Positions 1 to 46,621 of a DNA stretch of 46,621 nucleotides are shown here, one piece after another. The DNA comes from Bacteriovoracaceae bacterium (GTDB taxonomy: Bacteria > Bdellovibrionota > Bacteriovoracia > Bacteriovoracales > Bacteriovoracaceae), in the NCBI GenBank assembly GCA_947461145.1, contig CANHJD010000002.1:1-46621 (forward strand), read 5' to 3'. The notes beneath the pieces were generated by a model. That model did no database searches. It saw nothing but the letters and a program-made list of their open reading frames with translations, and was not told where the DNA came from. Position numbers and translations under genes: made by a program. Numbering within the stretch: the first letter of the stretch is position 1; every line of letters begins with the position of its first letter.

Positions 1-1875
1 AGTGGTTGGTTGAGTTGAGCCAGGATCGTTTGTGAATAAGCGATAGCCACCCTTAAATCGAGCAGTATAGGAGTCAGGTCCCCCCACACTACAGTTGGCA
101 GTGTTATTACATCCATAGTAGGGCCATGCATAAGGTGTGACTCCACGATTATCATATCTATATTGAGCAGTATAGGCCATTGCATTGGAGGTTACGTTGA
201 AAGAAGCAGCAGGGTAACCACTGAGCACCATCGCACCTGGGTCAATGGCAGATGCTCTTACTCCAAGTGCCATAGAATAATTTCCTGATGCCACACTTGC
301 AGCACCAACGATAAAAGCGTTATCTCCTGCAATATTGTTTTGCCAACCGATGGCGACACTCTTATCACCTGATACAGTATTTGTTTGACCGATAGTCCCT
401 GAAGCCCAACCACTATTGACGTTGCCAGTACCAACACTGATGGCTATGTTCGAAGTCACGGTATTACCCGACCCAATAGCGGCGGAACTAGTTCCTGTGA
501 CTTTGTTATTTACACCTGACAAAATTGAGTTTGTAGCTGACGTATTGGAAGGAGTATCAACTGTAATGTTTGAGCCCCCTGCCATAAGATTTCCCCCTTT
601 AGTAATAAAGGCTCCTTGAGTAGGAGATACGTTAGGATTTGTGAAAAAGCTGTAACCATTGGCAAATCGTGAGGCAAATGAGTTGTCTGTAGCATTCACT
701 AAATAGGTACTGGTAGAGTTATCTCCCATAGTCATGGAGCCCTCTCCATTGGCCTTAGTATAACTACCAAAGCTGTTAGACCAACCACCATTTGACTCTG
801 AATAGTAACCAGTTGCCAGTGAGTTATGTCCTGAGGAAATGGTCCAAACACCGAGGGCCATACTTGCGTAGCCGAGAGCGTAGCTTGCCGTACCAAGGGC
901 CATACTGAAGCGCTCAGTGGCCACGTTACCGTATCCAATCGAGGTAGATTCACTACCACTGGCAGTGTTGGAGCGACCAATGGCAATCGCTGACATGGGT
1001 CCACCCGTACCGCCTGAGCTGGTTGTTGTTGTCGCAACAGAACCATGTCCAATAGCAAATGAAGAGATCCCACTTACATAGTTTGAATTTCCGAGAGCTC
1101 CAGAATTAGTTGAGGTGGTAGTATTTCCTGTACCCATGATAAGTGAAGGTCCATCGAAAACTGCCCCAGTCGCACCGATTCTTACGCCACCAGAAGCGTA
1201 ATAAATCCCGCTCATATCCGCAAAGTCAAGCCACTGACTACTACCAGATCCCGATGCGGCAACAGCACCTGTTGTTAAGTCGGATCCATTTACAGTGACC
1301 CGAATAGGAATTTGCTTAACAGTATATTGAACCCCACTGGCGCGGGTTCTATAACCCAGATTTTCATACCTAAGATTGAGAATCACTTCTCCGGTGCCTG
1401 GCAAGCCGGCAGTTGTGGCTGCTGAATTTTTCACGTAACTTGACAGCCACGCGCTGTCTATTTCAATTAAATTTGCAGTGGTGTAGCCACTGTTTTTGCC
1501 ACTTGTACCGGTAGAAGAATACGTACCTACCGCCCATTTTGTAGTGGTCGTAGATCCCGCTGGGTATTTGATAGCAGTAATTTGACAAGTTGCTGGAGCT
1601 GCAGCGTTGGAGTTTCCATTACAGGTGGTAAGGTCTATCCCAGTGGATCCATTGAAAGTCGCATAGGCGGCATCTTCATTGGTTAACCAAGCACGAATAT
1701 CTGAGTGAAGACTTTGGTACTCAAATTTTACTTCAGTTCCCTTGGCACTTTTTGTCATATCAGTATTTAATTTTGCCGTCATCAAGGCAATACCGCCCAT
1801 TAGTCCAGCTGCAAGCATGGCTTCAGTTAAGCCAAAGCCAGCTTCGAGATGTTTAAAAAATGGATGGGACTTCAT
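1..1875 (-). CDS. Prepilin-leader protein with YadA-like head repeats (partial, runs off left edge)
   Basis: Reading from an ATG at 1875 the frame stays open for 625 codons to the window edge, so the C terminus is missing. A Shine-Dalgarno GGAGA sits 7 nt upstream. Residues 13-18 read G-F-G-L-T-E, a type IV prepilin peptidase site (Gly before Phe, Glu at +5), followed by a hydrophobic stretch to about residue 36. From about residue 265 to 380 and again from about 440 to 560 there are repeated 13-15 residue units of the type S-x-A-I-G-x-x-N-x-A-S-G, as in trimeric YadA/Hep-Hag head domains. A second motif, roughly RFxxGYxxFTN, occurs twice, each time after a repeat block. Likely a surface or fibre protein exported through a pilin-like route; a C-terminal chaperone domain may lie beyond the edge. 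The function is inferred; the architecture is read directly. Confidence 0.8.
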   Translation of the reverse strand, partial: MKSHPFFKHLEAGFGLTEAMLAAGLMGGIALMTAKLNTDMTKSAKGTEVKFEYQSLHSDIRAWLTNEDAAYATFNGSTGIDLTTCNGNSNAAAPATCQITAIKYPAGSTTTTKWAVGTYSSTGTSGKNSGYTTANLIEIDSAWLSSYVKNSAATTAGLPGTGEVILNLRYENLGYRTRASGVQYTVKQIPIRVTVNGSDLTTGAVAASGSGSSQWLDFADMSGIYYASGGVRIGATGAVFDGPSLIMGTGNTTTSTNSGALGNSNYVSGISSFAIGHGSVATTTTSSGGTGGPMSAIAIGRSNTASGSESTSIGYGNVATERFSMALGTASYALGYASMALGVWTISSGHNSLATGYYSESNGGWSNSFGSYTKANGEGSMTMGDNSTSTYLVNATDNSFASRFANGYSFFTNPNVSPTQGAFITKGGNLMAGGSNITVDTPSNTSATNSILSGVNNKVTGTSSAAIGSGNTVTSNIAISVGTGNVNSGWASGTIGQTNTVSGDKSVAIGWQNNIAGDNAFIVGAASVASGNYSMALGVRASAIDPGAMVLSGYPAASFNVTSNAMAYTAQYRYDNRGVTPYAWPYYGCNNTANCSVGGPDSYTARFKGGYRLFTNDPGSTQPTT

Positions 1876-2071
1876 AAAAATGTCTCCGAAAAAATCTAAG
1901 TTGTTTTCCCATTATCGGCTAATTAATGACTTATAGTTCAGATAAAAGTTTTACCTAGCTGGCAGTCAATGCAAGTAATTGTTTTTACTTGAAGTGAAGA
2001 GATTTTAACCTATAAGATTGAGGATATTCAAAGATATTGGGGACAAGGAAAGTTGGCAGTCATGATTGAAA
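1876..2071. other. Intergenic region upstream of the prepilin-like gene, with a 7-bp-arm inverted repeat
   Basis: There is no gene here. At 1972-1991 there is a perfect inverted repeat, CAAGTAA then six bases then TTACTTG, which could be an operator or a weak hairpin. On the minus strand a TTGACT hexamer follows it, but no good -10 lies at normal spacing, so I do not name a promoter. Confidence 0.4.
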
Positions 2072-2095
2072 GGGCCACATGGTGTATTGTGGCCC
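2072..2095 (-). terminator. Hairpin terminator after rpsU
   Basis: Perfect 8-bp stem (GGGCCACA at 2072-2079 pairs with TGTGGCCC at 2088-2095) with an 8-nt loop, 13 bases after the rpsU stop. In the direction of rpsU transcription it is followed only by a short TTTC, so the U-tract is weak. Confidence 0.6.
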
Positions 2096-2108
2096 ATATG
2101 ATAAAAAA

Positions 2109-2354
2109 TCAGATTTTCTTTGGACCACGACCAGTTTTTGAATTGGTCTTTTTTCTGCGTTTTTCAGCGGCTTCAAGTTTCAACTTATTTTTTACTGAAG
2201 GTTTTTCATAGGCTTCACGAGAACGATACTCCTTAACAATCCCGTAAGCATCACAAAGTCTTTTAAACTTTTTTAAGGCGCGTTCAACTGCGAATCCATC
2301 AGTGATATCAATACGAATTTTGTCTTTAGGGTCTTTTTTGTTGTCGTAGGCCAT
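2109..2354 (-). CDS. rpsU: 30S ribosomal protein bS21
   Basis: An 81-residue, very basic protein with the S21 core: an early segment ending in FAVERALKKFKR, then YREAYEKPS-like sequence and a Lys/Arg-rich tail (KRRKK). It binds 16S rRNA near the anti-Shine-Dalgarno region of the small subunit and helps initiation. It is slightly longer than the roughly 71 residues of E. coli S21, by an extra acidic-basic N terminus and a KTGRGPKK tail. A GAGAGG Shine-Dalgarno precedes the ATG. It lies 91 bases downstream of the EEP-fold gene and is followed by a hairpin terminator, so it may be its own unit or read from the upstream gene. Confidence 0.95.
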   Translation of the reverse strand: MAYDNKKDPKDKIRIDITDGFAVERALKKFKRLCDAYGIVKEYRSREAYEKPSVKNKLKLEAAEKRRKKTNSKTGRGPKKI

Positions 2355-2445
2355 GTATCCTCTCAGTTAAGGTGAAATGGTTTTGAAAAATAAAAATAGC
2401 ATAATGACCGGAAAAGGCCAGAGGATTAAGGTGATGCGGTGCAAA

Positions 2446-3408
2446 TTACAGGATCTTTACAGTTGCTAAGAAGGGGTAGTGATCTGAGGGGAGAGTTGAT
2501 TTTTGCTCCATTCTTTTTGGAATAGGGATTGGGGAGCCTGCAGAGTTTTTATAACGGGGGAAGCAGCACTCAGAAGGGTCTATCAGGTGAGAGAACTTCT
2601 CAGAAATAAAGAGGTAGTCAATTTGCTGAACAAAACGATTACCGCCACGAGTGAAATAGATGTAACTAAATCGCTCTTCGTCAGGAATTTTAGCAAGATA
2701 GGCAATATCTTTTAGATCAGTTTTTTCATAAATGGATTTAAATTCCTCTTCAGTATCTTTTTCTCCTGCGTGACCATTAAAATCTCCGCCCACAAGAATA
2801 GGAACTTGATGAACGAGAAGTTTATTGTAAATTTCTAACAGCCCTTGAATTTCCAAAGATCTTTGAGTCCTTCCTTCAAAGTCTGCTTTTCTCAGATCCA
2901 GTTTTGATTTGATATGAACTAAAAGTAAAATCATCTCAATTTTTTCATCTCGAATGAGGTCTAGTCTTAAGACATCTCTTGAAAATCTTCTGTCAGATTT
3001 TGGAAGGCTAAAATCCGTATGAGAATGAATAGCTAGTTCATAGGGGAGAGTTTTTTTGATGAGATAACCTAGATCAATTCCTCTGTCTGAATTAGATGGG
3101 AGCGAGAGAGAAATGTATTCATCATTCATCACAAAGTGAGCAAAATTTGCCAGAGATTCATGACCTCCAACTTCAGTCATCATAATAATATCTGCTCCCG
3201 AATCATGAATTGTTCGGGCCAAGGAAAGACATTTTTCTTTAGACTTGTTGTTAATGAGACTTGAACTCATGAGATTCCACTTTATCTCAGTTAAGTCCTC
3301 AAGTGATGTTTGATCATATTTGTCCATAAAAAGAAACAGGTCCTGAGCATTGAGGACCATGATCTTTAATTCTTGAGGATTTTTTTTCACTATTGTTTCA
3401 GCTTCCAT
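2446..3408 (-). CDS. Endonuclease/exonuclease/phosphatase (EEP) family protein
   Basis: A 320-residue protein with the EEP metal-dependent hydrolase signature in order: N20 in VLNAQDLF, the metal-binding Glu79 in MMTEVGG, GGDFNGHAG at about residues 207-215, and the C-terminal SDHYPF with catalytic Asp-His. The family includes exonuclease III, DNase I, sphingomyelinases and inositol phosphatases; the substrate cannot be told from sequence. No signal peptide is visible, so it is probably cytoplasmic. The chosen ATG at 3408 has no clear Shine-Dalgarno, and a start at M17 (3360) is possible. It is divergent from the beta-barrel gene with 20 bases between the start codons. Confidence 0.85.
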   Translation of the reverse strand: MEAETIVKKNPQELKIMVLNAQDLFLFMDKYDQTSLEDLTEIKWNLMSSSLINNKSKEKCLSLARTIHDSGADIIMMTEVGGHESLANFAHFVMNDEYISLSLPSNSDRGIDLGYLIKKTLPYELAIHSHTDFSLPKSDRRFSRDVLRLDLIRDEKIEMILLLVHIKSKLDLRKADFEGRTQRSLEIQGLLEIYNKLLVHQVPILVGGDFNGHAGEKDTEEEFKSIYEKTDLKDIAYLAKIPDEERFSYIYFTRGGNRFVQQIDYLFISEKFSHLIDPSECCFPRYKNSAGSPIPIPKRMEQKSTLPSDHYPFLATVKIL

Positions 3409-3411
3409 ATC

Positions 3412-3428
3412 AAAGATAGAATATCTTT
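3412..3428. promoter_or_regulatory. Inverted repeat filling the gap between two divergent starts
   Basis: AAAGATA (3412-3418), three bases, then TATCTTT (3422-3428): a perfect 7-bp-arm palindrome occupying almost the whole 20-bp gap between the start codons at 3408 and 3429. It is well placed as an operator or translation-masking element for both genes. Function inferred. Confidence 0.45.
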
Positions 3429-3992
3429 ATGAACACAATCAAACAATTAGTCGTTTTAATCATCTCTCTATTTCTCTATCAATTTGTGGAAGCGGCTGAA
3501 AACAAACTGACCTTAGAACCACTCTATGGAGTAGAGACTTCTCTGGTAAGGTATCCAGAACCTGCTCGGTACGTGAATCGAGCAACTTATGGCGCAAGAA
3601 TTCTTTATGGCTCAACTCTATTATCGGGTGAGTTAGAGTATACCGAAGCCCAATCTCGAAATGATTATCCAAGTACTAATCAAAAGGTTCTCGATAAGTC
3701 TCAACGAGCAGCTGTAGGAGTTAGGAGTACCTTGGGCCTAGGCCAATTTTTAGGAGTCTACGTTCGTGCCGGCGGGCGCGCTTCACAGGGCAAATCCGAA
3801 GTAACAACTGCAGGCGTTACTGAAACTATAGAAAATCCACTAAGGGTTGATCCCTATGCGGGGGCCGGTCTGCAGATAGCTTTTGCTTCAAATCTTGCTC
3901 TTAATGCAGGTGTAACCTTAATACGTAACGATGAAAATCACTATGACTCTCAATACACTCTCGGATTAACCGCCCGTTTTGGTAAACTTTAA
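3429..3992 (+). CDS. Small outer-membrane beta-barrel protein
   Basis: A 187-residue protein with an N-terminal signal peptide (hydrophobic core LVVLIISLFLYQF, cleavage probably after VEA at about residue 22). The mature part alternates short polar and aromatic strands (for example ARILYGSTLLSGELEYTEA, FLGVYVRAGGRAS, AGAGLQIAFASNLALNAGV) and ends in a strand finishing LTARFGKL. This is the pattern of an 8-stranded OmpX/OmpW-like barrel, but I recognise no specific family. There is no clear Shine-Dalgarno. A palindrome (AAACTTTAAAGTTT, 3984-3997) spans the stop codon. Confidence 0.65.
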   Translation: MNTIKQLVVLIISLFLYQFVEAAENKLTLEPLYGVETSLVRYPEPARYVNRATYGARILYGSTLLSGELEYTEAQSRNDYPSTNQKVLDKSQRAAVGVRSTLGLGQFLGVYVRAGGRASQGKSEVTTAGVTETIENPLRVDPYAGAGLQIAFASNLALNAGVTLIRNDENHYDSQYTLGLTARFGKL

Positions 3993-4019
3993 AGTTTGAT
4001 CATCACTCACTTTCAGTCT

Positions 4020-4048
4020 TTGCACATCCGATGAATTTTTTTTAATCT
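4020..4048 (+). promoter_or_regulatory. Candidate promoter of the TRAP operon
   Basis: TTGCAC (4020-4025), 17 bases, TAATCT (4043-4048). The -35 is good (5 of 6), the -10 poor; a TAATAT at 4048-4053 is an alternative -10. It lies 30-60 bases upstream of the tatT ATG, which has an AGGAG Shine-Dalgarno. Confidence 0.3.
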
Positions 4049-4079
4049 AATATAGTTAACAACTTTTATAGGAGTTTCA

Positions 4080-4949
4080 ATGAATACATCAACAATTGTA
4101 TTTTTTTTGTGTAGCCTTTTACTTTTTTCCTGCGCAAGCCGAAATTCTGGCTGGGATAATAAAACCCAAATCGTGACTCTTACTGAGAAAGAATTAAAAA
4201 CTTTAAAAGATGAAAGCTTAAAAAATTGGAAGGGAAGAGGTGATAAAGAAGTATTACTAAAGGCCCTCTCAAATTTTCAATCCCTTCATGCGGCTCAACC
4301 AAATGATTTAGAGACTCTTGTTTATTTAACTCGTGGTTACTATCTCCTTGCCGATTGTCATTTAGAGAATATTGAAGAAAAGAAAAAATATTATGAAGTT
4401 GCTGCAAGCTTTGGTGAAAAGGCCATGGCGTTGAATGACAAATTTAAAGAAAGTGTAAAGTCTGGCAAAACAGTTGAAGAGTCTCTAGGGTTACTTACAA
4501 AAAATGAAGTGCCTGCAATTTATTGGACAGCTGCCAGTTTAGGGAAATGGGCCAAATTCACAGGAATTGCTGCTGCTCTAAAATACAAGACGACAATTAA
4601 AGCGATGATCAATACTGTTGAAAAACTTCAGCCTGATTATTTTTATGGAGCGACTTCTCGTTACTGGGGAGGATTTTATGCTATCGCGCCATCTTTTGCT
4701 GGTGGGGATATGAATAAGAGCAAGGATCAATTTGAAAAGTCATTAAAGATTGCTCCTGAATATTTGGGAACAAAGGTGTTAATGGCGGATGTTTACTTTA
4801 CTAAAGTGGGTAAGAAAAAAGAATTTGAGCAAACTCTTAAAGATGTCATTGCATCAAAGTTTGATACTCATCCAGAATTAGGACCTGAAAATTCTTTAGA
4901 GAAAAAGAAAGCACAGAAGTTGCTCGAAAAAATGGATGATCTTTTTTAA
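4080..4949 (+). CDS. TatT-type lipoprotein of a TRAP transporter
   Basis: A 289-residue lipoprotein: the signal peptide ends in a lipobox LLFSC with the lipidated Cys at residue 18. The rest is helical and matches the TatT family (TRAP-associated T component, TPR-like, first described as Tp0956 of Treponema pallidum), which forms a trimer that docks the TRAP solute receptor. A repeat-like helix pair around residues 60-90 (AAQPNDLETLVYLTRGYYLL) and a C-terminal one (QFEKSLKIAPEYLGTKVLMA) look like TPR units. It is first in a four-gene operon directly before the receptor and the two membrane subunits, which is the usual context for TatT. Recognition rests on length, lipobox, TPR-like pattern and context. 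Confidence 0.85.
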   Translation: MNTSTIVFFLCSLLLFSCASRNSGWDNKTQIVTLTEKELKTLKDESLKNWKGRGDKEVLLKALSNFQSLHAAQPNDLETLVYLTRGYYLLADCHLENIEEKKKYYEVAASFGEKAMALNDKFKESVKSGKTVEESLGLLTKNEVPAIYWTAASLGKWAKFTGIAAALKYKTTIKAMINTVEKLQPDYFYGATSRYWGGFYAIAPSFAGGDMNKSKDQFEKSLKIAPEYLGTKVLMADVYFTKVGKKKEFEQTLKDVIASKFDTHPELGPENSLEKKKAQKLLEKMDDLF

Positions 4950-4960
4950 AAGGAAACTGG

Positions 4961-5956
4961 ATGAAATATTTATTGATTTTAAATGTCCTCTTTTCCATGA
5001 ATGTTATGGCAAAAGAGCTCTCAATTAAGTTTGGAACGATTGCTCCTGCCGGAACACCTTGGTCTGACTCATTAGAAGATATTAAAACTCGAGTTGCAAA
5101 AGAAAGTAATAACCAGGCCAAAATTAAAATTTTTCTGGGTGGACAGCTCGGTGGAGAGCTTGAAATTTTGCAAAAAATTCGCCGAGGCAATATTGAGGGC
5201 GGTGGACTCACCTGTGCCGCCATGGCCAGTATTGTTCCAGAGCTTGATTTGTTAGAAGTTCCCTTTCTTTTTGAGAGCTCAGAAGAAGCGGATTATGTTT
5301 TGGATAATTACCTTTTAGAGCCTTTTACGAAACTTTTTGCCGACAAGGGATTTGTCATGGTGACTTGGGCAGAGAACGGATGGAGAAGTATTGGGCATAA
5401 GACAAAACTTGTTAAATCACCAACTGACTTGAAAGGTGTAAAAATCCGCTCACAAGAATCTAAAGTTCACTTGGCCTATTGGAAAAAAGTTCAAGCTTCT
5501 CCTGTTGCAATTGCTGTTCCTGAAGTTCTTCCAGCATTGCAAACGGGAGTCGTTGAGGCCTTTGATAATACTCCACTATTTACTCTGGCGGCAGAGTGGC
5601 AAACTGCAATTAAATTCTACACCGTTACAAATCATATCTATCAACCTGGGGCGATCATCTATTCCAAAAAGTTTTGGGATAAAATCTCTGAAAATGATAG
5701 AAAAATTTTGATGGGACCAGGAAATGCTCAGGCAGCAGGTGTCCGGTCAAGTGTCAGAAAGCTTGGATCAAGTTTGTTAGATGTTTTAAAAGAGTCGGGT
5801 GTAAACACTTACGTTTTAAATGCTTCAGAAAAAGCGGCTTATCAAAAAACCTCTGAAGGTCTTGCTGAGCAAGCCGTTAAAGATATTGGTGGTCAGGCCG
5901 CCAAGATTTACACACTTATTTTGGACGGGAAAAAAGCATTCAAGGCAAAAAAATAA
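4961..5956 (+). CDS. dctP: TRAP transporter solute-binding protein (DctP/TatP family)
   Basis: A 331-residue periplasmic receptor with a signal peptide cleaved after about residue 17 (NVMA). It has the DctP-family landmarks: the opening IKFGTIAPAGTPW, the substrate-carboxylate-binding Arg163 in GVKIRSQES, and EVLPALQTGVVEAFDN in the second lobe. Family members bind C4-dicarboxylates, keto acids, sialic acid or other organic acids; with TatT present a hydrophobic ligand has been proposed in treponemes. The substrate cannot be assigned here. It starts 11 bases after tatT and its stop overlaps the first base of the small permease gene (TAATG). Confidence 0.9.
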   Translation: MKYLLILNVLFSMNVMAKELSIKFGTIAPAGTPWSDSLEDIKTRVAKESNNQAKIKIFLGGQLGGELEILQKIRRGNIEGGGLTCAAMASIVPELDLLEVPFLFESSEEADYVLDNYLLEPFTKLFADKGFVMVTWAENGWRSIGHKTKLVKSPTDLKGVKIRSQESKVHLAYWKKVQASPVAIAVPEVLPALQTGVVEAFDNTPLFTLAAEWQTAIKFYTVTNHIYQPGAIIYSKKFWDKISENDRKILMGPGNAQAAGVRSSVRKLGSSLLDVLKESGVNTYVLNASEKAAYQKTSEGLAEQAVKDIGGQAAKIYTLILDGKKAFKAKK

Positions 5957-6441
5957 TGGGAAAGATTTTAGATAAGCTATTTAAGATTGAAAGGTTTGTG
6001 GCTTCAGTTCTAATCTTTATCCTCACTGTTTTTGTTGTGATGGATGTTGCCTCGAGAGAGATTTATCAAACTGGTATACCTTGGGCCCAAAAGGGTGCAG
6101 TTTATCTCATGATTTGGGCCGGATTTATTGGGGCTATTTTAGTGACTCATAAAGTGGAGCATCTCAGACCTGAAATTGCGGATAAAATTTGGACAGGATC
6201 CCTGAAGAAATTTTATCTTCGATTTCATAATCTACTAGTTTTTATTTTCACGAGTGCCATGACGTACTATTCGATTCTTTATGTACTTGAGTCAAAAGAG
6301 TTTGCGGATAGAAATGTCATCATTGATGTGGCTATGTGGGTCTTACAACTCATCATTCCTTATGCTTTCGCATCAATGAGTCTTCGTTATCTTTATTTTA
6401 TTTTCTTTCCACGTGAAAAAGATCCAGGAGCTGTACACTAA
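5956..6441 (+). CDS. dctQ: TRAP transporter small membrane subunit (DctQ)
   Basis: A 161-residue membrane protein with four hydrophobic segments (about residues 13-33, 45-65, 86-108 and 122-146). The conserved W at PWAQKGAVYLMIWAGFIGA is typical of DctQ. It pairs with DctM to form the Na+-driven permease in the inner membrane. Start and stop codons overlap both neighbours by one base, indicating translational coupling. Confidence 0.88.
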   Translation: MGKILDKLFKIERFVASVLIFILTVFVVMDVASREIYQTGIPWAQKGAVYLMIWAGFIGAILVTHKVEHLRPEIADKIWTGSLKKFYLRFHNLLVFIFTSAMTYYSILYVLESKEFADRNVIIDVAMWVLQLIIPYAFASMSLRYLYFIFFPREKDPGAVH

Positions 6442-7703
6442 TGACAACCGGATTATTAATTATTGGTTCGATTATTATTTCTCTTCTTTTTGGGCTTCCT
6501 CTGTTTGTCATCATGGGTGCTCTGGCAACCATCTGTTACGTCACTGTTTCTGATGAGAATATGATGGTGGTGATAGGGGATATCTTTTATGCCGCCGATA
6601 AGGAAATTCTCTTGGCGATTCCTTTATTTGTCCTAGCGGGACAAGTAATGACAAAGGGGAGCATTTCTCAGAGGCTCATAAATGTTGCGAAGTCGGCCAC
6701 GGCCGGAATTCCTGGTGGTATGGGTGTCGCATCTATCTTATCATGCGCCATTTTTGCTGCAATTTCAGGATCCTCACCTGTGACATTAATTGCGATTGGC
6801 TCTTTGATGTATCCAGCACTTCTTCAAGCTGGCTATTCAAAAAAACTTTCTATGGGTGTTTTATCTACTGGGGGAACTCTAGGGATTATCATCCCTCCAA
6901 GTATTCCAATGATTATTTTTGCTATCATGGCCGGAGTGAGTGTTGTTGATCTTTTCAAGGCCGGAATTGGACCTGGTATTGTCCTTGTTTTAGTTCTTGC
7001 TGGTTACATGCTCTATGCTTCGCCTAAATTTAATAATCTCTCTTTTAGTCCGAAGGCCTTGTTAGTAGATTTGAAAAAAGGGATTTTATCGCTTCTTATG
7101 CCACTTATTATTCTTGGTGGGATTTATACCGGATTTTTTACAGCGACCGAGTCGGCTGCTGTTGCCGTCGTGTACGCTTTTATTGTGGAGTTATTCATTC
7201 ACCGTGAAGTGAATTGGAAAAAACTCCTTCCAGTTTTTGCCGAGACAGCAGAAATGCTGGGTATGCTTTTTCTTATTCTTATCCTTGCAGTTAGTTTAAA
7301 TAAGTTTATGACTCTAGAAGAGCTACCTCAGCAGATGGTGGATTGGATGTCTGCTCAGATTTCAACTAAACTTGGCTTCCTTGTTGCGGTAAATATCCTT
7401 CTTCTCATTGTTGGATGCTTTATGGATGTAATGAGTGCCATTCTTGTTTTGGCACCCATTCTAACTCCCATGGCCATCCACTATGGGATCGACCCAATTC
7501 ATTTTGGCATTATTATGATAGTTAACCTTGAGATAGGGTATTTGACTCCACCAATTGGAATTAATCTTTTTGTGGCCTCTGGTATTTTTAAGGAGCCTCT
7601 AACAGACGTTATTAAGTCAGTCCTCCCATTTCTGGTGGTCATGATTTTGGGCCTGACGATTATTACGGCCTTCCCGCAAATTTCACTTTTCTTAGTTAAA
7701 TGA
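6441..7703 (+). CDS. dctM: TRAP transporter large permease (DctM)
   Basis: A 420-residue polytopic membrane protein of standard DctM length. Characteristic stretches include AIPLFVLAGQVM, AIFAAISGSSPVT, LGIIIPPSIPMI, FTATESAAVAVVY and a C-terminal EIGYLTPPIGINLF. The two PP-containing loops are the hairpin tips of the elevator-type transport domain. It carries the ion-coupled translocation path. Its TGA is immediately followed, with no spare base, by the stop codon of the convergent J-domain gene, and I see no hairpin terminator. Confidence 0.93.
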   Translation: MTTGLLIIGSIIISLLFGLPLFVIMGALATICYVTVSDENMMVVIGDIFYAADKEILLAIPLFVLAGQVMTKGSISQRLINVAKSATAGIPGGMGVASILSCAIFAAISGSSPVTLIAIGSLMYPALLQAGYSKKLSMGVLSTGGTLGIIIPPSIPMIIFAIMAGVSVVDLFKAGIGPGIVLVLVLAGYMLYASPKFNNLSFSPKALLVDLKKGILSLLMPLIILGGIYTGFFTATESAAVAVVYAFIVELFIHREVNWKKLLPVFAETAEMLGMLFLILILAVSLNKFMTLEELPQQMVDWMSAQISTKLGFLVAVNILLLIVGCFMDVMSAILVLAPILTPMAIHYGIDPIHFGIIMIVNLEIGYLTPPIGINLFVASGIFKEPLTDVIKSVLPFLVVMILGLTIITAFPQISLFLVK

Positions 7704-8237
7704 TTAAGAGATTTTCTTTATAAGTTCTTGATAGGCCGAATTGATTTCTTTTGTTTTCTTTTCGGCCACTTTTTTTAGATCCAAGCTGTGAGACGAAAAT
7801 TTGTCAGGATGATTTTGTTTTAAAAGTTCATGATAGCGTTTTTTTAGTTCCTTCTTCGTTATGATTTCTCCCTCTTTCAACTTAAAGAGTTCACTGGCAG
7901 ATTGGGGGGGGCGAGAAGCAGATTTTATTCTTTCTCTTTCTTCTTTTTTTCTCTCTTGTCTGATTTTTTCTTCCTGCCTTTGCTGCTCTCTCTTCTTATG
8001 TTTTTCATCCATAAGATCTTGGTAGTGTTTGAGTTTTTCTGCGGAAGATTTTGTTTCAAGTTGTGGTTCTAACTTTTTGTCTTCAGTCTTTGGACGATTT
8101 TCTTTTTGGACTTTTACGAAAAACCAGAAGGGAAGTTTGATAAAAACAATGTACCCAAGTACGAGAAACAATAAAATTGGCCCAAGTTTTTGTGCGGCAT
8201 TCGTTAAAGTGGTGATGTAGTATTGGGCCGGATCCAT
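7704..8237 (-). CDS. Membrane-anchored protein with a C-terminal J domain
   Basis: A 177-residue protein in three parts: a transmembrane segment at about residues 20-40, a highly charged Lys/Glu/Arg coiled-coil stretch at about 65-107, and a J domain at about 120-177 with the HPD triad at 143-145 (QNHPDKF) and the closing helix INSAYQELIKKI. It should recruit and stimulate DnaK (Hsp70) at the inner membrane, as DjlA-type proteins do, but the domain order is simple and DjlA's TerB-like domain is absent. It is the last gene of a minus-strand run after a 34-residue membrane peptide. Confidence 0.85.
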   Translation of the reverse strand: MDPAQYYITTLTNAAQKLGPILLFLVLGYIVFIKLPFWFFVKVQKENRPKTEDKKLEPQLETKSSAEKLKHYQDLMDEKHKKREQQRQEEKIRQERKKEERERIKSASRPPQSASELFKLKEGEIITKKELKKRYHELLKQNHPDKFSSHSLDLKKVAEKKTKEINSAYQELIKKIS

Positions 8238-8256
8238 GCCGCGAATTAGCTGTAAA

Positions 8257-8361
8257 CTATTTGATAAAGTTCATGGGCAAACCAACAGCAAAGATAACGG
8301 CAAGAATAATGGCCGTGCCAACAAGAATTGAAGCAAAAATTTTATATGGTATTCCAAACAT
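8257..8361 (-). CDS. 34-residue single-span membrane peptide
   Basis: A short frame with an ATG at 8361 and a stop at 8257. It has a strong Shine-Dalgarno AGGAG six bases before the ATG. The peptide starts MFGIPYKIF, then has one hydrophobic span (about residues 9-30) and ends PMNFIK. It sits 21 bases after the rhodanese stop and 19 bases before the J-domain gene, which also starts with a membrane segment, so all are probably co-transcribed. No family recognised. The good ribosome site, a fully hydrophobic helix and operonic spacing support it being real. Confidence 0.6.
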   Translation of the reverse strand: MFGIPYKIFASILVGTAIILAVIFAVGLPMNFIK

Positions 8362-8382
8362 AGTTATCTCCTAAGGATTATC

Positions 8383-8694
8383 TTAATAGCGGGGCACAGT
8401 TGGGTCAATCTCTTGAGACCATAGGTCAATACCGCCGGCCAAAGAGAGAGCATCATAGCCATGGTACTTGAGAAATTGTGTTGCATAAAGACTTCTCACT
8501 CCATGATGGCAGTAAACAATAATAGGAGTTTTATCTCGAGGTAACTCCTCAAAGCGCTGTTCTAATTCATTTAATGGAATATGGAATCCACCAAGAGAGC
8601 ATTTCTCTCTTTCATCTGGCCGGCGAACATCCAGGAAATGAAAAGATTTTTTTTCATTAAGCCAGTTTGATACTTTAGATGGGACTATTTCCAT
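8383..8694 (-). CDS. Single-domain rhodanese (sulfurtransferase)
   Basis: A 103-residue single rhodanese domain with LDVRRPDE at residues 21-28 and the active-site loop CHHGVRS (Cys62 takes the persulfide). Such proteins move sulfane sulfur between thiols or act as thiosulfate sulfurtransferases (GlpE-like). An AGGAG Shine-Dalgarno lies six bases before the ATG, inside the end of the serine acetyltransferase gene, which it overlaps by 20 bases in another frame. With cysE upstream and cysK divergent, a role in cysteine or sulfide handling is likely. Confidence 0.9.
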   Translation of the reverse strand: MEIVPSKVSNWLNEKKSFHFLDVRRPDEREKCSLGGFHIPLNELEQRFEELPRDKTPIIVYCHHGVRSLYATQFLKYHGYDALSLAGGIDLWSQEIDPTVPRY

Positions 8695-9511
8695 CGGAGG
8701 CTCCTAAGGTATGACCAGTTTCTAATTTATTAAAGACAACACTACCTGCTGGCATACTTTCTGTAAGCCAGACGTTACCGCCAATGATGGATCCTTTGCC
8801 AACAACTGTTTCTCCACCAAGAATGATCGAGTTGGCATAAATCACGACATCATCTTCAATGGTAGGGTGCCGCTTAATGGATTGAAGTTTCTTTTTCACA
8901 CTAAGAGCACCTAGAGTCACGCCCTGATAGATCTTAACATTCTTACCAATAATACTGGTCTCTCCGATCACCACTCCAGTTCCATGATCGATAAAAAAAC
9001 TTTCTGCAATTTGAGCTCCCGGGTGAATATCAATTCCCGTTTTTTCATGGGCGTATTCACTCATAAGTCGAGGCAGGAGAGGTATTTTCAATAAATGAAG
9101 AGCGTGGGCAAGGCGATAAACACAAACTGCATAAAAGCCCGGGTAAGTAATAATAACTTCTTCTTTAGAGTAGGCCGCTGGATCTCCGATGTATGCAGCT
9201 GCAACATCTGTATCAAGTTTTAGAGCAATCTCAGGCAATGATTTGAAAAATTCCTCCACTTTTTCTGCTCCCTCTTTATTCAATGTAGGATCAAGAACTG
9301 AAAGTGAGGTGATGTAGTCGTTAAAGCGTTTTTTTAAATCAAGAAGTTGCGCTTCAATATTGCCGAGGTTCCCTGAGCTCTTGCAGCCTCTTTGAGGGAA
9401 AAGTAAACAGATAAGTTCGTCAAGTGATTGCCTAATTTGAGGAATATTCATCACAATAGTCGCCGCTTGATAGCGATTACTATGTAAAAACTGGGCCAGT
9501 TTAGAAGACAT
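8675..9511 (-). CDS. cysE: Serine O-acetyltransferase
   Basis: It makes O-acetylserine from serine and acetyl-CoA, the first step of cysteine synthesis. The N-terminal half is helical; the C-terminal half is a left-handed beta-helix of hexapeptide repeats, with the catalytic DIHPGAQI and FIDHGTGVVIGET stretches. I chose the ATG at 9511 (278 residues) because AAAGG lies about six bases upstream; an ATG at 9541 would add ten residues but has only a weak ribosome site. It is divergent from cysteine synthase, the next enzyme of the pathway, 61 bases away, so the two promoters are shared or overlapping. Confidence 0.92.
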   Translation of the reverse strand: MSSKLAQFLHSNRYQAATIVMNIPQIRQSLDELICLLFPQRGCKSSGNLGNIEAQLLDLKKRFNDYITSLSVLDPTLNKEGAEKVEEFFKSLPEIALKLDTDVAAAYIGDPAAYSKEEVIITYPGFYAVCVYRLAHALHLLKIPLLPRLMSEYAHEKTGIDIHPGAQIAESFFIDHGTGVVIGETSIIGKNVKIYQGVTLGALSVKKKLQSIKRHPTIEDDVVIYANSIILGGETVVGKGSIIGGNVWLTESMPAGSVVFNKLETGHTLGASDGNSPI

Positions 9512-9572
9512 TGAGTGCCTTTTGGAGTATAAATGATTCATATAAAATTACCGCTGACACTGGGAAAATTCA

Positions 9573-10607
9573 ATGGATCTTAAAAACAAACTCAAATCGA
9601 CAGGTCTTCTTCAAGTTATTGGAAATACGCCGATTTTGAAAGTTCAAAGTCTAAGTGCTTTAACGGGTTGTGAGATCTTCATGAAGTGTGAAAACCTAAA
9701 TCCGGGTGGAACTATCAAAGATCGCCCGGCACTCAATATGGTTATTGAAGCCATTTCCCGTGGTGACTTGAAACCAGGAATGACAATAGTCGAGGGAACT
9801 GCCGGGAATACTGGAATTGGTTTGGCCATGGTTGGGCAAGCACTAGGTCATAAAGTGATTGTGGTTATGCCGAAGGGGATGGCGCCTGAAAAGCATAAGG
9901 TTCTTAGTCTTTATGGAGCCCAGGTCGTAGAAACTGAAGCTGTCCCATTTACTGACGAAAGACACTTTTTCAAAGTAGGTAGAAAGATTGGTCAAAGTTC
10001 TCCAGACTACTGGTGGGCGAATCAATTTGATAATCCAGACAACTATCTTTCCCATTATCTCTACACTGCACCAGAAATGTATCAAGACATGGCAGGAAAT
10101 ATAGATGCTGTTGTTGTTGCTGCTGGTTCTGGTGGAACTGCTGCTGGTGTTTCTAAATATATGAAGGAAAAAAATCAACAGATCAGAGTTGTTGTCCCAG
10201 ACCCTATGGGAAGTGGTATCGCGAGCTATTTTGAGTCTGGAGAGTTTAAGTCTGATGGGTCCTACACGATGACTGAAGGGGTAGGGATTACTCGCTATCA
10301 AGAGAACTTCAAATTTATTCATCAAGATGAGTGTTACACGATTGATGATCAGAAACTAACAACACTGGCCATGTACTTACGTGAGAAAGAAGGTCTGGTG
10401 ATGGGTATGTCCTCTATGCTTAATCTTGCTGGCGCATTTAAGACGGCCTTAAAAATTGGTCCTGGCAAACGTGTTGTGACTTTCATGTGTGATGGGGGAG
10501 AGCGAGCGATCTCGAAAATGTATAACCCAGACTTTTTAAAGGAGAAGGGAATTGATGGGTCTCTTCTGACAGAAAAAGAAGTTATGGAAATTTATAAAAG
10601 ATTTTGA
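9573..10607 (+). CDS. cysK: Cysteine synthase family protein (PLP-dependent)
   Basis: A 344-residue fold type II PLP enzyme. Lys49 in NPGGTIKDRPA is the Schiff-base lysine and the phosphate-binding Gly loop is GSGGTAAG (about residues 188-196). The substrate loop reads EGTAGNTGIG (74-83) where the usual CysK has a TSGNTGIG loop. This variant and the extra C-terminal part resemble the fungal-type cysteine synthase 2 branch as I remember it (inference). It would join O-acetylserine and sulfide to make cysteine, and sits head to head with cysE, which supplies O-acetylserine. Confidence 0.88.
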   Translation: MDLKNKLKSTGLLQVIGNTPILKVQSLSALTGCEIFMKCENLNPGGTIKDRPALNMVIEAISRGDLKPGMTIVEGTAGNTGIGLAMVGQALGHKVIVVMPKGMAPEKHKVLSLYGAQVVETEAVPFTDERHFFKVGRKIGQSSPDYWWANQFDNPDNYLSHYLYTAPEMYQDMAGNIDAVVVAAGSGGTAAGVSKYMKEKNQQIRVVVPDPMGSGIASYFESGEFKSDGSYTMTEGVGITRYQENFKFIHQDECYTIDDQKLTTLAMYLREKEGLVMGMSSMLNLAGAFKTALKIGPGKRVVTFMCDGGERAISKMYNPDFLKEKGIDGSLLTEKEVMEIYKRF

Positions 10608-10692
10608 CCTTCATAGTAGTTGACTGTATTCGTTTTTTTGCGGCTTTCAAATCGCTCTAATTTTTCTTGGCAATCATCCGATTAAACATAGA

Positions 10693-12681
10693 GTGAATAC
10701 TTTTATTTCATTTAGGCTTATTTCTTTAATCACCTTTGTAATGGGGCTCTCGCTGCTTGTTGGTTGCAATCCTCAACTATTAGAGGGGGAGCCAGTTGTT
10801 GTAGAGTCCATAGAGCCTCTTGGAGGACCACTTGCGGGTGGAACTTTGGTAACAATAACGGGAAGTGGATTTAAGACAGTTGAAAAGATTTCATTCGGAT
10901 CTGATAAGTGCACTGACTTGAATGTTATAGATGACACTTCAGTGACTTGTTTAACTCCTGAAAAGAATTCACCCGTTATTGTGAATGTTCTGGTTGAGGG
11001 GAAGGCAAACAAGACTGATTCTCTAATTGAAGGCTTCGCCTATCGACCGGCACCAACTATAACTTCTCTTTCGCCGACTGCTGGTATCCTGGCCGGAGGA
11101 CAAGAACTTACGATTAATGGTACTGGTTTCCTAGAAGGCGCAATTGTCACCATTGGGCCTGTACTCTGTAGTAATGTGATCGTAGATAGTCCCGTAAAAA
11201 TTCGTTGTACAACTCTTCCGAGTTTGGCCGGGCAAAAGTCGGTCATAGTTGGAAACTACGATAGCCAAAATTCAGCTTCAGCTTATTTTACCTACACTGC
11301 CATTCCACAAGTAACAACTGTCTCCCCCTCAGGTGGTGTTCTATCAGGTGGGACCTCAGTGACTCTTTATGGTTCTGGTTTTGAAACGACTTCTACAGTC
11401 TATTTTGGTGGACTTGTATGCACGAGTTTCGCGAGAATAAGTAGCTATCAAGCTACATGTATAACTCCTCCAAATCTTGCGGGTGGAGCAGTCGATGTTC
11501 AAGCTTTGAATCTAGATGGGCAATCGAGCACGACAACTTCTGCTTACACGTACAGGGCAGCGCCAACAATAACCAGTTTAGATTTTGATGGTGGACCTCT
11601 TGCTGGTGGAGTGAGAGTTTTGGTGACAGGAACGGGTTTTACTCCTGGTGCAACAATGACCTTTGGAGGCGCAGCGTGCACAGGGGTTGGTTACATAAGT
11701 CCAACACTTTTTCAGTGTATCACTCCAAGTGGAGCTGCTGGGGTCGTTGATGTGACGATCACAAATAGTGATGGACAACCGGGAACTAAAACTTCGGCTT
11801 ATACTTACAGAGCTACTCCAACTGTGGCGAGTGTGAGCCCTCTCCTAGGCCCTATAGGTGGTGGAACAAATATTACGATTACTGGTACAGGATTCATAGT
11901 AGGTGCAACAACACTTGTTAAAGTTGGCAGTGGTCTATGTGGAAGTGTTGTCGTGGTAAATAGCACAACCATTACTTGCACGACAATCGCTAGTAGTGCT
12001 GGATTAGTAATGGTAAGAGTGACAAATAATGATAACCAATATGGCTACAAAACTTCTGCATTTACGTTTCAAGCTCCTCCAGTCATTTCATCATTATCTC
12101 CATCGTCTGGAACTCAGGCCGGCGGAACATCAGTCACTATCACTGGGACTGGTTTTTTGGCAGGAGTTGCCGCAACAATCGATGGAACTCCTTGTACGAC
12201 GGTTACCCTCAATAGTTCAACATCTGTAACATGTGTAACGCCTTCCTCTGCTTCTTCGGGAGTCGTTGATGTGGTTGTCACAAATACCGATAATCAGTCA
12301 GTTGCTAAAGGAGGGGGCTTTACTTATTTGCTTCCTGCAGAGCTCTCTTGGGTTACAGGTTTTGCCAGCCCAACTCCTCCTGAGCCAGATGATTATGGGC
12401 AACAGTTTGATAATGTCACTCATACTTACACGCTAAAAAATGTCGGAGAAATAGAGACTTCAGCGGTTACTGTTTCTGTGACAGGGGCCAATTCAACAAT
12501 GTGGCAAAAGGCTACAGATAACTGCACTGGTTCTGTTTTGGCAGCGAATGCAACATGCACTGTCCAAGTCAATTTTCTTGCCAATGGCGCTACAGTGGGG
12601 GCTTATACCGCTATCTTGCAAGCCACCGCAGCTACTGGTGGCTCAAAGAATAACGTAATGACCGGTGAAGTGATTCCTTAG
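10693..12681 (+). CDS. Lipoprotein with six IPT/TIG repeats and a C-terminal Ig-like domain
   Basis: A 662-residue protein with a GTG start. The signal peptide ends in the lipobox LVGC (Cys25). Six IPT/TIG domains follow, each opening with the pattern I-x-S-x-x-P-x-x-G-x-x-x-GG-T-x-V-T-I-x-G-x-G-F, and each carrying a Cys pair (for example FGSDKCTDL and SVTCLTP) that could form a disulfide. The last part, from about residue 550 (LSWVTGFASP), looks like an ASH/choice-of-anchor type Ig domain with TLKNVG, DNCTG and CTVQVNF. Likely an outer-membrane-anchored adhesion or scaffold protein. It is followed 15 bases later by a secreted protein in the same operon. Confidence 0.85.
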   Translation: MNTFISFRLISLITFVMGLSLLVGCNPQLLEGEPVVVESIEPLGGPLAGGTLVTITGSGFKTVEKISFGSDKCTDLNVIDDTSVTCLTPEKNSPVIVNVLVEGKANKTDSLIEGFAYRPAPTITSLSPTAGILAGGQELTINGTGFLEGAIVTIGPVLCSNVIVDSPVKIRCTTLPSLAGQKSVIVGNYDSQNSASAYFTYTAIPQVTTVSPSGGVLSGGTSVTLYGSGFETTSTVYFGGLVCTSFARISSYQATCITPPNLAGGAVDVQALNLDGQSSTTTSAYTYRAAPTITSLDFDGGPLAGGVRVLVTGTGFTPGATMTFGGAACTGVGYISPTLFQCITPSGAAGVVDVTITNSDGQPGTKTSAYTYRATPTVASVSPLLGPIGGGTNITITGTGFIVGATTLVKVGSGLCGSVVVVNSTTITCTTIASSAGLVMVRVTNNDNQYGYKTSAFTFQAPPVISSLSPSSGTQAGGTSVTITGTGFLAGVAATIDGTPCTTVTLNSSTSVTCVTPSSASSGVVDVVVTNTDNQSVAKGGGFTYLLPAELSWVTGFASPTPPEPDDYGQQFDNVTHTYTLKNVGEIETSAVTVSVTGANSTMWQKATDNCTGSVLAANATCTVQVNFLANGATVGAYTAILQATAATGGSKNNVMTGEVIP

Positions 12682-12696
12682 ATCAAAAGGTAAAAA

Positions 12697-13341
12697 ATGA
12701 GATTGTTACTTATTATTTTGATTTCATTGCCCTTTGTATCCTACGGTACTGATGAAGATCAATCTGTCTCTCAATGTTCCTTAGCGTCAAGTAAGTATGG
12801 AGATGGAAAGTCAAAACAGAGCATACCAGAAATCTGTTACACTTTGTATAAATCAAAGTCCTCGACTCTTGCTAGGAAGGTACATGGAAAAAGTGGACTC
12901 GAGGTTGCTGGGTACAAAGACATGATCTTCATAGAGGATAAAAAGATTTCTGTGATTGCTGGAAAGAACACGCTTTTGGAAGACATTATAGCTCTAGATA
13001 TTGATGAAAAAAATAATGCCATTGTTGTGTTAGAAAGAAGAGGAGATGTCCTTACTTTTAATTTAAGTATTTCAGGAAATGTGTCGCCAATAAGAGTTTT
13101 AAGGTCAAAACAAGGAATTGGTAGTTCTAATGTTGTTGTTGATGAAAAGAAAGAACAAATCATACTATTGAGTTCAAAAGCTAAAAAAGCCTATAGCTTT
13201 GCTCGCCTTGGAAATGCCTTCGCAAGACCAGAAAAAAGAAATATTGATGTGAAAAAAGAAACTTCTGGTGTCGAAATGTTTAATATCAAAAAAGAAACTG
13301 GTGAAGTGGAACTTTTAGATATTAATGGAAAAAAGATTTAA
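12697..13341 (+). CDS. Secreted protein of unknown function, partner of the IPT lipoprotein
   Basis: A 214-residue protein with a signal peptide (MRLLLIILISLPFVSYG, cleaved near residue 17). The middle has repeating short strands (DMIFIEDKKISVIAG, DIIALDIDEKNNAIVVLE, SNVVVDEKKEQIILLSS), which look like two or three blades of an NHL or beta-propeller type fold, too few for a full propeller. I recognise no family. Its 15-base distance from the lipoprotein gene suggests joint expression. Its TAA overlaps the stop of the convergent SDR gene (TTAA). Confidence 0.65.
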   Translation: MRLLLIILISLPFVSYGTDEDQSVSQCSLASSKYGDGKSKQSIPEICYTLYKSKSSTLARKVHGKSGLEVAGYKDMIFIEDKKISVIAGKNTLLEDIIALDIDEKNNAIVVLERRGDVLTFNLSISGNVSPIRVLRSKQGIGSSNVVVDEKKEQIILLSSKAKKAYSFARLGNAFARPEKRNIDVKKETSGVEMFNIKKETGEVELLDINGKKI

Positions 13342-14075
13342 GAGATTGACCTTTTAAAAGAATACAATTCAGTCACTTTTTTCGAAGAGACGATTTTTCC
13401 TTCAGCTCTTGAAGAATCAAATTCAGGCAAAGGCAAGTGATTATCCCGACAGTATTTTTCATAATACTCTGATCTTGTGGGATGGTTAGGATGAACAAGA
13501 TTAAAAGTTTCTCCAAAAAGTTTTTTTTCAATCACAAGTTTAGTAAAACCGACTGTGTCATCAAGATGAATCAAATTAACTGGACTCTGTCCCCCCGCTA
13601 AATTCTTTCTTCCGCTAAGAAATTTACCCGGGTGACGATTATGCCCTAAGAGTCCACCAAAACGGATGATCGAATATTTTGAAAATGTTTTCACCCAATT
13701 CTCTTCTTCCATGAGGATTCTACCGTTTTCTGTGTTTGGAAAAGGTTGTGTCCTTTCATCAACTGAAATTCCTTCATCTCCATAGACGGAAGTGGAGCTG
13801 ACAAAGATAAGGTGTGAAGCTTGATTCCATTGCCAAGATTTAAACCACTCTAGCTGGCCAAGGAATGGTGGGATGTTAAGGACAATAACATCAGAATTCA
13901 AAAGTTCAGATGAAGGCCTATCGGGAGGGAGTAAAACTTCAGCATCAATATTTTTAGATTTAAAGAGTGTCACTTTCTCAGGAGTTCTAGTCGTTCCACT
14001 AATTTTGTAATTCTCAGCTAGATCTGTCGCAAGTGCCGATCCAAACCAGCCAAGGCCAATAATCGAAATCTTCAT
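13338..14075 (-). CDS. NAD(P)-binding SDR/epimerase-like protein (YeeZ-like)
   Basis: A 245-residue protein with a Rossmann start (KISIIGLGWFGSALA at residues 2-16) and an atypical extended SDR body: VSSTSVYGDEG contains the Ser and Tyr of the active site region, without the usual YxxxK spacing. GGLLGHNRHPGKFLSG and NLIHLDDTVGF follow. This matches the YeeZ-like group of epimerase relatives, whose substrates are unknown. It overlaps the upstream kinase-like gene by 4 bases (ATGA), so the two are co-translated. Confidence 0.8.
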   Translation of the reverse strand: MKISIIGLGWFGSALATDLAENYKISGTTRTPEKVTLFKSKNIDAEVLLPPDRPSSELLNSDVIVLNIPPFLGQLEWFKSWQWNQASHLIFVSSTSVYGDEGISVDERTQPFPNTENGRILMEEENWVKTFSKYSIIRFGGLLGHNRHPGKFLSGRKNLAGGQSPVNLIHLDDTVGFTKLVIEKKLFGETFNLVHPNHPTRSEYYEKYCRDNHLPLPEFDSSRAEGKIVSSKKVTELYSFKRSIS

Positions 14076-15100
14076 TCTTGTTGCTCATATAATTGATTAA
14101 GAATTAATTGTGCGTTATAGGGAAGGTCTGGTCCCATATAAAAATAGAAACATCGAGATTTTCTGAGCAGTTGCAAGGCGCAAATGCATCTAATCATTAA
14201 ATGATAGGGCAATTTTAGATAGTCAAAAAAGTTAAAGCTTAAAAACATCTCACGCACTTGAGGTAAGCCAAATCCGAAGATAAGGTGCTCAAAAAGAGGA
14301 AGGATCATTTTCCATTTCTTGACCGGTGTGAGAATTGATTGGCCTTGAGAAATTCTATGGCCAGCAATTAATAGGTTCTTATTATTTTCTGCATGAGTTT
14401 CAATTCTTGTCTTGAATTCAGATAGTCCTGCAAACCATTTCGGTGGGTACTGAGTTCGGCTAAATTTTGTCCAGCTAAGTTTGGAGAGGGGTCCATCCTC
14501 GGGTTTTACGTCCATGCCTAGGGATCCTGGAAAAGCGTGAATCTTTCCTGACAGGTCGATAATTGTCATATCATCTGCGATAATTTTTAGTTCTGGGTTG
14601 TCCAACAAATGAGCAAGAAGAGTGGACTTACCTCCTTTTGGAGGAAGCATAATTAAGGCATTTAGATCACCGAGGGAGACACCAAGACAGTGCATTCGGC
14701 AAAGCCCCTTGAGGTCCAATTCCTTTGCCAGTTTTGTGTGAATTGCAAGATAAGCAAGTTCAAAGAGTTGATCTAAATCAAGTGAATAAAGGCGAACAGT
14801 TTCTTCGTACTTATCTAGTACAGCGAGGGCACCATTATAATAGCGAAGATATTGTCTCTGACCCAATTTATAAACACTGCAAGTATCCAATACCTTAACT
14901 GCGATCATTGATGGAAGTTCAGGGGGAACCTCTTTAAAAATCTCAATTAGAGTCGCTGGCGTTTCTTCCGTCTTTTCTGCCAAGAAATAATTGAATTCAT
15001 CTTGTAATTTTTTTATCAAGACCTCTTCATTGCAACTGACAATAATGCTATGATGATAGAAATTTAAATATAAATTCAAAAAGGATCCTTGTGGTTTCAT
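14072..15100 (-). CDS. HPr-kinase/PEPCK-like ATPase
   Basis: A 342-residue protein with an N-terminal segment of unknown fold (residues 1-135) and a P-loop of the HPrK/PEP-carboxykinase type: PPKGGKST at 153-160 and the acidic pair ADDMTI at 175-180. The C-terminal 130 residues are hydrophobic-basic helices. HPrK-related proteins of this size often occur in polysaccharide, PEP-CTERM and lasso-peptide gene sets, where they act as small-molecule or protein kinases; the substrate is unknown here. The gene starts inside the start of the divergent glycosyltransferase gene (10-base overlap). It lacks the N-terminal DRTGG-like domain of true HPr kinases. Confidence 0.65.
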   Translation of the reverse strand: MKPQGSFLNLYLNFYHHSIIVSCNEEVLIKKLQDEFNYFLAEKTEETPATLIEIFKEVPPELPSMIAVKVLDTCSVYKLGQRQYLRYYNGALAVLDKYEETVRLYSLDLDQLFELAYLAIHTKLAKELDLKGLCRMHCLGVSLGDLNALIMLPPKGGKSTLLAHLLDNPELKIIADDMTIIDLSGKIHAFPGSLGMDVKPEDGPLSKLSWTKFSRTQYPPKWFAGLSEFKTRIETHAENNKNLLIAGHRISQGQSILTPVKKWKMILPLFEHLIFGFGLPQVREMFLSFNFFDYLKLPYHLMIRCICALQLLRKSRCFYFYMGPDLPYNAQLILNQLYEQQE

Positions 15101-16086
15101 TCTCTATTATAATCATAACTCATGGTCGAGAAGATCTGCTATTAAAATGTCTGGAATCCTTGCACCCAGCAGTTGAAAATTGGCAATTAATTTTAGTTGC
15201 CAATGGAATTCCACTTTCTGATTCAACTATTTCAAGAGCAAATACTCTTACATCTGAAGTTGCTATTTTAGACCTCCCTTCGAGACAATCTCCAGGAAAA
15301 GCAAAAAACTTAGCAAGAGAGCTTGTTAAATATGAGTGGACCTTTTTTCTGGGCGAAGATGTTTATTTACTCCCCAAATATTTTGAGACTGTACTTCCCA
15401 TTTTAAGTCAGAATAAAGTGGATGTTCTGGGAGGCCCTGATATCCCAGCAAAAAAAATGAACTATTTGGCCGAGGCGCATGCCATGGCGCTCTCTTCACC
15501 ATTCTGCACTGGCAAAACCTTTGCGAGGCATAGAAGCTTTGGAAAATTACTAGAATCGACAGATGAAAAAAAACTCAGCTCTCGTAATTTATGGGTGCGC
15601 TCGGCATTATTTAATGACCTTCGGTTTCCAGAGGACTATTTACAAAATGAAGAAATTTCAGTTCTTTTGGATTTAGAAGGGCATGGGGCTAAAATATTTT
15701 ACCATCCTTTACTAATGGTAGGGCATTTTCGATCAAGTAATATTGCCTCCATCTTTTCAAGTAGCTTCCTTTCAGGCTTTTATCGATCACAAATAATTAA
15801 GGAAAAATCCATCTCTGGAGAATTTCATTTTTGGCTACCCTCAATTTTTGTCCTTGGCCATTTACTTGTTATTTTTTATCCCTACTGGTTTTTGTTTTTC
15901 GGTCGTCTTTATTTTTGTCTAATTCTCATGATGGGCCTTAGTCTTGCTTCTCGGAGAAGAAACATTTTACTCTTTCCTATGATCACTTTTTTCCACTATT
16001 TTATTGTTTTCTCGTATGGCCTGGGGTTTTTATCATACAGACTGGGTTATCGTGGAAAAATCATCGACATCAAATCAAGTACTTAA
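15091..16086 (+). CDS. Family 2 glycosyltransferase with C-terminal membrane helices
   Basis: A 331-residue protein with a GT-A fold start (FSIIIITHGREDLLLKCLES at residues 3-22, then ILVANG), a GEDV motif at about residue 88 in place of the usual DxD, and an NEE motif near residue 189 likely to be the catalytic-base region. Two or three hydrophobic helices (about residues 245-310) anchor it in the inner membrane. It should add a sugar to a lipid- or protein-linked acceptor. The start is GTG at 15091, preceded by AAGGA. This GTG lies within the coding start of the opposite-strand kinase-like gene. Confidence 0.8.
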   Translation: MVSFSIIIITHGREDLLLKCLESLHPAVENWQLILVANGIPLSDSTISRANTLTSEVAILDLPSRQSPGKAKNLARELVKYEWTFFLGEDVYLLPKYFETVLPILSQNKVDVLGGPDIPAKKMNYLAEAHAMALSSPFCTGKTFARHRSFGKLLESTDEKKLSSRNLWVRSALFNDLRFPEDYLQNEEISVLLDLEGHGAKIFYHPLLMVGHFRSSNIASIFSSSFLSGFYRSQIIKEKSISGEFHFWLPSIFVLGHLLVIFYPYWFLFFGRLYFCLILMMGLSLASRRRNILLFPMITFFHYFIVFSYGLGFLSYRLGYRGKIIDIKSST

Positions 16087-16147
16087 TATGTGTAAGAAGT
16101 GTGGTATTATAAGTGTGTACTTAAGAAAATGATGGCAAGGAGTTTCC

Positions 16148-16393
16148 ATGAAAATTTTGTTCATTTTGACATCTCTCATTATTTATTCGACAAGCATGGC
16201 AGAAGACTTTGGTTATCTCAAGAAGTCAGAGCAGACCTATTTCAAGAATGATAGTATGGATGGACAAAACAAAATGGAAAGGATTGACCAAAATGTAAGG
16301 GAGATTAATAAGCTCCATGGTGAAATCGCTCGCATGAAAGAAGATATTGTTCTTCTCAAAGAGGAAATCCAAAAATTGAAAGAGAAAAAATGA
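16148..16393 (+). CDS. Small secreted coiled-coil protein
   Basis: An 81-residue protein with a signal peptide (cleaved about residue 18, STSMA) and a C-terminal coiled coil of heptads from about residue 43 (IDQNVREINKLHGEI, then MKEDIVLLKEEIQKLKE). It has a perfect AAGGAG Shine-Dalgarno. It overlaps the next gene by 4 bases (ATGA). It resembles small periplasmic Lpp-like or SlyX-like helices, without a lipobox. Function unknown. Confidence 0.6.
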   Translation: MKILFILTSLIIYSTSMAEDFGYLKKSEQTYFKNDSMDGQNKMERIDQNVREINKLHGEIARMKEDIVLLKEEIQKLKEKK

Positions 16394-16833
16394 AACTAAA
16401 GTTTGAGACAATTGTTCCTTGTGAGTTAAGCGTCGTAAAGAAAGGATTTACCAAAGATCTTTTCATGGCCCTCAAGCCACCATTTGTAACACTTAATGTG
16501 GAACGTTTCGATGGATGCTCTGCCGGTAATGAAGTCCACTTAAATTTAAAGTCAATTGGACCCGCCCAAAAATGGGTAAGCCATATCACTGACGAACAGC
16601 AAACTGATAAAGAGTGGTTTTTTATTGACGAGGGCTTCAAGATTCCATGGCCTCTAGCGAAATGGAAGCATGTTCATAAAGTTGTCTCTATAAATGATAA
16701 ATCTTCTTTAATTGTTGATGACATAAACTTTGATTGTGTTTTTCCTTGGATGAATGGTCTTTTTTATCCTGTTTTGTGGCTAAGCTTTTCTGTTCGCCCT
16801 TCTCGTTATAAAAAATATTTTGAAGGAAAATAA
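16390..16833 (+). CDS. SRPBCC (START/polyketide cyclase-like) ligand-binding protein
   Basis: A 147-residue protein matching the helix-grip fold pattern of the SRPBCC group: an opening strand FETIVPCELSVVKKGFTKDLF, then LNVERFDGCSAGNEVHLNL, a long C-terminal strand and helix (FPWMNGLFYPVLWLSFSV). No catalytic residues are assigned; members of this group bind lipids or other hydrophobic ligands. It is coupled to the upstream secreted coiled-coil gene and to the esterase downstream (its stop shares a base with the next ATG), which together with the lipase and lipid-like transporter context suggests a lipid-related role (inference). Confidence 0.7.
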   Translation: MKLKFETIVPCELSVVKKGFTKDLFMALKPPFVTLNVERFDGCSAGNEVHLNLKSIGPAQKWVSHITDEQQTDKEWFFIDEGFKIPWPLAKWKHVHKVVSINDKSSLIVDDINFDCVFPWMNGLFYPVLWLSFSVRPSRYKKYFEGK

Positions 16834-17423
16834 TGAAGTTAGTGACTCTTCTAATGATACTCATGAGTTTTGCAGCTCATGCGAAAACAATACTTTTTTT
16901 AGGCGACTCACTTACGGAAGGTTACCAACTTTCCAGGGAAGAGGCTTTTCCTGCACTTATTGAACAAGAGCTAAAAAAGGTATTTCCCTCTACAAAAGTT
17001 ATCAATGGGGGAGTTAGTGGTGCAACCACTGCGAGTGGAGTGAAAAGACTAGGATGGTATTTAAAGTCAAAGCCTGACATCATAGTTCTCGCCCTAGGCT
17101 CAAATGATGGTCTTAGAGGATTAAGACTAGAACAATCAGAGAAAAATCTTTCTGAAGTCATTGAGAAGGCAAAGGCTTCTGACATTAAAATTTTACTCGT
17201 TGGAATGAAAATGCCTACTAACTATGGTGAGACTTATAGAAAGAGTTTTGAAAAACTCTTTGTCAGTCTTGCAAAAAAATACAAGATTCCTTTATTACCT
17301 TTCTTACTTGAGGGTGTAGGTGGAAAGCCAAAACTTAATCTACCTGATGGTATTCATCCAAATACAGCTGGACATAAAATTATGGCGCAAACTGTTCTGA
17401 AAGCGTTGAGGCCCTTATTATGA
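16833..17423 (+). CDS. tesA: Periplasmic SGNH esterase (TesA-like)
   Basis: A 196-residue SGNH hydrolase with a signal peptide (cleavage at about residue 17, AHA). Catalytic residues are visible: Ser26 in GDSLTEG, the Gly/Asn of block III in LGSNDGL (89-93), and Asp172/His175 in DGIHPN. In E. coli, TesA is a periplasmic thioesterase/lysophospholipase. Its gene adjoins ybbA-ybbP there, as here, though divergently in E. coli. It overlaps the ATP-binding gene by 4 bases (ATGA). Confidence 0.9.
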   Translation: MKLVTLLMILMSFAAHAKTILFLGDSLTEGYQLSREEAFPALIEQELKKVFPSTKVINGGVSGATTASGVKRLGWYLKSKPDIIVLALGSNDGLRGLRLEQSEKNLSEVIEKAKASDIKILLVGMKMPTNYGETYRKSFEKLFVSLAKKYKIPLLPFLLEGVGGKPKLNLPDGIHPNTAGHKIMAQTVLKALRPLL

Positions 17424-18076
17424 TGAAATTAATTAACGTGAAAAAAAATTATGGGCTTGGGCTTTCTCGGTTGGAAGTTTTGAAAGGGATTACGCTTGAA
17501 ATACAAACAGGAGAGACACTGGCCCTTGTTGGAAAGTCTGGCTCAGGAAAATCTACACTTTTGTCACTTATGGCAGGACTGGATCAATTGGATGAAGGAG
17601 AAATTTGGGTTGATGATAAATGTTTAGGCAAGCTCAATGAGAAGGAGTTAACAATTTTTAGGGCGATCAATATGGGAATTGTATTTCAACAGTTCCATCT
17701 CGTATCGACCCTCACTGCTTTTGAAAATATTCTTTTGCCATTAAGTCTTTTAAAGCAAACGGATGCAATAAAGACTGCTGAAGAATTAATTGAAAAAGTT
17801 GGGCTAGCTTCTCGTGGGGGACATTTGCCTTCCGAATTGAGTGGTGGCGAGTGCCAAAGGGTGGCAATTGCGAGAGCTTTGGCAACAAAGCCAAAAATTT
17901 TATTTGCTGATGAGCCGAGTGGTAATTTGGATGAAGAAACTGGTGAGAAGGTTATGGATCTTTTGTTTAAGATGGTCTCGGATACGAATACCACTCTTGT
18001 CTTAGTGACTCATGATAAGGATCTTTCAAAAAGATGTTCCCGTATTGTTCATCTGGAGCACGGGAGTTTGGCGTGA
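17420..18076 (+). CDS. ybbA: ABC transporter ATP-binding protein (YbbA-like)
   Basis: A 218-residue ABC ATPase of the MacB/LolD class. Walker A GKSGSGKST (about residues 38-46), the Q-loop with VFQQFHL, signature LSGGE (in PSELSGGECQRVAIARAL), Walker B ILFADEPSGNLD and the H-loop LVTHD are all present. In E. coli YbbA pairs with YbbP. It lies between the TesA-like esterase and the permease, with overlaps on both sides: its TGA overlaps the permease start GTG. Confidence 0.93.
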   Translation: MMKLINVKKNYGLGLSRLEVLKGITLEIQTGETLALVGKSGSGKSTLLSLMAGLDQLDEGEIWVDDKCLGKLNEKELTIFRAINMGIVFQQFHLVSTLTAFENILLPLSLLKQTDAIKTAEELIEKVGLASRGGHLPSELSGGECQRVAIARALATKPKILFADEPSGNLDEETGEKVMDLLFKMVSDTNTTLVLVTHDKDLSKRCSRIVHLEHGSLA

Positions 18077-20604
18077 TTTATAAGATCTTTTTAATCAAAG
18101 AGATTAAAAAGTATCCCCTTTTCTATTTATTACTTATTTTCATCCTTTCATTAGGAATGATAGGCCTTGCCTCCATAAATGTCGTCTCCCAGCAAGTGAA
18201 AAGTAAACTGGATGCGAACGCAAAGGAGTTACTCACCTCAGATATCGTTGTCAGTGCGAGAAGAGATTTACTGGATGACGAAAAAAAATCACTACGTTCA
18301 GTTTTAGATTCGATCCCACATAAAAGTTACAAACTGATTGATATTTATTCGATGGTAAGACTTGAAAAAAATGCTCAAACAAGACTCGTTGAAATTCGCT
18401 CCTTTGAACAAGGGTTCCCATTTTATGGGGCGATTACTCTCGCGAATGGCAAGTTTGAATCTCAAGGCCTTTATATTTCTCAAGATCTTGCTAGACTTTG
18501 GGGAGCTGCAGTTGGTGAAGAGTTAAAAGTAGGAGAGAAAAAATTTAAAATTCTCGGGATAGTTATTAAAGATAGTTCTCAAGGATTAAGAGGTTTTTCA
18601 CTCGCTCCGAGAATTTACTTGCCTTTGAGAGATGTCGAGACAACTGGACTTTTAAGACCGGGCTCAACTGGCAGCTTTGCTTATCATTATTTAATTCCTA
18701 AATTCCGGGATAAAGATTTTGAAATATTAAAAAAGGATCTACTTTCAAAATTGCCTGATCTTGCTCTCAAGGTCACGCTCCCCAAGGAGGGGAGTGAGCA
18801 AACTGGAAGGGTCATGGAATATTTGACTGACTTTATGTCTCTTTCTGCACTTGTAGGTTTGATCCTCTCACTTGTAGGGATCTTTTATTTCTATCAATCT
18901 CATCTTGTGACACGGCTTAAAGATTTTTGCCTCTATCATTTGTTTGGATTACAAAAAGGAGAACTCCTTTGGGGACTCATCCTTCAGTTCCTTGTGGTTT
19001 TTACTGTTGTTAGTTTGATTGTCATTCTTTCTATAAACCCTTTGTATAGTTTTTTACGGCCGTATTTATCTCAAACCTTAGGGATAGACTTAAATTCTAC
19101 TTTTAAGCTTAATTCGTTAATCTTGTATTTTCCTATACTTTTTACCCTTTCTCTTTCTATTCTGATGCCACTTTTTTTTGGTCTCATGAGAACTTCCATG
19201 GGAGTTCAGCTCAAGTCGGCAAAAATTTCGTTGGGGAAGTTTCAGTATTATGATTTTATTCCCTTTCTCATCTGCCTTTGGGGTTTTGCTATCTTTCTTA
19301 GTCATTCTCTTAAAATAGGTTCTCTTTTTTTCTGGGGATTAATGTTGGTTTTTGGAGTGTCGACATTTTTTATAAAATCACTTCAATGGCTACTAAAAAA
19401 ATATTTCACCGGCAAAGAATTAGTTTTCATTAATCTTGAATTTGGATTGGCAATTCGAAGCTTTATTCATTCAGGACATTCCTTGACGATGAGTTTTTTG
19501 TCTCTTGCAATAGGAACAACTCTTATTTCTCTTATCTTGCAATTAGATGGGCTCATTCAGAAAGAATTTGTACTGGATGAAAAAAAACCAAGTCTCTTTC
19601 TTTTTGATATCCAAGAGGAGCAGTTAGACCCCCTGGTTAAATTATCTACCAAAATGGGAGTTACATTAGAGGGAATTACGCCCATGATTAGGGCACGTCT
19701 GGAAAAAGTTAATGGAGTTCCTTTTAATAGGGTAGAGGAAAGCGGTAATCTTCGCACTCGAGAAGACGAGGTCGAAGCAAGGATGAAAAATCGTGGAATA
19801 AATCTAACCTATAGGAAGAATTTAAGTTCGGCCGAGAGACTTGTCGATGGCGAGGAGTTCCCAATCTCTAGTAATGATAAAGAGAGAGCTGCTTTTGTTT
19901 CTCTGGAAAAAAGATTTGCTCAGCGAATGGGTTTAAAGCTTGGCGATAAAGTCTCCTTTGATATTCAAGGCGTAGAAATTGAAGGTATTGTAAAAAACTT
20001 CCGAGAAGTGAAATGGACTAGTTTCTATCCAAACTTTTTTGTTAATGTGGAGCCCGGTTTCTTGGAAGAAGCTCCCAAAACATTTTTGGCAGTACTCCCG
20101 CAAATTGATGAGAAGAGAAAGACTCTGTTCCAAAGGTCAACAGTTGAAATCTTTTCAAATGTTTCATTTATTGATGTCGGAGAATTAATTGGCAAAATCT
20201 CTGATATTTTCAAAAAGTCGCGGCAGGCGATTGAGGTTATTTCCTGGTTAAGCCTTAGTATTGGTTTTGTTATTCTTTATGGTCTTGCCCATGATCAGGT
20301 CTACCGACGCTATTATGATCTCGCATTAATGAAAACTTTAGGCTTTGGCGCCTTATCGTTAAGAAAGTATCTTTTGATTGAATTTGGTTTACTTTTTTCT
20401 TTGGCCTCCGTGATTGGATTTTTTTTAGGATGGCTTATCGCGGTATTAATTGGCTCTGAAGCCTTTAAACTTTCCTGGAGCATTGACTGGGGTAAGTTCT
20501 TTTTTCCAATCTTACTTTTAAGCATTCTCTGTTTAGTAACGATTCTTGCCTCATCATGGCGTGCCATTAAAGCAAAACCCAGAGAGCTTTTGTCAGGCTC
20601 TTAA
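18073..20604 (+). CDS. ybbP: FtsX-like ABC transporter permease (YbbP-like)
   Basis: An 843-residue permease with two FtsX-type membrane modules: a start helix (FYLLLIFILSLGM), helices near residues 260-400, a middle large extracytoplasmic domain, and C-terminal helices (about residues 730-835, with SWLSLSIGFVILYGLAH and SVIGFFLGWLIAVLIGS). I chose GTG at 18073, with GGGAG seven bases upstream and a 4-base overlap with ybbA. An in-frame ATG at 18034 would add 13 residues but lies deep inside ybbA. It probably works with YbbA, and possibly with the TesA-like esterase, on lipids or envelope components. Confidence 0.9.
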   Translation: MIYKIFLIKEIKKYPLFYLLLIFILSLGMIGLASINVVSQQVKSKLDANAKELLTSDIVVSARRDLLDDEKKSLRSVLDSIPHKSYKLIDIYSMVRLEKNAQTRLVEIRSFEQGFPFYGAITLANGKFESQGLYISQDLARLWGAAVGEELKVGEKKFKILGIVIKDSSQGLRGFSLAPRIYLPLRDVETTGLLRPGSTGSFAYHYLIPKFRDKDFEILKKDLLSKLPDLALKVTLPKEGSEQTGRVMEYLTDFMSLSALVGLILSLVGIFYFYQSHLVTRLKDFCLYHLFGLQKGELLWGLILQFLVVFTVVSLIVILSINPLYSFLRPYLSQTLGIDLNSTFKLNSLILYFPILFTLSLSILMPLFFGLMRTSMGVQLKSAKISLGKFQYYDFIPFLICLWGFAIFLSHSLKIGSLFFWGLMLVFGVSTFFIKSLQWLLKKYFTGKELVFINLEFGLAIRSFIHSGHSLTMSFLSLAIGTTLISLILQLDGLIQKEFVLDEKKPSLFLFDIQEEQLDPLVKLSTKMGVTLEGITPMIRARLEKVNGVPFNRVEESGNLRTREDEVEARMKNRGINLTYRKNLSSAERLVDGEEFPISSNDKERAAFVSLEKRFAQRMGLKLGDKVSFDIQGVEIEGIVKNFREVKWTSFYPNFFVNVEPGFLEEAPKTFLAVLPQIDEKRKTLFQRSTVEIFSNVSFIDVGELIGKISDIFKKSRQAIEVISWLSLSIGFVILYGLAHDQVYRRYYDLALMKTLGFGALSLRKYLLIEFGLLFSLASVIGFFLGWLIAVLIGSEAFKLSWSIDWGKFFFPILLLSILCLVTILASSWRAIKAKPRELLSGS

Positions 20605-20666
20605 ATCTCGTTTTTCAAGCCTTTTTACTTTTCAACCCTTATCTGACTCACTAAAATTTTGAGCAT

Positions 20667-21344
20667 ATGTTTGGAATTGAATTTTCAGAAGCTGGTCTTC
20701 TTAACTTTTTTGCCCCTTTCGCTTATGAGCCTTCTAAGGTTTATATATTTGTTTGCTGTTTTATGCTGGCTGCCTCGTTTGGGCTCCCCATCCCTGAAGA
20801 GTTAACTCTTATTAGTGTAGGTTTGGTTGCTAATATGGCGCAACACCCAGATTTGTATCCACCTCCATACCCTGGTGCTCCTGGAGTAGAGACAGTAACC
20901 TTGTGCTTTGTCTCTTTCTTTGCGGTCTTTTGCAGCGATCTGGTCGTTTACCTCATAGGCAAGATATTTGGTGGTCGAATAATTAAAACGAAGTTTTTCC
21001 AGAAGAGATTTGCCGGTTCTGGTTTTGATAAAATCAACTCTTGGTTTCAGCGCTTTGGTGGATGGGCCTGTGGTATTTTTCGATTCACACCAGGGCTTAG
21101 ATTCCCAGGACATTTGAGTTGTGGTCTTTTAGGAATTCCTGTTTGGAAATTTTGTGCGATTGATGGTCTTGCTGCCCTAATTTCAGTTCCAACTCAGGTT
21201 TACTTTGTTGCAACATATGGCCGAGTGGTTTTAACTTACCTCAAAGAGATTAAAATCTATCTTCTAGTCGCCGCTGGAGTTGCTTTACTTGTCTGGCTTG
21301 GAAGAAAAATTTATCTAAAAAATGTCGCTCGAAGAGCTATCTAG
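20667..21344 (+). CDS. DedA family membrane protein
   Basis: A 225-residue polytopic protein with DedA/Tvp38 landmarks: FGLPIPEELTLISVG (Pro and Glu of the first re-entrant hairpin), a DxxxYxxG-type region, and the Arg-containing FRFTPGLRFPGHLSCGLLG (second hairpin). DedA proteins act as lipid-carrier flippases or proton-dependent transporters of undecaprenyl phosphate or phosphatidylethanolamine. A periplasmic-looking Pro/Tyr-rich insert (YPPPYPGAPG) follows the first hairpin. Its TAG overlaps the stop of the convergent gene (CTAG). Confidence 0.85.
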   Translation: MFGIEFSEAGLLNFFAPFAYEPSKVYIFVCCFMLAASFGLPIPEELTLISVGLVANMAQHPDLYPPPYPGAPGVETVTLCFVSFFAVFCSDLVVYLIGKIFGGRIIKTKFFQKRFAGSGFDKINSWFQRFGGWACGIFRFTPGLRFPGHLSCGLLGIPVWKFCAIDGLAALISVPTQVYFVATYGRVVLTYLKEIKIYLLVAAGVALLVWLGRKIYLKNVARRAI

Positions 21345-21841
21345 TTAAATAGTTCACAAGCTTCTTCAAGTTTTAAAGCAAGTTCCTTACGAAATTGGCC
21401 AAGGTCAGAGTATTTAAATTGAATTTCTTTTGTTACTGACTTCGTTTTATCTTCAAAGCGAAAGAAGTCCCAGTTTATATTGGATGTAATAACTAGATGC
21501 CCTTTCTCTGCACCAAGTTCTTTAATTTTTATTTCAAGTGAGTACCTGACTGTTGGTTTTTGTGCTTTTGGGATTGATCTTGCTAGGTTCATGATACCAA
21601 TTTTCGCCTCAGCATTTTTTACTTTTAGCGCCTCAACCATATTGGATTCAAAACTTTCTCCACCATATGTATATGGGGCAACTTCTTGGGCTTTTAAGTC
21701 CTTGGTTTCAGAAGTTTCAAGGTAGCGGTAAAGAAAGTTGTCTAAGGTCGTAAGCAAATAATCATGAAGCTTGCCCTCGTCGTCAAAGGTATGTTTAACC
21801 TTGTCTTGCCAGTCATGGATTAGTTTTGAGTTATCAGTCAT
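21341..21841 (-). CDS. Conserved protein of unknown function
   Basis: A 166-residue cytoplasmic protein from an ATG at 21841, chosen because AAGGGAAA precedes it; an upstream in-frame start at 21991 would add 50 residues that run into the opposite-strand AlkB gene. It has no membrane segment. The sequence is helical at first (DWQDKVKHTFDDEGKLHDYLL), then has strands around VRYSLEIKIKELG and GHLVITSNINWDFFRFED, and ends with a helix. I do not recognise it. Its start is 24 bases from the divergent AlkB-like gene. Confidence 0.65.
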   Translation of the reverse strand: MTDNSKLIHDWQDKVKHTFDDEGKLHDYLLTTLDNFLYRYLETSETKDLKAQEVAPYTYGGESFESNMVEALKVKNAEAKIGIMNLARSIPKAQKPTVRYSLEIKIKELGAEKGHLVITSNINWDFFRFEDKTKSVTKEIQFKYSDLGQFRKELALKLEEACELFN

Positions 21842-21865
21842 GCCACTTTCCCTTAGAATAGGCCT

Positions 21866-22522
21866 ATGCGAGTTCTTACGCCTAGATCCGATTTTGTTAT
21901 TGTAGAGGATTACTTCTCGGCTACGCAAGCAGCGGAGTTGTTGGATTGGCTCATAAAAATAGGGCAGGACCCCATAAGAGGTTTTCAGCATCCCGACTTA
22001 AAGCCGAATCGCTTTCACAAACGGCCAAAATACCCAGTAAAAAAGTTCATGTGTCTTGGGCTCTATTGGAGTCCACTTGAGTATAATTATTCACCCTATG
22101 TGAGTGCTCAGGAGATAAAACCTTTTCCCATACCAAATTCCCTAAAAGAGTTGGTCTTAAATATTCTTCAGGAACACTATCCCTGGAAAGAGTATTCTCC
22201 TGAAACTGTCCTGGTGAACTACTACACCAAAGATTCCTCCATGGGCCTTCATGTCGACAAAGATGAGGAAGACCAAATCGCTCCCATCATTGGTCTTAAT
22301 TTTGGGTCAACTTGTCGCTTCTTGTTTGAAGATGAGCAGGGAGAGATGAGAGAGATAAAAATACCTGGAAATTGTGTTTATATTTTTGGCCGCAAGGCCA
22401 GATTGATGCGCCATGGTTTAGGTTCAATTTATTCTAAGACTCTTTCTCCTGGAAGCGAGACATATCTAGACAATAAAGAGAGAATTAATCTAACAATTCG
22501 TCAGGTTTTTTCTCACAAATAA
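21866..22522 (+). CDS. alkB: AlkB-like 2-oxoglutarate/Fe(II) dioxygenase
   Basis: A 218-residue protein with the complete iron facial triad: His129 and Asp131 in GLHVDKDE, His183 in RHGLGSI; and the 2-oxoglutarate-binding arginines Arg206 and Arg212 in ERINLTIRQ. VNYY at 117-120 matches the AlkB Asn-Tyr motif. AlkB removes methyl groups from N1-methyladenine and N3-methylcytosine in alkylated DNA or RNA by oxidation. Next to it are a peroxidase and an unknown protein. No ada-like gene is near. Confidence 0.88.
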   Translation: MRVLTPRSDFVIVEDYFSATQAAELLDWLIKIGQDPIRGFQHPDLKPNRFHKRPKYPVKKFMCLGLYWSPLEYNYSPYVSAQEIKPFPIPNSLKELVLNILQEHYPWKEYSPETVLVNYYTKDSSMGLHVDKDEEDQIAPIIGLNFGSTCRFLFEDEQGEMREIKIPGNCVYIFGRKARLMRHGLGSIYSKTLSPGSETYLDNKERINLTIRQVFSHK

Positions 22523-22536
22523 ATAAAAGGGATATT

Positions 22537-23067
22537 ATGCGTATATTTTTGCTGTCTTTTCTGTTTACCTCTCTCGTTTTTGCTCAGGATATTTATTCTA
22601 TCAAAGAGAAAAGCATCACAGGTGAAGACTTTCTAATGAGTTCTCTCAAGGGGAAGGTTGTCCTGATTGTTAATATCGCCTCACAATGTGGTTATACACC
22701 CCAACTCGAAAAGTTAGAGGAGCTTTATCTAAAATACAAGGCCAAGGGTCTAGTCGTTTTGGGTGTGCCAACAAATGATTTTGGAGGTCAAACTCCAGAG
22801 GATGACAAGGCCATGCTTGAGTTTTGTTCAAAAAAATATAAGGCGACATTTCCAATTCTGACGAAAAAAACGATTCAAGGTAAAGAGAAGCGTGAACTTT
22901 ATAAGCTACTTACTGAAAAAACGCCAAAAAATCTTCAAGGTGAGGTTGGTTGGAACTTTGAGAAATTTCTTATCAACAAGAAGGGTGAAGTCGTCAATCG
23001 TATGCGCCCGTCATTGGATCCAATGGACGAGGAAATGTTTTCAAAAATAGAGGCCCAGCTTAAATGA
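22537..23067 (+). CDS. Secreted glutathione peroxidase-like protein
   Basis: A 176-residue cysteine-type glutathione peroxidase with a signal peptide (cleaved near residue 16, VFAQ), so the enzyme is probably periplasmic. The catalytic tetrad is visible: Cys51 in NIASQCGYT, Gln85 in FGGQTPE, Trp139 and Asn140 in WNFEKFL. A Cys97 in EFCSKKY could be a resolving residue, as in thioredoxin-dependent members. It reduces hydroperoxides. It overlaps the following oxidoreductase gene by 4 bases (ATGA). Confidence 0.9.
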   Translation: MRIFLLSFLFTSLVFAQDIYSIKEKSITGEDFLMSSLKGKVVLIVNIASQCGYTPQLEKLEELYLKYKAKGLVVLGVPTNDFGGQTPEDDKAMLEFCSKKYKATFPILTKKTIQGKEKRELYKLLTEKTPKNLQGEVGWNFEKFLINKKGEVVNRMRPSLDPMDEEMFSKIEAQLK

Positions 23068-24476
23068 AAAAAACTTATGTCGTTGGTGGCGGTGGCGGGG
23101 GTATTGCTTCGGCCCTCTTGGCTTCAATTCGAGGAGATAACGTTACATTATTTGAGGCCCATGAAAATTTAGGAGGCTGTGCCTCCTGGTTTGATCGTGG
23201 TCCATTTTCTTTTGATGTAGGTGCAACAACACTAAGTGGAATGGGCCCTGGTGAGCCTTTAGGAAAACTCTTTAATTTGATTGGAGAACAACCTCAATTA
23301 ACTGTTGTGAATCCTGGCATTGTCTTCCACCTCTCTAGTGGTGATGTATTGAGTTATTATAAAGATTTTGATTTGTGGATGAAGGAACTTGAAAGGGTTT
23401 TTCCAAATCTTAATCATCGCCCTTTTTGGGAAAAAGTTTTTGAAATTAACAGTAAGGCGTGGGGTCTTCTGGATAATCTCTCCAGCTTTCCTTTTTCTAC
23501 AATCGAGGACTTTTTTCAGATTCTAAAAGCTCCACAATATTTCTCTTTGTACCCTTACCTCCTTGTTTCTACAGAGATGATGCTGAAACGCTATAACCTA
23601 GATCATCCACTTTATAATGAATTATTGAATGGTATTCTTCTTATTTCAGCTCAGACCGAAGCGAGAAACTTGCCTTTTCTTGTAGGCGCGATGGGACTTT
23701 CATATCCTCGAGAAACTTTTGCACCGGTGGGAGGGATGAAGGGTTTCATGCAGTTTTTAGAAAAAGTTTGTCATGAAAAAAATATTCAGGTCTTTAAGTC
23801 GGCAAAAGTTGAAAAGATTGCTGGCCATGACCTTGTCCTTACTGATGGTAGAAGCTTTAGGGGAGATGAATTTATCTTAAATCTTCCTTGTTGGAATATT
23901 CCTGCACTCTTTCCTGAAGATAAAAATGCTTTCCATCTTGAGCGAGCAGAAGAAAAATCCGCTTGGGGGGCTTTTGTGGTGTATTTGGGAATTAAGGCAA
24001 ATATTCGTGATTCCTATCATCAGATTCATTTGAATCACCCTCTGGTTAGAAATTATTTTGCTTCTTTTTCTATACCTGAAGATCTGAAGCGTGCTCCCAC
24101 TGGTTGGCAGTCGGTTACAATTTCAACCCACATTGATGCGGCCTCATGGTTTGAAATGGAGAAGGTCGAATATCGAGAAGCCAAACAAGAGATCATGCAT
24201 CTTATTCTTGAAGACTTCAAAAAGAGATTCGACATTCAAGAGACAAAATATGTGACGGGTGGAACACCTAAAACATTTGAACGTTATACTGGGCGCCATC
24301 TGGGTTATGTGGGGGGACTCCCATTTTTGTTTGGATCGAACCCATGGAGACTCATTGGCCATAAGACTCCCATCTCAAACGTCTTCAGAGTGGGGGATAC
24401 AACTTTTCCTGGGCAGGGAGTGGTGGGAGTTGTCGCTGGAGCGCTGGCCCTGCATAAGGAAATGATTAAGAAATAA
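23064..24476 (+). CDS. FAD-dependent desaturase/isomerase (CrtI/CrtISO-like)
   Basis: A 470-residue flavoprotein with a dinucleotide-binding start (YVVGGGGGGIASALLAS), followed by the GGCASWFDRGPFSFDVGATT stretch typical of phytoene desaturase relatives, and the C-terminal FAD site GDTTFPGQGVVGVVAG. No other carotenoid gene is in the window. Alternatives are carotenoid isomerase, retinol saturase-like or other polyene oxidoreductases. The operon with a periplasmic peroxidase hints at oxidative protection (inference). Its last 11 bases overlap the convergent MscS gene. Confidence 0.82.
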   Translation: MKKTYVVGGGGGGIASALLASIRGDNVTLFEAHENLGGCASWFDRGPFSFDVGATTLSGMGPGEPLGKLFNLIGEQPQLTVVNPGIVFHLSSGDVLSYYKDFDLWMKELERVFPNLNHRPFWEKVFEINSKAWGLLDNLSSFPFSTIEDFFQILKAPQYFSLYPYLLVSTEMMLKRYNLDHPLYNELLNGILLISAQTEARNLPFLVGAMGLSYPRETFAPVGGMKGFMQFLEKVCHEKNIQVFKSAKVEKIAGHDLVLTDGRSFRGDEFILNLPCWNIPALFPEDKNAFHLERAEEKSAWGAFVVYLGIKANIRDSYHQIHLNHPLVRNYFASFSIPEDLKRAPTGWQSVTISTHIDAASWFEMEKVEYREAKQEIMHLILEDFKKRFDIQETKYVTGGTPKTFERYTGRHLGYVGGLPFLFGSNPWRLIGHKTPISNVFRVGDTTFPGQGVVGVVAGALALHKEMIKK

Positions 24477-25356
24477 CCTTCACATCCAATGAGCGATCCA
24501 TTTTTAAGCGAAAATCTCTCTGAGGAAAGGCCATTTCAATTTTGTGGTGACGGAATTTTTCATCAATTTTAAAGCGCACTTCGCTTTTCACATGATTAAG
24601 TGAGGCTACTTTCTCAGTGTCGCAATAGAAAATTAGCTGGAAGTTGAGGTTACTGTCGGCAAAGTCTGTAAAGAAGACGTAGGGAAGTGGGGACTGCTCA
24701 ATATGTTCATTATTAAGCATGATATCCATACAAATATTTTCGACCTGCTTTACGTCTGAGCCATAGGCCACACCGAAATCTAATGTTGCCCTTATGGTTG
24801 TGGTTTCAAAATTCCAATTGAGCACACCTTTCTCTAAGAAAAAGCTATTGGGAACGATGAAGACTTTATTGTCAGCGTTTCTAATTTTTGTGCTTCTTGT
24901 GCCAATAGATAATACTGTTCCAGTTAAACCATCAACTTCGACCACGTCGCCAACCTTAATGGGTTGCTCTACTAGCATGATCACACCAGAGATAAAATTG
25001 TTAACTATATTTTGTGAGCCAAATCCCACTCCAATTGCAAGTGCGCCACCCACAACAGTAAAGACCGTAAGAGGGATCCCAGCAATAGTAAGGGAGAGAG
25101 TTACAAATAAGGCAAGGCATCCATAAAAAGCAAAGGTTTGATAGGTGGTCTGAGAAGCTTTATCCTCAACGAAACGTAGAATAAGTTTCTTATTAATGAG
25201 TTTAACCATTAAACGTGACAGGCGTGTGGCAAATAAAAGTAAGATAAGGGCAACGACAACGTTACCAAGGCTTAATTTAATCCCTGCAATGGTAATAAGT
25301 TTAATTTTCCAGATTAAATCAACGGCGGATAGGGTTTCTTGAAGACCATTGTCCAT
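24466..25356 (-). CDS. MscS family mechanosensitive channel
   Basis: A 296-residue channel with three transmembrane helices, the pore-lining one carrying the Gly/Ala pattern AIGVGFGSQNIVNNFISGVIM at about residues 120-140, then the beta domain starting QPIKVGDVVEVDGLTG and the FIVPNS motif. It opens under membrane tension and lets solutes out after hypo-osmotic shock. I chose the ATG at 25356 because AGAGG lies about eight bases upstream; an ATG 21 bases earlier has no such site. Confidence 0.9.
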   Translation of the reverse strand: MDNGLQETLSAVDLIWKIKLITIAGIKLSLGNVVVALILLLFATRLSRLMVKLINKKLILRFVEDKASQTTYQTFAFYGCLALFVTLSLTIAGIPLTVFTVVGGALAIGVGFGSQNIVNNFISGVIMLVEQPIKVGDVVEVDGLTGTVLSIGTRSTKIRNADNKVFIVPNSFFLEKGVLNWNFETTTIRATLDFGVAYGSDVKQVENICMDIMLNNEHIEQSPLPYVFFTDFADSNLNFQLIFYCDTEKVASLNHVKSEVRFKIDEKFRHHKIEMAFPQRDFRLKMDRSLDVKVIS

Positions 25357-25429
25357 GGCATTACCTCTGAGAGTCAAAACAATTTATAACAAGTTAAATT
25401 TGTCATGGAGGTTAGGGGTTCGTAAAGGG

Positions 25430-25459
25430 TTTACGATGCTATTAAGATGAGTCTATCAT
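25430..25459 (+). promoter_or_regulatory. Candidate promoter of the exbB-exbD-lyase unit
   Basis: TTTACG (25430-25435), 18 bases, TATCAT (25454-25459), 38 bases before the exbB ATG. The -10 matches 5 of 6, the -35 4 of 6. Unsupported beyond this. Confidence 0.3.
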
Positions 25460-25497
25460 TATGGTGTCAGTTTTTAAGTGTTTAAAAAGGGAGTTTT

Positions 25498-26022
25498 ATG
25501 CGTCTCATTGATTTCATCAACGCAGGTGGGTCCATCACTTGGATTTTAGTCGCGATGAATATTCTAGGACTTTCACTTATTTTTTGGAGGATGGTCGTAC
25601 TTCGAGAATTTAAAAAGAAATTATCAAGTGAAGCAGCTGAACTTGCAAACGAACTCAAATCTGAATTTAAAACGAAAAATCTGATCACGCATATGGATCT
25701 GGTCAAAGATGGTATTTCTAGAAGAGTTCATGAACTCGAGGTAGGGATGACTTCAATTAAAGTGGTTGCTACAACAGCACCTCTTTTGGGTCTTCTTGGA
25801 ACCGTAGTAGGTATTTATGAGGCCTTTCAGGTTATCTCGGCCAAAGGACTAAGTGATCCAGGTCAATTCGCCTCTGGAATTTCCTATGCCCTCATTACAA
25901 CTATTGTTGGTTTAATTGTTGCGATTCCTCATTATATTGCCCATAACTATCTCTCAGGTGAATTGGATAGCCTTGAGTTTAAAATGGAAAAACAAATTTC
26001 TCCACTTCTTCAGGCCGAGTAA
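25498..26022 (+). CDS. exbB: ExbB/TolQ/MotA family proton channel protein
   Basis: A 174-residue inner-membrane protein with three helices: about residues 12-32, 88-110 (VVATTAPLLGLLGTVVGIYEAF) and 120-140 (SGISYALITTIVGLIVAIPHYIAHN). The Thr-rich pore segments match ExbB/TolQ/MotA. It should form a proton-driven motor with the ExbD-like protein four bases downstream. It is shorter than E. coli ExbB (about 244 residues), lacking most of the cytoplasmic loop. The Shine-Dalgarno is GGGAG. Confidence 0.87.
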   Translation: MRLIDFINAGGSITWILVAMNILGLSLIFWRMVVLREFKKKLSSEAAELANELKSEFKTKNLITHMDLVKDGISRRVHELEVGMTSIKVVATTAPLLGLLGTVVGIYEAFQVISAKGLSDPGQFASGISYALITTIVGLIVAIPHYIAHNYLSGELDSLEFKMEKQISPLLQAE

Positions 26023-26025
26023 TAT

Positions 26026-26424
26026 ATGGGAAGAAGAAATCGCCGCGAAGCCCTTTCCATGGATTTAACACCATTGATTGATATGGTGTTTCTCCTATTG
26101 GTGTTTTTTTTAGTAACCTCCACCTTCAAAAAAGATGAGCTTGCACTTTTGCTTAAGCTTCCAAAGACGGAGCAAGGAGCTGGGAGTGAGAAAAAATTTG
26201 ATCAACTTACGATAGAGCTTTCAAATGAGGATATCGCTGTTAATGGAAAGAAATCCTCACTTGAGGCACTGCCAGAAACTTTTAAAGGAACGAAAAAAGA
26301 AGCTTTAATCAATCTTCGTGTTGATGGCGATGTAAAGTATCAGAGACTAGTTAAGGTTTTAGATCTATTACAGGCGAATAAACTTGAAAATATTTCTTTA
26401 ATCACAGACAAAGAAGAAAAGTAG
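26026..26424 (+). CDS. exbD: ExbD/TolR family protein
   Basis: A 132-residue protein with one transmembrane helix whose start carries the proton-relay Asp (LTPLIDMVFLLLVFFLVTS; Asp near residue 19). The rest is a periplasmic domain. It pairs with the ExbB-like protein. No TonB or Tol-Pal partner gene is nearby, so whether it powers TonB receptors, the Tol system or gliding-type functions is open. Confidence 0.88.
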   Translation: MGRRNRREALSMDLTPLIDMVFLLLVFFLVTSTFKKDELALLLKLPKTEQGAGSEKKFDQLTIELSNEDIAVNGKKSSLEALPETFKGTKKEALINLRVDGDVKYQRLVKVLDLLQANKLENISLITDKEEK

Positions 26425-26427
26425 ATT

Positions 26428-27906
26428 ATGTCAGAGTCAATTTCATTTCCAAAAACAAGTTCTAAGTCCGATGATGTCCTTTCGCAGATGAAAGAATTTA
26501 AGGCCATGGACGTTGATTGGATGAAGGGCCGCTCTTTTAGTTTAGTTTATCCTGTAAGTGATGAGCATCATGACTTTCTTAAGAAAGCTCATAATATGTT
26601 TTTTTCAGAGAACGCTCTGAATCCGATGGCATTCAAGTCGCTACGAAAATTTGAACATGAAACGATTAGAATGTGTGCAGATCTTTTTCATGGAGATGAG
26701 AATACTGTTGGTCTAGTGACTTCCGGTGGAACTGAATCCCTCATCATGGCAATAAAGGCCTATCGAGACCGTGCAAAAAAATTAAGACCATGGATATTGA
26801 GGCCCGAAATCATTGTTCCAGAGTCTGCTCATTCGGCCATTGATAAAGGTGCCTATTATTTCGATGTCAAAGTTCGCCATGCTCCAGTTGGCCCAGATTT
26901 TAGAGTGGATTTAAAAGAAGTAAAAAAACTTATTAATCGCAATACTATTTTAATTGTTGGCTCAGCTCCACAGTATCCTCAGGGTGTCGTGGATCCAATT
27001 TCACAGTTGGGTGAAATTGCTCTTGAACACAATTTACCATTGCATGTTGATGCTTGTATTGGAGGCTTTACGCTGCCTTTCTTAGAGAAATTGGGCTACC
27101 CAGTTCCAGCGTTTGATTTTCGTATTCCTGGAGTGACTTCCATATCTGCAGATATTCATAAATATGGTTATTCCGCCAAAGGGGCTTCGGCCTTGTTGTA
27201 TCGTGATATGTCTTTTATGAAGTATCAGTTTTTCATTTATACAGAGTGGAAAGGCGGAGGCATTTATGCATCTCCATCTTTTCCTGGAACAAGACCTGGG
27301 GGTCCAATTGCCGCTGCTTGGGCAACACTTAGAAAATTAGGTGAAGAAGGGTATTTAGAACTTACTAAGAAAGTCATGGTCGCAAGAGAAACATTTTTAA
27401 AAGAGCTCTCAAAAATTCATGAACTCAAACTTCTCGCTTATCCTGATGCAACTCTTGTGAGTTTTACGAGTAACGATAAAAATATTGGTATTTATGCTGT
27501 CGCTGATCAACTTCAGGCGAAAGGTTGGAATATCACTAGGCAACAGACCCCAGAGTCTCTACATCTAACTCTCTCTCCTGCCCATGCTGACGTGATCAAT
27601 GATTTCATCTTTGACTTAAAACAAGCAGTCGAGACAGTTAAGGCCGATCCAAAGTTAAATACATCAGGACAAGCGGCCATGTATGGGATGATGGCAAAAA
27701 TTCCTTTCCGTGGAATGATTAAAAGCTCAGTCCTAAGTATTATGGAAAAGATGTATGGAGCTGATAATCAGGCCATTGATGACAAATCATCTGAAGTGAA
27801 GAATTGGGGAGATTTTGTTGAAAAGATTGGCGCTAACGGCCTCGAAGTTAAGCGTCAAGTTGATGAGATTTGGGATAAATTTAAGTCATCGTTTTCAAAG
27901 AACTAG
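26428..27906 (+). CDS. PLP-dependent lyase/decarboxylase (sphingosine-1-phosphate-lyase-like)
   Basis: A 492-residue fold type I PLP enzyme. SGGTES (99-104) is the cofactor phosphate loop, Asp208 in HVDACIGG contacts the ring nitrogen, and Lys245 in ISADIHKYGYSAKG is the PLP lysine. That last motif and the PSFPGTRPGGPIAAAWA stretch are those of sphingosine-1-phosphate lyase and its bacterial relatives rather than glutamate decarboxylase. It would cleave phosphorylated long-chain bases to an aldehyde and phosphoethanolamine. Some Bacteriovorax strains are known to contain sphingophosphonolipids, which makes this plausible. It starts 3 bases after exbD. Confidence 0.82.
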   Translation: MSESISFPKTSSKSDDVLSQMKEFKAMDVDWMKGRSFSLVYPVSDEHHDFLKKAHNMFFSENALNPMAFKSLRKFEHETIRMCADLFHGDENTVGLVTSGGTESLIMAIKAYRDRAKKLRPWILRPEIIVPESAHSAIDKGAYYFDVKVRHAPVGPDFRVDLKEVKKLINRNTILIVGSAPQYPQGVVDPISQLGEIALEHNLPLHVDACIGGFTLPFLEKLGYPVPAFDFRIPGVTSISADIHKYGYSAKGASALLYRDMSFMKYQFFIYTEWKGGGIYASPSFPGTRPGGPIAAAWATLRKLGEEGYLELTKKVMVARETFLKELSKIHELKLLAYPDATLVSFTSNDKNIGIYAVADQLQAKGWNITRQQTPESLHLTLSPAHADVINDFIFDLKQAVETVKADPKLNTSGQAAMYGMMAKIPFRGMIKSSVLSIMEKMYGADNQAIDDKSSEVKNWGDFVEKIGANGLEVKRQVDEIWDKFKSSFSKN

Positions 27907-27934
27907 GGTTTGTATTTTGTCTAAGTCTTAAAGC

Positions 27935-27964
27935 TTGCATAGATTTGCTCAAGAGGTGTAGATT
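27935..27964 (+). promoter_or_regulatory. Candidate promoter of the tolC-RND-tetR operon
   Basis: TTGCAT (27935-27940), 18 bases, TAGATT (27959-27964), placing the start of transcription at about 27970, on top of the two palindromes described next. Confidence 0.4.
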
Positions 27965-27987
27965 GTTTTAAACAAATGTTTGAAACA
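27964..27987. promoter_or_regulatory. Two tandem TGTTTnAAACA palindromes, candidate operator
   Basis: TGTTTTAAACA at 27964-27974 and TGTTTGAAACA at 27977-27987, each an 11-bp palindrome about one central base, with centres 13 bp apart. They overlap the predicted transcription start of an operon that ends in a TetR-family regulator gene, so they are candidate autoregulation sites. Regulator assignment inferred. Confidence 0.55.
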
Positions 27988-28008
27988 AACGTTCTTCTTG
28001 GTGGTTAA

Positions 28009-29505
28009 ATGTCTAAGTGTTCAATTTTATTATTTTTTCTTGTCTCATCCCTTATTCCCTTAAGCAGAACTTTTGGGGAGGAATTTCAATTAAATGAGGC
28101 CAATTTAAAAGTGCTCATGGCAAAAGGAGCGCCTCAAATCGATCAGATTCAGGCCGCTTTTTTGGGAACGAGTGTTCAGAACGGCCAGCTCCAAGAGCAG
28201 TTTGCGCCAGAACTTTTTGGTCGTGCGAACTATTCTGAAACAAATGAAAAACCCATCATTCAGTTTTTTCCAATTTGGTCACCATTAAGGCAAGCTCAAG
28301 TTGGAGTAAGGCAAAATCTTAGACAGGGTCTAAGTGCCGAAGCCGCAATTGGAACAGATCAAAGAAGTGCCGTTTCAGTCTCTGGTAAATATCGTGATAT
28401 CACCACGACTTCTATTAGCTTCACGATGCAAATGGATGTTTGGAAAGATCTCTTTGGAAGAATTTCTAAGGCCAAGTTAGAGAGTGCTTCATTCGAATCT
28501 CAAAGAGCAGATTTGGAGCGAGACATTCAAATGAAGACATTTCTCATCTCCCTTCGCCGTATTTATTGGTCTTTAGTGGCCAACAAAGAAGCGGTAAAAA
28601 TCTCAGAAGAATTATTAAAAACTTCTAAGCAGCAGTTAGCAGAATCAAAAAGCCGGTTTAAAAACTCTGTTGCTGAGGCAGATGAAGTTGCGAGAAATGA
28701 AGCTCAGGTTTCTTCTCGTGAGGCCAATCTCCTTTATCTGAGTTATCAAAAAGAAGCATTCTTAAAGCAACTTAGAACTCTTCTTCCAGAACTTACAAAA
28801 AGTGAAATTCAGCTTGCTGATTATGATCTCGCAACGACTTTAGATCAGGTTTCGGTTTGTACTGCAACCATAGCGAGAGAAGACAAAACTCCTTACCAGT
28901 ATACTCAATATGACGAAGCAACCTCGCTCATTCGTAAGATTAAGACCCAAGCGGCGACCATTAATTCGCGCTATGCTGATCCTGATGTAAAACTTTACGG
29001 CCTTGTTAAAGCGACAGGTGTTGGAAGTGATAATACGAAACCGGCATATTACCGAGGCAGTTATGGTGCAGCGGTGGATGATTTACAAAGCACTAACCGC
29101 ACTGGTTATGAGGTTGGATTAAGGGTGACGGTACCTCTTGGAGATAGTAAGGCAACAACTCAGCAAACAAAAGAGCTCTATGATGAAAAGAGACTTTTGG
29201 CCGCCATCAATTCAAGTGATGCGCAAGTTATCAATACCCACGAGCAGCTAGTAAAAAACATAACACTTTTAAACGAAGTTATTAGATCCCAGAAATTTAC
29301 AACGGCTCAGTTAGAAAAACGCCTTGTTTTTATGAGACGAAAGTATGAACAAGCACGTGTCTCAATTAATGACTTAATTTTGGATCAAGATGCACTTCTT
29401 CGTTCTGAACTCACGACTATCGAAACCCAGTTACAAGTATTGAACTTACTGTTCGACTACTTGGCCATTTATACTGAAACACCTTGTGCCTTCAATAGGA
29501 TTTAA
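28009..29505 (+). CDS. TolC family outer-membrane efflux protein
   Basis: A 498-residue protein with a signal peptide (cleaved near residue 23, TFG) and long helical stretches typical of the TolC tunnel, for example AVKISEELLKTSKQQLAESKSRF (about residues 200-220) and its second-half repeat TAQLEKRLVFMRRKYEQARVSINDLI. The sequence is diverged, with the paired helix-strand repeats still visible. It should be the outer-membrane channel for the RND pump encoded 3 bases downstream. A GGTGG lies close to the ATG as a weak Shine-Dalgarno. Confidence 0.87.
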   Translation: MSKCSILLFFLVSSLIPLSRTFGEEFQLNEANLKVLMAKGAPQIDQIQAAFLGTSVQNGQLQEQFAPELFGRANYSETNEKPIIQFFPIWSPLRQAQVGVRQNLRQGLSAEAAIGTDQRSAVSVSGKYRDITTTSISFTMQMDVWKDLFGRISKAKLESASFESQRADLERDIQMKTFLISLRRIYWSLVANKEAVKISEELLKTSKQQLAESKSRFKNSVAEADEVARNEAQVSSREANLLYLSYQKEAFLKQLRTLLPELTKSEIQLADYDLATTLDQVSVCTATIAREDKTPYQYTQYDEATSLIRKIKTQAATINSRYADPDVKLYGLVKATGVGSDNTKPAYYRGSYGAAVDDLQSTNRTGYEVGLRVTVPLGDSKATTQQTKELYDEKRLLAAINSSDAQVINTHEQLVKNITLLNEVIRSQKFTTAQLEKRLVFMRRKYEQARVSINDLILDQDALLRSELTTIETQLQVLNLLFDYLAIYTETPCAFNRI

Positions 29506-29508
29506 TAT

Positions 29509-32500
29509 ATGAAATTTTTTGTTGATTTCTTTATTCGGAACTACAAATTAACTATAGTTCTTACCATGTTTTTGATTGTCCTTGGATTCCAAGGTCTCAG
29601 AAAAATGAATGCAGAGTCTTGGCCTCAAGTCGATTTTGCCATGGCAACAATTGTGACCCAGTATAAGGGCGCCTCTCATGAAGATATTGAAGCCCTTATA
29701 ACTAAACCCATAGAGGATGAGATTAGAACCGTTTCTGGTTTAAAGGATGTTAAGTCTATTTCTCAAACTGGTCTTTCTACGATTATCGTTCGTATTGATA
29801 TGGATAAAGTGGATGAACGCGAGGTTATGGACGATCTTCAAAAAGCCGTTCAACGTGTTTCCAAACTTCCTTCTGATCTTGAGCAACGTCCCACTTTCAC
29901 TCAAATTAAGTCTGACGAGTTCCCTGCGATTGAAATCTCTGTCATTGGAAGTGCAGACAAGCGATTAAGGGATAGAGTGGCAGATTTATTAAAAAGCGAA
30001 ATTGAAGACCTTGATGCCGTTAAGGATGTACGTTTAGTAGGCTATCGAGAAAGAGAGTTCACCATTGAGCTTGATCTTAAAAAAATGGATCAGCTTCATA
30101 TTGGGATTCCAGAAGTTCTGTCTAAACTCCAGGCAAGAAATATTGCTATACCTGGTGGTGATGTAGAAACAGGACCTCATAAAGATTTAGTTCGTTTAGA
30201 TGCAAAATTTCGATCTGCTAATGATCTTGATCAATTGGTGATTCGCTCTAGTTTCTCTGGGCAGCTTATTAAGCTCAAAGATTTTTCACAAGTGGCTGAT
30301 GGGGCGGAAGATCCGCGAACTCTCGCTGCTTATAAAGGGGAAGATTCTGTAAATTTAATTGTGAATAAAAAAGCAGGGGCCGATAATCTAAAGCTTACCA
30401 AAAAAGTTCGTTCCGTTTTAGATGTATATGAGAAAAATTGGGAAGGCCAAATTCGTTTTGTCGTTTTTCATGACGAGGGAGAGAAGGTTCAAGACAAGCT
30501 TTCCACATTGGGCTCTAATGCTTGGTCAGGGCTTATTCTTTTAGTTGTCTTCCTTATGATCTTTATGCCTGGTTGGGTGGGGATAATGGCCTCTCTTTCA
30601 TTACCCATTGGGATCATGACCGTTTTTGGTTTAATGCCAAGCTTTGGATTAAACCTTGATTCAATTTCTATCCTTGCATTCATTATTGCTATGGGGAATT
30701 TAGTCGATAACTCCATTGTTATTACAGATAATTTTATTGATCTAAGAAGAAAAGGGATGGACACGGTTCCGGCCGTGAAAAAATCAGTTATGGAGTTGTG
30801 GGCACCTATTACGGCCACTGTTCTGACAACAATTGCTTCTTTTTTACCGATGCTAGTGACAAAGGGAATTATGGGGAAATTTATTGCTCCCATTCCTATA
30901 GTTGTGACTCTTGCCCTACTTGTATCTCTAGTTGAGTCTTTCTTTCTGCTTCCTATGAGATTGGTTTTTGTTGGAAATAAAATAAAGCAAGTTAAATCAG
31001 GCGAAGTTAATTGGTTTGATCGTTGGAAGTTAAAATTTGAAGTCGTTATGAGATGGGTTGTTGATCATCGGTATATGACAGTTGGCGCTTGTACAGGATT
31101 AATTATTGGTGCCATATTGATGATGATTTTTGCTAATAAATTTATCCTATTTCCTGCAGAGCAAACGGAAATTTATTTTGGTCGTGTAGAAGCTCCTAAA
31201 GGTACCCCAATAGGAACAACTCAGGTTTTTGTTAAAGAATTAAGTCAAAAAATTGTTAAGTTAAAGCCAGAATGGGTTAAGCACATCACTTCAAAAGCTG
31301 GATCTTCAAAAGGGCGGCCTGATGATCCTAAAGGTGGAGAAGGTGATTCACAGGGACTTGTTGTTATCTATGCATCTGATTTGGCAAAATTCAATATCAA
31401 GCACACCGAATTTTTAAAGGTTCTTAGAACCATTGATACTTCTGAATATGGAAAAGTGAGTTTCGAAGAAATGATTAATGGTCCACCAGTGGGCTCTCCT
31501 ATTAATGCCACCTTTCGTTCTAATGATCCTGTTCAGCTGGATAAGGCGATTAATGTTCTGAAAAACTCTATTGCTACATTTCCAGGGGTCATTGATGTAA
31601 AAATTGATGACTTTATTGATGCTGACGAGGTGATGGTAGAAATGAATTATGTTGATGCAGATAGAAGGGGAGTGAAGGTTGCAGATGTTGGAACCACACT
31701 AAGAACGGCCCTCGGTGGTATCTTCATTTCGGACGTCACTCTCAATAACAAAGAAGTAAATCTGAACGTAAAGTTTATGGATACCTACCGTGAAAAGACA
31801 AGAGATCTTTCCGCAATTAAGATTATGGATTCCCGAGGAAATCTTGTTCCTCTAGGAAGCATTGCAGAGTTTAAAAATAAGGAAGGATCACCTCAGATTA
31901 AGCGTTTTGATTTTAAACGTGCTAGAACTCTTTTGGGTGGTGTCGATGAGACAAAAACCACAGCTTTCGCAGTCAACCAAGTCTTAAAAAACGAATGGAA
32001 TAAAGTTCGCAAGAATTATCCAGAAGTATCACTCGTATTTGGCGGGGTTGAGGAAAGTACGCAAGAAAGTTTACAGTCTCTCTTTGATGCTCTCATTCTT
32101 GCGATGATTGGAATCTTTGCTCTACTTGTTTTCATGTTCCACTCGTTCTTGAGACCTTTTATTATTATGATGACGATACCTCTTGGATTAGTGGGCTTTT
32201 CTGTTGCCTTTTTCCTTCATGGAAAACCAATTTCCTTTATGGCCCTCATTGGAACGATTGGACTTACGGGAATTATCGTTAACTCGGGAATTGTGTTGAT
32301 TGAATTTATTGAAATTGCTCGCCGGGAAGGTATGGGGTTACATGAAGCTCTTGTTAAGGCTTCTAGTCAGCGTCTTCTAGCTGTTGTGGCAACTGCGTTC
32401 TCTACGATCCTTGGTCTTTTTCCCACTGCGTACGGAATTGGCGGATCTGATCAAATGTTGATTCCCATAACACTTGCAATGGCATGGGGACTGATGTCAG

Positions 32501-32655
32501 GAACACTTTTGACCTTAGTTTTTATTCCACCGGCCTATGCGATTATAGAAGATTGGATGGAGTTCCTTAAACGTCTCCCAGCTTTTAATAGTTTCATTGC
32601 GAAAATGGAGAAAACTCAAGATACATCAACAGAAGTCTTGAATGCTGGAGAGTAA
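29509..32655 (+). CDS. RND family efflux pump, inner-membrane component
   Basis: A 1048-residue RND permease with the usual two-fold repeat: a first helix followed by the porter domain, helices from about residue 335 to 480, a second helix near 525, a second porter domain, and a final helix set from about residue 858. In the fourth helix the proton-relay motif reads GNLVDNSIV (Asp400 followed by Asn401, where AcrB has two Asp). This Asp-Asn form is common outside the AcrB group. The substrate is unknown. No periplasmic adaptor gene lies between this and TolC. Its stop shares a base with the regulator ATG (TAATG). Confidence 0.92.
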   Translation: MKFFVDFFIRNYKLTIVLTMFLIVLGFQGLRKMNAESWPQVDFAMATIVTQYKGASHEDIEALITKPIEDEIRTVSGLKDVKSISQTGLSTIIVRIDMDKVDEREVMDDLQKAVQRVSKLPSDLEQRPTFTQIKSDEFPAIEISVIGSADKRLRDRVADLLKSEIEDLDAVKDVRLVGYREREFTIELDLKKMDQLHIGIPEVLSKLQARNIAIPGGDVETGPHKDLVRLDAKFRSANDLDQLVIRSSFSGQLIKLKDFSQVADGAEDPRTLAAYKGEDSVNLIVNKKAGADNLKLTKKVRSVLDVYEKNWEGQIRFVVFHDEGEKVQDKLSTLGSNAWSGLILLVVFLMIFMPGWVGIMASLSLPIGIMTVFGLMPSFGLNLDSISILAFIIAMGNLVDNSIVITDNFIDLRRKGMDTVPAVKKSVMELWAPITATVLTTIASFLPMLVTKGIMGKFIAPIPIVVTLALLVSLVESFFLLPMRLVFVGNKIKQVKSGEVNWFDRWKLKFEVVMRWVVDHRYMTVGACTGLIIGAILMMIFANKFILFPAEQTEIYFGRVEAPKGTPIGTTQVFVKELSQKIVKLKPEWVKHITSKAGSSKGRPDDPKGGEGDSQGLVVIYASDLAKFNIKHTEFLKVLRTIDTSEYGKVSFEEMINGPPVGSPINATFRSNDPVQLDKAINVLKNSIATFPGVIDVKIDDFIDADEVMVEMNYVDADRRGVKVADVGTTLRTALGGIFISDVTLNNKEVNLNVKFMDTYREKTRDLSAIKIMDSRGNLVPLGSIAEFKNKEGSPQIKRFDFKRARTLLGGVDETKTTAFAVNQVLKNEWNKVRKNYPEVSLVFGGVEESTQESLQSLFDALILAMIGIFALLVFMFHSFLRPFIIMMTIPLGLVGFSVAFFLHGKPISFMALIGTIGLTGIIVNSGIVLIEFIEIARREGMGLHEALVKASSQRLLAVVATAFSTILGLFPTAYGIGGSDQMLIPITLAMAWGLMSGTLLTLVFIPPAYAIIEDWMEFLKRLPAFNSFIAKMEKTQDTSTEVLNAGE

Positions 32656-33266
32656 TGACTGATCAAAGCATAGAAACAAAATCTAAGATAATGGAAGCCG
32701 CAAGGATTCTCTTTGCGAATCAAGGTTTTGAAGGAACATCAGTTCGAGAAATTGCAACATCTGCAGATGTGAATGTGGCTTCTGTAAACTACCATTTTAG
32801 CAACAAGGAGAATCTCTTTGCAGAGATTCTCCGAATTGGGTACCTGGAGTGTTCTCAAAATATGAGAGCTCTTTACGAGAACGAAAAACCAAGTCTTGAA
32901 GATTTGCTTGTTCATTTTTTTAATTATTTTATTCAGAAATCTCATGATCTTGTGTCGCTCTTTAAGATGATGATGTCGACACAACATTCACATCATCTCA
33001 TGTCCCAAGGTTCTGGGGATCAATTGAGTGGACCTCCAGGTGGGAAAGTGATTGAAGAGGCGATTTTAAAAGAGATGGGTGAGGGTATTTCTCAGGAAGA
33101 TCTTCACTTCGCTGTTAGGTGCCTTTTTAGCCATGTGATTCACAGCTCAATCATGTTTAATTGTTGCTTCAAGCAGAATAAAATTCCCTTTACCACTCGC
33201 GCTGATATAGAAAAAGGCATAAGAAGACTTAGTCGAATCTTGCTTATTGATTTAAAGAATATTTAG
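32655..33266 (+). CDS. TetR family regulator with CerR-type C-terminal domain
   Basis: A 203-residue regulator. The N-terminal helix-turn-helix is standard (KIMEAARILFANQGFEGTSV, then DVNVASVNYHFSNKENLF). The C-terminal part resembles the CecR/YbiH group (VIHSSIMFNCCF-like end), whose members in enterobacteria control efflux-linked operons. Being translationally coupled to the pump gene, it probably represses this operon through the palindromes upstream of tolC. Its TAG overlaps the stop codon of the convergent kinase-like gene (TTAG). Confidence 0.85.
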   Translation: MTDQSIETKSKIMEAARILFANQGFEGTSVREIATSADVNVASVNYHFSNKENLFAEILRIGYLECSQNMRALYENEKPSLEDLLVHFFNYFIQKSHDLVSLFKMMMSTQHSHHLMSQGSGDQLSGPPGGKVIEEAILKEMGEGISQEDLHFAVRCLFSHVIHSSIMFNCCFKQNKIPFTTRADIEKGIRRLSRILLIDLKNI

Positions 33267-34543
33267 ATTCTCTCCACTAAATACCAGTAATCTCTGAGGA
33301 CCAGTTTAATTTCTAGCCGTTTTACAATTCCAAAAACGCCGGCCAATTTTCTATGTAAGAAAAGAAGATCTTTCGGTGGAGGTGAAAACTTGCAGGCCTT
33401 GCTTAGTTTCCAAGAGAGATTTTTTGAATCCTCAAAAAACTGTTTGTCGCTAAAGTCAAATGGTTCGGCCTGTCTGAAGGGAGCTGCCAGGATCTCCATC
33501 ATATCTAAGTAGATTGCCTTCACTTCCTGAGATTCCCTAGGATCAATAAACGCAAGCTCTTCACTTATTTTTAAAAGTGAGCTTCGATCATTTTCAAATG
33601 CCGCAATCAGTACCTGTCTGTAACCATCTATGAATGATCTCTCATATTCTTTTACCGCTCCAAAATCAAGCAGTGCTATTTTATTTCCCTCGGTTATAAA
33701 AAAATTGCCAGGGTTTGGATCGGTTTGTACCAAACCATGAGTAAAAAATTCTTCGAGATAAAGTTCAATGAATTTTTTTCCCAAAGTCATTCTTTCGCCC
33801 AGCAGGGATGTCTTTTTCCAATCAGTAATTTTTTTTCCATCTATCATTTCAAGGGCAATGACCTTCTTGGAACAGTATTCTGAATAAACTTGAGGAATAA
33901 TAAACTCAGAGTGTTTGAAGGCTTCATCATATTTTAAGAGCATTGCTCTTTCATTCTCATAATCAGTTTCTTTGAGCAGGACTTCTTCTACTTCCTTAAA
34001 GAAAGGGTCTAGATTAACGTCTTTTCCCTGATAGACACTAAAGTTTTTGAGAATAACTTTTAATAATTTAAGATCAGTGGGGATTGATTTTGCTACATTC
34101 GGATACTGAACCTTCAAGACAATATCTTTTCCATTTAGTTTTGCACTATGGACTTGTCCAATACTGGCCGCGGCTATTGGCTCTTGGGAAATTTCTGAAA
34201 TATCGTTTATTTTCTCTCCTAATTCAGTTTTTAGGATAGTTTCTATCTCATTAAAAGGAAGGAATGTGGCGTTTTGATGTAAGTTTTCGAGGATTTTAAC
34301 CGCTTCTGGGGGAAGGTAATCTCCGAGATCCATGCTCATCATCTGGCCTAGTTTCATACTGGCCCCTTTAAGCTCGGACATCGTTTTTACTAAATTTTGG
34401 GCCAGCTCAATTTTAGATTCTAGCTTTGTTTTCTCATCTTCCCAGGTCTTTACGCGCGAGGAAATTTCATTAAGAGCTACCTTGGATGCAACTCCAATTA
34501 ATTTTGTTCCTCGGGACCACAGTCCGGTGGGTAGCTTGGCCAA
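33263..34543 (-). CDS. ABC1/UbiB (COQ8-like) atypical kinase
   Basis: A 426-residue protein of the ABC1/ADCK/UbiB family. The defining motifs are present: KGASMKLGQ (59-67, the inhibitory KxGQ motif), the Ala-rich loop AAASIGQVH (124-132) that replaces the glycine-rich loop, the catalytic-lysine-like Lys144 in IVLKVQYP, QTDPNPGNF (273-281) and LLDFGAV (291-297). The family supports ubiquinone synthesis. It lacks the C-terminal membrane helices of E. coli UbiB. It has a TTG start at 34543 with AGAGAGG before it. Confidence 0.9.
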   Translation of the reverse strand: MAKLPTGLWSRGTKLIGVASKVALNEISSRVKTWEDEKTKLESKIELAQNLVKTMSELKGASMKLGQMMSMDLGDYLPPEAVKILENLHQNATFLPFNEIETILKTELGEKINDISEISQEPIAAASIGQVHSAKLNGKDIVLKVQYPNVAKSIPTDLKLLKVILKNFSVYQGKDVNLDPFFKEVEEVLLKETDYENERAMLLKYDEAFKHSEFIIPQVYSEYCSKKVIALEMIDGKKITDWKKTSLLGERMTLGKKFIELYLEEFFTHGLVQTDPNPGNFFITEGNKIALLDFGAVKEYERSFIDGYRQVLIAAFENDRSSLLKISEELAFIDPRESQEVKAIYLDMMEILAAPFRQAEPFDFSDKQFFEDSKNLSWKLSKACKFSPPPKDLLFLHRKLAGVFGIVKRLEIKLVLRDYWYLVERI

Positions 34544-34608
34544 GTTAACCTCTCTGAGAAGCCTATTATAGTTTGCTTTCAGGGTTTTTCATACTGTTCT
34601 TATCTTGA

Positions 34609-34629
34609 GGTGTCTAATAGTTAGACACC
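34609..34629. promoter_or_regulatory. Perfect 9-bp-arm palindrome between divergent genes
   Basis: GGTGTCTAA (34609-34617), TAG, then TTAGACACC (34621-34629). It lies 65 bases before the ABC1 kinase gene and 62 bases before the secreted protein gene at 34691. No U-tract follows directly on either strand, so an operator is more likely than a terminator. Confidence 0.5.
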
Positions 34630-34690
34630 CGATCCTGTTCTTTTTACCTTCTTTCCCCAGTCCCATTTAAATAGGTGATACTCTTCGTCC

Positions 34691-35953
34691 ATGCGAGTCT
34701 TACTCCTTATTATTTTATCCCTCAGTCAATTGGTCTTTGCCAATGATGAGATTCCTTCGCTTAAAAATGACCGGGAAGGGAAGTCTTATTACTCAGGTTA
34801 TGTTGCGAATTTTAAAATAAAGCATCTTTTAAAGAAAAAGACTCGTACAGAACTCCTTTCAATTTACCAGACGGCACTAGACAATCAAAATAAAAACAGT
34901 TTTTGTGCCTATAGCTTGAATAGAGACTTAATTTCCTCAGGTGTTGACTTGAAAGCCTTTATTTATTTTCTTAGAGAAGAAAATGAAATTGATGATGTCA
35001 CCGTTAAAATACTTCTTAAGGCAAACAAAGTTAAGACCACTGAAATTTATGAGAAAGATGATGTTTTTCTAGCTCCTCTGGATAATAGTGATAAGAATCG
35101 GGCAATCTTAAAACTGATTATGTCTTTTGAATCGAAGTTTGCGCAACGTTCTTGTTTTGATGAGGCCTATCGAAATTTAAAGAGAGAGATCCTTAAAATT
35201 AATCCTAAATTTACTCCCTCAGAATTTGAATCTCTACTTTATTATGGCTTAAATTCTAATTATCTTTCAGAAGATCTTTATACCAAGCTTGAGCAGGCGC
35301 GAGAAAATGAAATAGATCTGACAGCCTTGGATCTCTCCAGCTACCAACAAAAGATTAGGAGTCTTCGAACCCAATATCCGTTGAAGGACTCATTTGAAAA
35401 AAGCGATTTTGTAAGCCAGAAAGTTAAAAAACTTCATCTTAGCCGCCGTCAAAAACTTTTTGAAAATTATACGGATCTGCAGATCATTCTTATGGGGAAT
35501 GTGATTAAGAAGCTTAGAGAGCGTCTCGAATATGATGCTGTTCAAATCTTGGGTTTTAAAGATGGTGTGCTCCAGGAAACTTTGCCACTTGAGCCTATGG
35601 AGAGGTTTCGTTTTGCGATTAAAGTTTTAAGAAAAGAAATGAGTCTCCTTGCAATAAATAGTTTTTTTAGTGGTCGCTCGCCTGATTATATAGACTTAAT
35701 GACGGCCTCATTCGAATTGGGAATTATACCTGCTTCAGAGCTTGAGGTTGTTGCTGGGCTTGAGGATATCTGGAACCCAAAGAAGACATTTTGGGACAAG
35801 GCGGGCGTTTGGGTGCGAACATTTTCTACTGTTGCCACTATTGCGATCCCTGCTCCTTATGGTTTTATTCCTGCACTTGCTATTGTTGCCATTGAAGCAA
35901 CTGTGGGGAAAAAGAAAGATACAACTAAAACTGATCCAACGAGTATTTTTTAA
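34691..35953 (+). CDS. Secreted protein of unknown function, paired with a metalloprotease
   Basis: A 420-residue protein with a signal peptide (cleavage about residue 17, VFA). The body is mostly helical and highly charged, with no domain I recognise. A hydrophobic Pro/Ile-rich stretch near the C terminus (about residues 380-405, TVATIAIPAPYGFIPALAIVAI) could insert in a membrane. It touches the protease gene: the TAA is followed directly by ATG. The two are almost certainly co-expressed; a precursor or partner role for the protease is a guess. Confidence 0.6.
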   Translation: MRVLLLIILSLSQLVFANDEIPSLKNDREGKSYYSGYVANFKIKHLLKKKTRTELLSIYQTALDNQNKNSFCAYSLNRDLISSGVDLKAFIYFLREENEIDDVTVKILLKANKVKTTEIYEKDDVFLAPLDNSDKNRAILKLIMSFESKFAQRSCFDEAYRNLKREILKINPKFTPSEFESLLYYGLNSNYLSEDLYTKLEQARENEIDLTALDLSSYQQKIRSLRTQYPLKDSFEKSDFVSQKVKKLHLSRRQKLFENYTDLQIILMGNVIKKLRERLEYDAVQILGFKDGVLQETLPLEPMERFRFAIKVLRKEMSLLAINSFFSGRSPDYIDLMTASFELGIIPASELEVVAGLEDIWNPKKTFWDKAGVWVRTFSTVATIAIPAPYGFIPALAIVAIEATVGKKKDTTKTDPTSIF

Positions 35954-37168
35954 ATGAAAAAAACATTATTATCCTTTCTTATTCTCTTCAATACTTTCGA
36001 TCTCGCGTTCGGCAGAGAGTTTGAAGCTGTAGTTAGAAATCGTTTGAATTTTGCAAGTATTAATCAAGTAAATCTCGAAGATCTTGTTTCTGATAAAAGC
36101 TTTGATGGAGTGCATTTTAAAATAGTGAAAGGCAAGTCCAATGAAGCAGTCTCTTTTGAAGCAGATGAAGAACTTGTATTAAAGGCCGCGACAACGTATC
36201 ACCACTTAACAATTGCAAGAAATTATTTTATTAATCAAATTCAATCTAATTTTGTTTCCTCCATCCCAAAGATGATCATTAGAATTGATCATATCAATCA
36301 GTTCTCTGAGCTTGGTCACTTTGCTAACGATAATCTGTCTCCGCAGTTTAACAACGCTCTCACTATTCCGGGGGGGAAAGGACTTGCGAGCCGTGGAGTT
36401 ATCCCTTGGGAGACTGAAATTTGGTTTCGGCCCTCCAAAAAAGTGCATCTAAGTGAGCTCAACACTAATAACTTGGGGAGTGTTCAGGTTAAATCTGTAT
36501 TGCGCGAGTTTAGAAACCAAACCCATATGCAGACTTTTCAGCGTTTTCTCGCTCAATCAGTTAATATTTTTATAAATGGCACTGATCCATCCCGCATATT
36601 TTCAGTGGACCAGGTCGTGCGAACTGCCGGTTCGAGTGTCCTTATGGAGTTTGGTTATCAGTTTATTGACCCCATTTCGCAGTTAACTTCTAGAAAGTGG
36701 TACATGCTTGAAACTGCCCTTGTTCCTGAAATTATCTATCACGAATATGCTCATGCAGCCCTATCTGACCATTTAGTTTTATCCCATTCATCAGCTATTA
36801 TCGAAGGTATGGCAGATTTTTTTGCGGGGCAAATAGCGAAGTCTCCTAAACTTGCAAAGCATATTAAGAAGTACAATACGTTCAATGGTAAAAATGCCAA
36901 GAAAAAACAAGATTATATGATTCAGTTTGAAATGGGTGAGTATGCCAACACTGATTTTGTCTTTGGATTGTTGTGGGAACTCAAATCCATAATCGGCAAG
37001 GAAAAAGGTGAAGCCTTTATGTATGAACTTAGAAAATCCTTAACTACGAATTCTAGTATTCGTGGCGAGCTAACTGAAGGCATTCTTAAGACCTGCGAGA
37101 AGGTTTGTGATTCACCTTTTATTGATAAGCTCAATATTCTCAAAGCGTTAAACTTTAGAGGAATTTAG
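35954..37168 (+). CDS. Secreted zinc metalloprotease-like protein (HExxH)
   Basis: A 404-residue protein with a signal peptide (cleavage about residue 20, AFG). HEYAH at 263-267 is a zinc-protease HExxH motif, and Glu284 in IIEGMADFFAG, 17 residues beyond the second His, can be the third zinc ligand as in gluzincins. Four Cys in all are few; two sit close together near the end (KTCEKVCDS). The 260 residues before the motif are unknown. It probably cuts proteins outside the cytoplasm. I cannot assign it to a numbered peptidase family. Confidence 0.7.
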   Translation: MKKTLLSFLILFNTFDLAFGREFEAVVRNRLNFASINQVNLEDLVSDKSFDGVHFKIVKGKSNEAVSFEADEELVLKAATTYHHLTIARNYFINQIQSNFVSSIPKMIIRIDHINQFSELGHFANDNLSPQFNNALTIPGGKGLASRGVIPWETEIWFRPSKKVHLSELNTNNLGSVQVKSVLREFRNQTHMQTFQRFLAQSVNIFINGTDPSRIFSVDQVVRTAGSSVLMEFGYQFIDPISQLTSRKWYMLETALVPEIIYHEYAHAALSDHLVLSHSSAIIEGMADFFAGQIAKSPKLAKHIKKYNTFNGKNAKKKQDYMIQFEMGEYANTDFVFGLLWELKSIIGKEKGEAFMYELRKSLTTNSSIRGELTEGILKTCEKVCDSPFIDKLNILKALNFRGI

Positions 37169-37307
37169 GCCAATTGGTGTCTCTTTGGCACCAAATGAGA
37201 TGTCAGAACCTGAAAAATATTTACACCTCAACATTTTCTTTTCCCTATTGAAATTCTTACGCTAGAACTGAAATTAAGTACTTATGAAGTTAAATTCGGA
37301 GGTTATT

Positions 37308-37919
37308 GTGTTCAATAAAATCTTATCGATTGTGATGCTCTTTGCCTTTTTATCAGTCCAAACTCAGGCCGCGACCCATGAAGGTCTCAAGGCAGCTTTT
37401 GATGAACTTACTTATTCTTTAGAAACTGAGTGGGATCAGAAAGATAAATCCTTCTACGATGCTCAGATGAAGAAGTTTCTCTCTACACTAAATCAATTAC
37501 AGGCGAAGGGTTTAACTCATTCTCAATTGATGGATTTTGCTAAATCTGAAGTTAAGAATGCAAAAGTGGCAAAAGATCTAGAAACTGCTTTTAACATGGT
37601 TCAGATCAATAAAATGTCTCCATCTGAGGCGAATCAATATGTACTTGAAACATTAAAGAAGTCTTACAGTTCTGGCGCTAGTTGGGGTGGAGAGGTTTTT
37701 GTTTATATTGCAGTTGCTGCTTTAGTTGTGGCAGTTGCAGTTGCTCTGGCTTCAGGGAATTATTCTTCTGGTTCAGGTGGCTATTATAACGGTGGATATA
37801 CTAATTCTTGCTATTACCAAGATGTTTATTATTGCTCGCCTTACTGCTACAATGATTACTACTATGGCTACACTTGCTATGATGACTGTTACTGGACTTC
37901 TCAATACACTTGCTACTAA
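37308..37919 (+). CDS. Secreted protein with a Tyr/Cys-rich tail
   Basis: A 203-residue protein. I chose GTG at 37308 because GGAGG ends 5 bases upstream and the result begins with a clean signal peptide (FNKILSIVMLFAFLSVQTQA). A helical region (about residues 25-125) is followed by a Gly/Ala/Val membrane-like segment (VYIAVAALVVAVAVALASG), then a 60-residue tail of Gly, Ser and Tyr with six Cys and nearly twenty Tyr, mostly in YxC or CY pairs. The tail resembles cross-linked surface or adhesive materials, but no family is recognised. It is followed by a long two-way terminator. Confidence 0.7.
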   Translation: MFNKILSIVMLFAFLSVQTQAATHEGLKAAFDELTYSLETEWDQKDKSFYDAQMKKFLSTLNQLQAKGLTHSQLMDFAKSEVKNAKVAKDLETAFNMVQINKMSPSEANQYVLETLKKSYSSGASWGGEVFVYIAVAALVVAVAVALASGNYSSGSGGYYNGGYTNSCYYQDVYYCSPYCYNDYYYGYTCYDDCYWTSQYTCY

Positions 37920-37921
37920 AA

Positions 37922-37961
37922 ATATAAGAAAAGGGAGGTCCAAGCCTCCCTTTTCTTATAT
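37922..37961. terminator. Bidirectional terminator with a 17-bp perfect stem
   Basis: A perfect 17-bp stem (37922-37938 with 37945-37961) and a 6-nt loop, with AAGAAAAGGGAGG on one arm and its complement on the other. It ends the Tyr/Cys-rich gene on the plus strand and overlaps the last bases of the convergent NadD-like gene. Confidence 0.85.
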
Positions 37962-38753
37962 CTGATTTCTTAATTTCGTCGATGAGAGTTCTTCAAATTC
38001 GTGCCTTCCCAAAAACTCTATCCTAATATTTTTTGCCGCATCTCTTATTGGAGCAGCTATCTTCTCCCGTTCCTGATCGTCCTCAAGTCTTGAGGCCACA
38101 TAGATAGTGTCCAGACATTGAAGGAGATCCTCGGCACGAACCCAGTTTTTGATTCCTGTGAAACTATCAAAGCCCAAGAGAAGTGAAAGCCTTTTATTCG
38201 GAAAATCTTTTTTTAATTTTTCAATCCAGGTGATTGTTGGGTTCTTTTGAAATTCCACCAGAAATGAGGGAGCGATAAAGTGATTCTTTCCAAATTTTAT
38301 ATTTTTAACGAGTTCAATTATCGTCGAGACTGGTTCAAGAGTTCTTAATTCTTTAAAGGGATTTCTGTCTGGTAAAATAAAGCACAGCTTATCTTCAGGA
38401 AGTAAATTGAGACAGGCCTGATGTCCCTTGTGCCAAGGATTAAAACTTCCTCCGAAAAAAATCCATTCATCTGAATCCCTAGTAAAGAGAAGCTGGGGAC
38501 ATATCTCTTTTAATTTATCGTGATGAGGGGAGAAGGGATACCTTGCACCAACGAGATCAAGAAAACTTCTTGCCACTTTGGGTGGTAGTTCAGGGAGTAG
38601 GATAGGCCAGTTAATCATCATCATCGATGAAGTGGTAAACTCAAACTGCAAATCCTTCCATTGTAGTGGGGAATTGAGTTTTTCATAGGGTTCTAATCTA
38701 CGGGCCTTAAGAACCTCGTTTTCCAAATATAAATATAGGGCTTCCATTCTCAT
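37956..38753 (-). CDS. NadD-like nucleotidyltransferase with N-terminal extension
   Basis: A 265-residue protein whose last two thirds match nicotinate-nucleotide adenylyltransferase: GGSFNPWHKGH at 101-111 holds the HxGH motif (His108/His111), LGFDSFTGIKNW carries the conserved Gly-Phe-Asp and Trp, and LSSTKLR at the end is the (I/L)SSTxxR motif. The first 95 residues are not part of NadD (about 210 residues) and are unknown. It should attach AMP to nicotinate mononucleotide to make deamido-NAD, but the extension may change substrate or partner. It starts 1 base after the SfsA stop. Confidence 0.75.
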   Translation of the reverse strand: MRMEALYLYLENEVLKARRLEPYEKLNSPLQWKDLQFEFTTSSMMMINWPILLPELPPKVARSFLDLVGARYPFSPHHDKLKEICPQLLFTRDSDEWIFFGGSFNPWHKGHQACLNLLPEDKLCFILPDRNPFKELRTLEPVSTIIELVKNIKFGKNHFIAPSFLVEFQKNPTITWIEKLKKDFPNKRLSLLLGFDSFTGIKNWVRAEDLLQCLDTIYVASRLEDDQEREKIAAPIRDAAKNIRIEFLGRHEFEELSSTKLRNQI

Positions 38754-38754
38754 T

Positions 38755-39447
38755 TCATTCGGTAGGAATACACTTTCCTAGAGAAATCTCCTCTAGGCCC
38801 ATTTTACACTGATAGGCGATAATTTCGACCCCTGATTTTCTTGCCAGTGATAGTAGTCTTGCATACTCAGGATCAATCGTTATAGCAGGAGTAAAAATCT
38901 CAACATCTTCTCGCTGAATAACAAAAAACATAGCGGCCCTCAGTCCGCTCTTTTTGATATCAATTAATTCTTTAAGGTGCTTTTGACCCCTTTCAGTAAT
39001 GGCATCAGGGAATTGGGCCTTCCCCTCTAGCTTTAGTGTGACACTTTTTACCTCAACATAGCATGCAGGAAGAATTGGATGATTCTCGAGAAAAAAATCC
39101 ACTCTTGAGTCTCCAATCTTTTTCTCAGGAGTAATGCTCTGATAGCCTGCAAGTTCTGGAATAAGTCCGGCGTGTAACCACTCTTTAACAAGTTTATTGG
39201 CATTGCCCGTATTGACCCCAATCCAGCTTAGCCCGTTATAAGTGAGCTCCAGAGTATGGGCCATTTTTCTGCTTGGGTTTGAAGAGACTGAGAGTGCACA
39301 AGGCCAATTCGGCTCCCAGCAACCAGTCATACTACCAGTGTTTGGGACATGGGCAGTGAGGAGCTTTTGGTCTATCTCGATATCCGCCAAAAAACGTTTA
39401 TAGCGCTTAATAAGTTTTGCTTGGATTAGGGGTTGAGGCCATTTCAA
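38755..39447 (-). CDS. sfsA: SfsA family protein
   Basis: A 230-residue protein matching SfsA: HVPNTGSMTGCWEP near residue 34, the central DSRVDFFLEN and VEVKSVTL (a PD-(D/E)xK nuclease-like core), and FPDAITERGQKHLKEL. In E. coli it was named for sugar fermentation stimulation and binds DNA; its fold suggests a nuclease. The start is TTG at 39447 with GGAG 8 bases before it. The next gene on the strand is the NadD-like gene. Confidence 0.93.
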   Translation of the reverse strand: MKWPQPLIQAKLIKRYKRFLADIEIDQKLLTAHVPNTGSMTGCWEPNWPCALSVSSNPSRKMAHTLELTYNGLSWIGVNTGNANKLVKEWLHAGLIPELAGYQSITPEKKIGDSRVDFFLENHPILPACYVEVKSVTLKLEGKAQFPDAITERGQKHLKELIDIKKSGLRAAMFFVIQREDVEIFTPAITIDPEYARLLSLARKSGVEIIAYQCKMGLEEISLGKCIPTE

Positions 39448-39506
39448 TTAGTATGCTCCTGTTTCGCACCGCGCTTAAGAGAGAAATCTCTGCCTCTATC
39501 GTGTTT

Positions 39507-39623
39507 GGTTTAATTTAGTATTAACTTTTAATTAAACTAGACCGAATTAAACTATCCATAGATTTAGACAGATTCGCGAGTTTAAAGTTAGAATAGGCCG
39601 AAAATTAGTCTATCTGGTTTAAT
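39507..39623. promoter_or_regulatory. Four GTTTAAT-type boxes upstream of citrate synthase
   Basis: The same box occurs at 39507-39514 (GGTTTAAT, plus), 39530-39537 and 39545-39552 (AATTAAAC, minus orientation) and 39616-39623 (GGTTTAAT, plus). A weaker GTTTAAA is at 39579-39585. The spacing and alternating orientation suggest sites for a regulator of gltA. Confidence 0.5.
39565..39594 (+). promoter_or_regulatory. Candidate sigma70-type promoter of gltA
   Basis: TAGACA (39565-39570), 18 bases, TAGAAT (39589-39594): 5 of 6 matches in both hexamers. The start would be near 39601, giving a leader of about 50 nt. Confidence 0.55.
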
Positions 39624-39649
39624 CTCAAATACATTTTAAGGAGTTTCCC

Positions 39650-40927
39650 ATGTCTGAAAAGGCAAAACTTATTTTAGGCGAAAAGACATTCGAATTGCCG
39701 GTATTTACTGGTACTGAAGGCGAGAAGGCGATTGATATCACAAAGCTTCGTGCAGATACAGGCTATGTGACACTTGATTCTGGCTATATGAATACTGGTG
39801 CCTGTACTTCTTCAGTTACATTCCTAGATGGGGAGCAGGGAATTCTAAAATATCGTGGATATTCAATTGAAGAAATTGCTGAAAAGTCATCTTTTCTTGA
39901 ATCTTCGTATCTTGTTTTTTACGGGAAGCTTCCAACTGCTGCTGAATTAAAGGCTTTTGAAGAGCGTATTGCTTCATTTGATGATGTTCCTGAGGGCATT
40001 AAGACGATGATTAAGGCGTTTCCAAAAGATGCTCATCCAATGGCGATCCTTTCATCTAATATGGTTTCTCTTTCAGCTTACTACCATGATCTCTGTGCGC
40101 AGGATTTAAATGCTGCTCAAAAAGATACTGTGATTGCCCAGCTAATGGGTCAATTGAAAGTGATGAGTGCTTATGCTTTCCGCCACTCTCAAGGAAAAGA
40201 ATTTGTAAAATCAAACAAGTCTATGGATTACTGTTCTGACTTCATTCATATGATGACTGGCTCTGATAAAGTTGATCCAAAAGTTGCGAAGGCCCTAGAT
40301 ATTCTTCTCATCCTTCACGTGGATCATGAGCAGAACTGTTCAACTTCATCAGTTAGACTTGTTGGTTCATCTAAAGCAAATATTTTTGCCACAATCTCTG
40401 CTGGTATTGATGCTCTTTGGGGACCCCTTCATGGAGGTGCAAACCAGGCTGTTCTAGAGATGCTTGAAGAAATTAAGAACTCTGGAAAGGATTACCAATC
40501 ATTTCTAGCAGAAGTAAAAGATAAGAATTCTTCTTCTCGTTTGATGGGATTTGGTCACCGTGTTTATAAGAACTTTGATCCACGAGCTAAGATCATCAAA
40601 GTTGCTTGTGACTCAGTTCTAGCAACTCTAGGTGTAAAAGATCCACTTCTTGATATTGCTAAAGGTCTTGAAGAGGTTGCTCTCAAAGATGAGTACTTCG
40701 TCTCAAGAAAGCTCTATCCAAACGTAGATTTCTACTCAGGAATTATTTATCGCGCTTTGGGAATTCCTACTAATATGTTCACAGTTATGTTTGCTATGGG
40801 ACGCCTTCCAGGCTGGATGGCCCAATGGAAAGAAATGGTGGAACAACCAGGATTTAAAATCTGTCGCCCTCGTCAAATTTTCACGGGTGATACCTCGAAT
40901 AAATATAAAGATATCAAATCTCGCTAA
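39650..40927 (+). CDS. gltA: Citrate synthase (type II)
   Basis: A 425-residue citrate synthase of the long Gram-negative type. It condenses oxaloacetate and acetyl-CoA to start the TCA cycle. The active site is visible in HVDHEQNCSTS, WGPLHGGANQAV and GFGHRVYKNFDPRAK, the last with the catalytic His and the arginines. It has an N-terminal domain with the motif LRADTGYVTLDSGY as in hexameric, NADH-sensitive enzymes. AAGGAG precedes the ATG. It stands alone with its own promoter and terminator. Confidence 0.96.
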   Translation: MSEKAKLILGEKTFELPVFTGTEGEKAIDITKLRADTGYVTLDSGYMNTGACTSSVTFLDGEQGILKYRGYSIEEIAEKSSFLESSYLVFYGKLPTAAELKAFEERIASFDDVPEGIKTMIKAFPKDAHPMAILSSNMVSLSAYYHDLCAQDLNAAQKDTVIAQLMGQLKVMSAYAFRHSQGKEFVKSNKSMDYCSDFIHMMTGSDKVDPKVAKALDILLILHVDHEQNCSTSSVRLVGSSKANIFATISAGIDALWGPLHGGANQAVLEMLEEIKNSGKDYQSFLAEVKDKNSSSRLMGFGHRVYKNFDPRAKIIKVACDSVLATLGVKDPLLDIAKGLEEVALKDEYFVSRKLYPNVDFYSGIIYRALGIPTNMFTVMFAMGRLPGWMAQWKEMVEQPGFKICRPRQIFTGDTSNKYKDIKSR

Positions 40928-40930
40928 CTA

Positions 40931-40953
40931 AAGGGCCCCGAAAGGGGCCTTTT
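40931..40953 (+). terminator. Rho-independent terminator of gltA
   Basis: GGCCCC (40934-40939), GAAA tetraloop, GGGGCC (40944-40949), followed by TTTTC; the stem extends by A-U pairs at the base. It lies 6 bases after the stop. Confidence 0.9.
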
Positions 40954-41052
40954 CTATTTAAATCGGCAATTCTTTCCCTTATTAAACTTTTCTCATAATT
41001 ACTTCCTCTAGGATAAGCAATCAACCGACAAGTAATCATCCTGGAGATGACT

Positions 41053-41382
41053 ATGAAAGCGGTAATTGCATTAATTTTGGCCTTTTCTTTATTCGAAGTA
41101 TCGGCCGTTGAAATCCAAGTTCATAAGATGAAAAAGTCGCCTGGCTATGATGAGCGATATGATTTAAATACATCAATGGATGAAAAGATTGTTGTTGATT
41201 GTCAGAGCTTCGTTCAGGGTCTTCTCTTTGGTGAAGTAGGCGAGAGTGTTGTCATGCTTCCTGAATGGGAGTGCGATGAGCTTATTGTGGATATGAAAAA
41301 AAGTGTCTCTCGTTTTAAAAAGCACTGCCTCGAAGTTGATCGAGACAGGGCCGTCATGGATTCACATCAAACATGTAAATAA
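41053..41382 (+). CDS. Small secreted protein with cysteines
   Basis: A 109-residue protein with a signal peptide (cleaved at about residue 17, VSAVE). I chose ATG at 41053 since GGAG lies 6-7 bases upstream; an ATG at 41047 would sit directly on that site. The mature part has four Cys (VDCQSF, EWECDE, KHCLE and HQTCK), enough for two disulfides. No family is recognised. It is the next gene after the gltA terminator, with no neighbour in the same direction until the LysR gene. Confidence 0.6.
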   Translation: MKAVIALILAFSLFEVSAVEIQVHKMKKSPGYDERYDLNTSMDEKIVVDCQSFVQGLLFGEVGESVVMLPEWECDELIVDMKKSVSRFKKHCLEVDRDRAVMDSHQTCK

Positions 41383-41408
41383 GATTCATCTTTTAAAAGT
41401 TTAAAAAA

Positions 41409-41528
41409 TTACCTCCGGAAATTTTCGTGACCGTACGGCAACTCAAAATGATGCATCGATTGAGTCGGTTTTAATGCACATGAAACCATTGAGGTGATAA
41501 TAATAAACATAACAAGACGATAGAACAT
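41409..41528 (-). CDS. 39-residue candidate lipoprotein
   Basis: The frame runs from ATG at 41528 to TAA at 41409. GGGAG sits 5-6 bases before the ATG. The start MFYRLVMFIIITSMVSC is a short lipoprotein signal with Cys17 as the lipidated residue (-3 position Met is unusual), followed by a 22-residue mature peptide ending HENFRR. A TATAAC lies about 12 bases upstream as a possible -10, with TTAAAC 16 bases before that. Small lipoproteins of this kind are common entericidin-like or unknown genes. The ORF is short, so confidence is moderate. Confidence 0.55.
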   Translation of the reverse strand: MFYRLVMFIIITSMVSCALKPTQSMHHFELPYGHENFRR

Positions 41529-41569
41529 AGTAACTCCCTTGTGTTATATGTTTCAGTCTTGCCAGTTTA

Positions 41570-41635
41570 ACTTCCGTCCGGAGGAAATACCTCGTAATGA
41601 CGTTTCGGAAGTCTCCACGAGGAGAAGGCTACTCC
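41570..41635. ncRNA. Possible pseudoknot-forming structured region
   Basis: ACTTCCG (41570-41576) pairs with CGGAAGT (41606-41612), and CCTCGT (41590-41595) pairs with ACGAGG (41617-41622), giving the crossed order of an H-type pseudoknot. A small hairpin GGAG/CTCC (41621-41635) competes with the second stem. The strand and any transcript are unknown. Confidence 0.3.
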
Positions 41636-41753
41636 CTGAAGCTTAAGACTATTATGGGGAAACTCGGTAGTTTGATCAAATAGATAATAATTAATGAATT
41701 GTTCGCTTTTATCGATGTAGTCTTCATGATACTATTTCTTAAAGAGGTAATCC

Positions 41754-42626
41754 ATGAATTCTATGAATTTACACCATTTAAGATATTTTATGACAATCGC
41801 AGATGAAGGCTCCCTTTCAGCTGCATCCAAGAAACTCCTCGTTGGTCAGCCCGCTCTAAGTGCTCAGTTGAAAAGCTTTGAAGATTGGCTAGGTATTAAA
41901 CTCTTCGATAGGATTGGAAAAAAATTAGTTCTGACCCAAAGAGGGGAGTATGTTTTGAAGTATGCCAAAGCAATCCGTAGTCTTGAAGAAGAGTTATTGG
42001 CAAATATCAGTCACGCGGGTGAGCTTTCTAAACGAGAATTTGTTGTTGGTGCCCAAGAATCTGTGCCCAAGGCTATTTTGGCCCAAGCTATATTACTGAT
42101 TAATAAATCTAAAAAGGTAAAACTAAAGATTTTAGAAGGTACAGGAGATGAACTTTTTCAGCTCCTCGTTAATCATAAAATTGATTTTTTTATTGGAAAC
42201 TTCAGACCTCTCAATCAGACAAAAGAAATACTTTATCAATCACTAGGTAAAGAGTCGGTCTCTGTGTGGGGAGCAAAAAAGTTCAACACTTTGAAAAGAA
42301 ATTTTCCAAAGTCTTTGGAGAAGAAATCTTTCGTTTTACCTGGATTTCAAAACCAGCTAAGGCACGACTTTGAGAGGTTTATGCTCCAAAATGGTCTTGG
42401 GTTTGATGTTCCTGTTGAGGCGCAAGATACAGCACTCTTAAAAGAGTTAGCAATAAAAGGTGAAGGGTTAGTGATTCTGGGAGATGAAAGTGCGAAGGCG
42501 CTTTTGAAAAGTGGTCAAATCGTAAAAATTGGCTCTCTTCCTGGTATTAAGGAAGAATACTGGTTTGGAGTTGTAAAAAAGAATCTTGATAACGAATCGA
42601 TTCAGTCCTTGATGGACGCCTTTTAG
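41754..42626 (+). CDS. LysR family transcriptional regulator
   Basis: A 290-residue regulator with the N-terminal winged helix-turn-helix: LHHLRYFMTIADEGSLSAASKKL, then LLVGQPALSAQLKSFEDWLGIKLFDR. The C-terminal part has the effector domain (EFVVGAQESVPKAILAQAI and KGEGLVILGDE). The sequence near residue 60-75 (LTQRGEYVLKYAKAI) is like NhaR, the Na+/H+ antiporter regulator, but this is not decisive. AGAGG precedes the ATG. The next gene, 7 bases downstream, is a methyltransferase, so it may not control a divergent neighbour. Confidence 0.9.
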   Translation: MNSMNLHHLRYFMTIADEGSLSAASKKLLVGQPALSAQLKSFEDWLGIKLFDRIGKKLVLTQRGEYVLKYAKAIRSLEEELLANISHAGELSKREFVVGAQESVPKAILAQAILLINKSKKVKLKILEGTGDELFQLLVNHKIDFFIGNFRPLNQTKEILYQSLGKESVSVWGAKKFNTLKRNFPKSLEKKSFVLPGFQNQLRHDFERFMLQNGLGFDVPVEAQDTALLKELAIKGEGLVILGDESAKALLKSGQIVKIGSLPGIKEEYWFGVVKKNLDNESIQSLMDAF

Positions 42627-42633
42627 GACCGTT

Positions 42634-43656
42634 ATGCAATTTGCAAAAATAACTCCCTTGCTTCTTCATAAATTTAATAGTGAAAGTGAACTTCTTAAGG
42701 CGATTGAAGAGCTGTCTTTTAAATTTACTCAGAATAGAGAAAGGATTTCAGACTATTTATCTGATCCCCGGCTCACATCAGCTTATGTGGCGTTCTACCT
42801 AACTACTAACATGCCTAAGTTTGAAGCCGTTTTGAAGTGGATGCCTGAATTGTGGATTGAGGAATTAAAAAATTCAACCTTTGTTGATTTGGGTGCCGGA
42901 CCTGGAACTTTTTCAATTGCATTTAGAGAGTGGGTGGGAAGGCCTGTGGATGTTATACAAATTGAATCCTCTCCATTGATGAAGGAGCAGGCGAGGCTTT
43001 TATGGAAAGGGCTATATCCTGGAGAAGATTTAAAGCAAACCCTAGAATCTGATATAAAAAACAAAGAGAATCTTTTTTTGTTATTTGGTCACTCTGCAAA
43101 TGAAATGGGTGCAGAAGCTGCCCTTAAATATATACGACAACTTAATCCCAAACATATTCTTTTTATCGAGCCAGGTACTAAAGAGTTCTTCCCTGAGATG
43201 CTTAAAATTCGATCAGAACTTATTAAAGATGGATTTGAAATTCTTTTCCCTTGCTCCACTTCTTTAGACTGTGGTTTGAAGAATTCTCAAACAGATTGGT
43301 GTCATCAATTTGTTCATGTGCGGCATTCAGAGGAAGTTGAGAGGATTACTCAAATGGCGAGGAGGGATCGTCGCCTTTTGCCTTTAACAGTTCAGGCGTT
43401 CAGCAGACAAACATTTACCAAACATAAGGCCCGTATCATCCGAGTCTTCCCAGAGACTAAATTTAGTTTTGAGTGGGATGTCTGTGAGGATAATGTGATT
43501 AAGCATTATCAAGTTATGAAGCGAGGCCTTAGTAAAGAATCTCTTAATAATTTAAGCAGTGCTTTGGCCGGAGTTTCAATCGAAGCAGAATACGAAAAGA
43601 TGATCGAAAATAGCGTACGAGTGAGAGTGAAATTTTTAAATAATCATCCCTTGTAA
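42634..43656 (+). CDS. Rsm22-like methyltransferase with a cysteine cluster
   Basis: A 340-residue protein of the small-ribosomal-subunit Rsm22/METTL17 group. The SAM-binding loop is DLGAGPGTFSI (85-95), followed by a Glu at the end of the next strand (IQIES, 109-113). The Cys ligands typical of the family's iron-sulfur cluster are Cys207, Cys213 and Cys223 (in FPCSTSLDCG and TDWCHQ), with Cys about residue 288 as a possible fourth. Members bind the small ribosomal subunit during assembly. Bacterial roles are not settled. Confidence 0.82.
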   Translation: MQFAKITPLLLHKFNSESELLKAIEELSFKFTQNRERISDYLSDPRLTSAYVAFYLTTNMPKFEAVLKWMPELWIEELKNSTFVDLGAGPGTFSIAFREWVGRPVDVIQIESSPLMKEQARLLWKGLYPGEDLKQTLESDIKNKENLFLLFGHSANEMGAEAALKYIRQLNPKHILFIEPGTKEFFPEMLKIRSELIKDGFEILFPCSTSLDCGLKNSQTDWCHQFVHVRHSEEVERITQMARRDRRLLPLTVQAFSRQTFTKHKARIIRVFPETKFSFEWDVCEDNVIKHYQVMKRGLSKESLNNLSSALAGVSIEAEYEKMIENSVRVRVKFLNNHPL

Positions 43657-43657
43657 C

Positions 43658-43685
43658 CTTGACACTTTTAATACCCCGCCCATCT
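43658..43685 (+). promoter_or_regulatory. Heat-shock sigma32-type promoter upstream of the Clp ATPase
   Basis: CTTGACA at 43658-43664 and CCCATCT at 43679-43685, separated by 14 bases, resemble the sigma32 consensus (CTTGAA, 13-15 bp, CCCCATnT). Transcription would start near 43693, about 24 bases before the ATG. The AGAGG ribosome site is between. Confidence 0.65.
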
Positions 43686-43716
43686 TAAGAGTAAGAACAA
43701 ACCAAAGAGGTTTAAA

Positions 43717-46074
43717 ATGAATAAGTTTGATCAAATCGTTTTAGGGGCCATTGATATTGCTCAATCAGAAGCTCTCAAGAAAAAGAACACAGAGCTTTGC
43801 CCGGAGCATTTGCTCCTAGGCTTAATTCTGAACAAATCATCTTATTCATCTAAGGCGATGAAGGATAATCAAAAAGAAGTCGAAGGATTAATTGAGCGAC
43901 TTCCCAAGACTACAGGTTCAGTAACACTTGATAATCTTCGTACCTCTTCAAAGCTTCAGGAGTGGTTAACACTTGCTTCTGGTGATTCTGCCCAACAGGG
44001 AAAAACAGAAGTGAGTGAAAAACATCTTTTGAAATATTTGCCTCAAATTTTTCCTCAGTTAAAAGTCGATTATCAGAAATTTTCAGAACCAACTGAAGAA
44101 GTTGAAGTGCCTTCTTTTTTAATAAATTTGAATGAGCAGGCCCAGAAAGGGAAACTAGATCCAGTGATTGGGAGAACAAAAGAAATTCGCTCCGTCATCG
44201 AAATACTTGGACGACGTGCAAAGAATAACCCAGTCTTAGTGGGACCGGCCGGAGTTGGTAAAACAGCTATTGTCGAGGGTCTTGCTGAGCAAATCATTAA
44301 GGGCAATGTTCCTGATGTGTTAAAAAATAAAACTGTTTACTCGCTTGAAATGGGCTCTTTGATGGCAGGAACAAAATATCGTGGAGATTTTGAAGAAAGA
44401 ATTCAAAATCTTTTAAAATTTGTTAAGTCAAAATCTGGAGAAGTTGTTCTTTTCATTGATGAGCTCCATCAACTTGTGGGTGCGGGAAGAACTGAGGGGG
44501 CCATGGACGCCGCTAACCTTTTAAAACCTGCTTTGGCGCGCGGTGAACTTCATTGTATTGGGGCAACAACTTTTGATGAATATCAAAAATATATCCTGAA
44601 TGACCCAGCTTTGGAGAGACGTTTTAGAAATGTCCCTGTTCATGAACCAAGTAAAGAGGATGCTGTTGAAATTTTGATGGGTGTCCGCTCAAAGATGGAA
44701 GCCCATCATGGGATCAAGATTTCTGATGATGCCGTTTATAATGCTGTTTTTTTATCAGATCAGTACATTACGGATAAGAATTTACCAGATAAAGCGATTG
44801 ATTTATTGGATGAAGCCTCTTCGGCCCTCAAGCTTTCTGCTGAAGCAATGCCGGCGAAATTGGTTGAACTAGAAGCCGAACTTCGTTCTAAAAAAATCTA
44901 TGCTCAAATGGAAAAAGACAACAAAGATCTTCAGAAGGAAATTGAGGTCTTAGAGAAATCTTTTAAAGAGGGCAAATCAAACTGGGAAAAAGAAATAGGT
45001 TCTTTGAAAAAAGTTTCAGAGATCAAAAACCGAATTGATAGGTTGCAGTTTGAACTTGAGACAGCAGAAAGAAATCAGAACTATGAAGAAGCATCCAAAA
45101 TTAAGTATATGCTTATTCCTGAGACTCAGAAAGAGCTGGGATCATTTCAACATGATTGGATACTTGGTAAAAAGCATATAGCCGATATTATCTCGCGTCA
45201 GACAGGGATTCCAGTAGAGAAGATTTTAAAATCTAAACAGGATTCTATCTTGAATCTTGAAGATTTCCTTGGAAGACGGGTTTTTGGTCAGAAAGAGGCT
45301 TTGCATGAGATTGCTGAGACTCTTATCGCCAGTTACGCAGGTCTTTCGGATGAATCGAGACCTCTTGGATCATTTCTTCTTTTAGGGCCAACAGGGGTAG
45401 GGAAAACAGAAACGGCAAAGGCCTTAACTCAGTATCTTTTTGAAAATGAAGAAAACATTGTCCGTTTTGATTTATCTGAATTTTCTGAAAAACATTCCGT
45501 CGCAAAACTTATTGGAGCACCAGCAGGCTACGTTGGGTACGAGGAAGGAGGAGTTCTTACTGAGGCGATCAGGAGAAAACCTTATAGCGTAGTTTTATTT
45601 GATGAAATAGAAAAAGCGCATCCTGATTTTGCTGACATTCTTCTTCAGATCCTCGATGACGGACGACTCACTGATAATAAAGGCAGAGTTGTTAATTTTA
45701 AAAATACCATCATCATGATGACTTCAAATTCGAAAAATCCGAAAGAAGATTTTAAGCCTGAAGTTCTGGGAAGAATGGATGCTATATTAAACTTTCATGC
45801 ACTTGATAAATCTGTGATGAAACAGTTAATTGATAAACAAGTGAAACTTCTGAATGACAGATTAAAGACTAAAAAAGTTCAACTACAGCTTGATTCAAAG
45901 GCCTATGAAACTCTTGAAGAGCAGGGTTTTGACTACCAGTACGGAGCAAGACCACTGAATGGAGTTTTTCAGAAATTGGTAACAAGACCACTCTCAAAAA
46001 GAATCCTTGGGGGCAACCTTCACGAAGGAGATCTGAAAATGAGTTGGAATGGGCAAGAAATGGTACTTGAATAG
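43717..46074 (+). CDS. Hsp100/Clp AAA+ ATPase, ClpB-like
   Basis: A 785-residue protein: a diverged Clp N-domain (1-125), first AAA module (Walker A GPAGVGKT 176-183, Walker B VVLFIDEL 243-250, arginine fingers in ERRFR 300-304), a middle coiled coil (about 380-480) with ClpB-like sequence, and a second AAA module (GPTGVGKT 557-564, VVLFDE 625-630, GARPL near the end). In ClpA and ClpC, a loop with an IGL/IGF ClpP-binding motif follows MTSN; here it is cut to a few residues (671-684), so it should not bind ClpP. It is therefore more likely a disaggregase than a protease partner. It is shorter than ClpB (about 860). Confidence 0.82.
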   Translation: MNKFDQIVLGAIDIAQSEALKKKNTELCPEHLLLGLILNKSSYSSKAMKDNQKEVEGLIERLPKTTGSVTLDNLRTSSKLQEWLTLASGDSAQQGKTEVSEKHLLKYLPQIFPQLKVDYQKFSEPTEEVEVPSFLINLNEQAQKGKLDPVIGRTKEIRSVIEILGRRAKNNPVLVGPAGVGKTAIVEGLAEQIIKGNVPDVLKNKTVYSLEMGSLMAGTKYRGDFEERIQNLLKFVKSKSGEVVLFIDELHQLVGAGRTEGAMDAANLLKPALARGELHCIGATTFDEYQKYILNDPALERRFRNVPVHEPSKEDAVEILMGVRSKMEAHHGIKISDDAVYNAVFLSDQYITDKNLPDKAIDLLDEASSALKLSAEAMPAKLVELEAELRSKKIYAQMEKDNKDLQKEIEVLEKSFKEGKSNWEKEIGSLKKVSEIKNRIDRLQFELETAERNQNYEEASKIKYMLIPETQKELGSFQHDWILGKKHIADIISRQTGIPVEKILKSKQDSILNLEDFLGRRVFGQKEALHEIAETLIASYAGLSDESRPLGSFLLLGPTGVGKTETAKALTQYLFENEENIVRFDLSEFSEKHSVAKLIGAPAGYVGYEEGGVLTEAIRRKPYSVVLFDEIEKAHPDFADILLQILDDGRLTDNKGRVVNFKNTIIMMTSNSKNPKEDFKPEVLGRMDAILNFHALDKSVMKQLIDKQVKLLNDRLKTKKVQLQLDSKAYETLEEQGFDYQYGARPLNGVFQKLVTRPLSKRILGGNLHEGDLKMSWNGQEMVLE

Positions 46075-46621
46075 TGAAAACGTGGTTACTTATTTTTGCT
46101 CTGATCCTTATAAGTTTTGCGGTCAGGGCAAAAGCTTTTCCAGTGTCTGATCATTATAATGGTAAGATTTTTTATAATCCTGGTCAGAACCAATTACTGA
46201 GTTTTTGGGAAGTGCTGAAATGGAAAATGAATGGTTCGGCTTCGATTTGGCCTGATCACATAGCAAATAAGAATTACACACTCCCGAAGATTGAACCTTC
46301 TCAACGTGCCATTATCACTTTTGTTAATCATGCCACATTTTTGATTCAATTAAAGGATTTAACTATTCTGACAGATCCCATGTTTTCTAATCGCGCAGGG
46401 CCTTTTAGTTTTATGGGACCGGCGCGAGTGAGGGAGCCTGGTATCAGGATTGATGAATTACCAGCGATTGATGTTGTCGCTATTTCTCATAATCATTATG
46501 ACCATCTTGATCTTGAGTCCCTAAAAATATTAGATGCAAAATTTCATCCTCTTTTCCTTGTACCTTTAGGTGATAGACCTCTTTTAGAGGAAGCAGGTCT
46601 TCAAAATATTCAGGAACTAGA
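46074..46621 (+). CDS. Metallo-beta-lactamase-fold hydrolase, NAPE-PLD-like (partial)
   Basis: The frame starts at GTG (46074, overlapping the Clp stop by one base) and runs off the right edge after 182 codons. It has a signal-like N terminus (WLLIFALILISFAVRA). The zinc-binding motif SHNHYDHLD is visible at about residue 143 and the earlier VNHATFLIQ with LTDPMF is the pattern of N-acyl-phosphatidylethanolamine phospholipase D and RomA/UlaG-like enzymes. Substrate unknown. The C-terminal half is missing. Confidence 0.75.
   Translation, partial: MKTWLLIFALILISFAVRAKAFPVSDHYNGKIFYNPGQNQLLSFWEVLKWKMNGSASIWPDHIANKNYTLPKIEPSQRAIITFVNHATFLIQLKDLTILTDPMFSNRAGPFSFMGPARVREPGIRIDELPAIDVVAISHNHYDHLDLESLKILDAKFHPLFLVPLGDRPLLEEAGLQNIQEL

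What the first reader, a model, noticed from the sequence alone, without database searches (positions are those of the whole stretch)
1..1875. Type IV prepilin leader joined to YadA-like head repeats
The first 36 residues are a textbook prepilin signal (cleavage between Gly13 and Phe14, Glu at +5), but instead of a pilin the rest is two blocks of YadA/Hep-Hag head repeats, each followed by an RFxxGYxxFTN-like motif. Trimeric autotransporters normally use a Sec signal and a C-terminal barrel anchor. A prepilin-type leader would place the fibre through a type II/IV assembly machine. If the missing C terminus has an S74-type intramolecular chaperone or no barrel, this would be a distinct class of surface fibre.
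Basis: partly seen in the sequence, partly recalled or inferred. Interest (0 to 1): 0.8.

Follow-up and report, generated by a model that had tools for sequence, protein, structure and literature searches.

The report
Pilin-anchored trimeric fibre with S74 chaperone
This gene joins a type IV pilin (the building block of bacterial grappling-hook filaments) to a three-stranded, phage-tail-like and YadA-like sticky fibre that carries its own folding chaperone; such fusions turn out to be common in this lineage of predatory-bacteria relatives and probably give the pili exchangeable adhesive tips.

Summary
ORF 1-1875(-) starts with a prepilin leader (MKSHPFFKHLEAG^FGLTE), a Shine-Dalgarno upstream, a ~200-aa pilin module, then two YadA-head blocks. 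The window ends mid-gene. Contig C160 of the same assembly overlaps its left end by exactly 149 bases and completes the protein (743 aa): the C terminus is a Peptidase_S74 intramolecular chaperone with the SDxxxK motif and a coiled coil, with no YadA barrel. It is no chimera: an intact 993-aa ORF in another genus (L193) has the same order (pilin, YadA heads, S74), and 42 further pilin+S74 ORFs (27 genomes, 15 genera of the family) plus two in other families share the two ends; 42/42 keep SDxxxK. Best explanation: a modular minor pilin whose grafted module is an S74-folded homotrimeric adhesin, displayed at the tip of a type IV filament (T4aP and T2SS ATPases and prepilin peptidase are in the genome). 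Homotrimeric tip pilins (CofB, TcpB) and 'modular pilins' are known; pilin+S74 was listed in 2021 in one sentence, read as a peptidase. So: a new variant of a known kind, not a new class. Trimerisation, processing and pilus delivery are inferred.

The parts
1..1875 (-). gene for the pilin / YadA-head / S74 fibre protein, residues 1-625 of 743; 3' end lies on another contig (G000:C160, locus L061 3-506 +)
1883..1887 (-). Shine-Dalgarno-like GGAGA upstream of the ATG
   Evidence: direct reading
1837..1875 (-). hydrophilic prepilin leader MKSHPFFKHLEAG (aa 1-13), cleavage expected after Gly13
   Evidence: G(-1) invariant in aligned homologues
1240..1836 (-). pilin module aa 14-212: hydrophobic helix with Glu+5 (aa 18), then ~160 aa predicted beta-rich head
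   Evidence: leave-one-out profile E 6e-19; strands only from low-confidence models
691..1143 (-). first YadA-head block, about aa 245-395
   Evidence: PDB hit CbpF head 288-515
637..669 (-). RFANGYSFFTN motif aa 403-413
196..558 (-). second YadA-head block, about aa 440-560
   Evidence: six stretches; 3wp8 trimeric autotransporter 406-554
28..60 (-). RFKGGYRLFTN motif aa 606-616, shortly before the S74 domain
1..149 (-). exact 149-base overlap with the start of contig G000:C160, which carries the S74 domain (aa 640-689, SDKTKK at 640) and C-terminal coiled coil to aa 743

Best explanation
A modular minor pilin of a type IV filament whose grafted module is an S74-chaperoned homotrimeric adhesin. 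The prepilin leader inserts the chain in the inner membrane (C terminus in the periplasm) and is cut by the prepilin peptidase after Gly13. In the periplasm the C-terminal S74 domain brings three chains together, nucleates the triple-stranded YadA-head fibre and cuts itself off before Ser640. Three pilin stems held by one trimeric fibre then prime a type IV pilus (or T2SS pseudopilus), which pushes the fibre through the secretin so that it sits at the tip as an adhesive head. Shown here: leader, pilin module, heads, S74 with its catalytic motif, no barrel, conservation of the fusion, presence of pilus machinery. Inferred: trimer, cleavages, tip location, adhesive role.
For: Pfam domains in the joined protein. 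Pilin module by leave-one-out profile. 42 pilin+S74 ORFs in 27 genomes and 15 genera with a clean gap in pilin-profile score (30.8 bits or more versus 2.6 or less for the other S74 ORFs) and SDxxxK in 42/42. Single profile A5 matches geopilin PDB chains at its N end (E 1.9e-4) and trimeric phage S74 fibres at its C end (E 2.4e-24). Head blocks match solved trimeric adhesins CbpF and 3wp8. L193 (993 aa) and L164 (634 aa) repeat pilin + YadA_head + S74 in two other genera. PilB, PilT, PilC-like, GspE and prepilin peptidase in the genome. 10/42 lack Glu+5 (7 Gln, 2 Met, 1 Ala), a reported mark of first (tip) subunits (PMC5207764). Precedents: CofB/TcpB homotrimeric tip pilins (PMC8179133; PMC9565799), S74 fibre autocleavage in Bdellovibrio MAT protein Bd3182 (PMC10769870).
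Against: Query itself misses the Pfam N_methyl cut-off and lacks the Cys pair kept by most homologues. No pilus genes beside the gene (neighbours by direct reading: a small basic ORF resembling ribosomal protein S21, an endonuclease-family gene, and on C160 an unannotated membrane protein). AlphaFold models were useless (pLDDT 31 and 37), so the pilin fold is not confirmed. No close orthologue of the full query was found. No experiment shows a trimer of this kind passing a secretin.
Confidence: 0.72

Rival explanations
1. The protein is a pseudopilin-type component that stays in the periplasm: three pilin helices anchor a trimeric fibre in the inner membrane or cap a T2SS pseudopilus, and it never reaches the cell surface.
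For: GspE-type T2SS ATPase is present; large GspK-type pseudopilins without Glu+5 exist, and are proposed to stall at the secretin (PMC5207764).
Against: YadA heads and S74 fibres are known from surface adhesins and phage tails; total length varies widely between paralogues (about 300-900 aa), as expected of exposed adhesive tips. Query keeps Glu+5.
Confidence: 0.15
2. The S74 domain is a working peptidase acting on other proteins, and the pilus carries an enzyme (the reading in Raynaud et al. 2021).
For: InterPro family name; SDxxxK kept in 42/42.
Against: The tested S74 domain of Bd3182 cleaves itself, blocked by Ser-to-Ala, like other S74 proteins (PMC10769870); the domain here is followed by a coiled coil and preceded by fibre repeats, as in phage fibres.
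Confidence: 0.04
3. Assembly or annotation artefact: unrelated gene pieces joined, or a wrong start codon hiding a Sec signal.
For: The gene is split over two contigs of a fragmented metagenome assembly (212 contigs); the other end of the window shows no such overlap with any contig.
Against: Leader, pilin module and heads lie on one contig in one frame, with an SD; the overlap is exact and occurs at these two contig ends only; intact single-contig ORFs of the same architecture exist in relatives.
Confidence: 0.04
4. A trimeric autotransporter-like or MAT-like fibre that merely borrowed a prepilin-like signal anchor and is exported by some other route.
For: MAT proteins share S74 and fibre segments; long S74 proteins with Sec or lipoprotein signals occur in the same genomes.
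Against: Homology covers the whole ~200-aa pilin module, not just the leader, and the long Sec/lipoprotein S74 proteins do not match the pilin profile.
Confidence: 0.05

Closest known systems
Modular type IV pilins (PilB/PilC of Streptococcus sanguinis; IPR012902-IPR030392 architecture listed in Raynaud et al. 2021, PMC8179133)
   Same: class III leader, pilin module, grafted functional module; pilin + S74 is one of the architectures listed
   Different: listed only in a database survey and read as a peptidase; no YadA heads, no trimer and no fibre were discussed for it
CofB / TcpB minor pilins of type IVb pili
   Same: pilin domain plus C-terminal beta-rich domains that form a homotrimer at the pilus tip
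   Different: no S74 chaperone and no YadA head reported; C-terminal domains of another kind
MAT fibres of Bdellovibrio bacteriovorus (Bd3182; PMC10769870)
   Same: trimeric surface fibres of a predatory Bdellovibrionota, S74 with SDxxxK autocleavage
   Different: signal peptide then a ~130-aa beta domain, no pilin mentioned in the paper; about 1000 aa
Trimeric autotransporter adhesins (YadA, AtaA, CbpF)
   Same: YadA-head repeats
   Different: Sec signal and C-terminal barrel anchor absent here
Kil (Tad) pilus tip complexes of Myxococcus xanthus (PMC12075869)
   Same: large modular minor pilins form exchangeable tips for prey recognition
   Different: heterotrimers of KilL/M/N on a Tad pilus; no S74 in the text

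Membership tests
Modular type IV pilin | N-terminal class III (prepilin) leader with small residue at -1 and hydrophobic stretch | tested here: met
   G13|F14, Glu18; G(-1) invariant in alignment A2, N_methyl hits in 17 of 44 members of A5
Modular type IV pilin | pilin module homologous to other pilins | tested here: met
   leave-one-out profile E 6e-19; profiles reach geopilin, PilA and GspG chains weakly; fold not confirmed
Modular type IV pilin | extra non-pilus domain grafted C-terminally | tested here: met
   YadA_head and Peptidase_S74
Modular type IV pilin | processed by prepilin peptidase and assembled in a filament | not testable with these tools
   machinery present
YadA-type trimeric autotransporter | YadA head repeats | tested here: met
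YadA-type trimeric autotransporter | C-terminal YadA_anchor barrel | tested here: not met
   C terminus is S74 plus coiled coil; no barrel model hit
YadA-type trimeric autotransporter | Sec signal peptide with cleavage after the hydrophobic core | tested here: not met
   leader homologous to prepilins
S74 intramolecular chaperone fibre | C-terminal S74 domain with SDxxxK | tested here: met
   SDKTKK at 640, PF13884 E 2.4e-9
S74 intramolecular chaperone fibre | homotrimer and self-cleavage | not testable with these tools
   inferred from homologues
Bdellovibrio MAT protein | conserved ~130-aa beta domain directly after a signal peptide | tested here: inconclusive
   the position is taken by a pilin module; direct comparison with MAT sequences was not made

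The most novel reading that the evidence does not exclude
Type IV filaments of this predatory-lineage family are tipped by a large, expandable repertoire of S74-matured homotrimeric spikes, with three pilin stems entering the assembly machine as one pre-folded unit; tandem duplicates and swapped fibre modules would give pili interchangeable, phage-tail-like recognition heads.
Probability: 0.45. Interest if true: 0.75.

Novelty: new variant of a known kind. Interest (0 to 1): 0.55.

Why it matters
It links two machineries thought of separately, phage-tail-like S74 fibres and type IV pili, and offers a simple explanation of how a pilus could carry a long trimeric adhesin: the chaperone builds the trimer in the periplasm and removes itself, and three stems prime the pilus as in CofB/TcpB. 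It also suggests that the pilin+S74 architecture should be read as 'chaperoned trimeric fibre' and not as 'peptidase', and points to an arsenal of exchangeable pilus tips in Bdellovibrionota, where pili matter for contact with prey.

Tried and rejected
Scan of genome contigs with the query found no close relative. AlphaFold on the query N domain (5 rows) and on a 366-aa homologue (4 rows) gave pLDDT 31 and 37, so no fold search was run. phmmer of the S74 end alone found no PDB chain, while the family profile did. The right window end does not overlap another contig, so a general k-mer overlap of contig ends was not shown. Phage search with the C-terminal half gave only one weak S74 hit (Serratia phage Parlo, two records of the same phage). 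Considered and rejected: chimera, wrong start, Sec-type autotransporter. Three 'S74' hits of my regular expression (L055 2676-3821, L056 3167-4270, L063 2424-3521) are false (two are radical-SAM proteins, one unidentified); they do not belong to the 42.

Full report
Observation. The ORF at 1-1875 on the minus strand runs to the window edge and encodes 625 residues. It has a Shine-Dalgarno-like GGAGA and starts MKSHPFFKHLEAG^FGLTEAMLAAGLMGGIALM, a prepilin leader with Gly at -1, Phe at +1 and Glu at +5. The YadA-head repeats are real (PF05658, E 1.5e-11) and the two RFxxGYxxFTN motifs are at residues 403 and 606.

Completing the gene. The window is the whole of contig C2 (46621 bases) of a 212-contig assembly. 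The only other strong match in the genome is the start of contig C160, identical to the first 149 bases of the window read in reverse. Joining them gives one 743-aa frame. Its C terminus is a Peptidase_S74 domain (PF13884, residues 640-689, E 2.4e-9) followed by a coiled coil (by direct reading; weak bZIP-like matches); no YadA anchor is found. It is the only S74 domain found in this genome, which is about 86% complete. The exact overlap at two contig ends is best read as an assembly link, although the other end of the window shows no such overlap.

A pilin module, not only a leader. The query does not reach the Pfam N_methyl cut-off by itself. However, searches of relatives find homologues that share residues 9 to about 110 (E down to 4e-11), and a profile made of nine relatives without the query matches query residues 9-212 (E 6e-19). 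This module occurs in all 129 genomes of the family examined, mostly on proteins of about 200-1000 aa, and some relatives pass the N_methyl and IV_pilin_GFxxxE cut-offs. A profile built from the fusion family matches geopilin chains in the PDB with its first 60 positions and trimeric phage S74 fibres with its last 140. AlphaFold gave no usable model, so the pilin fold rests on sequence.

The fusion is a family. In the same bacterial family, 84 of 129 genomes have S74 domains. I read the N termini of a sample chosen mostly from ORFs below 1000 aa: 42 ORFs carry the pilin module (30.8 bits or more), against 2.6 bits or less for all others, which have Sec or lipoprotein signals or no clear start. 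The 42 come from 27 genomes and 15 genera, all 42 keep SDxxxK, and several lie in tandem: three in L054, five in L160, two each in L120, L125 and L146. Nine of the 42 were in the profile itself. Two more, L197 and L198, come from other families of the phylum. Because the sample was picked by size, no frequency should be taken from it. YadA heads are rare in the set: the query, L164, and L193, a 993-aa ORF on one contig of another genus with leader, pilin module, long head and S74. L193 and L164 make it very unlikely that the query is a chance chimera.

Organism. Same-genus genomes found by name are 'Bacteriovoracaceae bacterium' metagenome assemblies, so the window is from a member of Bacteriovoracaceae, Bdellovibrionota (inference). 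Its genome has a PilB-PilT-PilC-like cluster, a GspE that passes the curated cut-off (the PilB hit is just below its own), and a prepilin peptidase domain.

Mechanism. The most likely chain of events is: inner-membrane insertion by the leader, cleavage after Gly13, periplasmic trimerisation by S74, self-cleavage before Ser640, priming of a type IV filament by three pilin stems, and display of the trimeric head at the tip. Support by analogy: S74 self-cleavage in Bd3182 (PMC10769870), homotrimeric tip pilins CofB and TcpB (PMC8179133, PMC9565799), the loss of Glu+5 in 10 of 42 relatives, which is reported as a mark of first subunits (PMC5207764), and variable tips of predation pili in Myxococcus (PMC12075869). 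None of the steps is shown for this protein. A periplasmic pseudopilus role is the main rival.

Novelty. Raynaud et al. 2021 (PMC8179133) found 264 architectures of modular pilins and list pilin + S74 among the 15 most frequent, calling it a predicted peptidase. It was the only paper in the library with both 'modular pilin' and 'S74'. What is new here is the reading as a chaperoned trimeric fibre, the addition of YadA heads, and the breadth in Bdellovibrionota. Verdict: new variant of a known kind.

Noticed in passing
L055, L056, L057, L058, L059 (whole loci; e.g. L058 161-8370): The 363-376 aa pilin+S74 orthologues sit in a conserved ~10-gene locus with two or three radical-SAM proteins (SPASM-like matches), a JmjC/cupin protein and several ~190-aa proteins without any family match: possibly a peptide-modification system tied to the pilin.
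   Followed up: partly
L160 372-13950: Five tandem ~900-aa pilin+S74 genes (a sixth cut by the fetched end) whose +5 residue is Gln or Met instead of Glu.
   Followed up: partly
L054 6044-10769: Three tandem 525-aa pilin+S74 genes directly after what look like ftsA and ftsZ in a single-contig genome (G015).
   Followed up: no
L062 3087-4349 and 6137-7162; L193 625-3606: Modular pilins of the same family with Cys-rich C..GG-type repeat linkers (two on contig C126 of the window's own genome); function unknown.
   Followed up: no
L193 625-900: The S74 end of this protein has SSRKVK in place of SDxxxK and seems to lose its normal C terminus, perhaps by a frameshift.
   Followed up: no
L054-L060, C-terminal ends: Most of these pilin+S74 proteins end in a short tail with two Cys after the coiled coil, on the part that S74 cleavage would release; the query lacks it.
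   Followed up: no
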